From the NCBI GenBank assembly GCA_913058495.1, contig CAJXQC010000021.1:1-48324 (forward strand): a stretch of DNA of 48,324 bases. Direction: 5' to 3'. A program made the position numbers and the translations under genes. Each line of letters starts with the position of its first letter. The first letter of the stretch is position 1. The stretch comes from an uncultured Balneola sp. (lineage in GTDB: Bacteria; Bacteroidota; Rhodothermia; Balneolales; Balneolaceae). The notes beneath the pieces were generated by a model that was given only the letters and a program-made list of their open reading frames with translations, was not told where the DNA came from and did not search any database. Shown here in pieces: positions 1-48,324 of the stretch.

Positions 1-34
1 GTCTTGATACAAAAGTAGCAAAAGATCAAGCCGA

Positions 35-182
35 AGTATTTAAGACGGGTTCACTCATCCTGCGCTGAATAATCCTAAAGGTCTTCGTTCGCTCAGATAC
101 ATTTCTTCTCTTCTCACCTGAAAGGATTATTCCTGCTTCGCAGACACATTCGGATCACGTTCTCTTCTCCGTCTTAAATACT
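35..182. repeat. MITE-like inverted-repeat element, left copy
   Basis: The element is bounded by a perfect 14-bp inverted repeat, AGTATTTAAGACGG at 35-48 and its complement at 169-182. A second pair of arms lies inside: AATAATCCT at 68-76 and its complement at 123-131. The whole unit could therefore fold into one long imperfect hairpin. A second copy in opposite orientation lies at the right end of the window (48181-48324) and matches over nearly the whole length. The seven bases AAGGGCG just inside the left copy are also shared, so the true element may be slightly longer. No coding sequence is visible. A non-autonomous transposable element or a structured repeat are the two readings. Confidence 0.75.
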
Positions 183-261
183 AAGGGCGGATTTTTCTGA
201 AACGGATTTTCAATCGCTGAAGATGCTGAATCATGCTTCACGTTGTCTCGCTATAGTTTTA

Positions 262-1380
262 TCAATCTAAAATACTTAAAGTCCTTAACAACGCATTCGA
301 TCTGAGGTCTAAATTGGTATTTCCGAAATTATAGTTTCTCAGAAGAATCACACCGTATTTACTGTCCTTTTCAAATTCGAAATGAGCCGAATACCCGGGA
401 GTTGAACCTCCGTGACCAACGGTATTAATTCCCTGATCTGAGTATAAATTAAATCCCAAGCTGTAGTTGGCTCTTAATCTTGTTGTCGGGGTTTGCGTTG
501 ATCGTAGTATTTCTAAACTCTCTTCATTTAACAGCTTGGATTCTCCCATGCAAGCTTTCATGAATTCAGATAGATCCGATACTGTGGAATAAAGACCGCC
601 ATTGGGAATTCGGTAACCTCGTCCGTTATGTTCATCTAAAGGTAGCTGAAAGTTTAACTCAGCAGTTGGTCCGCCCGCCTTGCCTTCAGCAAGTTTTTTG
701 GTTTTCTCTTCAGGAACAACAAAAAAGGTATTCGTCATGTTTAAAGGAGAAAGAATTTGTTCTTCAATCAGCTCTATATACGTTTTGTTTGTAGCTCTGG
801 ACATAGCTAATCCTAAAATGGCATATCCAATATTTGAGTATCTAAATCTCTCGCCCGGTTTTGATCTGAAAGAAGTTTGAGGAAGTGCATTGATCAGTTT
901 TTCTTCCCATTCCGAAACGGAACCAAAATTCGACTCCCTGTGTCTTGTTTCGCGATCTAGGCCTGATGTATGAGAAGCTAATTGCTTAAAAGTGATAGGA
1001 GAATATTTATCATAACCGATCAAAGATTTTATCTCAGGCAAATAGTTTTCAACAGGATCGTTCATGTTTAAGACACTATCCTGATGTAATTTTACCAATA
1101 GGAATCCCGTAAATGATTTTGTCACAGATCCTATTCGATAAAGTGTCTCAGAATCAGAAACTTCAGTTTTATCATGGTTCAGATAACCAAAAGTATCAGA
1201 AATAATAACACTATCAGATTTTATAACGGCTACCGAAATACTCCCATTTATGTTATCACTTTGGAGATCAGATTCTACTTGCATAACGAAATCCTCAATA
1301 ATGTTTTCGGGATTATTTTTCCGGGTTTCGCTACAACCAACCAGCTGGACAAGCAGTAGTACTAAAATTAGTTTTTTCAT
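262..1380 (-). CDS. Serine hydrolase lipoprotein, beta-lactamase class C / penicillin-binding family
   Basis: The protein has 372 residues and starts with a lipoprotein signal peptide with lipobox LVGC (Cys16), so it is probably anchored in an envelope membrane. The class C beta-lactamase-like fold shows its three motifs in order: SVTK at 85-88 (nucleophilic Ser85, Lys88), YSN at 181-183 and HGG at 323-325. Such enzymes include D-alanyl-D-alanine carboxypeptidases, esterases and peptidases, and the substrate cannot be told from sequence. It stands alone, convergent to the left-end repeat, with a repeat array upstream. All catalytic motifs are intact, so it is probably active. Confidence 0.9.
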   Translation of the reverse strand: MKKLILVLLLVQLVGCSETRKNNPENIIEDFVMQVESDLQSDNINGSISVAVIKSDSVIISDTFGYLNHDKTEVSDSETLYRIGSVTKSFTGFLLVKLHQDSVLNMNDPVENYLPEIKSLIGYDKYSPITFKQLASHTSGLDRETRHRESNFGSVSEWEEKLINALPQTSFRSKPGERFRYSNIGYAILGLAMSRATNKTYIELIEEQILSPLNMTNTFFVVPEEKTKKLAEGKAGGPTAELNFQLPLDEHNGRGYRIPNGGLYSTVSDLSEFMKACMGESKLLNEESLEILRSTQTPTTRLRANYSLGFNLYSDQGINTVGHGGSTPGYSAHFEFEKDSKYGVILLRNYNFGNTNLDLRSNALLRTLSILD

Positions 1381-1462
1381 TCCTCATTTTTAAGTTGCGC
1401 CTACAATAAGGAATAATCGTATGAGAAAGCAGAATTATAATCTTGTTTGTTGGAAGAGCTGG

Positions 1463-1537
1463 AAATTGAAGTCACAGACTTTCAAAACTATTGCTCTGAA
1501 GTCACCGCTCCGCTAAAGACTTCAGAGATCTTGGGGG
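1463..1537. repeat. Dispersed repeat A, copy 1
   Basis: This 75-bp unit is almost identical to 3967-4041. It contains two nested dyads built on GAAGTC/GACTTC. One is a short hairpin, GAAGTC-ACA-GACTTC. The other is a perfect 10-bp stem, CTCTGAAGTC at 1494-1503 with its complement at 1518-1527. There is no coding potential. It is followed directly by a partial repeat B. Confidence 0.8.
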
Positions 1538-1541
1538 AATA

Positions 1542-1661
1542 GGTCATCCTGAACCATGTGCTGAACTTGGTTCAGTATTGTTTCAGGATCTTTGTGGTGT
1601 TTAGATTCTATTTACCAGACCAAATATTTCCGCACAAGCGCGACGCTTGCGCTAAGATGGG
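1542..1661. repeat. Dispersed repeat B, diverged copy
   Basis: This is related to 2240-2404 and 3798-3962. It begins with the GGTCATCCTGAAC-type segment, keeps the TTTCAGGATCTTTGTGG core, and ends with CCGCACAAGCGCGACGCTTGCGCTA. It has a different insertion after the first segment and is less well conserved than the other two copies. A short open frame crosses it but looks like chance. Confidence 0.7.
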
Positions 1662-1683
1662 TGAATGAGCGGTATCGGAAGCA

Positions 1684-2049
1684 TTACGTTTTAAACTTTC
1701 CAAAATGCCATAATATTCCGCTGGGATCGTGAAGGAAAAATTCATTTCCCCAATCATTATGTACGATTTCAGACAATCGTACATTCTCATATTTATCTGG
1801 CAATGCTAAACCTTGTACCTGTTTTAATGTGGCATCTAAGTCACTTACTTCAAGGAAAACCATTGAATTATCGATCCAGTCTTTAACGTAAGCGTCTTGT
1901 AAATAAAATCCGAAACCGTCAATATGGAAATAAGACATGTTTGGGGATGTGATTATTTCTTTAAAACCAAGATCTCTATAAAATCTTCGTGAAACAGTGT
2001 AGTTTTTTGCCCCAATAAAAGGCCTGATTGACTTTCCTGTTATATTCAT
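1684..2049 (-). CDS. VOC-family (glyoxalase/bleomycin-resistance fold) protein
   Basis: The protein has 121 residues, the usual length of a single-domain vicinal-oxygen-chelate protein. It shows the paired beta-alpha-beta-beta-beta pattern: the N-terminal IRPFIGAKNYTVSRRFYRDLGF segment region, a middle VFLEVSDLDATLKQV segment, and the C-terminal NEFFLHDPSGILWHFGKF. The last is the typical family ending (DPxGxxWxF). The reaction is not predictable, since relatives include metal-dependent lyases, dioxygenases and antibiotic-binding proteins. The ATG at 2047-2049 is clear. The gene sits between dispersed repeats, so it may be accessory. Confidence 0.85.
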   Translation of the reverse strand: MNITGKSIRPFIGAKNYTVSRRFYRDLGFKEIITSPNMSYFHIDGFGFYLQDAYVKDWIDNSMVFLEVSDLDATLKQVQGLALPDKYENVRLSEIVHNDWGNEFFLHDPSGILWHFGKFKT

Positions 2050-2239
2050 GAGTAGAGTTAAGTAAATATTTGCTGATATATTATACCACGAACTTATTCA
2101 GGATAATATTAAAAAAAGTAACTCGGGATGGTTCGAGAATTTAGATCACACGAACGTAGATCTTTTGTAATGATTGAGTCGATGGATTGAGTTTACGTCA
2201 ATATGCAGGCTAGAGCCTTTTCTTATACATCCGAAAACT
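2050..2239. other. Intergenic stretch without recognisable feature
   Basis: With the repeat that follows it, this makes 367 bases without a gene between the VOC gene and the Imm33-like gene. I see no convincing open frame, RNA gene or terminator in the non-repeat part. Confidence 0.5.
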
Positions 2240-2404
2240 ACCGGTCATTCTGAGCAAACCTGCGAAGAATCTGCACAACTGGTTTTTGATGAGATTAAAA
2301 AATCAGGGTCATTCTGAACTAGTTTCAGGATCTTTGTGGAGCTTAGTTTTCGGTAATTTGACCAATATTCCCGCACAAGCGTGACGCTTGCGCTAGGTTG
2401 GGGG
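2240..2404. repeat. Dispersed repeat B, copy 2
   Basis: This 165-bp unit is nearly identical to 3798-3962 and in the same orientation. It begins ACCGGTCATTCTGAGC and ends GCGCTAGGTTGGGGG. Near its right end is a 15-base dyad, CAAGCGTGACGCTTG at 2376-2390 (7-bp arms around one base). Similar CAGGATCTTTG-containing repeats are scattered in many Bacteroidota genomes. The element touches the 3' side of the Imm33-like gene. Confidence 0.8.
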
Positions 2405-2416
2405 TACACCGTTTTT

Positions 2417-3025
2417 TTATACATTTTTAAGTTTTTCGTCATACCAAACATCTTCGTATCCGTTGTTGTCAATTAAAAATCTATAGCCAACATCAAGACC
2501 TAAATATTTTATTATTTCAGGTCTTCTTTGAAGTAAATGTTCCGCACATATTGGTTGGAAAAAATCATCAGATTCCGAATATTCTCCTGTCCAAATGTAC
2601 CAACCTGTAGTGCCTTTTACCTTTGGATGCCTTAATCCGTAAATTGGGTCAGTATTTAAGTCAGAACCAATTTCGATTTTTAGCTTTTTGTTAATCGGAT
2701 TCCATTTAGACTCATTTTTTTCGCAAATCGCTTTTTGTCGGTCGATATGCGCGTTCCACAAATTGTAATCAGCTAATAAATCCTCGTCAGTTACCAATTG
2801 ATGTTTCCAAAGTCTTATGTTTTGTTTAGTAATCGGAAAATTGATTTCTGGACTGTCCCATTGATAAATGATATCAGATATTACATCATCGTCCCAATCA
2901 ATATTTTCTTCGGTTATAAGATTCCAAGCATAATTTTCAAAATCCCTTTCTTCAATTTCTCCATTCAGATATTGGTCGCATTTTGCGATTAAGTCCGAAC
3001 GTGATATTTTGATTTCTTGATTCAA
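2417..3025 (-). CDS. Imm33/DUF2185-like protein of unknown function
   Basis: This is a 202-residue soluble, acidic protein without signal peptide. The C-terminal third (from about residue 125) carries HLLQRRPEIIKYLGL, then DVGYRFLIDNNGYEDVWYD. It resembles the Imm33/DUF2185 domain found in immunity proteins of polymorphic toxin systems, in which a GxRFLI...YEDVW-type ending is typical. The N-terminal half, rich in Trp, Asp and Glu (NLITEENIDWDDDV), is known to me only from uncharacterised Bacteroidota proteins. The only plausible start is TTG at 3023-3025, because an in-frame TAA lies just upstream and no ATG follows early. No toxin gene is adjacent. The immunity role is therefore inference from family resemblance. 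Confidence 0.7.
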   Translation of the reverse strand: MNQEIKISRSDLIAKCDQYLNGEIEERDFENYAWNLITEENIDWDDDVISDIIYQWDSPEINFPITKQNIRLWKHQLVTDEDLLADYNLWNAHIDRQKAICEKNESKWNPINKKLKIEIGSDLNTDPIYGLRHPKVKGTTGWYIWTGEYSESDDFFQPICAEHLLQRRPEIIKYLGLDVGYRFLIDNNGYEDVWYDEKLKNV

Positions 3026-3044
3026 TTCTGCGTTTTCTTAAATG

Positions 3045-3113
3045 GTGTACAAAGGGCTGGTGTAAGGCATCGTTACCAAGCACAGGCAATGGGCTATACA
3101 CGTTGTTGTACAC
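3045..3113. repeat. attC-like imperfect palindrome between two accessory genes
   Basis: The 69-bp segment is bounded by the perfect inverted repeat GTGTACAA (3045-3052) and TTGTACAC (3106-3113). An inner pair, GTGTAAGGC (3060-3068) and GCTATACAC (3093-3101), is complementary at 7 of 9 positions. Two pairs of arms separated by short spacers and a central loop are the architecture of an integron cassette recombination site. The core does not match the classical GTTRRRY consensus, and no integrase gene is in the window. A transcription terminator or the end of a small mobile element are alternatives. Confidence 0.4.
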
Positions 3114-3118
3114 TGGCT

Positions 3119-3512
3119 TTATTCATATTTTTTTGATTTCAGAAATTCCGCGCGCTTATTCAATTCATCCGTCATCTTTATATCAGTCGGTTCTTCGTTT
3201 TTCTAAACTCCAAGCTTTATTTCCAATATCACTACTCTGAAGTACAATTGTGTCTCCAAGTTCAGTCCAACCAATTGCCCATCTATTCGCATCTCCAGCT
3301 CCAGTATTCAGTTCAGTCAGTTTTTCATTCTTCTTATTATATATATGAATGATAACATCAGCATAATTATCCGCATTTTTGTCAGTCCGATTTACAGTTG
3401 CATTAATTTTAAAATTTCCAGTCGAGGATTTAATTTTTTCGCTTTCATAATCGCTAAAAAAACAACTTGTCAAAGTCAAAGTCAATAATATTAAAGTCAG
3501 ATTGCGTTTCAT
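3119..3512 (-). pseudogene. Small secreted lipoprotein gene, probably frameshifted near its 3' end
   Basis: Translation from ATG 3510-3512 gives a lipoprotein with signal peptide MKRNLTLILLTLTLTSC (lipobox LTSC), then a short beta-rich domain ending ...IGNKAWSLEKRRTD and a stop at 3183-3185. If one base is removed from the T5 run at 3198-3202, the frame continues as NEEPTDIKMTDELNKRAEFL to a stop at 3119-3121. That extension has normal protein composition, so the intact gene probably ended there. A longer upstream open frame (to 3560) adds 16 residues before the obvious signal peptide and is unlikely to be used. The function is unknown. The gene is flanked by inverted 27/28-bp repeats (3087-3113 and 3523-3550). 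Confidence 0.65.
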
Positions 3513-3522
3513 TTGGTAGCTT

Positions 3523-3550
3523 GTGTACAACATAAGTATATGACGCATTG
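3523..3550. repeat. Inverted partner of the right half of the attC-like palindrome
   Basis: GTGTACAACA...GTATA...CATTG at 3523-3550 matches, on the opposite strand, the sequence read from 3113 down to 3087. The small lipoprotein gene is thus framed by inverted repeats just before its start and just after its (restored) stop. This fits a gene cassette or a very small mobile unit. Confidence 0.55.
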
Positions 3551-3562
3551 AGTTCATCATAT

Positions 3563-3795
3563 CCCAGTTTGATGTTTAAGTTTTACTCATCTATATGAAG
3601 GACTAAGATGAATAAAACCCAGTTATTATCAAAACATAACTATCATGTTATTCTACTATACAGTAATAAAAACGGGACTAAATAAAGATGGAAAGTTTTA
3701 GTCATCTTCCCTCAATAAAAACCAAGTCCCACTGGCAAGGAGAGCTCCAATGATTGGGGCGATGACATTACATCCAAAGGTGAGGAAAAGTACAG
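3563..3795. repeat. Direct duplicate of aquaporin 3' end and downstream region
   Basis: This segment aligns with about 4676-4895 in the same orientation. The shared stretch includes GAAGGACTAAGATGAATAAA, the GGGACTAAATAAAGATG segment and the last codons of the aquaporin gene. Similarity fades at about 3795, where repeat B begins. The duplicated block flanks the insert that carries repeats A and B and the gene at 4101-4625. Confidence 0.85.
3698..3795 (-). pseudogene. Remnant of the 3' end of the aquaporin gene
   Basis: Read on the minus strand, this stretch encodes VIAPIIGALLASGTWFLLRE followed by DD and a stop at 3698-3700. It is nearly identical to the C-terminus of the intact aquaporin at 4822-5463. 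Further upstream an LTxLWM-like segment is recognisable but is out of frame because of a small indel (ATG TAA in place of ATG TAT). Beyond about 3795 the homology is cut off by repeat B. Only about 30 codons remain, so it cannot encode a channel. Confidence 0.85.
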
Positions 3796-3797
3796 AA

Positions 3798-3962
3798 ACC
3801 GGTCATTCTGAGCAAACCTGCTAAGAATCTGCACAACTGGATTTTGATGAGATTTAAAAATCAGGGTCATCCTGAACTTGTTTCAGGATCTTTGTGGAGC
3901 TTAGTTTTCGGTAGTTTGACCAATATTCCCGCACAAGCGTGACGCTTGCGCTAGATTGGGGG
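3798..3962. repeat. Dispersed repeat B, copy 3
   Basis: It is nearly identical in length and sequence to 2240-2404 and begins exactly where the aquaporin remnant ends. It holds the same CAAGCGTGACGCTTG dyad. It is followed at once by repeat A copy 2, giving a B-A order. At 1463-1661 the order is A then B. Confidence 0.8.
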
Positions 3963-3966
3963 CTGT

Positions 3967-4041
3967 AAATTGAAGTCACAGACTTCCAAAACTATTGCTC
4001 TGAAGTCACCGCTCCGCTAAAGACTTCAGAGATCTTGGGGG
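3967..4041. repeat. Dispersed repeat A, copy 2
   Basis: This is a 75-bp copy of 1463-1537 with only a few differences. It keeps both GAAGTC/GACTTC hairpins. Confidence 0.8.
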
Positions 4042-4067
4042 TTTTATTTTGTTTTTATATTATTCAT

Positions 4068-4093
4068 TTTAAAAGCCAAATCAACGATTTGGC
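4068..4093 (-). terminator. Probable intrinsic terminator of the gene at 4101-4625
   Basis: On the minus strand an 8-bp perfect stem, GCCAAATC with GATTTGGC, around a GTT loop is followed by TTTT. It lies 8 bases past the stop codon of the upstream gene. Confidence 0.65.
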
Positions 4094-4100
4094 GGGCTTG

Positions 4101-4625
4101 CTATGAAAACCAACTTTTCAATTTTGCAATGAACCCCTTATTGGGTATAGCCATTGTTGTGTTTTCGTTTTTTTTATACTCCCTTGTACTTTTTGATTCT
4201 GTTTTAGGGTTATGGGGTCTGCACCATGCATTCGCTTCGCTGTAATGTTCCTTTCCCAAATCATCCGTAATTACGAGTCTACAGTTGACTCTATGAGGTG
4301 CCATCTGTCCAAAATATGGTGACGGTTCATTTGGAAATCCCTTGATAATTAATAGTCCACTTTTAAAATGTTTCGAATTAATTCTCCTATTCAATATTTG
4401 TGTTTGGAGTCGTTTTGAAAATTCTTCAATTAGAAATCTAAATTCCTTGTTTTGAGGTTCGATTTTACAATCTTTTAGATTGATAGTAACTGTCATAGAA
4501 TTAGAAGAAATCATATGAGAATAAAGTTTTCCAATTCCCCAATAACCATAAACATCATTGTTTCGACTGACGAAAGAACTCACAAGTCCATCTGCAATAG
4601 TTTTAAATTCTTTTCTTCTCGCCAT
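4101..4625 (-). CDS. Uncharacterised soluble protein (accessory)
   Basis: From the ATG at 4623-4625 this is a 174-residue protein starting MARRKEFKTIADGLVSSFVS. An open frame reaches 4643 and would add six residues, but the MARRKEF start matches what I recall of related hypothetical proteins. There is no signal peptide or membrane segment. Visible segments are RNNDVYGYWGIGKLY near the N-terminus and a conserved-looking CRLVITDDLGKEHYSEANAW with WCRPHNP after it. I do not recognise the function. It sits between the two copies of the aquaporin-tail duplication and beside dispersed repeats, which suggests arrival with that rearrangement. Confidence 0.65.
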   Translation of the reverse strand: MARRKEFKTIADGLVSSFVSRNNDVYGYWGIGKLYSHMISSNSMTVTINLKDCKIEPQNKEFRFLIEEFSKRLQTQILNRRINSKHFKSGLLIIKGFPNEPSPYFGQMAPHRVNCRLVITDDLGKEHYSEANAWCRPHNPKTESKSTREYKKNENTTMAIPNKGFIAKLKSWFS

Positions 4626-4653
4626 TTTTATACAATGAAACACAACAACAGAG

Positions 4654-4676
4654 TAAAGTGAACTCTATTCACTTTA
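4654..4676. repeat. Perfect 9-bp inverted repeat upstream of the accessory gene
   Basis: TAAAGTGAA and TTCACTTTA flank a 5-base spacer. A further TTCACTTTAT occurs at about 4697. The site lies 29 bases upstream of the ATG of the gene at 4101-4625 and at the edge of the 4676-4895 duplication. It could be an operator or a transposition scar. Confidence 0.4.
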
Positions 4677-4821
4677 TCCCTATTTCATGTTTAAGTTTAA
4701 TTCACTTTATTCTTAAATAAGAAGGACTAAGATGAATAAAACCCAATTATTATCAAAATATGGCTATCATTTTATTCTAATATAAAATGAATAAAATGGG
4801 ACTAAATAAAGATGAAAGGTT

Positions 4822-5463
4822 TTAGTCTTCTTCTCTCAACAAAAACCAAGTTCCGCTGGCAAGAAGAGCACCAATAATCGGTGCAACGATATACATCCAC
4901 AGATGTGTAAGATTTCCGGAAACGAGAGCAGGAGCGATGGAACGTGCAGGATTCATAGAAGCACCTGTGATCGGTCCCGCGAACATGGCTTCAAGTAAAA
5001 CTACAAATCCCACAGCCAATCCGGTGAATTCAGTAACGGCTTTGTTTTGGCTTACAAACAAGATCACCACCATCAAAAAGTAGGTAAGAATGATTTCCAG
5101 AATAAAAGTTTGATGCCAGTCTCCGGCCGGAAGGGTAGAGCCCAATCCTTCGTGCTCCTGAAACAGAAAAGCTAAGATCAAGGAAGCAAAAAGAGCTCCG
5201 CCAACCTGAGCAATGATATATGGAGCGACCTGCTTTTCGTTAAAACGATCGGTAACTGCAAAAGCAATGGAAACAGCAGGATTGATATGCGCTCCGGAAA
5301 TTTTACCAAAGGCATAGATCATCGCCGTAACGATCAATCCAAAAGTAATGGCTACTCCAACATGCGTTACCGTTCCTCCGGTTACATCATTGATCACGAT
5401 GGCTCCGGTTCCGCAAAATACTAAAGCGAAAGTTCCAATGAATTCAGCAACATATTTTCTCAT
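4822..5463 (-). CDS. Aquaporin-family channel in arsenic operon (AqpS-like)
   Basis: The MIP-family membrane channel has 213 residues and six predicted helices. Both pore signatures are present: HINPAVS (NPA at 61-63) and SMNPARS (NPA at 171-173). It is the last gene of the arsR operon, and its ATG overlaps the stop of the ArsC-like gene by 4 bp, so the two are translationally coupled. In Sinorhizobium an aquaglyceroporin (AqpS) takes the place of an arsenite pump and lets arsenite formed by ArsC leave the cell. The same role is inferred here because no ArsB or Acr3 gene is present in the operon. Plain water or glycerol transport is the alternative. Its 3' end is duplicated at 3698-3795. Confidence 0.9.
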   Translation of the reverse strand: MRKYVAEFIGTFALVFCGTGAIVINDVTGGTVTHVGVAITFGLIVTAMIYAFGKISGAHINPAVSIAFAVTDRFNEKQVAPYIIAQVGGALFASLILAFLFQEHEGLGSTLPAGDWHQTFILEIILTYFLMVVILFVSQNKAVTEFTGLAVGFVVLLEAMFAGPITGASMNPARSIAPALVSGNLTHLWMYIVAPIIGALLASGTWFLLREED

Positions 5464-6104
5464 TTCAACACTACATTACTCATTACAAATAGCATTTCTG
5501 TACCGATCTGTTTACAGCGCTCATCGTATTTTGCATCCTGAAGATCAGTTCCGTCAAAGGCTTTGGGATCATCGAAAGGAAGAGACAGTCTGAAATCTGT
5601 TCCGGGCACAAAAGGACATCCTTGATCAGCTTCCGAACACACCATAATGGCGGCGAATTCTTTAGCCGGATTCGGAGCTTCATCAAATCGGGTTGAGAAA
5701 GCTTTATATGCATCCATATCCGCTTTCCAGGAAATTTGGTACTCAGGATTGGAGGTATCGGGATCTTCGGCTTCAACCTTAAATCCGGCTCTGAGGACAG
5801 CATTTACCGCATTGGGATGAAAAGCAGTAGCTTCGGTTCCACCGGAGAAAGTTTCGATCTCAGGAAGTCCGTAATGATCAGCTCCGGCAGCTAACCACAA
5901 CTGCCCCAAATGACTTCTTCTGGAATTATGCGTACAAATGATAATCGCTTTCGGAGTTTGATTCGAATTCCATTTTCCCGAAAGATATTCACTCAAAGAA
6001 CGCAATTTATCTTTTCGCTCTTCGGGAATGGAATCAAAATTCTGTTCCAGTTCTTTGGTGTAGCTTAATAGCTTATCAAAAAGAGGAGATGTAGTTGTGG
6101 TCAT
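5460..6104 (-). CDS. ArsC-like low-molecular-weight phosphatase-family protein
   Basis: The protein has 214 residues. The phosphate/arsenate-binding P-loop is CTHNSRRS (Cys57, Arg63: CX5R). A second cysteine pair, Cys156 and Cys163 in VCSEADQGCPF, has the six-residue spacing of the resolving cysteines in thioredoxin-coupled ArsC. This supports arsenate reductase chemistry (As(V) to As(III)) over protein phosphatase activity, although databases usually name this longer branch protein-tyrosine phosphatase. An N-terminal extension of about 50 residues precedes the domain. The gene lies between the DUF6428 gene (18-base gap) and the aquaporin gene (4-bp overlap). The ATG at 6102-6104 is clear. 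Confidence 0.85.
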   Translation of the reverse strand: MTTTTSPLFDKLLSYTKELEQNFDSIPEERKDKLRSLSEYLSGKWNSNQTPKAIIICTHNSRRSHLGQLWLAAGADHYGLPEIETFSGGTEATAFHPNAVNAVLRAGFKVEAEDPDTSNPEYQISWKADMDAYKAFSTRFDEAPNPAKEFAAIMVCSEADQGCPFVPGTDFRLSLPFDDPKAFDGTDLQDAKYDERCKQIGTEMLFVMSNVVLK

Positions 6105-6122
6105 TTTCAGCTCTTTAATAGA

Positions 6123-6590
6123 TTAACAGCAACCACTTCCCGGAGCACAAGAACCGGCGGTTTGTAGTTCAGATAGTTTTACTTTTGGCTTGGAAACAGG
6201 AATTCCACAACTATCCTTAGCCAGACAATCGGTAGCTTTGGTAGTCAGCAGGAAATTAGTTCCGTCAAAATCGAGCCCGTATTTGCCAATGGTTTCGCCC
6301 TGATATTCTACTTCAATATCCAGATCAGGAAGTCCTAGGGTCTTTTCAGATAGCTCAATGATGTGTAGCAGTTTTTCCGGATGGATACGGTGATCGTAAT
6401 CGTTGGCACTCCACAACTGGAAGTTGATCACTTCTTCATTTCTGAGTGTTCCACCGCAGTCGATGAAGTTCTTGGTAATCATTCCGACTTCAGTCACGTG
6501 AAAATGTCGGGGAACCAATTCACCATTCGGTAATTGGAAGGCGATAGATTCTAAATCGACAAGAGCACGTTTAATTTGAGATAATTTCAT
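6123..6590 (-). CDS. DUF6428 family protein of ars operon
   Basis: This is a 155-residue soluble protein. Visible segments are VPRHFHVTEVG near residue 30, a cysteine in NFIDCGGT, the segment LLHIIELSEKTLGLPDLDIEVEYQ region in the middle, and a cysteine-rich C-terminus ending CAPGSGCC. This matches the DUF6428 proteins that commonly sit between arsR and arsC-like genes in Bacteroidota. Its biochemical function is unknown. The terminal CC and the other cysteines could bind arsenite or metal, which is inference. It is transcribed with arsR (24-base gap) and the ArsC-like gene. Confidence 0.8.
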   Translation of the reverse strand: MKLSQIKRALVDLESIAFQLPNGELVPRHFHVTEVGMITKNFIDCGGTLRNEEVINFQLWSANDYDHRIHPEKLLHIIELSEKTLGLPDLDIEVEYQGETIGKYGLDFDGTNFLLTTKATDCLAKDSCGIPVSKPKVKLSELQTAGSCAPGSGCC

Positions 6591-6614
6591 GATTCTGTAG
6601 TGATGTGTTTAAAG

Positions 6615-6950
6615 TTAGCAGCAGTTTAAGTTCGTTCCGTTGATATCCTGATCCAGAAATTGAGCAATGATTGATTTCATCTCCGACCAGTTTTCTTTGT
6701 TAATGCAATAGCACACACTGGTTCCTTCAATACTTCCCTGAATAAGCCCGAGATTTTTCAGCTCTTTTAAATGCTGAGAGATCGTAGGTTGGGCAAGACC
6801 AATTTCTTCAACTAAGTCTCCGCAAATGCAGGAATCAGTTGAAAATAATTGTTGGAGTATGGCAACGCGGGCAGGATGAGCAAAGGCTTTTGCAAACACT
6901 GCGATCTTGTTTTGTTGCTCTGTAAAAATTTCGGTTTTGGTAAGTCCCAT
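6615..6950 (-). CDS. arsR: ArsR-family metalloid-responsive repressor
   Basis: The repressor has 111 residues with a winged helix-turn-helix: HPARVAILQQL, then recognition helix LAQPTISQHLKELKNLGLI at about 52-70. Cysteines suited to arsenite binding are Cys41 and Cys43 (CICGDL, the position of the classical ELCVCDL motif), Cys80/Cys82 (CYC) and the terminal Cys110-Cys111. As first gene of the operon it should repress itself and the three genes behind it until arsenite binds. A candidate operator lies directly upstream (6968-6983). Confidence 0.92.
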   Translation of the reverse strand: MGLTKTEIFTEQQNKIAVFAKAFAHPARVAILQQLFSTDSCICGDLVEEIGLAQPTISQHLKELKNLGLIQGSIEGTSVCYCINKENWSEMKSIIAQFLDQDINGTNLNCC

Positions 6951-6967
6951 TGCTATTAAATTTGTTC

Positions 6968-7002
6968 ATTGCAATATTACGATTAATAAAATTTTATTCC
7001 AA
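6968..7002 (-). promoter_or_regulatory. Candidate ars operon promoter with ArsR operator
   Basis: On the minus strand a TTG (7000-7002) is followed after 20 bases by TAATATTG (6972-6979), close to the Bacteroidota -33/-7 pattern TTG...TAnnTTTG. The -7 box sits inside a 16-bp imperfect palindrome at 6968-6983, ATTGCAATATTACGAT, which matches its own complement at 12 positions. A repressor bound there would block the promoter. The ATG of arsR is 18 bases further on. Confidence 0.6.
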
Positions 7003-7072
7003 CCTTTTTCTCTTAAGATTTTAGAATCTGAAAAAATTCTGAAGACGAAGAGCATTCTCTGATCATAAGCCG

Positions 7073-7080
7073 TATCTTTG
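7073..7080 (+). promoter_or_regulatory. Probable -7 element of the purB promoter
   Basis: TATCTTTG is an exact match to the Bacteroidota sigma-A -7 consensus TAnnTTTG and lies 32 bases before the purB ATG. No clear TTG -33 box is present at the usual distance. Confidence 0.5.
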
Positions 7081-7112
7081 AATAATCTCAGAATTTCAAA
7101 CTAACTACTTTT

Positions 7113-8408
7113 ATGATATCCCGATATTCCCGCAAAGAAATGGAAGACATTTGGACGGAAGAAAATCAATTTCAGGCATGGTTGGAGGTTGAGCTTGCAG
7201 CATGTTGGGCATGGGCAAAGTTGGGAACCATCCCGATGGAAGATGTGGATAAACTGTATGAAAAAGCATCTTTCAAGTTAGAGAGAATAAAAGAAATTGA
7301 AGCTAAAACTCGTCATGATGTGGTGGCTTTTACCCGAGCGGTATCAGAAACGTTGGGCGAAGAGAAAAAATGGATCCATTACGGATTGACATCCACAGAT
7401 GTGGTAGATACAGCCTGGGGTGTTCGTTTAAAGCAAGCGAATAAGTTGATCAGAGAAGATCTGGAACGAATTATTTCAGTTTTAGGTGAAAAGGCGAAGG
7501 CTCATAAGTACACTGTGATGATGGGCAGAACGCACGGAATTCATGCGGAGCCAACGACTTTCGGGTTGAAGTGTGCATTGTGGTATACGGAAATGAAAAG
7601 AAATTTAGAGCGATTCGAAAAAGCAGCTGCTGATGTTGAATTCGGAAAACTTTCGGGCTCGGTAGGAACTTTTGCAAACATTCCTCCTGAAGTAGAACAG
7701 TACACCTGCGAGAAATTAGGATTAACTCCGGCTCCGATCTCAACCCAAACCTTACAACGAGACAGACACGCTTTTTACATATCTACTTTGGCTTTGATCG
7801 GTTCAACTATGGAAAAAATGGCGGTGGAAGTTCGTCATTTGCAACGCAGTGAAGTTCGTGAAGCAGAAGAAGCTTTCAGAAAAGGGCAGAAGGGATCTTC
7901 ATCTATGCCGCACAAAAGAAATCCTATTAGTTCAGAGAATATTACAGGTTGTGCACGTGTACTTCGTGGTTATATGGTAACTGCATTCGAAAATATTCCA
8001 TTATGGCACGAACGTGATATCTCACATTCATCTGCGGAGCGTATCATTCTTCCGGATGCAACTACATTACTGGATTACATGCTTTCACGTTTTTCTAATG
8101 TGATCGAGAATCTGGTCGTGTTCGAAGAGAATATGGAAGCTAACATCTGGAAAACACAGGGATTGGTATTTTCTCAGCGTATTCTGAACAAGTTGATTGA
8201 CAAAGGCATTAACAGGGAAGAAGCGTACGATGCCGTTCAGCCGTTGGCAATGGAATCATGGGAAAATCAAAAGCTGTTCCGTCCATTGATCGATAAAGAC
8301 AAATTCATTTCATCACAACTCAGCAAAGAAGAGATCGAAGATGCATTCGACCTGAAACATCACACCAGAAATGTAGATGTTATTTTTGAAAGGGTAGGGT
8401 TAGGTTAG
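7113..8408 (+). CDS. purB: Adenylosuccinate lyase
   Basis: The enzyme has 431 residues and the bacterial (short) PurB length. It cleaves SAICAR to AICAR and adenylosuccinate to AMP in purine synthesis. It belongs to the fumarase/aspartase superfamily, and all three conserved regions are visible: [12 protein letters not shown] at 89-100, [12 protein letters not shown] at 137-148 (catalytic His), and the signature loop [11 protein letters not shown] at 261-271. The ATG at 7113 follows a good -7 promoter. It is divergent from arsR. Its 3' end overlaps the convergent secreted-protein gene by 4 bp. Confidence 0.97.
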
Positions 8409-9079
8409 AATAAACTCAATTTAAATCCAGCACCAACAAAATCTGGTGTAATTATTGGATTAAAGTTTATTTTCATAACTGTTTGTTCTTCATCATAAGA
8501 GACTCCCAAGTCTTTATTATATGCTTTTACAGCACGCTCAACATATTTTGTAGCACCGTTACCGTTCACTCCAGCTACAATTATCCCGGTAAGAGCCACG
8601 CCGATACCTACAATTCCAATTGGTTTTATGGCGTATTTATCTCCACTTTGACCTGTTCTTGGATCAAAAGATTGTTCACCTGTTTTTTCAGCTCCCAAAG
8701 CAACAGCTAATACTACTCCACCTACTGAAATTACATATCCAGTAACCATATTTTTCCTTTTTTTTGCAAAGGTATTCATATGCGCTAAAGCATCAGGATT
8801 ATCTTTAACTATTTCTTTTAAATTGTCACCGAAATAGCTCACCTTTTGTTCGATTCCAAAGTTTCCAACTCTAAAAGTATAGGAAGGTTCACTTCCACCG
8901 GAAAAGCCTCCGCCCATTCCATTAAATCCGGGCGAATAATAGCCGGCTGTAGCGGATTTAGATTTTAGCTGAATAGGTTTTTTTTCGGTTTCTTGTTCCG
9001 CTTCCTGAGCATACAAAGTTGCATTGAAGACAAATAATGATAGGAATGATAGTACGGTAAGTAGTTTGATAATATTCAT
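8405..9079 (-). CDS. Secreted or membrane protein of unknown function
   Basis: The protein has 224 residues. It starts with a Sec signal peptide ending ...NATLYAQ, so it is exported. A Gly-rich segment ([19 protein letters not shown]) follows. Two hydrophobic stretches, at about residues 114-130 ([17 protein letters not shown]) and about 151-170 ([17 protein letters not shown]), are separated by a short polar loop and look like glycine-rich membrane segments. The C-terminus ends in [11 protein letters not shown], a beta-strand with final Phe, as in outer-membrane-associated proteins. I do not recognise a family. Confidence 0.7.
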
Positions 9080-9185
9080 GATATCAGTAGTTGAAAAAAT
9101 GATAGCGACAAATCTAAATAGATACTTTATAAATCCAAAAAAATAAAATCTGAAGATTTATAGAATCTATTTTTAGAGCTTAAAA

Positions 9186-10319
9186 CTAAAGACCGTTACT
9201 TAAAATATTCCAAATGAGTAAGGGGATTAAACATAATCGAATAATTTCTATTCCAAAAAGCCACTTACTTTTCGATTCAAACAAGATTCCAAGCATAGCA
9301 GTCGATATGACTATCCATGCTGAAAGTGAAATTTTTGATGCCATCGTAAAATCAGAAAAATTGAATAGGAAATAAGCGGTAATAGAAATAGCTATTAAAA
9401 ACTGAGCAAAGATATAGGTCTTCATCCATATAAAAGATACATCAGCATTGTACTTCTTAAAGTCTTCAGTTACATCTTTCGGATTTTGTACTCCTCCAAG
9501 ATAATCAGGTAACCACCCCGGCTGTTTGAACAACATGTTTTTGGTATCACTCCAGGATCTGGACTGCTTTGCATACTGATAAAGATCAATATAATGTGCG
9601 AAATTAGCATATACAGGATTCCAACTCCCCACCGGTTTGGTTATCCCGTAATTCGGTCGTTCTTCCTCTTCTTTGAAGGTTCCGAACATCTTATCCCAAA
9701 TAATAAAAACACCGGCGTAATTTTTGTCGATATATTTCGGGTCCCGACCATGATGTACTCTGTGATGCGACGGAGTGTTCATAATCTTTTCAAACCAGCC
9801 TATCTTGTTTATATGTTCGGTATGAATCCAGAATTGATAAAGTAGATTAAATCCTCCGATAAGAACAAACTGAATAGGATCAAAACCAAGTACAGCCAAT
9901 GGCAAATAAAAAGGAGTACTCCAGATAAAAGCAGTAGAACTTTGTCTTAATGCCACCGATAAATTAAAATCTTCACTTTGATGATGAACTACATGTCCTC
10001 CCCAAAAAAGACTTATTTCATGAGACATTCGGTGACTCCAGTAAAAGCAAAGGTCATAAAGAAAGAAAAGAATAATGAAAGAGATCCAGTGTTCAGGAAT
10101 TTTATATACTGCAAAGTATTGGTAGATAATGGAATAGATACCGATAGTAACAATTTTGGTAAAAATATTGCTCACCTGATTCAAAACACCTAGATTGATG
10201 TTCGTAACTGCGTCATTTAAACGATAGGTTTTTTTCTTAGTTATAGCTTCGTACATAAGTTCTAAACTCATAAGTCCGAAAAAGATAGGAATTGCAAATA
10301 TTACAGGATTAAAATTCAT
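9186..10319 (-). CDS. Sterol desaturase / fatty acid hydroxylase family membrane oxidase
   Basis: This integral membrane protein has 377 residues with several hydrophobic helices before and after a histidine-rich core. The di-iron ligand motifs are HRMSH (96-100), HVVHH (109-113), HTEH (166-169) and HHRVHH (185-190), in the order and spacing of the fatty acid hydroxylase superfamily. Such enzymes use O2 and electron donors to hydroxylate or desaturate lipids. Relatives include alkylglycerol monooxygenase and bacterial hydroxylases of sterol-like or carotenoid lipids. The C-terminal 100 residues add three hydrophobic stretches. The substrate is unknown. It is divergent from the histidine kinase gene, 47 bases away. 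Confidence 0.88.
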   Translation of the reverse strand: MNFNPVIFAIPIFFGLMSLELMYEAITKKKTYRLNDAVTNINLGVLNQVSNIFTKIVTIGIYSIIYQYFAVYKIPEHWISFIILFFLYDLCFYWSHRMSHEISLFWGGHVVHHQSEDFNLSVALRQSSTAFIWSTPFYLPLAVLGFDPIQFVLIGGFNLLYQFWIHTEHINKIGWFEKIMNTPSHHRVHHGRDPKYIDKNYAGVFIIWDKMFGTFKEEEERPNYGITKPVGSWNPVYANFAHYIDLYQYAKQSRSWSDTKNMLFKQPGWLPDYLGGVQNPKDVTEDFKKYNADVSFIWMKTYIFAQFLIAISITAYFLFNFSDFTMASKISLSAWIVISTAMLGILFESKSKWLFGIEIIRLCLIPLLIWNILSNGL

Positions 10320-10366
10320 GTAATGCTGTCGATAAGGTTAGTAAATTCATCAAGTAAAGTTTCTCC

Positions 10367-11434
10367 ATGGATAGCAAATTATCATTCTACAGTCTTATAA
10401 GTAAATTAAAATGGCCAAAAGGATATACCGGGAAAATATTCCTGATCGCTTTCATTGGAACACACATCCCGTTAATAGGTCTGTTCATTTATCTTACTAT
10501 TTATTTTCCGGTTGAGGAAAGAGTATCCATTCTGCTTGTAGTATTAGTTGCAACAGTGGTTGGAGCTTCCGTAACGCTGTATTTTATTTTCCGTTTACTT
10601 GCGCCCATTTTAATGACTAATAAAGCAGTCATCAAGTATAATTCTGATAAAAAGATCCCGTCCTTACCAAAGCATTTTAAGGATGAAGCCGGAGTTTTGA
10701 TGGCGAATACACAAAAATGTATTGAAGAACTTGATGATCTGCTGAAGTTGAAAAACCGTTTAATCGCAATGGTTTCTCATGATTCTAAAACACCAATTGG
10801 ATCCATAAAAATTGCAAACGAGTTGATCAAGGATGAACTACAGGGAGATAATCCTGACCTTGAAGATATTTTCAAGTACATAGAGTTGATCGAGATCAGT
10901 ACGGATAGCCACGCAAGGTTTTTGGATAATATGCTTACTCTGGCCAGATTTGATGACGGTGAAATTCATCTGAATAAAAAAGAAGTAGCTCCGGAAGATA
11001 TCTTCAACAAACTGGCAAAGAACCACAAGATCTACTTTGAGATGAAAGGGATAGAATTTGTTACCAATTCTGAACTTCCGATTGGATCAAAACTAAATAT
11101 TGATGTCGAGAAAATGATATCTGTGTTAAATAATTTAGTTCAAAACTCAATCAAGTTTACCAAACAAGATGGAAAGATTGAATTGAATCTCAAAGAGAGA
11201 GAAGGAAGATATTTAATTACTGTTAAAGATAATGGAGTTGGAATAGCTGAAGCTCAAAAGGAAACTATTTTCAGTGCTTTTTCTGATTCATCACAAGGAA
11301 CTAAAAATGAAGTTGGTTCAGGTTTAGGGCTTTGGATCGTGAAGGTGTTTACCGATTTGCACAAAGGTGAAATCAATTTTGAAAGTGAGGAAGGGAAGGG
11401 GACAACGTTTACGTTATCGCTTCCTAAGTCTTAA
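10367..11434 (+). CDS. Orphan membrane sensor histidine kinase
   Basis: The protein has 355 residues. Two membrane helices (about 22-46 and 53-78) have almost no periplasmic loop, so the signal is likely sensed in the membrane or cytoplasm. The dimerisation domain has the H-box MVSHDSKTPIG with phospho-acceptor His138. The sequence SHDSKTP is unusual, since most kinases read SHELRTP or SHDLKNP. The ATPase domain shows the N-box NNLVQNSIKFT, G1 DNGVGI and G2 GSGLGLWI. No response regulator gene is adjacent: the neighbours are a divergent lipid oxidase and convergent menE. Confidence 0.9.
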   Translation: MDSKLSFYSLISKLKWPKGYTGKIFLIAFIGTHIPLIGLFIYLTIYFPVEERVSILLVVLVATVVGASVTLYFIFRLLAPILMTNKAVIKYNSDKKIPSLPKHFKDEAGVLMANTQKCIEELDDLLKLKNRLIAMVSHDSKTPIGSIKIANELIKDELQGDNPDLEDIFKYIELIEISTDSHARFLDNMLTLARFDDGEIHLNKKEVAPEDIFNKLAKNHKIYFEMKGIEFVTNSELPIGSKLNIDVEKMISVLNNLVQNSIKFTKQDGKIELNLKEREGRYLITVKDNGVGIAEAQKETIFSAFSDSSQGTKNEVGSGLGLWIVKVFTDLHKGEINFESEEGKGTTFTLSLPKS

Positions 11435-11442
11435 TCATAAGT

Positions 11443-12933
11443 TCACTTTTTTATGATCTGTTGGGCAAGTTCCCATCTTTTTACTTTACCCATAACAGTT
11501 TTGGGCAATTTGTCGACCACTACCAATTCTTTAGGGATTTTGAAATCAGAGAGCTCTGAAGAAAGCATTTTCTTCATTTCATCAATATCAGGAGTTTGAC
11601 CATTTAATAAAGTAATTACAGCAGTAACTTTTTGACCCCATTCTTCATCAGGAACTCCTATTACAACAGCTTCTTTTATCAAAGGTAAGCGTTGGATGGC
11701 TTCTTCAACCTCAAGCGGATTTACATTTTCTCCACCTGTAATGATCAGGTCTTCTCTTCTGGATTCTATAAAAAGTTGATCAAATCCGTTTATATGACCA
11801 TAATCCCCGGTTCTGAACCAATCATTTGTATCAAAAATATTCACATTTTCATCTGTTTCATAGTAGCCGTCAAATACCTGAGGCCCTTTAAGCCAGATCA
11901 TACCCGACTGATTTTTTCCTAATACTTTACCATTGTTATCTCTTATCTGTAATTGATTTGGAGGAAACGGTTTACCTACACTTTTAAGTGGAGTATACAT
12001 CCCTGAAGGTGTAGTCATTGCATTGGCAACAATTTGCGCGCATGTCTCGGTCATTCCATAACTGGAAACGATAGGAATTCCTCTTTCAACTGATCTTTTC
12101 AACAGTTGTTGAGTAGTTGGTCCTCCTCCCAATAAAATAGCTTTAAAATCTCTGTGGGTTTTAAATAACGGATTCTTTAAAAGTCTGGAAAGCATTGTTG
12201 GTACAAGCGATGCAGCCTGGAATCTGGGATTTTCGGAAAGAAATTCAGTTACCATTTCTTCATTGAAGCGCCCCATTCTGTAAATAGCTGAGCCGTATAG
12301 TAACGATCTGAATATTATGGAAATCCCACCTACATGATTTAATGGAAGACATAACAGCCAAAAATGATTGGGTTCAGGCTGAAAGTTTTTTGCTGAAGCT
12401 TTTGCAGCTGAGATCATTTGCCGTCTCTTTAACGGAACGATCTTGGATTTTCCGGTTGTACCGGAAGTCAGAAAATACCCAAATATAGAGCTGTCTTTGA
12501 TCTTGGATGGATTGGGTAATTCCAGTTCTCTGATATCGAAAGTGAATGCATTCAAAAAGAAGTTCTCATCCATGTGAACAACATCTTCACCGGAAAGTCT
12601 GTTTCGATTTGCTGTATCACAAAAGATCAGAGAAGGGCTTAATTCCTGAACAACATCCTCGAGCTCTTTTTGGGGAAGTTTAGGACTTAATGGAATGATA
12701 GGTATTCCCAGCTTCCATGCTGCGGCAATAGAAAATATCAATAAGTCAGAAGATTCAGATAAAAAAGCGATTGGCCATTTTAATGAATCTGATTTTTGTT
12801 TGATGGTATCAAGGAAAAACCCGGTAAACCTTTCCAGATCGCTATAGGTATACATTCCATGTTCGGAAGTCAGAAAGACCTTTTGAGGTTCTGATTTTCC
12901 AAATTCAAACATATGTAATCTAGACTTAAACAC
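11443..12933 (-). CDS. menE: o-Succinylbenzoate-CoA ligase
   Basis: This AMP-forming acyl-CoA synthetase activates o-succinylbenzoate in menaquinone synthesis. It has 496 residues, with the P-loop-like motif TSGTTGKSK at 156-164, SYGMTETCAQ in the middle, WFRTGDYG, and the C-terminal domain motif ending in KLPKTVMGKVKR with the catalytic lysine. Specificity is assigned from the neighbours: it follows menC by 3 bases in the order menA-menC-menE. The listed start is GTG (12931-12933). An ATG at 12910-12912 would give a protein starting MFEFGKSEPQ and is equally possible. Confidence 0.92.
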   Translation of the reverse strand: MFKSRLHMFEFGKSEPQKVFLTSEHGMYTYSDLERFTGFFLDTIKQKSDSLKWPIAFLSESSDLLIFSIAAAWKLGIPIIPLSPKLPQKELEDVVQELSPSLIFCDTANRNRLSGEDVVHMDENFFLNAFTFDIRELELPNPSKIKDSSIFGYFLTSGTTGKSKIVPLKRRQMISAAKASAKNFQPEPNHFWLLCLPLNHVGGISIIFRSLLYGSAIYRMGRFNEEMVTEFLSENPRFQAASLVPTMLSRLLKNPLFKTHRDFKAILLGGGPTTQQLLKRSVERGIPIVSSYGMTETCAQIVANAMTTPSGMYTPLKSVGKPFPPNQLQIRDNNGKVLGKNQSGMIWLKGPQVFDGYYETDENVNIFDTNDWFRTGDYGHINGFDQLFIESRREDLIITGGENVNPLEVEEAIQRLPLIKEAVVIGVPDEEWGQKVTAVITLLNGQTPDIDEMKKMLSSELSDFKIPKELVVVDKLPKTVMGKVKRWELAQQIIKK

Positions 12934-12936
12934 TAT

Positions 12937-14010
12937 TTATATAATCTCTTTGAGGTAATTATAATTCAAATCAATTCCAATGCCTGGTTTTTGGGGAATA
13001 ACATAAGAACCCGAATTTATCTCAGTTTCATCATTCAGATCGCTTGATAAAAGAGAACCCGTTGCTAATCCGTGCGCATATTTTTTTGCGCCCCAACCCA
13101 ATGCTAATATTGCCGTAATTATCCTTCCTATTTTACTTTCTAACGATGTTGTGAACACCATATCAATATAATGAGAGTTTGCCTGTTGCTTTGTTACGTA
13201 AATTTCCGAAAAACTACCGATCATCATCGGTTTTAAAACGAAAACATCAAACCCATTTTGCACTGATAGTATCCCCGCGTCTTTTTTGTTCCGGATAGAT
13301 TCATCCGCAGCCAATTTAATTGTAGTTTCTTTTTTAAGAACACTCAGCCGATCTACTTCTTCAGAAATCAAAGGCTCTTCACAGTATTCTATATTTAGAT
13401 CTTCAAGTTGTTGAAGATTTGAAATTGCCTCATCTAAACCCCACGATCTGTTTGCATCAATTCTGATCTGAACGGCGGGAAATTCAGATCTTAAGGCATT
13501 CAAAAGTTGGTATTCTTTTTCAAAATTATTGCCAACCTTGACCTTGAGGGTTTTAAAACCATCATTTACCATCTTTGTTGCATGATTCAACGATGATTTT
13601 ACATCTGTTATACCCAAGACTGCATTTGAAGGAATTTCTAAACCAGATAACTCCGGAAACAGATACTCAGCTAATGAAACACCTTTTTGTTTTGATGAAT
13701 AGTCATGATATAAAGTATCCAATCCGAATTTGAGCGAAGGAATATTATGTATTTGTGATAACACATAAAAAAACTGAGGGAATTCACCTTTGATAAGTGC
13801 ATTTTCTAAGGGTTCTTTATTGACTTGAAGTACAGATATGATCTGATCAAGGGTAAATGCAGAAAATCCGGGTAAAGGGGCTATTTCACCATATGCCTGA
13901 ATTCCGTCATGATCAAATTCTATAATTACACCTTCTCTGAATTCATAAACAGCTCCTGATATAGAAAAAGGGGTTTGAAAAGGAATTTTGTAAGAATAGA
14001 ATTTGAGCAT
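12937..14010 (-). CDS. menC: o-Succinylbenzoate synthase
   Basis: This enolase-superfamily enzyme of 357 residues dehydrates SHCHC to o-succinylbenzoate. The catalytic set is visible: the KVK lysines at 156/158, metal ligands Asp185 (RIDANRSW), Glu211 (CEEP) and Asp236 (AADES), and Lys260 in VLKPM. The N-terminal capping domain begins FYSYKIPFQTPF. Related dipeptide epimerases share this fold, but its position between menA and menE settles the assignment. The ATG at 14008-14010 overlaps the menA stop by one base. Confidence 0.93.
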   Translation of the reverse strand: MLKFYSYKIPFQTPFSISGAVYEFREGVIIEFDHDGIQAYGEIAPLPGFSAFTLDQIISVLQVNKEPLENALIKGEFPQFFYVLSQIHNIPSLKFGLDTLYHDYSSKQKGVSLAEYLFPELSGLEIPSNAVLGITDVKSSLNHATKMVNDGFKTLKVKVGNNFEKEYQLLNALRSEFPAVQIRIDANRSWGLDEAISNLQQLEDLNIEYCEEPLISEEVDRLSVLKKETTIKLAADESIRNKKDAGILSVQNGFDVFVLKPMMIGSFSEIYVTKQQANSHYIDMVFTTSLESKIGRIITAILALGWGAKKYAHGLATGSLLSSDLNDETEINSGSYVIPQKPGIGIDLNYNYLKEII

Positions 14011-14894
14011 TATAAGATGATTCCGATAGAAAAAAGTAATCCAAAAATGGTCATGAACTTGGCAGTTTTTTCCAGCTGTTGATTCAGGTTCCTTTTTTCA
14101 GTTTCAGTCCAGATAGTTTTGGTATGTAACAAAGCAACAGGAAGAATCAGAAATGGTAGAAAGATCCAGACTTCGTAATCTAGCTGAAAATAAAAATGAG
14201 GAGGAATTGCGAAAGCAAGTATGAGCATAAATGTGTATTCCACTTTAAGCATTGTTTCGCCAAAGAGTACCCCAAGGGTTTTCTTTCCTGCTATTTTATC
14301 TTGGTCAATATCCCTCAGGTTGTTGACCACTAAAATATTAGTGCACAAAGCTCCCACTGCAAAAGAAGCCCAAAAAGTATCCATCGACCATACTAAAGCA
14401 TTAACATAATAAGTTGTCATTACTGCTACTATTCCGAAAAAGATAAAGACAAACAGATCACCAAGACCGTTATAACCAAGAGGAAAAGGACCTCCTGTAT
14501 AAAGTACTCCAAATAACAATGAAAATAGTCCTATGATCAAGACAACTGTCCCGCCGATCCAGACCAGATAAAGCCCGAAAATAAATGCCAAAGCCATACA
14601 AATGATTGTGGCGTTCAACATAGTTTTGGGAGAGATCAAACCTTTTGCAGTAGCTCGCTCAAAACCAATTCTTTCGTCAGTATCCGCTCCTTTAACAAAG
14701 TCATAATAATCATTGGCAAAGTTGGTCCCAATCTGAATTAAAAAAGCACAAAGAAGAGCAACGGTGGTCGCCATCCAATTAATAAGTTCATCCTGATAAG
14801 CAATGGTAGCACCAATAAGAACGGGAACAAAAGCAGCTGCAAGAGTTTTCGGACGCGCAGCTTCTACCCAAATTTTTAAATTAGATGTGTTCAA
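14010..14894 (-). CDS. menA: 1,4-Dihydroxy-2-naphthoate polyprenyltransferase
   Basis: This UbiA-family membrane prenyltransferase has 294 residues and eight or nine helices. It attaches the isoprenoid tail to DHNA, giving demethylmenaquinone. The Asp-rich prenyl-diphosphate site is NDYYDFVKGADTDER at about 61-75. A second one is VNNLRDIDQDKIAGKKT in the middle of the protein. The N-terminal WVEAARPKTLAAAFVPV is typical of MenA. The start is TTG at 14892-14894, because an in-frame TAA lies shortly upstream and no early ATG follows. It is the first gene of the menA-menC-menE operon. Confidence 0.94.
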   Translation of the reverse strand: MNTSNLKIWVEAARPKTLAAAFVPVLIGATIAYQDELINWMATTVALLCAFLIQIGTNFANDYYDFVKGADTDERIGFERATAKGLISPKTMLNATIICMALAFIFGLYLVWIGGTVVLIIGLFSLLFGVLYTGGPFPLGYNGLGDLFVFIFFGIVAVMTTYYVNALVWSMDTFWASFAVGALCTNILVVNNLRDIDQDKIAGKKTLGVLFGETMLKVEYTFMLILAFAIPPHFYFQLDYEVWIFLPFLILPVALLHTKTIWTETEKRNLNQQLEKTAKFMTIFGLLFSIGIIL

Positions 14895-15168
14895 AAATTA
14901 AAAATTACATGAAAATTTATGTGGAAACATTTTGAATATAAGATACCACTTTAGTTGAAGCCTAAAAAAGTGAAGTGAAAATCCAAAGCCATTAAATTCT
15001 TAAGTCTGGAAGCGCTTTTGTTTTTTTAAAACGTAATTAAATATGGTTTATAAAATTACAAACCTTTTTAAATTAATTGTTAATAAAAAAATACCAAAAT
15101 AATTGAGTCTTATTTGATAAAGAACTTATCTTAAGCCGTCAATTTAAATTTCAAAATTCTTTTAAAAA
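14895..15168. promoter_or_regulatory. Divergent intergenic region menA/glnII
   Basis: These 274 very AT-rich bases must hold both promoters. I see no clear TAnnTTTG box. GGTTT and AAACC form a short dyad around 10 bases near 15053-15072. TCAATTTAAATT at 15139-15150, 18 bases before the glnII ATG, resembles the palindrome upstream of menF (29632-29649). In such AT-rich DNA this may be chance. Confidence 0.3.
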
Positions 15169-16179
15169 ATGTCCGCATCAAAACTCGAATATATTTGGTT
15201 AGATGGAACGGCTCCTACACAAGGACTTCGTAGCAAAACAAAAGTTCTTCACGATTTTTCCGGTAAACTTGAAGACGCACCAATTTGGTCTTTCGATGGA
15301 AGTTCAACTCAACAAGCAGTAGGTAACTCATCTGATTGTTTGCTAAAACCAGTGGCTATTTACAGAGATCCAGCTCGTGTAAATGCTTATTTGGTTATGA
15401 CAGAAGTTTTGAATGCAGACGGAACTCCGCATGAGACAAACGGAAGAGCGACCATTGATGACCATGACAACGATTTTTGGTTTGGTTTTGAGCAGGAATA
15501 CTTTTTGTGGGATCCGGAAACAAATATGCCGTATGGATTTCCGGTAGGTGGGTATCCTGCTCCTCAGGGACCATACTATTGTGGTGTTGGTGCAGATAAT
15601 GCTTTTGGAAGAGATTTAGTAGAAGAACATCTGGATATTTGCCTTGAAGCAGGTTTAAATGTAGAAGGAATTAATGCAGAAGTTGCAGCGGGGCAATGGG
15701 AATTCCAGATCTTCGCAAAAGGGGCAGATTCAGCAGGTGATCAGATTTGGGTTGCCCGTTATTTGTTGGAAAGAACAGCTGAGCAATATGGTTTAACTAT
15801 TAACTGGCATCCAAAGCCACTTGGTAATACTGACTGGAATGGATCCGGAATGCATGCAAATTTCTCGAATGCATTATTGAGAGAAGCAGGATCAAAAGAT
15901 ATTTATGATAAGATCTGTGATGCATTTGCTCCTGTTATAAAAGAGCACATGGCTGTGTATGGTGCTTATAACGAAGAAAGACTTACCGGTAAGCATGAAA
16001 CAGCTGCTCATGATGAATTCAGTTATGGCGTATCTGATAGGGGTGCTTCTATAAGAATTCCTATTGCCACTGTTGAGAATGGATGGAAAGGATGGTTAGA
16101 AGACCGTAGACCAGCTTCAAACGCTGATCCTTATACTGCTGCTGCAAGAATAATCAAAACTGTAAAATCAGCTTCTTAA
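15169..16179 (+). CDS. glnII: Glutamine synthetase type II
   Basis: This ATP-dependent enzyme makes glutamine from glutamate and ammonia. With 336 residues it is much shorter than GSI (about 470) or GSIII (about 700), and it fits the eukaryote-like GSII class. Class features are the N-terminal LEYIWLDGT and LRSKTK, the WSFDGSSTQQA loop, GPYYCGVGADNAFGR, and WNGSGMHANFS near residue 220 for ATP and glutamate binding. RPASNADPY closes the C-terminal region. It is a single-gene unit with a strong terminator behind it. There is no Tyr adenylylation region as in GSI, so control is probably transcriptional or by feedback. Confidence 0.95.
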   Translation: MSASKLEYIWLDGTAPTQGLRSKTKVLHDFSGKLEDAPIWSFDGSSTQQAVGNSSDCLLKPVAIYRDPARVNAYLVMTEVLNADGTPHETNGRATIDDHDNDFWFGFEQEYFLWDPETNMPYGFPVGGYPAPQGPYYCGVGADNAFGRDLVEEHLDICLEAGLNVEGINAEVAAGQWEFQIFAKGADSAGDQIWVARYLLERTAEQYGLTINWHPKPLGNTDWNGSGMHANFSNALLREAGSKDIYDKICDAFAPVIKEHMAVYGAYNEERLTGKHETAAHDEFSYGVSDRGASIRIPIATVENGWKGWLEDRRPASNADPYTAAARIIKTVKSAS

Positions 16180-16209
16180 GAGCTTTGCTTACTTATTGAA
16201 GTTTTCCAT

Positions 16210-16243
16210 AAAACTCTGTTAGCGAAAGTTAGCAGAGTTTTTT
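16210..16243 (+). terminator. Intrinsic terminator of glnII
   Basis: AAAACTCTGTTAGC and GTTAGCAGAGTTTT form a 14-bp stem with two G-T wobbles around a GAAA tetraloop, followed by Ts. It begins 31 bases after the glnII stop. Confidence 0.88.
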
Positions 16244-16264
16244 ATTGTGTATTATATAAATTAT

Positions 16265-16903
16265 ATGACTACACTTTTTCTAATAGCACTCTGCTTTGTT
16301 TCATGTTCTATTCTTCTGTATTTCGAAAAGCATAATTTTGGTTGGGGTAAATGGGTTTTCAAAATAACTGCTTCCTCAGCATTTGTTTTAATAGCACTCA
16401 CTTTGGCAGATGTTTCCAGTCCGTACTCAAATTGGATGTTGATCGGTTTTGGGTTTAGTTTTCTGGGTGATGTATTTTTAATAAAAAGTGACGAAGGTAC
16501 ATTTTTTAAGATTGGAATTGTAAGTTTTGCACTTGCCCATATTGCATTTATCGCTGCGTTTATATCAGTAGGTTCTTTTGGATTATTATTTTTAATAACA
16601 ACGATCGCAGCTTTAGTTTTGATGGTTCGTTCTTATAGATGGCTAAAACCAAATATAAGTACTGATTTTAAGGCTTTAGTAGCCATGTATATTATAATTA
16701 TTGGCGCTATGTGCGCACTTTCAGGTTATGCATGGGAGGGCAACTATAGAAACGGAGTTCTGGTGGGTGCTTTTCTTTTTGCAGTTTCAGATTTGTTTGT
16801 AGCAAGAGAAAAATTTATCAAATCGGAATTTAGAAACAAGCTGATAGGTCTCCCTGTATATTATTTAGCACAGATATTTTTAGCTTTGTCATTAGACAGG
16901 TAA
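16265..16903 (+). CDS. Lysoplasmalogenase-like YhhN family membrane protein
   Basis: From ATG 16265 the protein has 212 residues. A GTG at 16247 would add six residues but lies directly against the glnII terminator. It has seven or eight hydrophobic helices with the family hallmarks: GFSFLGDVFLI near residue 75, ALAHIAFIAAF, and SDLFVAREKF plus GLPVYYLAQIFLA near the C-terminus. YhhN/TMEM86 proteins include lysoplasmalogenases, which hydrolyse the vinyl-ether bond of lysoplasmalogen. Whether this one does so is not testable from sequence. It may be cotranscribed with csaA, 13 bases downstream. Confidence 0.85.
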   Translation: MTTLFLIALCFVSCSILLYFEKHNFGWGKWVFKITASSAFVLIALTLADVSSPYSNWMLIGFGFSFLGDVFLIKSDEGTFFKIGIVSFALAHIAFIAAFISVGSFGLLFLITTIAALVLMVRSYRWLKPNISTDFKALVAMYIIIIGAMCALSGYAWEGNYRNGVLVGAFLFAVSDLFVAREKFIKSEFRNKLIGLPVYYLAQIFLALSLDR

Positions 16904-16916
16904 TCAATAAAATGTT

Positions 16917-17255
16917 ATGAATGAAATTTCGTGGAATGACTTTGAAAAAGTTGAATTAAGAGTTGGTACAATAACAGAAGTCAAAGATTTTCCAGAAGCC
17001 AGAAAACCGGCTTATAAACTAACTGTAGATTTTGGGAAGGAAATCGGGATCAAAAAATCTTCAGCTCAAATTACTGATCATTATACAAAAAAAGCTCTGT
17101 TGGGTAAGCAAGTTCTTGCAGTGGTTAATTTTCCGACTAAACAGATCGGACCTTTTATGTCGGAGTGTTTAGTGACAGGCTTACCCGATAGCAATGGAAA
17201 AGTTATTCTGGTTAGCCCCGACCAGAAAGTGAAAAATGGTGAGCGTCTATTCTGA
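16917..17255 (+). CDS. csaA: CsaA-type tRNA-binding domain protein
   Basis: This 112-residue protein is a single OB-fold tRNA-binding domain (the Trbp111/EMAP II type). Typical segments are WNDFEKVELRVGTI at the start, PEARKPAYKLTVDFG, KKSSAQIT, LLGKQVLAVVNFPTKQIGP and ECLVTG, then NGERLF at the end. CsaA was described in Bacillus subtilis as an export-related chaperone and binds tRNA as a homodimer. The length equals that of the family. It follows the lysoplasmalogenase-like gene by 13 bases. Confidence 0.92.
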   Translation: MNEISWNDFEKVELRVGTITEVKDFPEARKPAYKLTVDFGKEIGIKKSSAQITDHYTKKALLGKQVLAVVNFPTKQIGPFMSECLVTGLPDSNGKVILVSPDQKVKNGERLF

Positions 17256-17300
17256 AGATTAGGAAACAATAATCCACTTTTTAAGTAGCAATAATCTGCT

Positions 17301-17308
17301 TAGTTTTG
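17301..17308 (+). promoter_or_regulatory. Probable -7 promoter element of the DUF2141 gene
   Basis: TAGTTTTG matches the Bacteroidota TAnnTTTG consensus exactly and lies 16 bases before the ATG at 17325. The sequence at the -33 distance is T-rich without a clear TTG. Confidence 0.5.
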
Positions 17309-17324
17309 AAAAAACAAAAACATC

Positions 17325-17780
17325 ATGAGACGATTACAGATAGTAGCGGCATTATTTTTGGCGACTATAATTTCAGGAATGAGTTTGAAAGCTCAGGAAA
17401 TTTCCTATCCGGAAAAAGGGGACGTCACAGAGTTCAGGCTATATATTGAAGGGATAGAAGAGCTGAAGGGAGAAATTCGAATTGCAATGTTTGATTCCAA
17501 GGAGAAATACACTAAAGACCCTATACACGCCATAGTTTTACCTGTTGACAGCACCACAATAATATGGACACAGGAAATGCTTCCATACGGGGAATATGCC
17601 ATAGCTGTTTATCATGATAAAAACGAAAATGGCAAAATTGATACAAATTTTTTGGGCATTCCGAAAGAGGAATATGGCTTTTCGAATAATGCAAGGGGAC
17701 GGTTTGGTCCTGCCTCCTGGGAAGATTCAAAGTTTATAATAGAAGACAACTACTTTACTACTTCCATAAATATTAAATAG
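17325..17780 (+). CDS. DUF2141 secreted protein
   Basis: The protein has 151 residues. A Sec signal peptide (MRRLQIVAALFLATIISGMS...KAQ, cleaved near residue 24) leads into a DUF2141 beta-sandwich domain. Family features are GEIRIAMFDSKEKY, PYGEYAIAVYHDKNENGKID, then FLGIPKEEYGFSNNARGRFG and the C-terminal SWEDSKFII. The DKNENGKIDTN segment looks like a calcium-binding loop. Members are periplasmic or surface proteins of unknown function, common in Bacteroidota. Confidence 0.88.
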   Translation: MRRLQIVAALFLATIISGMSLKAQEISYPEKGDVTEFRLYIEGIEELKGEIRIAMFDSKEKYTKDPIHAIVLPVDSTTIIWTQEMLPYGEYAIAVYHDKNENGKIDTNFLGIPKEEYGFSNNARGRFGPASWEDSKFIIEDNYFTTSINIK

Positions 17781-17860
17781 CATATCTAAAAATTTTGAAT
17801 TTTGATTCAGATTATTCATTATCTGATAACTAGCTAACTAACAAAATTCGAGGTATTTAT

Positions 17861-18112
17861 ATGGAAAATCATGAAACAGCCCCGGTTATGTCTTTGAAAG
17901 ACTGGGTGGTAACAATGCTTATTACATTCATTCCAATGGTAGGCTTTGTAATGTTGTTTGTGTGGGGTTTTAGTGATTCAGCAAATCCAAACAAAAAAAA
18001 CTGGGCAAGAGCGGCTTTAATAATGTTAGCCGTTTCCACAGTACTTTACTTCATAATATTTGTATTAATCTTTGGAACGATGATGGCTGCTGGAGGATTT
18101 GAAGGGTTATAA
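17861..18112 (+). CDS. Small two-helix membrane protein
   Basis: This 83-residue protein has hydrophobic helices at about 14-32 and 48-75, separated by a polar loop, FSDSANPNKKNWARA. The NPNKKNWARA segment before the second helix is familiar from many short hypothetical membrane proteins in Bacteroidota. The function is unknown. It stands alone and is followed by a clear terminator. Confidence 0.75.
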   Translation: MENHETAPVMSLKDWVVTMLITFIPMVGFVMLFVWGFSDSANPNKKNWARAALIMLAVSTVLYFIIFVLIFGTMMAAGGFEGL

Positions 18113-18132
18113 AAGCAAATATCATCAATTTG

Positions 18133-18161
18133 AAGCTCTGTTTTAAAGCAGAGCTTTTTTT
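18133..18161 (+). terminator. Intrinsic terminator
   Basis: A perfect 8-bp stem AAGCTCTG/CAGAGCTT with an 8-base loop and a T run lies 20 bases after the small membrane-protein gene. Confidence 0.85.
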
Positions 18162-18215
18162 ATTCCGTAACCTCTTCAGGTTTCACACGTAACTGTTTTC
18201 AAAATTTCTGAGGTT

Positions 18216-19430
18216 ATGGGTCAATTCTTTAAATCTATTTCAATTGCTCTGCAAAATATCAGAGCCAATCCACTCCATACATTTTTATCCACTTTAGGGA
18301 TCATCATAGGCGTGGCCGCTTTGGTTGGTATTCTTGCTTTAGGAGACGGGCTGGAACAAACGGGTAGAGAGCAGCTTGCAAATACTACTTCACTGAATAT
18401 AATCACTGTTAATTCCAAACGTACCAAGACTGTAGATGATATTCGTATTCAAATAAAAAACCGACCAGAGTTTACTATTGAAAAAGTACAAGAATTGAGA
18501 TCTTTGGTTCAGAATAAAGTACTTTTAGAATATACTGGAACCCGATCTACTGAAATCACTTACAAAGATTCTGTTTCAGGAATATATTTGCAGGGAAGTT
18601 TGGAATTCGGATTGCAGTTTTTGACAGATAGTTTGTCTTTTGGAAGATATATATCCAAAGAAGATGTGATCAAAAGTTCAAAAACAATTGTTCTATCACC
18701 AGAGATTGCGGATAAGCTCTCAGACTCAAGAGTTGGCTTAATAGGAGAAACAGTAGAAATTGAAGGTGTTAGATTTCAGGTAGTGGGAATTCTGAAGGGA
18801 AGCCCTGAAAGTACTCAGAGAGTTTATATTCCTACTTCAGTTTATACAAAGTTATCTGAGGAATATCCCAATATTGTACTCAAAGCTAGTAAAGCAGAGG
18901 AAATTCCCTTAATTGAGCAAGAAATAGAAAATTGGTTAGATCGTAATTTTGAGGAGACAAGCGACGCTTTTATTATTTCCACCAACAGGGCAAGGGTTGA
19001 ACAGTTTAGTCAGGGTATATTATTATTTAAGCTGATAATGGGAGCCATTACAGGTATTTCTGTGTTGGTAGGAGGAATAGGGGTTATGAACGTTCTTTTG
19101 ATATCGGTGACAGAAAGAACAAAAGAAATCGGTATTCGCAAAGCAACAGGAGCTAAGAAGAAAGATATCGTTCTTCAGTTTATGGCTGAATCAGTTACTA
19201 TTTCATTTGTAGGATGTATAATAGGTTGGATAGTGGGAATTGTGGGGATATTTATTTTTGTACCTATTGTAAATTCATTTACAGAGATTGGAGAATTCAG
19301 AGCTGCAATCGGAACAGGAACAGTGCTATCTATCTTAGTTATAGCACTGTTTGTTGGAATTATTTTTGGTACCTATCCTGCATGGCGAGCAGCTCAATTA
19401 ACTCCTGTTGATGCAATTCGGCACGAATAG
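18216..19430 (+). CDS. MacB/FtsX-type ABC transporter permease, without adjacent ATPase
   Basis: The protein has 404 residues. An N-terminal membrane helix (LHTFLSTLGIIIGVAALVGI, about 20-42) is followed by a periplasmic MacB_PCD domain of about 230 residues and three C-terminal helices (about 270-395) ending in FGTYPAWRAAQLTPVDAIRHE, the usual family ending. ERTKEIGIRKATGAKKKDI is the cytoplasmic coupling segment. Such permeases work with a separate ABC ATPase in mechanotransmission, lipoprotein release or export. None is next to it, since the neighbours are a small membrane protein and the convergent DUF4097 gene. Confidence 0.9.
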   Translation: MGQFFKSISIALQNIRANPLHTFLSTLGIIIGVAALVGILALGDGLEQTGREQLANTTSLNIITVNSKRTKTVDDIRIQIKNRPEFTIEKVQELRSLVQNKVLLEYTGTRSTEITYKDSVSGIYLQGSLEFGLQFLTDSLSFGRYISKEDVIKSSKTIVLSPEIADKLSDSRVGLIGETVEIEGVRFQVVGILKGSPESTQRVYIPTSVYTKLSEEYPNIVLKASKAEEIPLIEQEIENWLDRNFEETSDAFIISTNRARVEQFSQGILLFKLIMGAITGISVLVGGIGVMNVLLISVTERTKEIGIRKATGAKKKDIVLQFMAESVTISFVGCIIGWIVGIVGIFIFVPIVNSFTEIGEFRAAIGTGTVLSILVIALFVGIIFGTYPAWRAAQLTPVDAIRHE

Positions 19431-19437
19431 TTAAGAT

Positions 19438-20787
19438 CTATTTTTGTTTGATGGTCACATTTCCATTACGGGATACGATAAACATCCGTCCGTTACCTGT
19501 TCCAACAGATCCTTCTACTTCAGTAGAATTTCGCTCATCAACAAGAGTTGCATTATTAAGTGTATACGGCTGATCAAGTTTGCCATAAGTAACACTAAAT
19601 TTAACACTTCCTGTAAACGGAGAAGAAAGGTTTAACTTTATGTTTGTGTATGAAGATTCTATGTTTACGAATTCAAGTTCATTTACAGCATTTACCTCTA
19701 TATCACCTGATCGGTTTTCCATTTGAATTTCGGAGCCTTTAAAATCATCGAGTTTGATCTTATTGTAATCTCCGTTAATAGCACAGGACCCACTAAGGTT
19801 TCGGGCGGTTACTTTTCCGGATCTGTTCGAGATTAAAATATCATTAGCGATATTCTCAAGATCTATATTAAGGTATCCGCCATTAACGTTTACTTTACCA
19901 AGAACATCGCTTAATTCGAGTTTTGCAGACTTGCTTTGAATTTCAACCGATTGTCCCTTTAGGTTTGAAGCTTTAACGTTGGAGTAATCTCCGGAGATGA
20001 AAACATTTTCTGCATTATCGATATCTATTGTTCCATTCTTATTATCGATCTTAATATCGCCCCTGATATTAGTAAGTTCATAATTGGTATAATCACCGTT
20101 AGCAATAAAATCTGAATCAAGATCAAAGGCATTTACGGTACCACTTTTATTTTCAATTTCCAGAATACCTGTGATCTTTGAAAGATTCATTTTTGAATAA
20201 TTACTGTTTACTCTCAGATTTCCGGTAATATTTTTAACATCTACGGTTGCTGAACGACTTGTAACCTCTACATCTCCATTAACCGAGCTTATATCAATAT
20301 TACCATATTCATTATAAACAGTAACAGACTGGCCAATGTCATTTAGTTTTACAGAGCCACTTCTGTTTTCAATTCTTGCCGTTCTTTCAATATTTGAAAC
20401 ATCAATTTTAGAGTACCTGGTTATTAATTCCAATTCTAAATCTGAGGGAATATTCAGAGTAAGAATGTTCTTCTTTATTCTGTAATTAACGTTCTTCTTT
20501 TTGTGTTCAGGAAATTCAATATTCAAATAACCATTCCCACTGTTGGCAGAGAATTTGGGATCAAAGTTTACAAATAAGTGATTATATGCCTGATCATTAC
20601 CTTCAAATTCATATGTATAAGTAATTTCATCAGTATCAGAACCGGTAACATTGATGGTCATACCTGCGTCAATTCTGATCATTAACTGATCGAGGTTGGG
20701 AGCACTATAAGAGCCCTCTTTATCACCACTTTGTGCCAAAAGGGATGTTGGTAGTAAGATGAATAGAATGATTGATAAGTATTTCAT
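19438..20787 (-). CDS. Exported DUF4097-like repetitive beta-strand protein
   Basis: The protein has 449 residues with signal peptide MKYLSIILFILLPTSLLAQ. After an N-terminal beta domain it consists of many repeats of about 20 residues with alternating patterns such as ARIENRSGSVKLNDIG, IDNKNGTIDIDNAEN, FISGDYSNVKASNLKG and IENKSGTVNAFDLD, roughly from residue 130 to 370. This is the DUF4097/adhesin-like pattern and predicts a long right-handed beta-helix in the periplasm or on the surface. It is the third gene of an ECF sigma/anti-sigma operon: its ATG overlaps the anti-sigma stop by 4 bp. It is therefore probably an output of that system. Confidence 0.82.
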   Translation of the reverse strand: MKYLSIILFILLPTSLLAQSGDKEGSYSAPNLDQLMIRIDAGMTINVTGSDTDEITYTYEFEGNDQAYNHLFVNFDPKFSANSGNGYLNIEFPEHKKKNVNYRIKKNILTLNIPSDLELELITRYSKIDVSNIERTARIENRSGSVKLNDIGQSVTVYNEYGNIDISSVNGDVEVTSRSATVDVKNITGNLRVNSNYSKMNLSKITGILEIENKSGTVNAFDLDSDFIANGDYTNYELTNIRGDIKIDNKNGTIDIDNAENVFISGDYSNVKASNLKGQSVEIQSKSAKLELSDVLGKVNVNGGYLNIDLENIANDILISNRSGKVTARNLSGSCAINGDYNKIKLDDFKGSEIQMENRSGDIEVNAVNELEFVNIESSYTNIKLNLSSPFTGSVKFSVTYGKLDQPYTLNNATLVDERNSTEVEGSVGTGNGRMFIVSRNGNVTIKQK

Positions 20788-21278
20788 GATTGATCCTCTT
20801 GATTTAATAGAATTTCTTTGTAAAAATCTAATTTGGTAGCATAAAGACGCTTCAAGCTTGCTTCTTTTGACGGTGATGTTCCGTTTAAAAGCATATCTGA
20901 TTTGATCTCATCAATGAGTTTGTCGATTTCAGAAATAGCATCTGCTGTTGATTCAATAGAATTTTTATTTTGCTCACTTGCTTGTTGAATCAGCAAAGGA
21001 GTAAGACTCTGCAATTGCTTGGTAGCTGTATTCAAAGTTTCGTAAACCTGTTCTTCAGTGGAAGAATCATCGAAAAGGTTGTTATATGTAGATACGATTC
21101 CAATACTTGAAAATATCAAAAGAACAGCTGCAGCATTACCGATTAAAAAACTTTTCCAGTGAAAAAGTATGTTTGGTTGACTCTTTATCAGAATCTCTGA
21201 TTCAATATTATTCCACATCTTTTCTTTTTGCAGATGTGAGGGCAAGTCTTTCTTGGAATAGAAATTTTCTTCTTTCAT
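20784..21278 (-). CDS. Probable transmembrane anti-sigma factor
   Basis: The protein has 164 residues. A cytoplasmic N-terminus (about 1-42, with HLQKEKMWNNIE) is followed by one membrane helix (about 44-65, FLIGNAAAVLLIFSSIGIVS) and a periplasmic, helical C-terminal half rich in Glu, Lys and Ser. The zinc-finger HXXXCXXC motif of the ZAS family is absent. The assignment rests on topology and on position: 4-bp overlaps link it to the ECF sigma gene before and the DUF4097 gene after. It would hold the sigma factor at the membrane until an envelope signal arrives. Confidence 0.75.
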   Translation of the reverse strand: MKEENFYSKKDLPSHLQKEKMWNNIESEILIKSQPNILFHWKSFLIGNAAAVLLIFSSIGIVSTYNNLFDDSSTEEQVYETLNTATKQLQSLTPLLIQQASEQNKNSIESTADAISEIDKLIDEIKSDMLLNGTSPSKEASLKRLYATKLDFYKEILLNQEDQS

Positions 21279-21799
21279 TTTGAGACCAATGTTCTAAGTT
21301 CCTGTTTAGCTCTGTGTAAAATAACTCGTGACGTTCCTTCGGTAATTCCGATCATTTCAGCTATTTCAGCATGACTGTAATTTTCTGCTATATGTAATAA
21401 GCAGATCATTCTTTTATCAGGAGCAAGCTGTTGAATAGCTGATTTAGCTTTTTTCCAAATAGTTGAATCTTCAATTGGTTGTTGCTCTTCAAATTCAATG
21501 TGTTTGTCTTCAATATTTACGAAATGGATCTTCTTTCTCATATCAGTCCTCATTTCATTTAATCCTATTGTAAATAACCAGGTCTTAAAGCCGGATCTTT
21601 GATCAAATTGGGATAAGTTCTTAAAAGCCTTAATAAAGGCTCTTTGAGTCCATTCTTCTCTATGAGAATCTTGATCAGAAAACTGAGATAAAAAGCTATA
21701 CAGTCCATCCACATGCTGTTCATATAACACCTTAAAAGCATGTTGATTTCCATTCAACGCTTCTTCAATAAGTTCTATTTCAGTTCTGGATTTGGTCAA
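21275..21799 (-). CDS. ECF-family RNA polymerase sigma factor
   Basis: The protein has 174 residues. Region 2 (about 18-85) includes AFKVLYEQHVDGLYSFLSQF, EWTQRAFIKAFKNLSQF and FKTWLFTIGLNEMRTDMRK. Region 4 (about 115-170) includes APDKRMICLLHIAENYSHAE and the recognition helix IAEMIGITEGTSRVILHRAK. There is no region 1.1 or 3, as expected for an ECF factor. The start is TTG at 21797-21799. A candidate ECF-type promoter, TGTAAC...CATCTAA, lies 17 bases upstream, which would make the operon autoregulated. Confidence 0.93.
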   Translation of the reverse strand: MTKSRTEIELIEEALNGNQHAFKVLYEQHVDGLYSFLSQFSDQDSHREEWTQRAFIKAFKNLSQFDQRSGFKTWLFTIGLNEMRTDMRKKIHFVNIEDKHIEFEEQQPIEDSTIWKKAKSAIQQLAPDKRMICLLHIAENYSHAEIAEMIGITEGTSRVILHRAKQELRTLVSK

Positions 21800-21815
21800 T
21801 AGGAGTATTTACAGC

Positions 21816-21845
21816 TTAGATGCAAAAAGATTCCGAAATGTTACA
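21816..21845 (-). promoter_or_regulatory. Candidate ECF-type promoter of the sigma operon
   Basis: Read on the minus strand: TGTAAC, 17 bases, CATCTAA. Known ECF promoters have TGAAAC or TGTAAC at -35 and CGTC-like sequences at -10. A related TGTAAC...CGTCTAA occurs before the Spy-like gene (22312-22343). Confidence 0.45.
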
Positions 21846-21870
21846 TAAAAGTGAAATAAAGTTAATGAAT

Positions 21871-21893
21871 AAAAAAAGGGGCGCTTGCCCCTT
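21871..21893 (-). terminator. Intrinsic terminator of the Spy-like gene
   Basis: On the minus strand, GGGGC-AAGC-GCCCC is followed by a run of seven Ts, starting 8 bases past the stop of the gene at 21899-22276. It separates that gene from the sigma operon. Confidence 0.85.
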
Positions 21894-21898
21894 AGAAT

Positions 21899-22276
21899 TT
21901 ATTGATTTACTCTTCTTGGTCTTGAGAAGAGTTCATCTTTTATTTTGACGTATTTCTTTTTTTGTTCAGCGGTTAGCAAAGCTTCGAACTCTTTATCTCT
22001 TTTCCTTGAGATGGAATCCATTTTATTTCTATCGGGCCTTCCTCCAGATGTTCTGAGCCTATCAATAGAAGTAAAAAAGTCTGTAAATATCTCTTTTGAA
22101 GATTCCTGCTGCTCTTTTGATAAAGTAAGCTCAGAAGTTATTTTTTCTAAAGTAGTTTTGACTCTTTCTTCAACGGGTGGTGGGGTAGCTGTGTTTTGTC
22201 TTTGTCTGTTTTGAGAATATACTGAGCTCGAAATAAAGAGTATCAATAAAGCGACAGATAAGGTTTTCATTTTCAT
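21899..22276 (-). CDS. Small exported Spy/CpxP-like helical protein
   Basis: The protein has 125 residues with signal peptide MKMKTLSVALLILFISSSVYSQ. The mature part is predicted helical and charged, with two LTxxQ-like segments, LTLSKEQQ and LLTAEQKKKY. These are the mark of Spy/CpxP-type periplasmic chaperone or stress proteins. An Arg- and Gln-rich start (NRQRQN) and end (RPRRVNQ) frame the helices. It lies directly upstream of the ECF sigma operon with its own terminator, and a candidate ECF promoter precedes it. It could be a target of that sigma factor. Confidence 0.75.
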   Translation of the reverse strand: MKMKTLSVALLILFISSSVYSQNRQRQNTATPPPVEERVKTTLEKITSELTLSKEQQESSKEIFTDFFTSIDRLRTSGGRPDRNKMDSISRKRDKEFEALLTAEQKKKYVKIKDELFSRPRRVNQ

Positions 22277-22311
22277 AATTTTGATTCAATTAAATTAAGG
22301 GTTGTCATCTG

Positions 22312-22343
22312 TTAGACGATTTAATCGACAAAAGCTTGTTACA
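22312..22343 (-). promoter_or_regulatory. Candidate ECF-type promoter of the Spy-like gene
   Basis: Read on the minus strand: TGTAAC, 19 bases, CGTCTAA. It shares both boxes with 21816-21845 but has two more spacer bases, which weakens the case. Confidence 0.35.
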
Positions 22344-22362
22344 GATATATGCAGAAGGTGCA

Positions 22363-22378
22363 TAGCATTAGTATGCTA
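22363..22378. repeat. Short dyad between divergent secreted-protein genes
   Basis: TAGCAT-TAGT-ATGCTA is a perfect 6-bp inverted repeat lying between the Spy-like gene and the gene at 22462. It could be an operator. Confidence 0.3.
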
Positions 22379-22461
22379 ACACGAATATGTGGTTAATGAA
22401 GTGGATATTTCCTCGTTTATTGATTGAAGCAATAAAGCTTTATCACAAACAGGGAGGAACC

Positions 22462-23058
22462 ATGAAACAGCTAATATCATTAATCGCACTCATAATGTTT
22501 GTTTTTGGATTAGAAAACGTAAATGCACAAAAAGGGATTTCTTTTAAAGTTTCCTATTATACAGATACTAAACCTGAAAGATATTCCAACAAAGATATCC
22601 GTGAGTTTCATGCCTTTCAAAAAGACTTGGATAATTTTTATGAAGCCGCTCTTAGGGACAGGGTTCGAAAAGCGAAAAGAATCAAAAAAGACATCATCCG
22701 AAGAATGAGGAATGAGGTTAACGATACCAAAAAGAAAATAGGGTATGTAAAAAATGAACTCGAATATTCTTACGGAAAGGGGCTAAGAAAGAAAAGAACT
22801 CAAAAGAATGAGTACAGTAAGAGAAACGGAAATACAGTTCATGTCAGTTATAAGACACTAGAAGATCTGCATAGACAATTGAACAGACAAAGCAGAATTG
22901 TAGTAAAACTGGAAAATATGTATCTGAATGATGGAAGAAATTTCTTCACGCAAGCCAGAAGACATCAGAATCTAATGGAAGATTTTGCAGATATTTTGAA
23001 AGAGGATATAAATTACTCTTTTAAGGAATACCGGAACCGCAACAGAAGAGGAAGATAA
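22462..23058 (+). CDS. Secreted, strongly basic coiled-coil protein of unknown function
   Basis: I place the start at ATG 22462, not at the upstream ATG 22387. This gives a standard signal peptide (MKQLISLIALIMFVFGLENVNAQ), and the sequence GGGAGGA stands just before it as a Shine-Dalgarno-like site, rare in this window. The 198-residue product is rich in Lys, Arg and Glu with long predicted helices (for example VRKAKRIKKDIIRRMRNEV) and ends RNRNRRGR. No family is recognised. It is divergent from the Spy-like gene, so a link to envelope stress is possible but unproven. Confidence 0.7.
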   Translation: MKQLISLIALIMFVFGLENVNAQKGISFKVSYYTDTKPERYSNKDIREFHAFQKDLDNFYEAALRDRVRKAKRIKKDIIRRMRNEVNDTKKKIGYVKNELEYSYGKGLRKKRTQKNEYSKRNGNTVHVSYKTLEDLHRQLNRQSRIVVKLENMYLNDGRNFFTQARRHQNLMEDFADILKEDINYSFKEYRNRNRRGR

Positions 23059-23067
23059 GTAATTTGA

Positions 23068-23099
23068 AAAGAGTTGTTATTTATAGCAGCTCTTTTTTT
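23068..23099 (+). terminator. Intrinsic terminator
   Basis: AAAGAGTTG and CAGCTCTTT pair over 9 bp with one wobble around a 10-base loop, followed by a T run. It lies 9 bases past the basic secreted-protein gene and touches the end of the convergent acetyltransferase gene. Confidence 0.75.
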
Positions 23100-23382
23100 A
23101 TGTTACATCCCGTATGTCTTTATTCTTAGAAAAGACGGCACGTGCAAATGGACAAAGGGGTAAAATTTTAAGATTATGTTTTCGGGCGAAGTCAACAGAA
23201 TGATACACAAGTTTCTTTCCCAAGCTTTCACCTCGATACTTATCAGAAACCTCAGTATGATCCAGGATAATTTTATCGCTACCGGCTTTGGAATAGGTTA
23301 ATTCTGCAGCTTTATCATCACCAACCAAAATATAAAATGAGCCTTTTGTTTCAGTTTCATCGTGTTGTATTTTCATCATCAA
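23098..23382 (-). CDS. Short GNAT-type N-acetyltransferase (YidJ/Acetyltransf_CG type)
   Basis: The 94-residue protein has the compact GNAT form with HDETETKGSFYI, a central beta strand AELTYSKAG, and then ILDHTEVSDKYRGESLGKKLVYHSVDFA, which holds the acetyl-CoA-binding loop (Y-R-G-E-S-L-G-K). The ending KILPLCPFARAVFSKN is typical of this subfamily. The substrate is unknown. Eukaryotic and bacterial relatives are of similar length, so it is complete. Confidence 0.85.
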   Translation of the reverse strand: MMMKIQHDETETKGSFYILVGDDKAAELTYSKAGSDKIILDHTEVSDKYRGESLGKKLVYHSVDFARKHNLKILPLCPFARAVFSKNKDIRDVT

Positions 23383-23423
23383 TCTTAATAAAATTCATAT
23401 TAACGGTAAATCGAATCTACTAA

Positions 23424-24281
23424 ATGAATTTCAGAACTTTCTTATTTTTATTAATAGCGTTGAGCTTTGGTCTAAGTTGTGATTCTTATTCACAATCATC
23501 AAAAAAAATTGAGCTTGAAAAGTTTAAACGAATCGATGAACCGGCCCGGGATGAAGTGTCTGGCATTGTAAAAGACCCGAGATTTGAGGATGTATTTTGG
23601 GTTCATGGAGATTCAGGAACCAAAAACAGAATCTATGCGATAAACAGTAAAGGCGAAGTGCTGCCGGACGAGGAATCTAAAGGGCTGGAAATCAAAGGGG
23701 TAAAAAACAGAGACTGGGAAGACATCACAATTGATGAAAATGGTAATATAATAATTGCAGATGTAGGTAATAATTGTAGTTGCAGATCTGATCAATCTAT
23801 CATCAGGGTAAAAGAATCCTCCACAACTGATCAATCAACTGAGAATTATGAAGTGTTCAAAATTTCATATCAAAAACCGGAAGGTTTTCTGTATAAGTTC
23901 ATAAATTACTCAATGGACGTGGAAGCTGTTTTCTGGAAAGAAGGAGAATTATTTGCGCTTACGAAAAGATTCAGGGGACGTGAGACAAAATTATTTAAGC
24001 TTTCAAAGCTGAAGTCTGAGGCTAATAATGAATTTCAGTTGGTACAAAAAATAGATTTTGACGATGAAGTTACAGCCGCTGAGTATGCATTCGGTAAGCT
24101 TGCGGTACTCACCTATAAGTCGCTATGGATCTTCAATGATGATGAAACTGAAGATATGTTCGATGGAGAAATTTCACATTATGAATTTGAAGCTGATCAG
24201 GTGGAGAGTGTTGCTTTTTTAGATTCTGAAACAGTGATGATCGTTGAGGAGAGTGGAGAAATTTACAGGTTAAAGCTATAA
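23424..24281 (+). CDS. Exported beta-propeller-like protein of unknown function
   Basis: The protein has 285 residues with an N-terminal signal sequence (MNFRTFLFLLIALSFGLSC). A cysteine at its end suggests a lipoprotein, but the GLSC box is imperfect and cleavage further on is possible. The mature part has repeating beta-strand patterns, with EVSGIVKD, FWVHGDSGTKNRIYAIN, NRDWEDITIDENGNIIIADVGNN and a CSCR pair, as in secreted beta-propellers such as SdiA-regulated or esterase-like domains. No catalytic motif is evident. The gene abuts the convergent membrane-protein gene with no space between stops. Confidence 0.7.
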   Translation: MNFRTFLFLLIALSFGLSCDSYSQSSKKIELEKFKRIDEPARDEVSGIVKDPRFEDVFWVHGDSGTKNRIYAINSKGEVLPDEESKGLEIKGVKNRDWEDITIDENGNIIIADVGNNCSCRSDQSIIRVKESSTTDQSTENYEVFKISYQKPEGFLYKFINYSMDVEAVFWKEGELFALTKRFRGRETKLFKLSKLKSEANNEFQLVQKIDFDDEVTAAEYAFGKLAVLTYKSLWIFNDDETEDMFDGEISHYEFEADQVESVAFLDSETVMIVEESGEIYRLKL

Positions 24282-24791
24282 CTATCTGAGATCGTACTCC
24301 GGGTTATTTAATTTTTGTTGGTCAGAATACGAGAGCTCTAAAACTTCGATCATTTCTGCTTTTTTAGGAAAAACTCTGATCATTTGTAAAAGGCTCAGAC
24401 CGGCTATTACTACAAATATAATATGTGTATTAAGCATGGTAAAGACCATAGCCAATAACGCAGCAGCTTCTAAAGTAACAGCCTGAATTAATTTACCTTC
24501 TCTGTAAGCGGAAAGTTTTTTAGCGAAATCCTGACTGTTTTTAACTTTGGTAATTTTCTTATTGAAAAATAAAGAACCCAGGTAAGTCATAAGAAGGAAA
24601 AAAATGATACTCCCGGCAATAAAGTAGATCATAAGTTCCGGAGCGAACTCAACGAGTGGAAGAACTTTCAAAAAAAATAGTACAGCAATCACAATTCCGA
24701 AATTGATAACTCCAAGGATAAAAGCCCCGAAAAGAATCTTAGCGGCTTTAAAATAGCCACCTATAGTTGTGTCTTGCTTATGCTGGTTCAT
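24282..24791 (-). CDS. Unknown membrane protein at the end of the men operon
   Basis: The protein has 169 residues. Hydrophobic stretches lie at about 13-42, 52-75 and 97-135, giving four likely helices, with a cytoplasmic-looking charged segment KKITKVKNSQDFAKKLSAYREGK between. Its ATG overlaps the menB stop by 4 bp, so it is translationally coupled to menB. I recognise no family. A role near quinone synthesis is suggested only by the operon. Confidence 0.75.
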   Translation of the reverse strand: MNQHKQDTTIGGYFKAAKILFGAFILGVINFGIVIAVLFFLKVLPLVEFAPELMIYFIAGSIIFFLLMTYLGSLFFNKKITKVKNSQDFAKKLSAYREGKLIQAVTLEAAALLAMVFTMLNTHIIFVVIAGLSLLQMIRVFPKKAEMIEVLELSYSDQQKLNNPEYDLR

Positions 24792-25624
24792 GATGGATTT
24801 CTGTCAAATTTATCCCAGTTCGGCTTACGTTTTTCAAGGAAGGCATTCTTTCCTTCTTCAGCTTCATCGGTCATATAAGCCAATCTGGTAGCTTCTCCTG
24901 CAAATATCTGTTGCCCAACTAAGCCGTCATCAATAAGATTGAAAGCATATTTGATCATTTTAATAGCAGTAGGGCTTTTACCTAAAATTTCTTGCGCCCA
25001 TTCATATGCAGTTGCTTCCAGCTCATCATGGGGAACCACTGCGTTTACCATTCCCATATCAAAAGCTTCCTGAGCATTGTAATTTCTTCCCAAAAAGAAG
25101 ATCTCTCGAGCTCGTTTTTGTCCAACTTGTCTGGCTAGAAGGGCAGAGCCGAATCCACCATCAAAGCTGGCTACATCTGCATCTGTTTGTTTAAAAATAG
25201 CGTGTTCCTTACTTGCTAAGGTCATATCGCAGGTAACATGTAAACTATGTCCACCACCAACTGCCCAGCCGGGAACAACAGCGATCACCACCTTTGGCAT
25301 AAACCGAATTAATCTTTGTAGTTCCAGAACGTTTAAACGATTAATACCATCACCTGCCTGATATCCGGTTTTTGAACGCACTCTTTGATCTCCTCCGGAA
25401 CAAAATGAAAATTTTCCGTCCTTGGAAGAAGGACCTTCAGCGCTTAATAAAACCACACCGATGTCATTGTCTTCTTTTGCATCAGAAAATGCCTCATACA
25501 TCTCAAATAGAGTTTTTGGACGAAAAGCATTTCTAACATCAGGTCTGTTGAAAGCAATTCGGGCAACGCCATTAAGCTTTCTATAAGTAATATCTTCGTA
25601 TTCTTTTACTGTATTCCAGTTCAT
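24788..25624 (-). CDS. menB: 1,4-Dihydroxy-2-naphthoyl-CoA synthase
   Basis: This crotonase-superfamily enzyme closes the second ring, converting o-succinylbenzoyl-CoA to DHNA-CoA. It has 278 residues. Visible are YRKLNGVARIAFNRPDVRNAFRPKT near the N-terminus, the oxyanion region FSFCSGGDQRVR, GWAVGGGHSLHVTCD, and the MenB-typical TDADVASFDGGFGSALLARQVG followed by KRAREIFFLGR. Length and motifs match MenB and not a general enoyl-CoA hydratase. It overlaps menH by 4 bp. Confidence 0.97.
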   Translation of the reverse strand: MNWNTVKEYEDITYRKLNGVARIAFNRPDVRNAFRPKTLFEMYEAFSDAKEDNDIGVVLLSAEGPSSKDGKFSFCSGGDQRVRSKTGYQAGDGINRLNVLELQRLIRFMPKVVIAVVPGWAVGGGHSLHVTCDMTLASKEHAIFKQTDADVASFDGGFGSALLARQVGQKRAREIFFLGRNYNAQEAFDMGMVNAVVPHDELEATAYEWAQEILGKSPTAIKMIKYAFNLIDDGLVGQQIFAGEATRLAYMTDEAEEGKNAFLEKRKPNWDKFDRNPS

Positions 25625-26442
25625 TTCAGCGTATTGGTTTGTATAAAGTTTTTAATTGTCTGAACAACAGCTTCGGGTTGTTCTAAATGTACTCTATGAT
25701 TCGCTTTTTCGAAAATTTCTAGAGAAGCCGGTTTGATCCGAGTTTGCATAGTACTCATAACGTTAACGAATTTTTGATCCTTTGCTCCGGCAAGCAATTT
25801 CACAGGCATTGATAAGATATTGAGATAATCTTTAACGCATGGCATACTTCCGGTTCCGAAACCCAGCAAGGAATTGCTCATTGATACAGGATCCTGTCTT
25901 TTTTGGATCTCCTCTATTTCATTTCTCATTCGCTCAGTTAAAAGCTCTGATTCAAAAATCGGGAGCTTTTTCCATTCCTCAAGGAATTGATTGAAATTTC
26001 CCATTATCGAATCAGCACGTTGCCCATCTAAAGCTTGTCTGGCCTGACGCTCTTGTTCATTCTCGATTCCAAAAGTAGTGCTTTCAAGTATCAAACCTTG
26101 TATAAGATCGGTGCGCTGTAAAGCAACTTGTAAAGCAAGCCTTCCGCCCATGCTGTATCCGTATAGGAAGAGCGGATATTGAAATTGTTCGGAAATTAGT
26201 TTGATGAGATCAGCTGATTGTTCTTTTGATGCAAACCGATAATGCATTTCAGAGCCGTCCGTTTCTCCATGTCCTAATAGATCAATGGTAATCGGATTGC
26301 AAAAATCAGAAAGAGAAGGAATCAATTCCTGAAATGATGTGTGGCTACCCATAAAGCCGTGCAAAAGAACTAAAAAAGGTAGTTGTTCTTTGTTTTGATG
26401 AATCTCATAGTGATATTGAATTCCTCTGATCTTAATCTTCAT
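25621..26442 (-). CDS. menH: Alpha/beta hydrolase, probable SHCHC synthase
   Basis: The catalytic triad is visible: Ser in GYSMGG, Asp in AGAKDQKF and His in ANHRVHLEQP. The N-terminal LVLLHGFMGSHTSFQELIP supplies the oxyanion hole. MenH removes pyruvate from SEPHCHC to give SHCHC. The call depends on its place between menD and menB, because sequence alone cannot separate MenH from other small hydrolases. I use ATG 26440-26442 (MKIKIRG, 273 residues). An upstream ATG at 26484 would overlap menD by 53 bp. Confidence 0.85.
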   Translation of the reverse strand: MKIKIRGIQYHYEIHQNKEQLPFLVLLHGFMGSHTSFQELIPSLSDFCNPITIDLLGHGETDGSEMHYRFASKEQSADLIKLISEQFQYPLFLYGYSMGGRLALQVALQRTDLIQGLILESTTFGIENEQERQARQALDGQRADSIMGNFNQFLEEWKKLPIFESELLTERMRNEIEEIQKRQDPVSMSNSLLGFGTGSMPCVKDYLNILSMPVKLLAGAKDQKFVNVMSTMQTRIKPASLEIFEKANHRVHLEQPEAVVQTIKNFIQTNTLK

Positions 26443-28153
26443 TTTCCGAAGATAAAGAGAAATTCCAAAGCTTGTGTCGTTCAATCATAGAATCATCAGC
26501 GTCAGTTATACATTCAATTACATGAACACCGGGTTTATCAACATAGCTTTCAAAAGCGTTGGCAAACTGTTCGGGTTTTGATACAAGAGTATGATCCACA
26601 TTAAATCCCCTACACAAAGAAACGATCCGAACATCCTGAGGAGTCTCAAAAAGCTGATTATGTTTCTTCTTGAATTTATACACGGGCAACATTCGAAAAA
26701 TAGTACCACCTCCATTATTCAGTACAACTATGATAAGTGGCTCATCAATATTTCTTGCAAGTAACAGAGCGTTAACATCGTGCAGAAAAGCGATATCTCC
26801 GATAAACAGAACTCCTGTTTTTTTCAGAACGCTGCTTAATCCTGCCGTTGTAGAAATGATTCCGTCAATTCCGGCAGCGCCCCGGTTTACATAAATTTCC
26901 TGTCCTGAAAAGTCAGTAAACAGAGCCAGATCCCGAACAGGAAATGAGTTCGAAAGCATAACAAAACTCTTCTTGGGTATCAGATCACCGGCTTCCTTAA
27001 AAATATATCCATCTGTAAGCGGAGTTGAGGGAAGTATATTGTCTACCAAAAAAGAAGAATATTTCTTTGAGACTTTTTTCCATTCTTTAAGCCATTTAGG
27101 GGACGCATTTCCATTAATATCAGGAATGGAAAGAGGACTTTTTAAATGGATGGTTCGGTCAGGTGGAGTATCTCCGTCATTTGGCACTTTAATGCTTGCA
27201 AAGCTGATTTGGTGAATATCATCACACTCAGAAAGTAATTCTTGCACGCCTTTTGAAATAGGAAATGACCCCGCCCGAATTATCAGGTCTGGTTTAAGTT
27301 GATCTCTGAAATCCGGATCTTTTAAAAAACCTGAGTATCCCGGTATAATATGCTTTGAGTTAGGAATGTTAGAGCCCGGTTCGGCAATTACAGGAGCGGA
27401 TAAAGCACGAGCAAGAGGAGTGATAAATCCAAGTTCTGTTCTGCTGGTTTTGGGACCAACAATTATTAAAGGTTTTTCAGCTGATATAAGTTGAGACCAG
27501 AACTTTTCTCCTAAAGCAGTTTCTTCGAGCGTTTGAGAATAATCTGTTTGAGTTCGTTTGGAATGATTAAGATTTTCCTTTTCAATAAGTTTTAAAAAAT
27601 CAGCTTCAGGCTCAAAGGGTTTATCAAAAGAGAAATTGATATGTGAAACACCTGTAAATTCAGTTGCACATTGAACAGCTTGTCTTGCAGCAACTTCAAC
27701 TCTTTTTTGGCTATTTGGTTCTGTTCTTGGCTCACCGATCTCATGAAAGAAAACGGGTTGAGTACCAAAGATCTTAATTTGATCAATTGTTTGTGAAGAT
27801 CCTAAACCTCGTAAGTGTGGCGGTCGGTCAGCACTGGCTATGATCATGGGTGTACCGGAGTTGGTAGCTTCATGAACTGCAGGACTATAATTAGCCAACG
27901 CTGTTCCTGATGTGCAAACCAAAACACTGGGAATACCCGAAGCTTTAGCTTGTCCTAATGCTAAAAATGAAGCAGATCTTTCATCTACAGCTATTGTTTT
28001 GTTAATTCCGGGATGTGCAGAAAAAGCTAAAGTAAGGGGAGTAGATCTTGATCCTGGTGAAATAACAACATCTCTTACACCTTCCACAAACAGGGATCGG
28101 ACAAAAAGAGTACTCCAGTAAAAAGCTAAATTTTGAGGCTCATTTTCTTGCAT
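26432..28153 (-). CDS. menD: SEPHCHC synthase (ThDP-dependent)
   Basis: This thiamine-diphosphate enzyme joins 2-oxoglutarate and isochorismate. It has about 573 residues from ATG 28151-28153 (MQENEPQNLAF); a TTG two codons earlier is also open. Motifs: VISPGSRSTPLTLAFSAHPG at the N-terminal ThDP domain, VDERSASFLALG with the conserved Glu, LVCTSGTALANYSPAV, and the C-terminal ThDP motif starting IGDIAFLHDVNALL and ending VLNNGGGTIF. It overlaps menF by 14 bp and menH by 11 bp, so the four genes form one operon. Confidence 0.96.
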   Translation of the reverse strand: MQENEPQNLAFYWSTLFVRSLFVEGVRDVVISPGSRSTPLTLAFSAHPGINKTIAVDERSASFLALGQAKASGIPSVLVCTSGTALANYSPAVHEATNSGTPMIIASADRPPHLRGLGSSQTIDQIKIFGTQPVFFHEIGEPRTEPNSQKRVEVAARQAVQCATEFTGVSHINFSFDKPFEPEADFLKLIEKENLNHSKRTQTDYSQTLEETALGEKFWSQLISAEKPLIIVGPKTSRTELGFITPLARALSAPVIAEPGSNIPNSKHIIPGYSGFLKDPDFRDQLKPDLIIRAGSFPISKGVQELLSECDDIHQISFASIKVPNDGDTPPDRTIHLKSPLSIPDINGNASPKWLKEWKKVSKKYSSFLVDNILPSTPLTDGYIFKEAGDLIPKKSFVMLSNSFPVRDLALFTDFSGQEIYVNRGAAGIDGIISTTAGLSSVLKKTGVLFIGDIAFLHDVNALLLARNIDEPLIIVVLNNGGGTIFRMLPVYKFKKKHNQLFETPQDVRIVSLCRGFNVDHTLVSKPEQFANAFESYVDKPGVHVIECITDADDSMIERHKLWNFSLSSENED

Positions 28154-29609
28154 ATTCAAGTGCTGAGAGCATTGGGATAAATTTAAGATTGGTCTCTTCC
28201 CATTCTTTCAATGGATCAGATCCTTTAACAATACCACATCCCGCATAAAAATTCACTTCATCTTTTTTAATTAATCCACTTCTAATTGCTACAACAAATT
28301 CCCCGTCTCCATTTGCGTTTATCCAGCCAACAGGTGCAGCGTACCAGCCACGGTCAAATTCTTCAAATCGGGAAATATACGGAACTGCTTGTTCTCTGGG
28401 ATAACCACCAACTGCAGGAGTTGGATGCAGGTTTTTTAAGACTTCTGTTTTGGATACTCCTTCTTTTATATGAGCTCTTATAGGAGTGTACAGGTGCTGA
28501 ACATTAGTGAGTTTCTTGATAGAGGGTAGCTTCGGAATATGTAAGGAATCAGAATAAGATTTCAGATTTTTGAAAATTGCATTTATAACAAATTCATGTT
28601 CGTTACGGTCTTTCTTGCTTTTCAGTAATTCATTTTCGAGCTGTGCATCTTCAGACGCGGTTTTTCCTCTTGGAGTGCTACCGGCAAGTCCTTCGGTGAG
28701 AATATAATCCTTATTAAAGGATGCGAGTCTTTCGGGAGTACAACCTATAAAACTCGCTTTATCGCTTTGTCGAATTAAAAAGGAATAACAGTCCGGGTAC
28801 TGATGTCTGAGACGGTTCAAAATGTGAGTATCAGAAACCGAATTAGATGTTTTGATATTTAGTTTTCTTGCAAGTACTATTTTCTCATATAAATTTTGAT
28901 CAATGTGACTGGTTGCATTTTCAATAGCAAACTTCCAGCCAAAGAATTCTTTAGAATCAGTATCGGGCAATGTAACCGTTTGATTATTTACATATTCAGA
29001 TTCCGTTTCGTAGGTATCTGTAGAACATAATTCATTCAAATAATCCAGTTTCTTGTAAATATTGTTTGCTACACTTTGGACTGTATCGTCAGAACTCAGT
29101 TTGAATGTAACTGTAAGCAGACAAAGTGAACCATTCACAATAACAGACCATTCAGGTAGAGTAAAGGAAGCTGCGCCAAATTCAGACCAATCTTTGCTTA
29201 CGTTATGATCGTGAAAAGAAAATCCTCCGAATAAATGGGGAGCTGTTTTGGAATGAGAAAGCTTAGAATAATGAAAAATCTCATTGATCAATTTTTTACC
29301 TGACTGAGAAGCATCTTTAAATCGGTTAGTACCGGTTGTTTGGATTCGGGATACTTCTCCTGCTGCTGCAATAGAAAATTCCTCAGAAGGTTTTTCCCAG
29401 TAATATTCAAATGATGATTTATCAGGGCTTTGCTCCAGTACAGCCAGTACATCAACTCTTTGAATCGGAAAAGAAAGAGAAAAGTACTTTTTTGATCCTT
29501 TCCTGAATAACTTAATAGCATTACTGATCTGCATTGAAAGTTCCTGCTTACTTATCTGATAATCAAATAAGGAGGTCAGAGAATGATTTTGCAAACGATT
29601 TTGAGGCAT
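28140..29609 (-). CDS. menF: Isochorismate synthase
   Basis: This chorismate-binding enzyme has 489 residues and is the entry step to menaquinone. The C-terminal catalytic domain (about 225-489) contains KIVLARKLNI, FIGCTPERLASF, LAGSTPRGKTASEDAQLENE, RNEHEFVI, HLYTPIRAHI, LHPTPAVGGYPRE, GWYAAPVGW and YAGCGIVKGSDPLKEWEET, all typical of MenF/EntC. The N-terminal half is less conserved. It is the first gene of the menF-menD-menH-menB operon. A perfect 18-bp palindrome lies 22 bases upstream of its ATG. Confidence 0.95.
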   Translation of the reverse strand: MPQNRLQNHSLTSLFDYQISKQELSMQISNAIKLFRKGSKKYFSLSFPIQRVDVLAVLEQSPDKSSFEYYWEKPSEEFSIAAAGEVSRIQTTGTNRFKDASQSGKKLINEIFHYSKLSHSKTAPHLFGGFSFHDHNVSKDWSEFGAASFTLPEWSVIVNGSLCLLTVTFKLSSDDTVQSVANNIYKKLDYLNELCSTDTYETESEYVNNQTVTLPDTDSKEFFGWKFAIENATSHIDQNLYEKIVLARKLNIKTSNSVSDTHILNRLRHQYPDCYSFLIRQSDKASFIGCTPERLASFNKDYILTEGLAGSTPRGKTASEDAQLENELLKSKKDRNEHEFVINAIFKNLKSYSDSLHIPKLPSIKKLTNVQHLYTPIRAHIKEGVSKTEVLKNLHPTPAVGGYPREQAVPYISRFEEFDRGWYAAPVGWINANGDGEFVVAIRSGLIKKDEVNFYAGCGIVKGSDPLKEWEETNLKFIPMLSALEYARK

Positions 29610-29631
29610 AAAAGCCTTATCCGTAATTAAC

Positions 29632-29649
29632 TTTCAATTTAAATTGAAA
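29632..29649. promoter_or_regulatory. Perfect 18-bp palindrome upstream of menF
   Basis: TTTCAATTTAAATTGAAA reads the same on both strands. It lies 22 bases before the menF start, where an operator would be expected, but it is made of A and T apart from two positions, so chance cannot be excluded. Confidence 0.4.
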
Positions 29650-29725
29650 ATAAGAATAGATAAGCCAAATCCCAAGAAAAACTACTGAATTAAATCAACA
29701 AGAGAGTTAAATACAGAAGTTTAAA

Positions 29726-30001
29726 CTATTGAGCGTCATCATCTTCACCGGAAGCGAAGGGGCTTTTAATACCTATTTCATTGAGATCATATTCGGCAAG
29801 TTCAAAAAAATATTCCCAGGCAGCTTCACTTTTTCCGTTTTCATCAACCCAGGTAGGATGGCTTTGCTTTATTAACCCAACAGCTCGTTTAGCATATTTG
29901 ATACGTTCCTGTTCGTCTTTAATACGGGGAAGTGCTGCAATCATCAGATCGAGATTATAGCCACAATCAAAGTCTTTTGGTTTTTTTTGGTCGATGAACA
30001 T
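29726..30001 (-). CDS. Small DUF4290-like protein
   Basis: This is a 91-residue soluble protein. DCGYNLDLMIAALPRIKDEQ, ERIKYAKRAVGLIKQSHPTW, then AWEYFFELAEYDLN and a terminal SPFA recall the pattern of DUF4290 proteins (YG.N...MI..., EER...A..., K.W.....Y.LD). Those are longer, so this may be a short relative or an independent family. The function is unknown. It lies upstream of menF on the same strand, but 116 bases separate them. Confidence 0.6.
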   Translation of the reverse strand: MFIDQKKPKDFDCGYNLDLMIAALPRIKDEQERIKYAKRAVGLIKQSHPTWVDENGKSEAAWEYFFELAEYDLNEIGIKSPFASGEDDDAQ

Positions 30002-30080
30002 CTTGGAAGGAATTTTAAGTTTTATTAAAAGTATGAAATTATTGAACTATTATAAATCATAATCTCAGTTTATATGATCT

Positions 30081-30560
30081 ATGAAGATTTGATTATCTGT
30101 TATATTTCAAATCATAATCTTTTGCTGTAACGCACATTCTCAGGATAACTCAGAAGATACCGAAAAACCACTGCACGTGCTTCAGTTTGAGGTGTTAGGC
30201 TATGGTGGGCTTTATTCATTAAATTTTGAACGAATAACAGCCAGACCAGCTGTTTTAAGAATGGGAATCTCATATCTGAATTCCGATGGATATATGGGTT
30301 TCAACGGTTTTACTTTTCCGATGTCTGTTACAGACTTGCTTGCTATGGATAAAGATTCATTTGCAGAGCTTGGTGCTTTTATGACATTAAGCACAATGGA
30401 TCAAAAGTTTGATGTTTGGCTTGGGCCCAGCTTTGGTTTTCGTGAGCAAAATCTTCAAAGAGGAGATGGAATGGTCAGGTTTTTCATTTCTCCCGGTTAC
30501 TCCACCCGATATAAAGAGTTTTTCATCACAGGAGGTTTGTCTTTTGGAAAGGGATTATAA
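30081..30560 (+). pseudogene. Exported outer-membrane-like protein gene with in-frame TGA at codon 4
   Basis: The frame ATG AAG ATT TGA at 30081-30092 continues after the stop as LSVIFQIIIFCCNAHSQ, a complete signal peptide, followed by a mature protein of about 140 residues rich in beta strands (EVLGYGGLYSLNFERITARP, KFDVWLGPSFGFRE, FITGGLSFGKGL). Change of a single base would restore an open gene of 159 codons. A GTG at 30177 can start the rest, but that product would lack the signal peptide. Either the gene is inactivated, the base is a sequencing error, or translation starts at an unusual codon. Similar short predicted barrels occur in Bacteroidota; the exact family is not recognised. Confidence 0.6.
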
Positions 30561-30636
30561 GAAAATCTGTTTAGCAGTTCATTTCACTCCGTAATATTCC
30601 TTAGCTTTAAGGAAATAAATAATCTGAATAATTAGA

Positions 30637-31620
30637 ATGTATTACAACTCAGTAATTGAAGCAGTAGGAAATACTCCTCTGGTAAAACTTCAAAAAATAG
30701 CTAAGAATGTACCCGGAACCGTATTGGCTAAAGTAGAATATTTCAATCCGGGACAAAGTATTAAGGATCGTATTGCCATTAAAATGATTGACGATGCTGA
30801 AGCTAAGGGATTGATCAAACCCGGAGGAACTATTATTGAAGGTACATCCGGAAATACAGGAATGGGTTTGGCTCTTGTTGCCATTCAAAGAGGGTATAAG
30901 TGTATTTTCACTACTACGGATAAGCAAAGCCAGTCGAAGGTAGATATTTTAAAAGCGTTGGGTGCAGAAGTGATCGTTTGTCCGACCAATGTGGAAGCAG
31001 ATCATCCTGACAGTTACTATTCAACTTCTAAGCGTTTAAGTGAAGAAACACCTAATTCATATTACCCTAACCAATACGATAACCTGAGTAATACACAGGC
31101 GCATTATGAGAGTACGGGACCGGAACTTTGGGAACAGACAGAAGGAAAGATCACTCACTTTGTAGCCGGAATGGGAACAGGGGGTACTATTTCAGGAACT
31201 GCAAAATTCTTAAAAGAGAAAAACCCGGATATTAAGATCATTGGTATTGACAGTGTAGGATCTGTTTACAAGAAATATTTTGAAACAGGTGAATTTGATG
31301 AAAATGAGATCAAGCCTTACATGACGGAAGGGATCGGTGAGGATATTATTCCTGAAGCAATAAATTTCGAATATGTTGACGAAGTTATTCAGGTGAACGA
31401 TAAAGATTCTGCATTAATGACCCGAAGGTTGTCAAAAGAAGAGGGTTTATTTGTTGGATGGTCATGTGGTTCTGCTGTAAAAGGAGCACTGGATTTTGCA
31501 AAAGAATATCCGCTAGGATCGAACGATGTTATGGTAATAATACTTCCTGATAGTGGAACCCGTTACATTGGTAAGATTTACAATGATGAATGGATGGAAA
31601 AACAAGGATTTTTAGATTAA
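30637..31620 (+). CDS. PLP-dependent cysteine synthase / cystathionine beta-synthase family enzyme
   Basis: The enzyme has 327 residues. The PLP lysine is Lys43 in PGQSIKDRIA. The substrate loop is EGTSGNTGMGLA (68-79), the phosphate-binding glycine loop is GMGTGGTISG, and SCGSAVKGAL lies near the C-terminus. The stretch YYPNQYDNLSNTQAHYESTG resembles cystathionine beta-synthase more than CysK, but the regulatory CBS-pair domain is absent. It should make cysteine or cystathionine from an activated or free serine. The exact acceptor is uncertain. The DUF3467 gene follows 6 bases later and is likely cotranscribed. Confidence 0.9.
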   Translation: MYYNSVIEAVGNTPLVKLQKIAKNVPGTVLAKVEYFNPGQSIKDRIAIKMIDDAEAKGLIKPGGTIIEGTSGNTGMGLALVAIQRGYKCIFTTTDKQSQSKVDILKALGAEVIVCPTNVEADHPDSYYSTSKRLSEETPNSYYPNQYDNLSNTQAHYESTGPELWEQTEGKITHFVAGMGTGGTISGTAKFLKEKNPDIKIIGIDSVGSVYKKYFETGEFDENEIKPYMTEGIGEDIIPEAINFEYVDEVIQVNDKDSALMTRRLSKEEGLFVGWSCGSAVKGALDFAKEYPLGSNDVMVIILPDSGTRYIGKIYNDEWMEKQGFLD

Positions 31621-31626
31621 AATATT

Positions 31627-31947
31627 ATGGCAGAACAAAACCAAACAATGAACCCGGGACAAATGGAGATCGAACTCAAAGAAGATGAGGCTACCGGGAC
31701 GTATTCAAATCTCGTGATGATCACTCATTCTCCATCAGAGTTTATTTTAGATTTTATCGCAGTTATGCCGGGTGTTCCAAAAGCAAAAGTAGTAAAAAGA
31801 ATGATCTTGACACCTGATCATGCAAAAAGACTAGCAAATGCATTGAACGATAATGTGAAGAAATTTGAAGATGAGCATGGAGCTATTAATTCAAGTAAGG
31901 AAAAGGTAGATATACCAATGTACAGAGGACCTGTACCTGAGGCTTGA
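31627..31947 (+). CDS. DUF3467 family protein
   Basis: The 106-residue acidic protein has the DUF3467 pattern: MEIELKEDEATGTYSNLVMI, HSPSEFILDFI, MPGVPKAKVVKRMILTPDHA, then KRLANALNDNVKKFEDEHG. Members are soluble and uncharacterised and occur across many phyla. It follows the cysteine-synthase-like gene by 6 bases. Its stop is directly followed by the stop of the convergent lptG gene. Confidence 0.9.
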   Translation: MAEQNQTMNPGQMEIELKEDEATGTYSNLVMITHSPSEFILDFIAVMPGVPKAKVVKRMILTPDHAKRLANALNDNVKKFEDEHGAINSSKEKVDIPMYRGPVPEA

Positions 31948-33030
31948 TTATTTTTTTGCAGAAATAAGCAGAAATAACCCCACTAGAAAGAAACTTATGT
32001 GAGCTATAGAGGCTGCTAAAGCAGGGCTGATAGCTCCATAGTATCCGAATGGTTCTGCAATCTTCATAAATGCAAGATATAGAAAACTAATAGCTAGTCC
32101 TGCAGCCAGATAAACGCCTTTGCCACCTCTGCGCCTGACCGAGGCCACAGCGAATCCTACAATAATTACAATAATTATAGAGAGTGGGTATACCAATCTT
32201 CCGTAAAACTGAACCTTAGGCATATTTACGTTTCCTGCACCGCTGCGTTCTATGGAGTTAATATAATTTATTGCTTCAGCATACGTCAGTTGGTAAATAT
32301 CTGAGGTAGATCTGGATAAATCCCTTGGGAAAATATTAAGTGTAGTGTCAATTTCGGAAATACTAGATTCCGAATATCCGGCTTGTGTAAATTCCCTTAC
32401 TGTGACAGTTTTCAACTTCCAGTCTTTACCTTCATCATTCCAAACCATTTGATTTGCAGAAATCGTTTTTTTGATACCAATGCTATCACTGTTGGTTAAT
32501 TCTATTCTATAAGCAATATCCTGATTCGAATCATAATAATTGACACTTAAAATTGAGTTTTTTGAAAGTTGTCTGTAGATATGATTTCGGTCGATAGACT
32601 CTGTTCTCTTTTTTAAGTATTTCTTTTCGAAAGAATTCTTTGCTTCATTCGAATTTGGGATAATATTTGAATCTAAAAAGCTAATAGTTCCTGCACAGAA
32701 AACTGCAAAAACGAGATAAGGAACGATCAATCTGTAAAGGCTTATTCCTGCCGCTTTTAAAGCAGTAATCTCTAATCTTTCTGATAATTGTCCTGTTAAA
32801 AATAAACAAGCAGTGAATACTGCAACAGGGAGGATAAGGCGAGTCATTTCAGGAATATAATTCAAATAATAATCGCCCCAAATTTCATTCATTTGAGCTC
32901 CTTTGTCGGTATAATCATCGCTGTTTTCCGAAAAGTCAATCATTATAAAAATGAATACCAATACCATAATTACAAAAAGTGTAATGGTAAATAGCCTGAA
33001 AATGATATATCGGTCCAGCTTATTGATCAT
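31948..33030 (-). CDS. lptG: LPS export permease LptG (YjgP/YjgQ family)
   Basis: The protein has 360 residues, with three helices at the N-terminus (about 10-35, 55-75, 95-120), a periplasmic beta-jellyroll domain (about 130-265) and three C-terminal helices. With LptF it forms the membrane part of the LptB2FG transporter that lifts lipopolysaccharide out of the inner membrane. Family features are the opening LDRYIIFRLF, then LTGQLSERLEITALKAAGISLYR (the coupling segment to LptB). It overlaps lptF by 11 bp. Which of the two is LptF and which LptG is assigned by order and is not certain. Confidence 0.9.
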   Translation of the reverse strand: MINKLDRYIIFRLFTITLFVIMVLVFIFIMIDFSENSDDYTDKGAQMNEIWGDYYLNYIPEMTRLILPVAVFTACLFLTGQLSERLEITALKAAGISLYRLIVPYLVFAVFCAGTISFLDSNIIPNSNEAKNSFEKKYLKKRTESIDRNHIYRQLSKNSILSVNYYDSNQDIAYRIELTNSDSIGIKKTISANQMVWNDEGKDWKLKTVTVREFTQAGYSESSISEIDTTLNIFPRDLSRSTSDIYQLTYAEAINYINSIERSGAGNVNMPKVQFYGRLVYPLSIIIVIIVGFAVASVRRRGGKGVYLAAGLAISFLYLAFMKIAEPFGYYGAISPALAASIAHISFFLVGLFLLISAKK

Positions 33031-34444
33031 TTCTTGAAAAAATATCGGTTATTCTAAATTCGGTTGATAAACGGATTAGCAAAACTATTCCGATAAACGA
33101 GAATACTATATTAAATGACCACATTCCTACAAATGGTGATATAAAGAGTCGATCAGCTAGCTTTTCTCCTTGTATGAGAGAAATCCAGTAAAAAGTAAGA
33201 ATCACCGTGCTAATTATTGCAGCAACTCCAAAGTTTCCTCGTTTCGTCATTATTCCAAGAGGAGCTCCCAAAAGTATAAACACAATACAGGCGAAAGGGA
33301 TAGAAACCTTTTTATGAATTTCAACCAGATACCTGTTCATGCTTTTTTTCCTAAAGGATATATTGGCATGAAGGTTCTGCAGACTGGCCTTATAGTCATT
33401 GAGATCAGATATAGAAGATTGTAATAACTTCATTTGGCTCAGGTAGTTATCCTGATAGTTTGCAGTAACAGATGAAGTAACTAAAGTGGTATCTGTATTA
33501 GGGTTAGTTTCTATTCTGCGTCGATAATTTTTTGACCCTTCCGGACTGGAAATTGGTAACGTTTTATCAAGGTTTGATAACTGTGTGTAATGTTTATCTA
33601 TATCTTTATGCAAAGAATCTACAATTACTTTCATAGATTGTATATTCATTGTGCGGTCACTTCTGTTTCTTCTATTAGGGTCGGATTTCTCAAACGCGAG
33701 ATCTGCCAGATCAAAAGTTATTCTATGCTCTTTAAATTTTGAAATCTCTAAAGTAGTTTTACTTCGGTTAGAGGTAGAAGGAAATTTTTGCATATTTCCA
33801 TCAAATAGAAAAAGTGAAAGCATGCTGCTGTTCTCGGAAATTAAGTATCCCTTTTTCGCTTTTATAAAAGCTTGGTCAGTATTTCTTGTAGCCTCCTGAA
33901 ATAAAGTTATTCCATACAAGCTATCAGTTTTGTTATCAATTACATCTACTAAGATAATATAACCGTCTATACCGTCGTAAAACTCGTTAGGCTTTAAATC
34001 GAATCCGGGTTTTTTTAATCTGATGTCAATAAAAAGAGATCGAGATTTGTGGTTTGCTTCCGGGAGCAATTCATTCGAAAACCAAGCTAAAGCCAAACAA
34101 AGCAATATGCTTGCTGTTAATACTGGCAGAATTACTTTCAGCGGATGAACACCGGAAGCCCGGATAGCTGTGAGTTCCTGAAGTTCTGAAAATTTCCCAA
34201 AAGCCATCAGAGTTGCAACAAGCACTGCCATGGGCGCTGCCAGAACAACCATGTAAGCTAAATTTGTAAAAATAAGCTCAAAAATTATTCTTAATGGAAT
34301 ATCTTTTCCAATAAGTTGGTCGATGTTGAGGATCAAAAACTGCATCAACAACAAAAACATCAATGTAAAAAAACAGAACAAAAAGGGACCAATATGCTTT
34401 TTTAAAAGGTCAATTTGAAGTTTGTTGATAAATTTTCTCAGCAT
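33020..34444 (-). CDS. lptF: LPS export permease LptF (YjgP/YjgQ family), extended
   Basis: The protein has 474 residues. It is built like its neighbour, with LLMQFLILNIDQLIGKDIPL in the first helical region, the coupling segment SELQELTAIRASGVHPLKVI and six helices in all. Its periplasmic part is about 100 residues longer than usual, with a polar, probably helical insertion (about 245-365) rich in Ser, Asn and Asp. Long versions of this kind are common in Bacteroidota. It is the first gene of the lptF-lptG pair, divergent from sprA. Confidence 0.9.
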   Translation of the reverse strand: MLRKFINKLQIDLLKKHIGPFLFCFFTLMFLLLMQFLILNIDQLIGKDIPLRIIFELIFTNLAYMVVLAAPMAVLVATLMAFGKFSELQELTAIRASGVHPLKVILPVLTASILLCLALAWFSNELLPEANHKSRSLFIDIRLKKPGFDLKPNEFYDGIDGYIILVDVIDNKTDSLYGITLFQEATRNTDQAFIKAKKGYLISENSSMLSLFLFDGNMQKFPSTSNRSKTTLEISKFKEHRITFDLADLAFEKSDPNRRNRSDRTMNIQSMKVIVDSLHKDIDKHYTQLSNLDKTLPISSPEGSKNYRRRIETNPNTDTTLVTSSVTANYQDNYLSQMKLLQSSISDLNDYKASLQNLHANISFRKKSMNRYLVEIHKKVSIPFACIVFILLGAPLGIMTKRGNFGVAAIISTVILTFYWISLIQGEKLADRLFISPFVGMWSFNIVFSFIGIVLLIRLSTEFRITDIFSRNDQ

Positions 34445-34521
34445 TGAATATTTTTAAAGTACTAATCTCGTTTTCTACACGTAAAGAAAAGGAATTTATT
34501 GGATGAAAATATATAAAGGTT

Positions 34522-34638
34522 TGTAGATTTAAACTTTTAAGATAAGCGAATATATGTTATTATCGTTGCCAATTCGAATTCTAAAGAAGTTGTACAGCCT
34601 ATAAATAAATTGCTACTAAACTAAGTTTTAAATCTACA
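34522..34638. repeat. Long-spaced inverted repeat in the lptF/sprA divergent region
   Basis: TGTAGATTTAAACTT at 34522-34536 matches the complement of AAGTTTTAAATCTACA at 34623-34638 except for one extra T. The arms are about 86 bases apart, one nearer each gene. This may be a pair of operator half-sites or a stem in the sprA leader, whose start codon is 15 bases downstream. Confidence 0.45.
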
Positions 34639-34652
34639 GTTTTAGCTGTCTT

Positions 34653-37600
34653 TTGAATCAATCAACTAGGCTTTTATTTACTTCAGCGATCCTTCTCTGT
34701 GGCTCGGTGTTTTTTTCCTCATGGAATAGCTACGCCCAACAAAGAACGGTAATTGATACGTCCAAAGTTGTCGCTGATACCTCTCTGATTGGAATTAAGT
34801 TTTATTTTCCTTTTAAATCATATCCGGTCAGTAACTTCTCGGGTAGAAAAATCCCTAAAATTTATCGGTTATCTGAAAATGATTTCAATACCCGAGTTTC
34901 CTGGGACACGCTTTCTACCTATAAAATTCAACAACAGATCAGTGGGACCTCTGTCTTAGTTCCGGGATTTTATAGTTTTGAGAATTATGCAGCTCAAAAG
35001 AAAGAAACTCAGAAAAGAGAGCTTTCCCGCTTGCTGATACAAGAAGGAAAAAAGGAAGAACAACAGGGAAGAGGCCTTTTGGATTTCAGCCTAAGGATTC
35101 CCGGAGGAGAAAACTCAGCATTTACTTCAATTTTTGGAAAACCAGAGGTTAACTTAAGAGTTAATGGTTCTGCTAATATGAACGTAGGAGCTTCAATTCA
35201 AAAGGTAGAAGATCCCAATATCCCTGAAGACCAGCAGAAAAGAGTGGATCCTACTTTTAATCAGAATCTGCAGTTAAACATTCAAGGTAGTATTGGAGAT
35301 AAACTGACCATAGCAACGGATTGGGATACAGAGAGAACATTTGATTATCAAAACCGACTTAAAATCGCATATACCGGGTATGAAGATGAAATTATAAAAA
35401 GCATCCAATTGGGTAACGTTTCTATGGAAACCGGAAATTCTCTGGTAAAGGGTGGTGGTGCTTTGTTTGGGATAAAATCTGTTGCTGAATTAGGACCTCT
35501 GAGAGTGACATCAGTGTTATCTCAACAAAAGGGAGAAAGTAAAAGTCAGTCAATTACAGGCGGTTCTCAGGAAGTTCAATTTGAATTGCGTCCGACTGAT
35601 TATGACGATGATCAGCACTTCTTTGTTGATTTCTATAACCGTCAACAGTTTGAAAGTAATATGCTAGACGCACTTCCAAGAACGATTCAGGAATTCCAGT
35701 ATCCCCAAATGAATGTTTGGATAGAGGACGCAACAGGAGCAGCGCCCGGCGCGTCTGTTCGAGCATATGCATTTGTTGATCTTGGGGTAGTAGAAAATCC
35801 GGACGGATCTTTCGAGCCACCAAACCCTGAAAATGATCGAATTGATGATCAGAAACTGGAAGACCGAAGGAATAATAATTCTGTTCAAACTGATGATCTG
35901 AATTTAAAGGGAAGCGTTCAGCCGGGTAGTTATTATATAAAATTGAAACGGGGTGAAGATTACGAATTCAATGAAGCCTTAGGGATCATCAGCTTAAAAA
36001 GAAGAGTGGGAAGCAATGCTACCTTAGCTGTTTCTTTTTCATATTCTACATTAGATGACCCGGGTAATATTGTTGAAGTGGGAGACCTTGAACCAAAAAA
36101 TGGAGGTATAACATATTTAAAGTTACTTAGGCCCAGAAACCTGACACCTGATAAATTTGCATGGGAGTTAACTATGCGAAATATATATTCCTTGGGAGTT
36201 ACTAACGTGACACAGGAAGGTTTAACGTTTGATTTTGAGATCACTAAAGACAATCAGTCGATTAACAGAATTCCGGGACGTACCCCAACACTTTTGGAAG
36301 ATCTTGGTTTGGATCTTCAGGATTCCCAACAAGCATTGGGTAAAGATGGCAAAATAGATTTTGACGGGCTTAGGTTCGATCCTTTTACAGGGAAAATTAT
36401 GTTTCCGTATTTGGAACCTTTCGGAGCCAGAATTGATACTTTGATTTCAGGTTTACCCACAGATGAATCTGAATTGGTATTTGATTCCCTCTATTCGGCA
36501 AAGAAAGACATTGCTTTTGAAAGTACCCAAAACAGGTTTTATGAGATCAGTGGTAATTCTAAAGGAGGGGTTTCAAGTTCGTTTTTTCTGGGCGACCTTG
36601 TGGAAGGATCAGTAAAGGTTTTTGCAAACGGAGCAGAACTTATTGACGGTGTTGACTACGAAGTTGATTATTCCTTCGGAAGTGTGAGCATTCTAAATGA
36701 AAAGTTTTTAGCTCCCGGACAAAATCTACGTGTTGAATATGAAAACAATCAGTTTTTCTCTATCGGTCAAAAGAACTTTACAGGGGTAAGAGCAGAGTAT
36801 TTTGTTTCCGATAATATCAGTTTAGGAAGTACTTTTTTCCGATTAAACGAGCAAACTCTTTCTGAGAAAATCAGAATCGGAAATGAACCTATTAATAACA
36901 CAGTAATTGGATTAGATGCTAATGCAGAATTCGATACACCCTGGCTTACCCGTTTTATTGACAGAATCCCTCTTTTGCAGACAAGGGCAGAATCTAATTT
37001 CAGCGTAAGCGGAGAATTTGCCCAACTCAGACCTGGAGTAGCTCAAACAAACGCTGTAAGGGATGCTATTGACGATGGAATTTTATTCGAAGATGAGGAA
37101 AACGGTCTTTCTTTTATAGATGACTTTGAAGGTGCAGAGTTTAGTATTCCGTTTAAAATTGCTTCCCGATGGAACCTCTCCAGTGCACCTGCAGCTGTAC
37201 CGGGGCATGATACTGATTTTGAGGATAATCAAAATCCTGCTCCCGATCTGATGTCTAAGATAGCACGTTCTGATCTTCGGGCACAGTTTGCGTGGTATGA
37301 AATTCCAAGAAACGTATCAAATATTTTAGGCAATGTTCAGGTTACTCCGGAATCCAGACCGGTATTTGTCAGAGATGTTTTCAGAGGAAGAGAAACAAAT
37401 AACCCACAGGAAGAGATCATAACTCCATTGGATGTCTATTACAATCCAACTAAAAGGGGACCGTATAATTATAATCCGGATTTAAAAAACAAGCTAGAAA
37501 ATGAGCCTGAGGATATGTGGGGTGGAATGACGGCAATTTTACCTACCGGACAGGAAGATCTTACTCAAAACAATATTGAATTTCTGGAATTCTGGGTTCA

Positions 37601-40600
37601 AACTGTTTTACCGGATGGTCGGGAACCGGATGCACAGGACATCAACGAAGATTATGCTGGTAAAATTTATATTGATCTGGGAATAATTTCTGAGGATGTA
37701 GTTCCCAATAGTGTTTCTAATTCAGAGGATGGCTTGGCTCAAAACATTTCAAGTTTAGAAAAAGACGCTGCAGGAAGATCTTACATACCCACTATTCCTA
37801 CTCCTCCTCAGGGACAGTTTTCAAACGAAAACAGAGATCTTGAAGATGTGGGGCTTGATGGAGTTCCAAATGAAGATGGTTTCAATGCTGAAACGACTGA
37901 AAAAGTCCTTTTCGCAAGCTTCCTCGCAGATATGGAAGAAGCTTATGGGCTTAACAGTCCTGAGTATCAGGAAATAGAGTCAGACCCGTCTAACGATGAT
38001 TATGTGTATTACGGGGAATCTAAAGTAGACGGACTGAAACTTCACGAACGTTTTCATAGAGTAAGAGGCTATTATGACGGAAATACACCTGTTGCAGGGG
38101 GGGATAAACGAGCCGTTACAAATAAACCAGAGAAAGAGGGATTGATTACCCAGTCAAATGTTGAGATACAAAACGCTTATTTTCAATATGAGATAAATTA
38201 CAATCCTGCTGATTTTGACAATCTGGAAATCGGTTCAGACAGCACCTTTATCGTTGATAAAGTAGGAGGAGGAACTCAGGAAAGTACATGGAGATTAATT
38301 CGAATTCCACTTAATGAATTCACTCGTAAAGTGGGTAATATTAATGGTTTTCAGAATATCTCATATATCCGTTTATGGATGTCAGGATATAAAGAACCTT
38401 TCACAATGCGTTTCGCTACTTTTGAATTTGTAGGAAGTCAATGGAGGGAGGCTGAAAATATTACGGAGTCCAGAGGAAGTGTCTCTGATTTTAAAGTTGC
38501 TACAGTAAACATAGAGGAAAATGCAAGCAGATCTCCAATCCCATATCGACAACCCGAGGGGGCTATCAGAGCAGTAAACAGAGGAGCTCAGTCTCAAACA
38601 CTGGCGAATGAGCAGTCTCTTGTACTTCAAACAGAAGGATTAGGATCTCAGGAAATTAACTTTGTGAAAAGAGTATATCCCGGTGGTTTGAATTTCCTTA
38701 ATTATTCAAACATTAGAATGTTTGTGCATGGAGAAGGTTATGAGAACCGAGAAGATGCAGAACTTGTAATAAGAATGGGAACAGATCTCGACAACGATTT
38801 TTATGAATACAGACAACCTGTAACTCCAAGTGATCCTAACTTTAATTTTGGTTCATATGATCCATCAGAAGGAGGCCGGCTTAATTCAGAAGCAGAAGAA
38901 GTATGGAAATACGACAAAAACAGTATGAATATCGTTATTTCTGCTTTCAACGTTTTAAAAGAGGAAAGAAGAAATAACAACGGAGATCCCTCTGAAATTT
39001 ACAAAGGGGAATCGGCTTTGCCTGATGGTATGGCACCTGGAGCAGTTATATCTATAAAAGGAAATCCATCGTTAGATCGTGTTTCGGAATTTGCTATAGG
39101 TATAAGAAACCCTCATGATATGAACAATTCTGATCCGGACGCTCCGGGAACACCTGTATTGGATGCTGAATTTTGGGTAAATGAGCTAAGAATATCCGGC
39201 TTTGATAATGAAAATGGGTGGGCTGCAAATGGAAAAGCAAGTTTGAAACTAGCCGATTTTGCAACAATGAATGCAAATGTAACAAGGCAAACTACCGGCT
39301 TTGGTGGTCTGGATTCCCGGTTGGGGCAACGTAGTGTTTCCGATAATTTAGGATATTCATTAAGCTCGACTGTAAATCTGCATAAGTTAATTCCCGATCG
39401 TTTTGGTTGGTCTTTTCCTGTAACGGTTTCTGCAAGGAGGAACTCTTCTACACCGAAATTTTTACCCGATCGCGGTGACATTCGACTGGATGATTTTATA
39501 GATGCTGAACGAGCCAGAACAGATATTCCGGATTCTGAAATAGAGCAAAATGTGAACGAAAAGATTGAGGAAGTTCAAACAGTTACCGAAGGATATTCAT
39601 TGAATGTATCGAATATTTCAAAATCTAATTCTGAAAGTAAACTTGCACAATACACCATAGACAGAATGAAGTTGAGCTATGTGTACAATGAAGGAACTTC
39701 CAGAAATCCACAGCTGGCTCTTCAGAATAACTGGAATTACTCAACGACTTTAAATTACGGGCTTACTTTTCCACGGGTGAAACTTTTCAGACCTTTCAGG
39801 TTTACTGAACAGTTACCGGGGTTGAGTATTCTTTCAGGATTGAGAATAGGTTATATGCCATCGAGCATAAATGCCTCAACGAGCGTTTCCAGAAGCTACG
39901 ACGAAAGGCGCAGAAAGATTTTGGGAGATAATACCATTCAGCCTATTCAGCAAACTCATTCATTTACACAAAAGACGAATTTTGGATTCAATTATAACTT
40001 TACGCCTTCCATAACAACTTCTTTTCGATCGAACACAAATTTTGATCTGTCGAATATCGGAATTGAAAATTCAAATCAAACAGGAGTTGATAGTCTTCGT
40101 TTCCAGGTGAAACCTACTTTTGATGTATTCAATGAAATTCTTAGAACGGATTCTGTGTCCGCAAGAAGATCAAGTTACTCAGAGTCTTATACAGCCAGTT
40201 GGAGGCCAAAACTAAATACAATTAAGGCATTAGACTGGATTACTTATAACGCTTCTTATTCAGGCGGATTTCAATGGAATAACAGTCCTCGTGGATCAAA
40301 TCTTGGGGCAAGAATTTCAAACACTTCTGATCTTACAAATACATTCAAATTCAATGTAGGTAAGATTATTGACGGGATCGGGTTTGTAGACGCAATGAGG
40401 GATAGTGATAAACAAGAATCCACCAGAAGAAAAAACAGCAAACCGGCCGCCGACGATACAAAATCGACCGGAGGGATAAACATTCTGAAAGACACTCAGT
40501 TTGTTGGAAGAAAACTAGTTTTGGCTCTTTTCAGTATGAAAACCATTGATTTGAACTATCGAAAAGGAAAAAGCTCAAGTCAGCAGGGCTATGGAGGTCA

Positions 40601-41861
40601 ATCACAGTTCTTCTATGCTTTTGGTGATCAAAATTCAGGTTCTTTCTCTCCGCCATTTGGTTATCGTACAGGTTTAGATGAGAGTATTTCCAGAGATCAA
40701 TTAGTAAGGAATAACAACAGCCCATTAGCTATAAATAAAACGTACTCTGATAATCTGACACTGGGAACAACTCTTAAATTATTCGAAAACATTTCAATTG
40801 ATCTGGATTGGACTACCCGTTGGGATGAACGGACTACAGAAACAATCACTTATTCAGAATCGGACAATTTCAATTCCGTAAGTATTTCATCCGGAGATAT
40901 TAATTCTTCAGTATGGGCTTTCGGGTCTGGTTATGAAGATTTCTTTCGTTCACAACTACGGACCGCTTTTCAGGATTTAGACGGTGGAGTTATAGATGAT
41001 GAAAATGGAAACAATGACGGCAGAACCGTATTGAACAGAGTTACGTTACAGGATGATTTCAGAAATTCTTATTTATCAGGAAATACTTCGGGGGTTGGGC
41101 AAAAGGAATTCACTCCTATTCCTAAACCTAACTGGCGCGTAACCTGGCAGGGTTTTGAGAAGTTTATTCCTTTTTTGGGTGATAATATGAACCGTGCATC
41201 ACTCACACATAGTTATAAAGGGACTTATCGACTCGGATGGCAGTTTATAAATCAGTTTGGAGAACCCACTTCTCAGAATGTTGGTGGAATTACGATCAAT
41301 GATAACAGAGATAAGTTTGAGCCGGCTTCTATTAATATAGATCAGAGGTTCAGTCCGCTGATTCAGTTAAATATAACCTGGAAGAATGCACTTAAAACCG
41401 ATTTTGGATATGAAACGAGTAAACTAACCAGCTTTGCCTTATCGAGTAAAACAGTTTCTGAACGTAAATCCAAAGGATTTAAAGTAAATCTGAATTACAC
41501 ATTCCGAAAAGTGTCCATACCGATCTTTCCGAATATTAAAAACAACATTGATGTGGCAATAAGCGGAAACTTCAGTGAAGATTCCGACCAGAATTTTATT
41601 CTGGTGAATGATATTATTACGGCATTCCAAAATTTTAATGAAAATGGTACAGATGTAGATGCTTACGAATTCACCCCTCAGAACGAGACAGGGCAGAAGC
41701 GATATAATGGATCATTGGTTATTGGTTATCGTATTTCGAGTACCATAAATTCTAATTTTGAATACACCTACAATCGAATTATTCCAAAAGGGTCATCTAT
41801 TCCTCCACGAACAAATCAGGAAATCCGATTCAATATAAGAATAGCTATTCAGTCCAGATAA
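34653..41861 (+). CDS. sprA: SprA, outer-membrane translocon of type IX secretion / gliding
   Basis: At 2,402 residues this is the size of Flavobacterium johnsoniae SprA (Sov in Porphyromonas), the very large 36-strand barrel through which type IX substrates cross the outer membrane. The signal peptide MNQSTRLLFTSAILLC...SYAQ is cleaved near residue 29. Long beta-strand regions, repeated RVEYEN/VDYEVDYSFGSVSI-type segments and many Tyr/Asn-rich strands up to the C-terminus (NQEIRFNIRIAIQSR) fit a giant barrel. The start is TTG: an in-frame TAA is at 34629-34631, no ATG lies between, and the next Met is at about residue 174. No other type IX secretion gene is nearby. Confidence 0.95.
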   Translation: MNQSTRLLFTSAILLCGSVFFSSWNSYAQQRTVIDTSKVVADTSLIGIKFYFPFKSYPVSNFSGRKIPKIYRLSENDFNTRVSWDTLSTYKIQQQISGTSVLVPGFYSFENYAAQKKETQKRELSRLLIQEGKKEEQQGRGLLDFSLRIPGGENSAFTSIFGKPEVNLRVNGSANMNVGASIQKVEDPNIPEDQQKRVDPTFNQNLQLNIQGSIGDKLTIATDWDTERTFDYQNRLKIAYTGYEDEIIKSIQLGNVSMETGNSLVKGGGALFGIKSVAELGPLRVTSVLSQQKGESKSQSITGGSQEVQFELRPTDYDDDQHFFVDFYNRQQFESNMLDALPRTIQEFQYPQMNVWIEDATGAAPGASVRAYAFVDLGVVENPDGSFEPPNPENDRIDDQKLEDRRNNNSVQTDDLNLKGSVQPGSYYIKLKRGEDYEFNEALGIISLKRRVGSNATLAVSFSYSTLDDPGNIVEVGDLEPKNGGITYLKLLRPRNLTPDKFAWELTMRNIYSLGVTNVTQEGLTFDFEITKDNQSINRIPGRTPTLLEDLGLDLQDSQQALGKDGKIDFDGLRFDPFTGKIMFPYLEPFGARIDTLISGLPTDESELVFDSLYSAKKDIAFESTQNRFYEISGNSKGGVSSSFFLGDLVEGSVKVFANGAELIDGVDYEVDYSFGSVSILNEKFLAPGQNLRVEYENNQFFSIGQKNFTGVRAEYFVSDNISLGSTFFRLNEQTLSEKIRIGNEPINNTVIGLDANAEFDTPWLTRFIDRIPLLQTRAESNFSVSGEFAQLRPGVAQTNAVRDAIDDGILFEDEENGLSFIDDFEGAEFSIPFKIASRWNLSSAPAAVPGHDTDFEDNQNPAPDLMSKIARSDLRAQFAWYEIPRNVSNILGNVQVTPESRPVFVRDVFRGRETNNPQEEIITPLDVYYNPTKRGPYNYNPDLKNKLENEPEDMWGGMTAILPTGQEDLTQNNIEFLEFWVQTVLPDGREPDAQDINEDYAGKIYIDLGIISEDVVPNSVSNSEDGLAQNISSLEKDAAGRSYIPTIPTPPQGQFSNENRDLEDVGLDGVPNEDGFNAETTEKVLFASFLADMEEAYGLNSPEYQEIESDPSNDDYVYYGESKVDGLKLHERFHRVRGYYDGNTPVAGGDKRAVTNKPEKEGLITQSNVEIQNAYFQYEINYNPADFDNLEIGSDSTFIVDKVGGGTQESTWRLIRIPLNEFTRKVGNINGFQNISYIRLWMSGYKEPFTMRFATFEFVGSQWREAENITESRGSVSDFKVATVNIEENASRSPIPYRQPEGAIRAVNRGAQSQTLANEQSLVLQTEGLGSQEINFVKRVYPGGLNFLNYSNIRMFVHGEGYENREDAELVIRMGTDLDNDFYEYRQPVTPSDPNFNFGSYDPSEGGRLNSEAEEVWKYDKNSMNIVISAFNVLKEERRNNNGDPSEIYKGESALPDGMAPGAVISIKGNPSLDRVSEFAIGIRNPHDMNNSDPDAPGTPVLDAEFWVNELRISGFDNENGWAANGKASLKLADFATMNANVTRQTTGFGGLDSRLGQRSVSDNLGYSLSSTVNLHKLIPDRFGWSFPVTVSARRNSSTPKFLPDRGDIRLDDFIDAERARTDIPDSEIEQNVNEKIEEVQTVTEGYSLNVSNISKSNSESKLAQYTIDRMKLSYVYNEGTSRNPQLALQNNWNYSTTLNYGLTFPRVKLFRPFRFTEQLPGLSILSGLRIGYMPSSINASTSVSRSYDERRRKILGDNTIQPIQQTHSFTQKTNFGFNYNFTPSITTSFRSNTNFDLSNIGIENSNQTGVDSLRFQVKPTFDVFNEILRTDSVSARRSSYSESYTASWRPKLNTIKALDWITYNASYSGGFQWNNSPRGSNLGARISNTSDLTNTFKFNVGKIIDGIGFVDAMRDSDKQESTRRKNSKPAADDTKSTGGINILKDTQFVGRKLVLALFSMKTIDLNYRKGKSSSQQGYGGQSQFFYAFGDQNSGSFSPPFGYRTGLDESISRDQLVRNNNSPLAINKTYSDNLTLGTTLKLFENISIDLDWTTRWDERTTETITYSESDNFNSVSISSGDINSSVWAFGSGYEDFFRSQLRTAFQDLDGGVIDDENGNNDGRTVLNRVTLQDDFRNSYLSGNTSGVGQKEFTPIPKPNWRVTWQGFEKFIPFLGDNMNRASLTHSYKGTYRLGWQFINQFGEPTSQNVGGITINDNRDKFEPASINIDQRFSPLIQLNITWKNALKTDFGYETSKLTSFALSSKTVSERKSKGFKVNLNYTFRKVSIPIFPNIKNNIDVAISGNFSEDSDQNFILVNDIITAFQNFNENGTDVDAYEFTPQNETGQKRYNGSLVIGYRISSTINSNFEYTYNRIIPKGSSIPPRTNQEIRFNIRIAIQSR

Positions 41862-42010
41862 GTGTGAGAGAATAACGAATATTGAACATTTAATACTGAA
41901 TGTTGAGATGGTATAAGTATTCATAATAGTATCACAAACTGCGTTTAACATCTTCTCCCTTACTTTTATACTTTGTTGGTAACTGGCCTTTTTCCTTTCC
42001 TTTCATGAGC
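41862..42010. other. Intergenic region between sprA and the LLM oxidoreductase
   Basis: The two genes converge here. A weak dyad, AACATT...AATGTT, near 41885-41905 could serve as terminator but has no T run. Nothing else is recognisable. Confidence 0.35.
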
Positions 42011-42934
42011 TTAAGAAAAGTTTGGAATCACATGTTCTCCAATATCTTCTATCAATTCATTTGCTGGTCGTGAACCATACTTTAAATTAAGGATTACGTG
42101 ATTTACACCATACGATTCTAATAATTTCAAATGAGCATTTAAATATTCAGTTCCCGATTTGAACCCTAGGTGGATGGGTGTCGGTTTGCTTTTTGAATCT
42201 ATAGTCACATCAACATATAAAGATTGCATAAAGGGCTTCCATTTTTTTTCAACTTTAGTCAACGATTCTCTCCATTGTTGCAATACCAAATCCAAGGTTT
42301 TGAAATCTCTAGGATAATAGAGCCAACCATCTGAATGTTCTGCAATCCAGTCTAGTGACTGTCCGGAATGACCTGTTACAAGCATTGGTGTTTTCTTATA
42401 ATATTTTGGCAGCAGATCGATTCCTCCATTTGTATTGCCATAAAACTTAGACTCATACTTAGGAAAATCACCTTGCAGTGCTTTGATGTAATGAAAACTG
42501 TCTCTAAATAACTCTGATTTATTTTCTAACTGCTGATCAAATGCAGGGTATTCAATTGGCCGGTCTCCAGATGCGACACCCAAAACCAATCTTTCGTTTG
42601 ATAGTATTTGAAGACTGTTTATCGCTTTAGCGGTATGAACAGGATGACGCAAAGGCAGAATGATGCTTGCAGAACCTAGTGCAATTTTCTTGGTCTGATT
42701 CATTATGTGAGTCATATAAACCCAAGGATCATAAAGTTGCCCGGCATCTCCAAAGGTTGGATCATTAAATGGAACATCTCGAAACCAAAGCGCTTTAAAG
42801 CCCAATTCTTCTGCACGTTTAGCGAGTTGTTCTTGATTTTCCATTTTAGCAATTGCCCCACTATATGCTTCTAATGGGAATACCAACCCTAAGGTTAATT
42901 TTCCTTTGGATGCTATTTTAGAATAAACACTCAT
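42011..42934 (-). CDS. LLM-class flavin-dependent oxidoreductase
   Basis: This luciferase-like TIM-barrel protein has 307 residues. Family features are LTLGLVFPLEAYSG at the first strand, AEELGFKALWFRDVPF, KKIALGSASIILPLRHPVH, SNERLVLGVASGDRPIEYPAF for flavin binding, and TPMLVTGHSGQSLDWIAEHSDGW. It most resembles the bacterial luciferase-type oxidoreductase branch of unknown substrate. It is the last gene of the four-gene operon read from 45604 and starts 3 bases after the SDR gene. Confidence 0.9.
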   Translation of the reverse strand: MSVYSKIASKGKLTLGLVFPLEAYSGAIAKMENQEQLAKRAEELGFKALWFRDVPFNDPTFGDAGQLYDPWVYMTHIMNQTKKIALGSASIILPLRHPVHTAKAINSLQILSNERLVLGVASGDRPIEYPAFDQQLENKSELFRDSFHYIKALQGDFPKYESKFYGNTNGGIDLLPKYYKKTPMLVTGHSGQSLDWIAEHSDGWLYYPRDFKTLDLVLQQWRESLTKVEKKWKPFMQSLYVDVTIDSKSKPTPIHLGFKSGTEYLNAHLKLLESYGVNHVILNLKYGSRPANELIEDIGEHVIPNFS

Positions 42935-42937
42935 CTT

Positions 42938-43732
42938 TCATTCCAAAATTTTGCTTGTTTCAGAGATCAATTGATCGATTTTATCCTGATTGTAAGCGTC
43001 GTTATGTGCGTTAGAATAATCTCCTTGGTCATTATCAAAGTATTTTCCGTTGTTTGGTGCGTGCTTTTCTGCAACCGCTAATTCAACTAAAATATCGGCT
43101 CCTTTATCAGCCGGTGACCAATGACGTCCAAAAGCTTCTTGAACCATTTTAGTATTTAAAAGTGAACCTGGATTTACTGCAATTGTGATTACTCCGGGAT
43201 GATTTTGTGCAAAAGCAAAACTCCACATCGTCAATGCTAATTTACTTTGGGCATAGGCTTCATTGCTCGAAATTTGTTCTTTTCCTGCTAGTGCATCCAT
43301 TGAAACGGTTGCTTGAGCGGCCGAACTTAGATTGATGATTCTTGGCGAATCGCTATTTTTAAGAATGGGCAATAATCCGTTAGTAAGGAGGTAAGGAGCT
43401 AAATAATTGACGGCAAAACGCATATCTAATCCATCTTGATTTTGTTCAATACGACTCTTGAATACTCCTGCATTATTGATCAATATATCAATAGATGAAA
43501 ACTCATTTGATATGTCGGAAATCATTTTGTTGACGCTATCAAAATCAGATAGATCCGATACAAAACCGCTGATACGATCATTATTTGTTATTTCTTTGAT
43601 TTCTGAAATCGTGTTTTTAAGTTTCTCGGAATTTCTTCCGTGCACAATTATTTTATGTCCATTTTCAGCCAGTTTAGTTGCAGTTAACTTACCAACGCCA
43701 TCTGTGCTTCCTGTAATTAGTATTGTTTTCAT
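42938..43732 (-). CDS. Short-chain dehydrogenase/reductase
   Basis: This classical SDR has 264 residues. The NAD(P)-binding motif is TGSTDGVGK (8-16, TGxxxGxG). NNAG lies in ILINNAGVF. The active-site Ser is in IINLSSAAQ, and the Tyr/Lys pair in YAQSKLALTMW. The R at the end of strand 2 (HGRNSEKL) suggests NADP preference. It resembles the retinol-dehydrogenase/WWOX-like branch. It lies one base after the DUF4437 gene in the operon. Confidence 0.92.
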   Translation of the reverse strand: MKTILITGSTDGVGKLTATKLAENGHKIIVHGRNSEKLKNTISEIKEITNNDRISGFVSDLSDFDSVNKMISDISNEFSSIDILINNAGVFKSRIEQNQDGLDMRFAVNYLAPYLLTNGLLPILKNSDSPRIINLSSAAQATVSMDALAGKEQISSNEAYAQSKLALTMWSFAFAQNHPGVITIAVNPGSLLNTKMVQEAFGRHWSPADKGADILVELAVAEKHAPNNGKYFDNDQGDYSNAHNDAYNQDKIDQLISETSKILE

Positions 43733-43733
43733 C

Positions 43734-44597
43734 TTAATTAATTTTGATGGTTCCGTTTGTTCTGATGTAAAGAATAACGCTATTATTCGCAGTTGAAAGA
43801 GTATGAATGGCTTTGTCTGTTGAGCTAAAAGAACTTCCGGCGTCTAACAATTTTGTTTCTTGATTTTGAGGAAGTGTATAATTCAGATCACCTTGAATGA
43901 CAATCGCATGAAACTCTGTACCGTCTGATTGTATGCTACCATTAAATTCTTTAGGGAGATTCACAAAAAGTCCTTTAGATCCATTGGCATTCCATAGAAA
44001 ACTCATTTCAGCTTGACTATTGGCATCTATCCAATTAGTCTTTTCGCTGTCTAACCAAACTACATTTGAAGCGTCAATATTGATAGGACGCTCTCCGTTG
44101 TCAAATGCTGCTTCAATAGGTTGCACCAAATAAGGTCCTCTGTCAATTTCTACTAAAGCTATATTTTCTTCACCTTGAGCAGCGGTAATATGCGATTCTC
44201 CTTTGGGTTGTGTCCAGAAACTGCCAGGTTTCATCCACATGCTTTCTGCGGCAGGGTCGTCGTTGTGGATACTGCCTTTAATAACAACAGCTCTATACGT
44301 TGCATTATGGATATGTGGAGGTGAAGAAAAGCCGTTAGCAAACTTTGCGAGAAATCCGGTTGCAACTTCACTGTTTCTATCTCCCCAAATGGTTCCGGCT
44401 TGCGGGCTTTTGTGTCCTCTTGCAGGATTTAATTTTTCCCAAACAATTTCAGAGCTTAGTACCACCTTATTTGTCGGGTTTTCAATCTGTTCCAACCTAT
44501 TGTGTTCAGCTTCAATATCTTTCTTTTTGTTTTGATTGCAAGAAACCAACAACAATAATGAGAAGATAAACGGTATATATGCTAATCTTAAATTCAT
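43734..44597 (-). CDS. DUF4437 cupin lipoprotein
   Basis: The protein has 287 residues with lipoprotein signal peptide [20 protein letters not shown]. Two cupin-like halves follow: residues about 45-160 with [36 protein letters not shown] (metal-binding His pair) and [18 protein letters not shown], and a second half with [18 protein letters not shown]. This is the DUF4437 arrangement, with unknown function. The position in an operon with three oxidoreductases suggests detoxification of a small molecule in the envelope, which is inference. Confidence 0.88.
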
Positions 44598-44608
44598 AAT
44601 ATTACTTT

Positions 44609-45604
44609 TTAATTTTCAACTACTACTTTTCCTATTGCATTTCCGCTTTCAAGATATTCATAAGCTTCTCCAGCCTCTTCCATTGAAAACTTTTGTTCAT
44701 CAAGTAAAGGTTTTACTGCTCCAGCCTCTATAATTTTAGTTAATTCCCTTAAGATCTCGCCGTGCTTCTCTTTTTTATAATTATGGATCATTGGAATGAG
44801 CATAAAGACCACGTTAAGCGTTAAACCTTTAAAATGAACAGGGGATAGATCAAGCTCTAGTAATGAAACTGTTGTAGAAATTTGTGCATTTAAGGCTGCT
44901 GCATCAAAGGATTTTTTCAAGTTTTCTCCGCCCACAGTATCAAACACCACATCAAAACCATTTCCACTGGTATGTTTATTTACGTACGCTTCAACATTTT
45001 CTTTTTTAAAATCTATAGAGGATGCCCCATAACTCTCAATAACTTTCATTTGCTTTTCCCCACTACCTGTTGCAGCAACCTTAGCTCCAAAATGTTTGGC
45101 CAATTGAACGGCTAAATGACCAACACCCCCAGCACCTCCATGAACTAATACGTTGTGTCCATTTTGAACGTGAGCACGGGTCAAACCTTCATAAGCGGTG
45201 ATACCTACTAAAGGAATTGCAGCTGCTTCACGCATCGTTATATTTTTAGGTTTATGAGCAATCAATCTGTAATCAGGAGCGATATATTCTGCTAATGTTC
45301 CCTGTAAATCTCCAAGACCACCTGCACAACCGTAAACTTCATCACCGATAGAAAAGTTGGTTACGTCCTTTCCAGCTGACTCAACAGTCCCGGCAAAATC
45401 CATTCCCAGAATAGCCGGACTTTTAGGGGAAAAAGGAAGATTTTCTCCCATGCTTTTTATCATTGTATCAACTGTATTGACGCTAGATGCTGAAATTTTT
45501 ACTAAAACCTGATTTTCTTTTAAAGATGGTTTTTCAGTTTGACCTGATTCAAAGTTTGAATTTTCCCCATACTCTTTCAATAACATTGCTTTCATTATAT
45601 ACAT
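44609..45604 (-). CDS. MDR-superfamily NADP-dependent quinone/alcohol oxidoreductase
   Basis: The protein has 331 residues. The GroES-like N-terminal domain begins [10 protein letters not shown] (ATG 45593-45595; an ATG at 45602-45604 adds three residues) and includes [13 protein letters not shown] and [10 protein letters not shown]. The Rossmann domain shows [30 protein letters not shown]. Zinc-ligand cysteines are lacking, as in quinone oxidoreductase-type (QOR/zeta-crystallin) members. It is the first gene of the operon, directly divergent from the HxlR regulator. Confidence 0.93.
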
Positions 45605-45612
45605 ATTTATTT

Positions 45613-45629
45613 ACTATACTTTTTATAGT
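45613..45629. promoter_or_regulatory. Candidate HxlR operator in divergent promoter region
   Basis: ACTATA and TATAGT flank 5 bases, a perfect 6-bp dyad in the 86-base gap between the MDR and HxlR genes. A second, looser dyad, AACTTATATATAGTT, follows at about 45634-45648. HxlR-family regulators often bind TACT/AGTA-type dyads. Confidence 0.5.
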
Positions 45630-45690
45630 TGCTAACTTATATATAGTTTTATATCATTGCAATAACGGTCAAAAAGGATAGTATAAATTT

Positions 45691-46047
45691 ATGGAAGTAA
45701 AAGAGCCTGAAAAGTTGAGTTTTAAAGGTAGTGAGTACCCTTGTTGTACAAGCCTCACTATGGGAATTATAGGTGGTAAATGGAAAACGGTAATTTTATA
45801 TCATTTAATAAATAAAACGCTTCGTTATAATGAGTTAAGAAAAGAGATGCCTACAGTTACTGAAAGAACTTTAAGCTTACAATTAAAGGCGCTGGAAGAA
45901 GATGGATTGGTTAATCGGAAGGTTTATACTTCAAAGCCACCCTTAAAAGTAGAGTATTCATTAACTGAATTTGGTAATACCTTAATTCCCTTAATTCAAT
46001 CTATTGCGGATTGGGGAGATTTTGTGGCTGAAAATTATTCTGAATGA
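45691..46047 (+). CDS. HxlR-family transcriptional regulator
   Basis: The 118-residue winged-helix protein has TMGIIGGKWKTVILYHLINKTLRYNELRKEM, VTERTLSLQLKALEEDGLVNRKVY and PPLKVEYSLTEFG, the family pattern throughout. Cys18-Cys19 before the first helix (YPCCTSL) take the place of the redox- or electrophile-sensing cysteine known from HypR, YodB and similar regulators. It probably controls the divergent oxidoreductase operon in response to quinones, aldehydes or oxidants. Confidence 0.92.
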   Translation: MEVKEPEKLSFKGSEYPCCTSLTMGIIGGKWKTVILYHLINKTLRYNELRKEMPTVTERTLSLQLKALEEDGLVNRKVYTSKPPLKVEYSLTEFGNTLIPLIQSIADWGDFVAENYSE

Positions 46048-46080
46048 TTTTTTTATAAACAAGTCCAATGTCCACTGGAT

Positions 46081-46488
46081 TTATTTCAACTCACTCACAT
46101 CATCGATAAAATAACATTGGTCCCATTTCTTCATTCCTATTTTAGGGTAATAGTTTACTGCTTTAGGTGCAGCCAATAAGATTAATTTTGCTTTGGGTGA
46201 TTCTAATTTAGTACGTCTTATTAGTTCTTTACCGATTCCCTTTTTTTGATAAGATTGGTCAACTGCTAAGTCAGATAAATAGGTGCAATACATAAAATCC
46301 GTTAAAGACCTTGCTACTCCGATCAATACATTGTTTTCTCTGGCTGTAATAATCAAATTTCCGTTTTCTAACATTTTGAGAATTCTTTCGGGTTCGTTTA
46401 CAGGTCTTCTTTCTCCTAAAGTTGATTTATTAAGTACTTCAATAAATTCTTGAGGCGATAGGTTGTTTTCTATTTGATACTTTATCAT
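46081..46488 (-). CDS. GNAT-family N-acetyltransferase
   Basis: The protein has 135 residues. The acetyl-CoA-binding motif A is QSYQKKGIGKELIRRT (Q/RxxGxG/A). It is preceded by the strand YLSDLAVD and followed by AKLILLAAPKAVNYYPKIGMKK, typical of the small GNAT proteins. The substrate is unknown. It is convergent with the HxlR gene (33 bases between stops) and lies 20 bases downstream of lnt on the same strand, so it may be cotranscribed with lnt. Confidence 0.9.
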   Translation of the reverse strand: MIKYQIENNLSPQEFIEVLNKSTLGERRPVNEPERILKMLENGNLIITARENNVLIGVARSLTDFMYCTYLSDLAVDQSYQKKGIGKELIRRTKLESPKAKLILLAAPKAVNYYPKIGMKKWDQCYFIDDVSELK

Positions 46489-46508
46489 TTATTCTATTAT
46501 GTATTTAC

Positions 46509-48068
46509 TTAGTTAACCTGATTAAAACGAGAGTTTTGGAACTTAGTAAACAAAATGAATCCCAACCCACCAACACTTAAAATCAAGCACAAATACCCCA
46601 GCCAATCCCCAAATTTGGTATAAATGGTTTTGGTGGATTTTGATGGAACATCGAAAGTGAATCCGGTTCGTTCCCAGTAGTTGGTTTTTTGGAGTACATT
46701 ACCTTCAGGATCAATAATGCCGGAAAATCCGTTGTTCGCACTTCTCACGATCCAACGATCAAATTCAATGGCTCTTAATCGGGCGTATGCAAAATGCTGA
46801 TAATGTCCGCTGGTATTTCCCCACCATCCGTCGTTGGTAATAATGGTTATAAAGTCAGCTTCGTCTTTTACAAATTCACGAATCCATGAAGGATACACAG
46901 AATCGTAGCAGATCAAACCCTGAGTGGTAAAACTATTTGTTTTAAGGGAAGTGGCTTCCAGACCTTTGCCAAATCCGGCAATGTTACCCCAATCCAGCCA
47001 ACCGAAAACATCTATATTATTGAAGAACTCCACGAATGGGAACCGTTCAACGACTGGTACCAAGTTATGTTTGTCGTAACGGGTGCGTGTTCCATCCTCG
47101 TTAACGAAAAGAGTAGCATTAAAGTAATTCCTTGCCTTTCCATTAACCATATCTCTATACAAAGTTGGAGGCTCTTCATACAGTTCAAATAAACCGGTTC
47201 CGGTAATCAATGAAGCATTCCAAGCTTGTGCTGAATCTGAAATACTTAAAGCCGTTCTGGAATTCATGTAAATTCCTGCATCAACCGCATTTTCAGGCCA
47301 TACAATAAGTTCGGTGTCATCTGTTATCACTTTATTCGTGATGCTGAAAAGACTGTCCATCAACACAGAATGGCTGCCTAATCCACCATGACTTTCATAA
47401 GAATCATGATTGGGTTGAATGACAGCTACGCTGGTTGTTTTGATCGCCGGTTCTTCAGTAGAGCCTAAAAACATCATGAGTGAAATTCCGGATGGTAATA
47501 GCAGGGCAAAAGTAGCAGCCAGAGCAATAGATTGCTTTTTATTTTTAAACGCCAGAAAAGCTAAAGAGCTGGTGAAGATCACCCAAAAAGAAATCCCAAG
47601 ATGTCCCGTAGCGGAGATGTACTGGATCAGAGAAACCTGATTTGCCCATGCATTTCCAAGTGTTAACCAAGGCCAGGAAAGATCCCAGTTGTGGTGCAGG
47701 AACTCATAACTCACCCAAATGGAAGCTTGTAACAGAGCGATCAGCCATGCTTTATCAAATCGCTTTGAACAAACCCGAAAAAGAACCAGCGGAATGGTCA
47801 TAATAGCAGCGTTTGCTAATACAGCCGCAATTCCTGCGACCAGACTTGCCATCATTAACCAGTAGGTTGTGATCAAATTCCAAACTACAAATCCCGCATA
47901 ACTGTAATAAGCCAGTTGTTTGTTGGAATCACATTTATCAGCCAACAAAAATAAAAGTATAAAAGCGGGGAAGCTCAGAAATGACAGATCAACAGGAGGG
48001 AAGCTCAATCCTAGTAGAACTCCGGCTGTAATAGATAATGCCCATTTGTTTTCGAGAAATTTGTTCAT
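46509..48068 (-). CDS. lnt: Apolipoprotein N-acyltransferase
   Basis: This integral membrane enzyme adds the third acyl chain to the N-terminal cysteine of lipoproteins. From ATG 48066-48068 it has 519 residues (a TTG one codon earlier is also open). About six to eight N-terminal helices reach to about residue 205. The nitrilase domain has the catalytic Glu259 (VWPENAVD), Lys333 (RYDKHNLVP) and Cys387 (LICYDSVYPS), and a final helix lies near 490-510. All three catalytic residues are intact. This fits the many lipoproteins encoded in the window. Confidence 0.95.
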   Translation of the reverse strand: MNKFLENKWALSITAGVLLGLSFPPVDLSFLSFPAFILLFLLADKCDSNKQLAYYSYAGFVVWNLITTYWLMMASLVAGIAAVLANAAIMTIPLVLFRVCSKRFDKAWLIALLQASIWVSYEFLHHNWDLSWPWLTLGNAWANQVSLIQYISATGHLGISFWVIFTSSLAFLAFKNKKQSIALAATFALLLPSGISLMMFLGSTEEPAIKTTSVAVIQPNHDSYESHGGLGSHSVLMDSLFSITNKVITDDTELIVWPENAVDAGIYMNSRTALSISDSAQAWNASLITGTGLFELYEEPPTLYRDMVNGKARNYFNATLFVNEDGTRTRYDKHNLVPVVERFPFVEFFNNIDVFGWLDWGNIAGFGKGLEATSLKTNSFTTQGLICYDSVYPSWIREFVKDEADFITIITNDGWWGNTSGHYQHFAYARLRAIEFDRWIVRSANNGFSGIIDPEGNVLQKTNYWERTGFTFDVPSKSTKTIYTKFGDWLGYLCLILSVGGLGFILFTKFQNSRFNQVN

Positions 48069-48180
48069 CAATTATTTCTTATTCGATTTTTGGGAAATAA
48101 TATAGTAAAAGTCATCCATGTAGATGGCAGATAATTCATTGAAGATTTTATTACTAATTGCTCAATTATAATTCGCCCTT

Positions 48181-48324
48181 AGTATTTAAGACGGAAAAGA
48201 GAACGTGATCCGGATGCGTCTGCGAAGCAGGAATAATCCTTTCAGGTGAGGAGTAAACTAATTTTCTCTGAATGAACGAAGACCTTTAGGATTATTCAGC
48301 GCAGGATCAGTGAACCCGTCTTAA
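48181..48324. repeat. MITE-like inverted-repeat element, right copy (cut by window end)
   Basis: It begins with AGTATTTAAGACGG at 48181-48194 and runs to CCGTCTTAA at the last base, so the final five bases of the terminal repeat lie outside. It is an inverted copy of 35-182, with the main differences in the central loop. CGCCCTT just inside it is also shared with the left copy. Confidence 0.75.

Follow-up and report, generated by a model that had tools for sequence, protein, structure and literature searches.

Gene cassettes at attI-like sites in a Balneola genome probably belong to an integron-like platform whose recombinase lacks the additional domain of IntI

Introduction

Integron integrases are separated from other tyrosine recombinases by an additional domain (passages of PMC7784347 and PMC9668308), and this domain is said to be necessary for integron recombination (Messier and Roy 2001, as cited in the same passages). 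At classical attC sites, strand choice comes mainly from the first extrahelical base, according to the relevant part of Bouvier et al. (2009, PMC2727003). How the additional (I2) domain could have been selected before attC sites existed, or attC sites before the domain, is put as a chicken-and-egg question in a passage of Escudero et al. (2016, PMC4792948). In the open-licence PMC papers searched, no description of integrons without the IntI domain was found.

The locus described here lies in a window (the whole stretch of DNA analysed, 48,324 nucleotides) that represents contig C21 of an uncultured Balneola sp., the genome of which comprises 3.40 Mb in 47 contigs. The system resembles classical integrons in that a recombinase gene diverges from an attI site, a cassette array follows and is subject to turnover, and the attC sites possess R'', L'', L' and R' boxes with the AAC/GTT triplet, the R' box being rebuilt from the cassette start. 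It differs from them in that the recombinase is without the additional domain and scores under the integron-model cut-off, the attC stems have conserved A.C mismatches instead of fixed extrahelical bases, and R' often reads GTTGT rather than GTTRRRY. XerA resolves chromosome dimers; the present recombinase passes the XerA-type model NF040815, named 'site-specific tyrosine recombinase/integron integrase', but its gene heads attC arrays. A further likeness is to CTXphi-type integration, in which XerCD uses a folded single strand and, according to a passage of PMC4792948, an I2-less recombinase acts on a dsDNA-mimicking hairpin without extrahelical bases; CTXphi, however, borrows the host XerCD, whereas here a dedicated recombinase with its own attI serves arrays of many cassettes.

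Results

A lipoprotein cassette and its eroded palindrome

The gene at 3183-3512, which likely encodes a lipoprotein judging by its predicted start (MKRNLTLILLTLTLTSC), gave no match in Pfam and NCBIfam searches. Together with its attC it forms cassette B (3054-3531, minus strand), whose start GTTGTACAC is identical to its own R'' at 9/9 positions; this R'' also agrees at 6/6 positions with the start of the next cassette. The 69-bp palindrome that the sequence-only reading had pointed out (3045-3113, minus strand) is probably of the attC type, and its end boxes, R'' at 3113-3105 and R' at 3053-3045, pair at 8 positions. The inverted repeats at 3087-3113 and 3523-3550, thought to bound the gene, are indeed present (22/27 aligned bases the same, one gap, the outer ten bases GTGTACAACA an exact match), but 3523-3550 is not the end of a cassette; it consists of an attI-like core and the cassette start.

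The attC covariance search that had been proposed gave matches in the source genome and in 7/8 genus genomes; the window site itself, with 42.1 bits (E 4.6e-6 genome-wide) under model R1, in which the palindrome was included, reached only 18.4 bits (E 0.04, the window as search space) under model R2, which was built without it, and was absent at E<=1 from the genome-wide list of that model. As single-stranded DNA the palindrome folded no more stably than shuffled sequence (z -0.38 and -0.82 for the two strands), and it reads TTT at the paired columns where GTT was kept in 37 of 38 attCs. A BLAST search of about 70 nt of the palindrome against the source genome returned only the self-match; family-wide, matches at E<=1 were found in 32/92 genomes, and among six such loci inspected, only L012 had the same surroundings, the others lying within or adjoining coding sequence. 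Alone, the palindrome exceeds chance only marginally. What makes an eroded site of the attC type the best reading is its context, namely the 9/9 agreement of R'' with its own start and the start of the adjacent Imm33-like cassette, which is conserved behind other neighbours.

Two cassette blocks behind duplicated attI-like elements

Two attI-like sites were detected by profile on the minus strand: site A at 4638-4714 (core GTT 4646-4644; 62.6 bits) and site B at 3523-3592 (core GTT 3531-3529; 64.1 bits), the latter running into the start of cassette B. Aligned copies are alike through GTTG and divergent past it. The element of about 80 bp had 33 matches across 7 of the 8 genus genomes searched and none in G007. 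In the window, the lipoprotein, Imm33-like and orphan genes are arranged in two blocks, each behind such an element after an aquaporin 3' end; the intact aquaporin gene lies at 4825-5463, and the copy of its 3' end (residues 190-213; 3701-3772, minus strand) shows 79% identity to it. Aquaporin 3' end and attI-like element are duplicated together as 187-nt repeats (3582-3768 and 4706-4892), and both blocks are closed by a 165-nt repeat (2240-2404 and 3798-3962, 96% identical). The combination of aquaporin end and attI-like element is duplicated in G002 as well (L061), with other cassettes between.

The Imm33-like gene (2417-3025, minus strand; PF24719, 134.5 bits) belongs to a cassette starting with TTTGTACACC at 3053, for which an R'' beginning with GGTGTAC would be expected. 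The remnant reported just past its stop was recovered as a shortened R'', GGTGTACC (2410-2403, minus strand), at the point where the 165-nt repeat begins; the start of this repeat cuts the R''. The neighbours of the cassette vary between the lipoprotein cassette (window), a nuclease-like gene (PF14281; G005) and an attI-like site directly (G001), and in all three settings homology starts at the GTTGT core or no more than about 5 nt away from it, which shows the mobility of the cassette unit.

Cassette A (4156-4646, minus strand) starts with GTTGTGTTT and matches its own R'' (4164-4156) at 9/9 positions. Its orphan gene (ORF 4101-4643) had no Pfam, NCBIfam or PADLOC match, and its weak, degenerate attC (4077-4163, minus strand) scored 12.7 bits (E 0.8) with the model lacking the window palindrome and 18.9 bits (E 0.35) with R1. 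Between 4101 and 4164, the frame of the orphan gene crosses R'' into this attC, so that its final codons are attC sequence.

On the opposite strand, immediately behind the attI-like elements, lie two fossil starts of a recombinase without the IntI domain. The one at 4732-4782 (plus strand), MNKTQLLSKYGYHFILI followed by a stop, scored 11.2 bits with an N-terminal profile and came first among the 1570 17-mers that begin with ATG in the window, compared with a best background score of 4.4 bits among 6326 17-mers; the full-length recombinase model gave only 4.6 bits. The other, at 3608-3658 (plus strand; MNKTQLLSKHNYHVILL), ranked 2 of 1570 with 4.2 bits, which is below the best background score and by score alone within chance, and had 3.5 bits with the full-length model. 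Among 32 attI-like copies examined with that model, an intact recombinase adjoins two, remnants of at least 18 bits were found at four more (L099, L101, L105 and L110), and most had no remnant.

An intact platform and array turnover

The sequence-only reading, which saw no integrase in the window, had called for a genome-wide integrase search. This found a true IntI on contig C30 (435 bits; cut-off 265) and, on contig C19 beside an attI-like site and cassettes, a recombinase that is related to IntI but lacks its characteristic domain. On C30 (L010:12148-14304), IntI and two cassettes lie at the contig end, and the linked attC has extrahelical bases, in contrast to the system of the window.

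In locus L259 (coordinates are those of C19 minus 20500), the gene of the 280-aa C19 recombinase (686-1528, minus strand) diverges from the attI-like site, whose core is at 1615. Four attCs follow (6397-6459, 7073-7260, 9065-9260 and 12604-12672), all in the direction of the array; they were the sole genome-wide matches of R2 at E<=1, and in 4/4 cassettes R'' equals the own cassette start at 6/6 positions. The cassettes contain a type III restriction-modification pair, a 141-aa orphan, a GmrSD-type endonuclease (PADLOC HEC-05) and a pair of TPP-enzyme and glutamate-synthase-like genes. Further palindromes beside unrelated genes, for which the sequence-only reading had proposed to look, were found with attC models. 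The same site is present in G005, with 98% identity along the stretch of recombinase and attI; homology stops at L259:1618, in the attI core, and returns at 14217, and the seven attC matches of the G005 array delimit cassettes of which none is common to C19 apart from one 42-bp match. Compared in this way, the sequences show that the array at this single site has been turned over as a whole.

A recombinase lineage outside the IntI clade

The C19 recombinase has the domains PF00589 and PF13495. It scored 214.5 bits with the integron model TIGR02249, below the cut-off of 265, and model positions 181-239 had no match; these cover an insertion that is present in the genome's own IntI and absent from 14 aligned relatives. 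It passes NF040815 (237.3; cut-off 220) and stays under the curated cut-offs for XerC and XerD. R136, K161, H225, R228, H251 and Y260, which we take to be residues of the catalytic type, are invariant across 19 aligned relatives. By sequence, the nearest solved structures were XerA 5hxy, followed by 4a8e and IntI4 2a3v; an AlphaFold model (pLDDT 82.8, pTM 0.62), poor at 253-269 around the catalytic Tyr260, was used for fold class only.

When 47 sequences were placed in a tree, 15 IntI formed one clade (100/100), and the 19 attI-linked recombinases grouped together in 98% of the bootstrap trees (support 93/67); these groups do not include three other recombinases of the source genome, two of which join L123 weakly. 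The closest named relative seen, Balneola sp. HCUG1436-7, has a C19-type recombinase at 99.6-100% identity. At E<=1e-40, the recombinase was found in 14/89 family genomes; at E<=1e-60, the recombinase profile matched 50/148 sampled phylum genomes (recombinase matches, not array counts), and 33 of these 50 were without IntI at the same threshold. Among the best 80 of 143 relatives, the named ones belong to Balneolota, Calditrichota, Ignavibacteria and Marinimicrobia, and a longer type belongs chiefly to Flavobacteriia. Recombinases of this Flavobacterium type (L151-L207) are extended at the N terminus without a change of frame; their arrays lie on either side of the gene, and no attI-like site was seen directly upstream at the loci inspected. 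Five distant recombinases were located on viral contigs.

Cassette boundaries, array polarity and attI covariation

The relationship between R'' and cassette start was determined for 56 consecutive site pairs, five attC matches without clear boxes being skipped. R'' agreed with its own cassette start at 6/6 positions in 33 pairs and at 5/6 or more in 39, compared with 2 and 7 pairs for the next cassette start (Wilcoxon P 5e-6). The own start was matched at fewer than 5/6 positions in 17 pairs; the count contains the duplicate loci L129/L258 and L134/L262 and an L151 pair that spans the recombinase, and all three fail. In several other failing pairs the first unit is a mini cassette without an ORF (GTTGAAGAA, GTTGGAGAT), and the failure at position 7073 of L259 was resolved when R2 later detected a further attC. 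Intervening mini cassettes or missed attCs account for several, though not demonstrably all, of the failing pairs. The mini cassette, a hairpin around GAATTCGCTCCGCTC followed by its own attC, recurs after attI and attC sites (L258; also L129, L132, L135, L097, L099 and L108).

Arrays of attCs beside relatives of the recombinase were found in Balneolota, Marinimicrobia, Ignavibacteria and Flavobacteriia. With R1 at E<=0.01, the 25 named loci of the first type gave 20 attC matches in 12 loci, six of these matches belonging to the R1 training set; all 20 lay upstream on the minus strand, that is, directed away from the recombinase. The 54 Flavobacterium-type loci gave 34 matches in 19 loci, 33 of them directed away from the recombinase (14 upstream, 19 downstream). 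The attC model was to have had these loci among its negative controls, but since attC arrays are present in them too, they were counted as evidence instead; the IntI loci are the remaining negative controls. The Tenacibaculum locus L198 alone had nine matches at E<=0.02. A near-identical attC is shared by a Balneola locus (L059:2868-3002, G005) and a Marinimicrobia bacterium (L146:7246-7379), which suggests possible cassette exchange across phyla.

Across 20 loci, recombinase distances were correlated with attI distances (Mantel r 0.92, P 0.0002) and not with cassette-side distances (r 0.04, P 0.24); this set omits truncated loci as well as L130, whose start is uncertain, and L140, which has GTTT as its core. 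Mean column agreement was 0.89 before the attI core and 0.53 behind it for seven Marinimicrobia loci, and 0.73 and 0.51, respectively, for ten Balneolota loci.

attC stems with conserved A.C mismatches

In 38 distinct model-aligned attCs, 12 of 15 base pairs are altered on both sides somewhere, and 127 double-change cells were counted, compared with 44.8 in shuffled data (sd 5.4) and at most 36 in slid structures; the alignment behind this count was fitted to the structure. Mismatches in the arms were strongly biased, with 84 A.C/C.A and 13 G.T/T.G in the model-oriented sites, and each of the 38 attCs had at least one A.C mismatch; in a looser palindrome scan the excess was smaller (86 versus 46, P 0.0006). 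The bottom strand was the more stable one in 32/38 attCs and the top strand in 5/38, the bottom strand closing better because A.C mismatches on the top strand are G.T wobbles on the bottom strand. When 18 sites, the window site excluded, were aligned with MAFFT, one pair of facing columns had A in 18/18 and C in 17/18 and a second had A in 17/17 and C in 17/17, many neighbouring pairs being variable. This trait is weaker in the Flavobacterium type (A 22/37, C 26/38). An A behind AAC and a C before GTT were present in 38/38 attCs. The R' bases after GTT come from the next cassette and are variable; some fit GTTRRRY (GTTGGGC, GTTAGGC) and many read GTTGT. Stems were free of gaps in 14/38 attCs, and by reading the remaining ones had no fixed extra base.

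IntI palindromes from the same phylum, 3/17 of which resemble a terminator rather than an attC, have extra bases on one side of the stem at two or three positions; none of the 17 was free of gaps, compared with 23/60 palindromes at loci of the domain-less recombinase (P 0.0018). Their bottom strand folds better in 14/17 (P 0.06), so a stability bias alone is not special to the present sites. In sequence scans, the pattern TGTACAAC-N-GTTGTACA had zero matches, exact-box scans found few sites, and a relaxed scan was noisy (108 matches, 52 in shuffled sequence); an Rfam search gave nothing relevant.

Discussion

In our view, the lipoprotein and Imm33-like genes and the orphan gene at 4101-4643 are very probably cassettes that occupy the attI-like sites of an integron-like platform, one run by an I2-less recombinase lineage. 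Under this explanation, decay has left only the first codons of the window's own recombinase gene, and the intact platform is the one on C19. Several observations count against it: the weak score and poor folding of the window's own attC, the 17 of 56 pairs in which R'' departs from its own start, the small number of attI-like copies with an intact recombinase (2 of 32), the stated need of integrons for the additional domain, and G001, which has attI-like sites and attCs and no recombinase match at E<=1e-40. The likeness of gene plus palindrome to an integron cassette, proposed from the letters alone, was strengthened by the 9/9 match of R'' with its own start and by the attI-like site upstream; the integron reading as a whole held for the cassettes and attCs and failed for a classical IntI integron. 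None of the three outcomes named beforehand as refuting it was obtained, with a reservation for the weak score of the window's own site. Judged from its sequences, the system is integron-like by architecture and footprint, yet is set outside the IntI family because two classical tests, that of the recombinase domain and that of extrahelical bases, go against it.

GTT boundaries, agreement of R'' with the own start, array polarity, covariation of attI and recombinase, and array turnover can be read directly from the sequences. In the mechanism that we propose, cassettes would move as circles, the recombinase would bind double-stranded attI and folded attC, strand exchange at GTT would let cassettes enter in one orientation, and R' would be rebuilt from the cassette's own start. 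The catalyst would be the I2-less recombinase and the substrate a single bottom strand, on which conserved G.T wobbles may do the job of extrahelical bases. We lean, by a narrow measure, towards the wider proposal that a second, I2-less kind of integron is widespread among Bacteroidota and neighbouring phyla, in which conserved G.T wobbles, and not extrahelical bases, mark the bottom strand.

The most serious competitor, which we regard as rather improbable, is that the domain-less recombinase moves the cassettes as double-stranded DNA only; the palindrome would then be no more than a pair of ordinary core sites, and the strand asymmetry would have another cause. A double-strand route is possible in theory for integrons, as stated in a passage of Escudero et al. 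(2016, PMC4792948), and the enzyme does lack the domain that reads extrahelical bases; compensatory changes nevertheless preserve the hairpin (127 versus 44.8 shuffled, in an alignment fitted to the structure), and the excess of A.C/C.A over G.T/T.G (84 versus 13) goes with a bottom strand that closes better in 32/38 sites. That homologous recombination and duplication spread palindromes and flanks, with no site-specific capture at all, seems to us highly unlikely: the duplicated flanks of the window (the 187-nt and 165-nt repeats and the copied aquaporin end) mean that such processes did act there, but homology stops at GTT cores, R'' is specific to its own cassette, and arrays are polar relative to the recombinase.

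It is also improbable, though somewhat less so, that the true IntI on C30 acts in trans and moves these units as it would any ordinary integron cassettes, with the domain-less recombinase a bystander at the head of the array. IntI was found in the source genome and in most sampled genus genomes, 17/148 phylum genomes have both enzymes, and attC architecture is common to both, including the A after AAC and C before GTT in 10/17 IntI palindromes. Against this, attI covaries with the domain-less recombinase, and 16/20 array-bearing genomes had no IntI match at E<=1e-60, several of these being MAGs in which some absences may be gaps. No IntI-type ORF was present in 80 recombinase loci (the control locus L010 was recognised), and R1 detected no attC at E<=0.01 in 21 IntI loci, with one weak match (L234, E 0.035). 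G007, which has IntI and no domain-less recombinase, had neither an attI-like match nor an R1 match.

Cassette arrays beside I2-less recombinases, their attCs having no fixed set of extrahelical bases and the arrays sometimes sharing a genome with a true integron, make the question of the origin of I2 and attC testable, and searches that begin from IntI would miss such arrays. If the proposal of a second, I2-less integron kind is true, the recombinase domain and the site feature go together, and the system may be a living relic of a pre-I2 state or an independently invented form of cassette capture.
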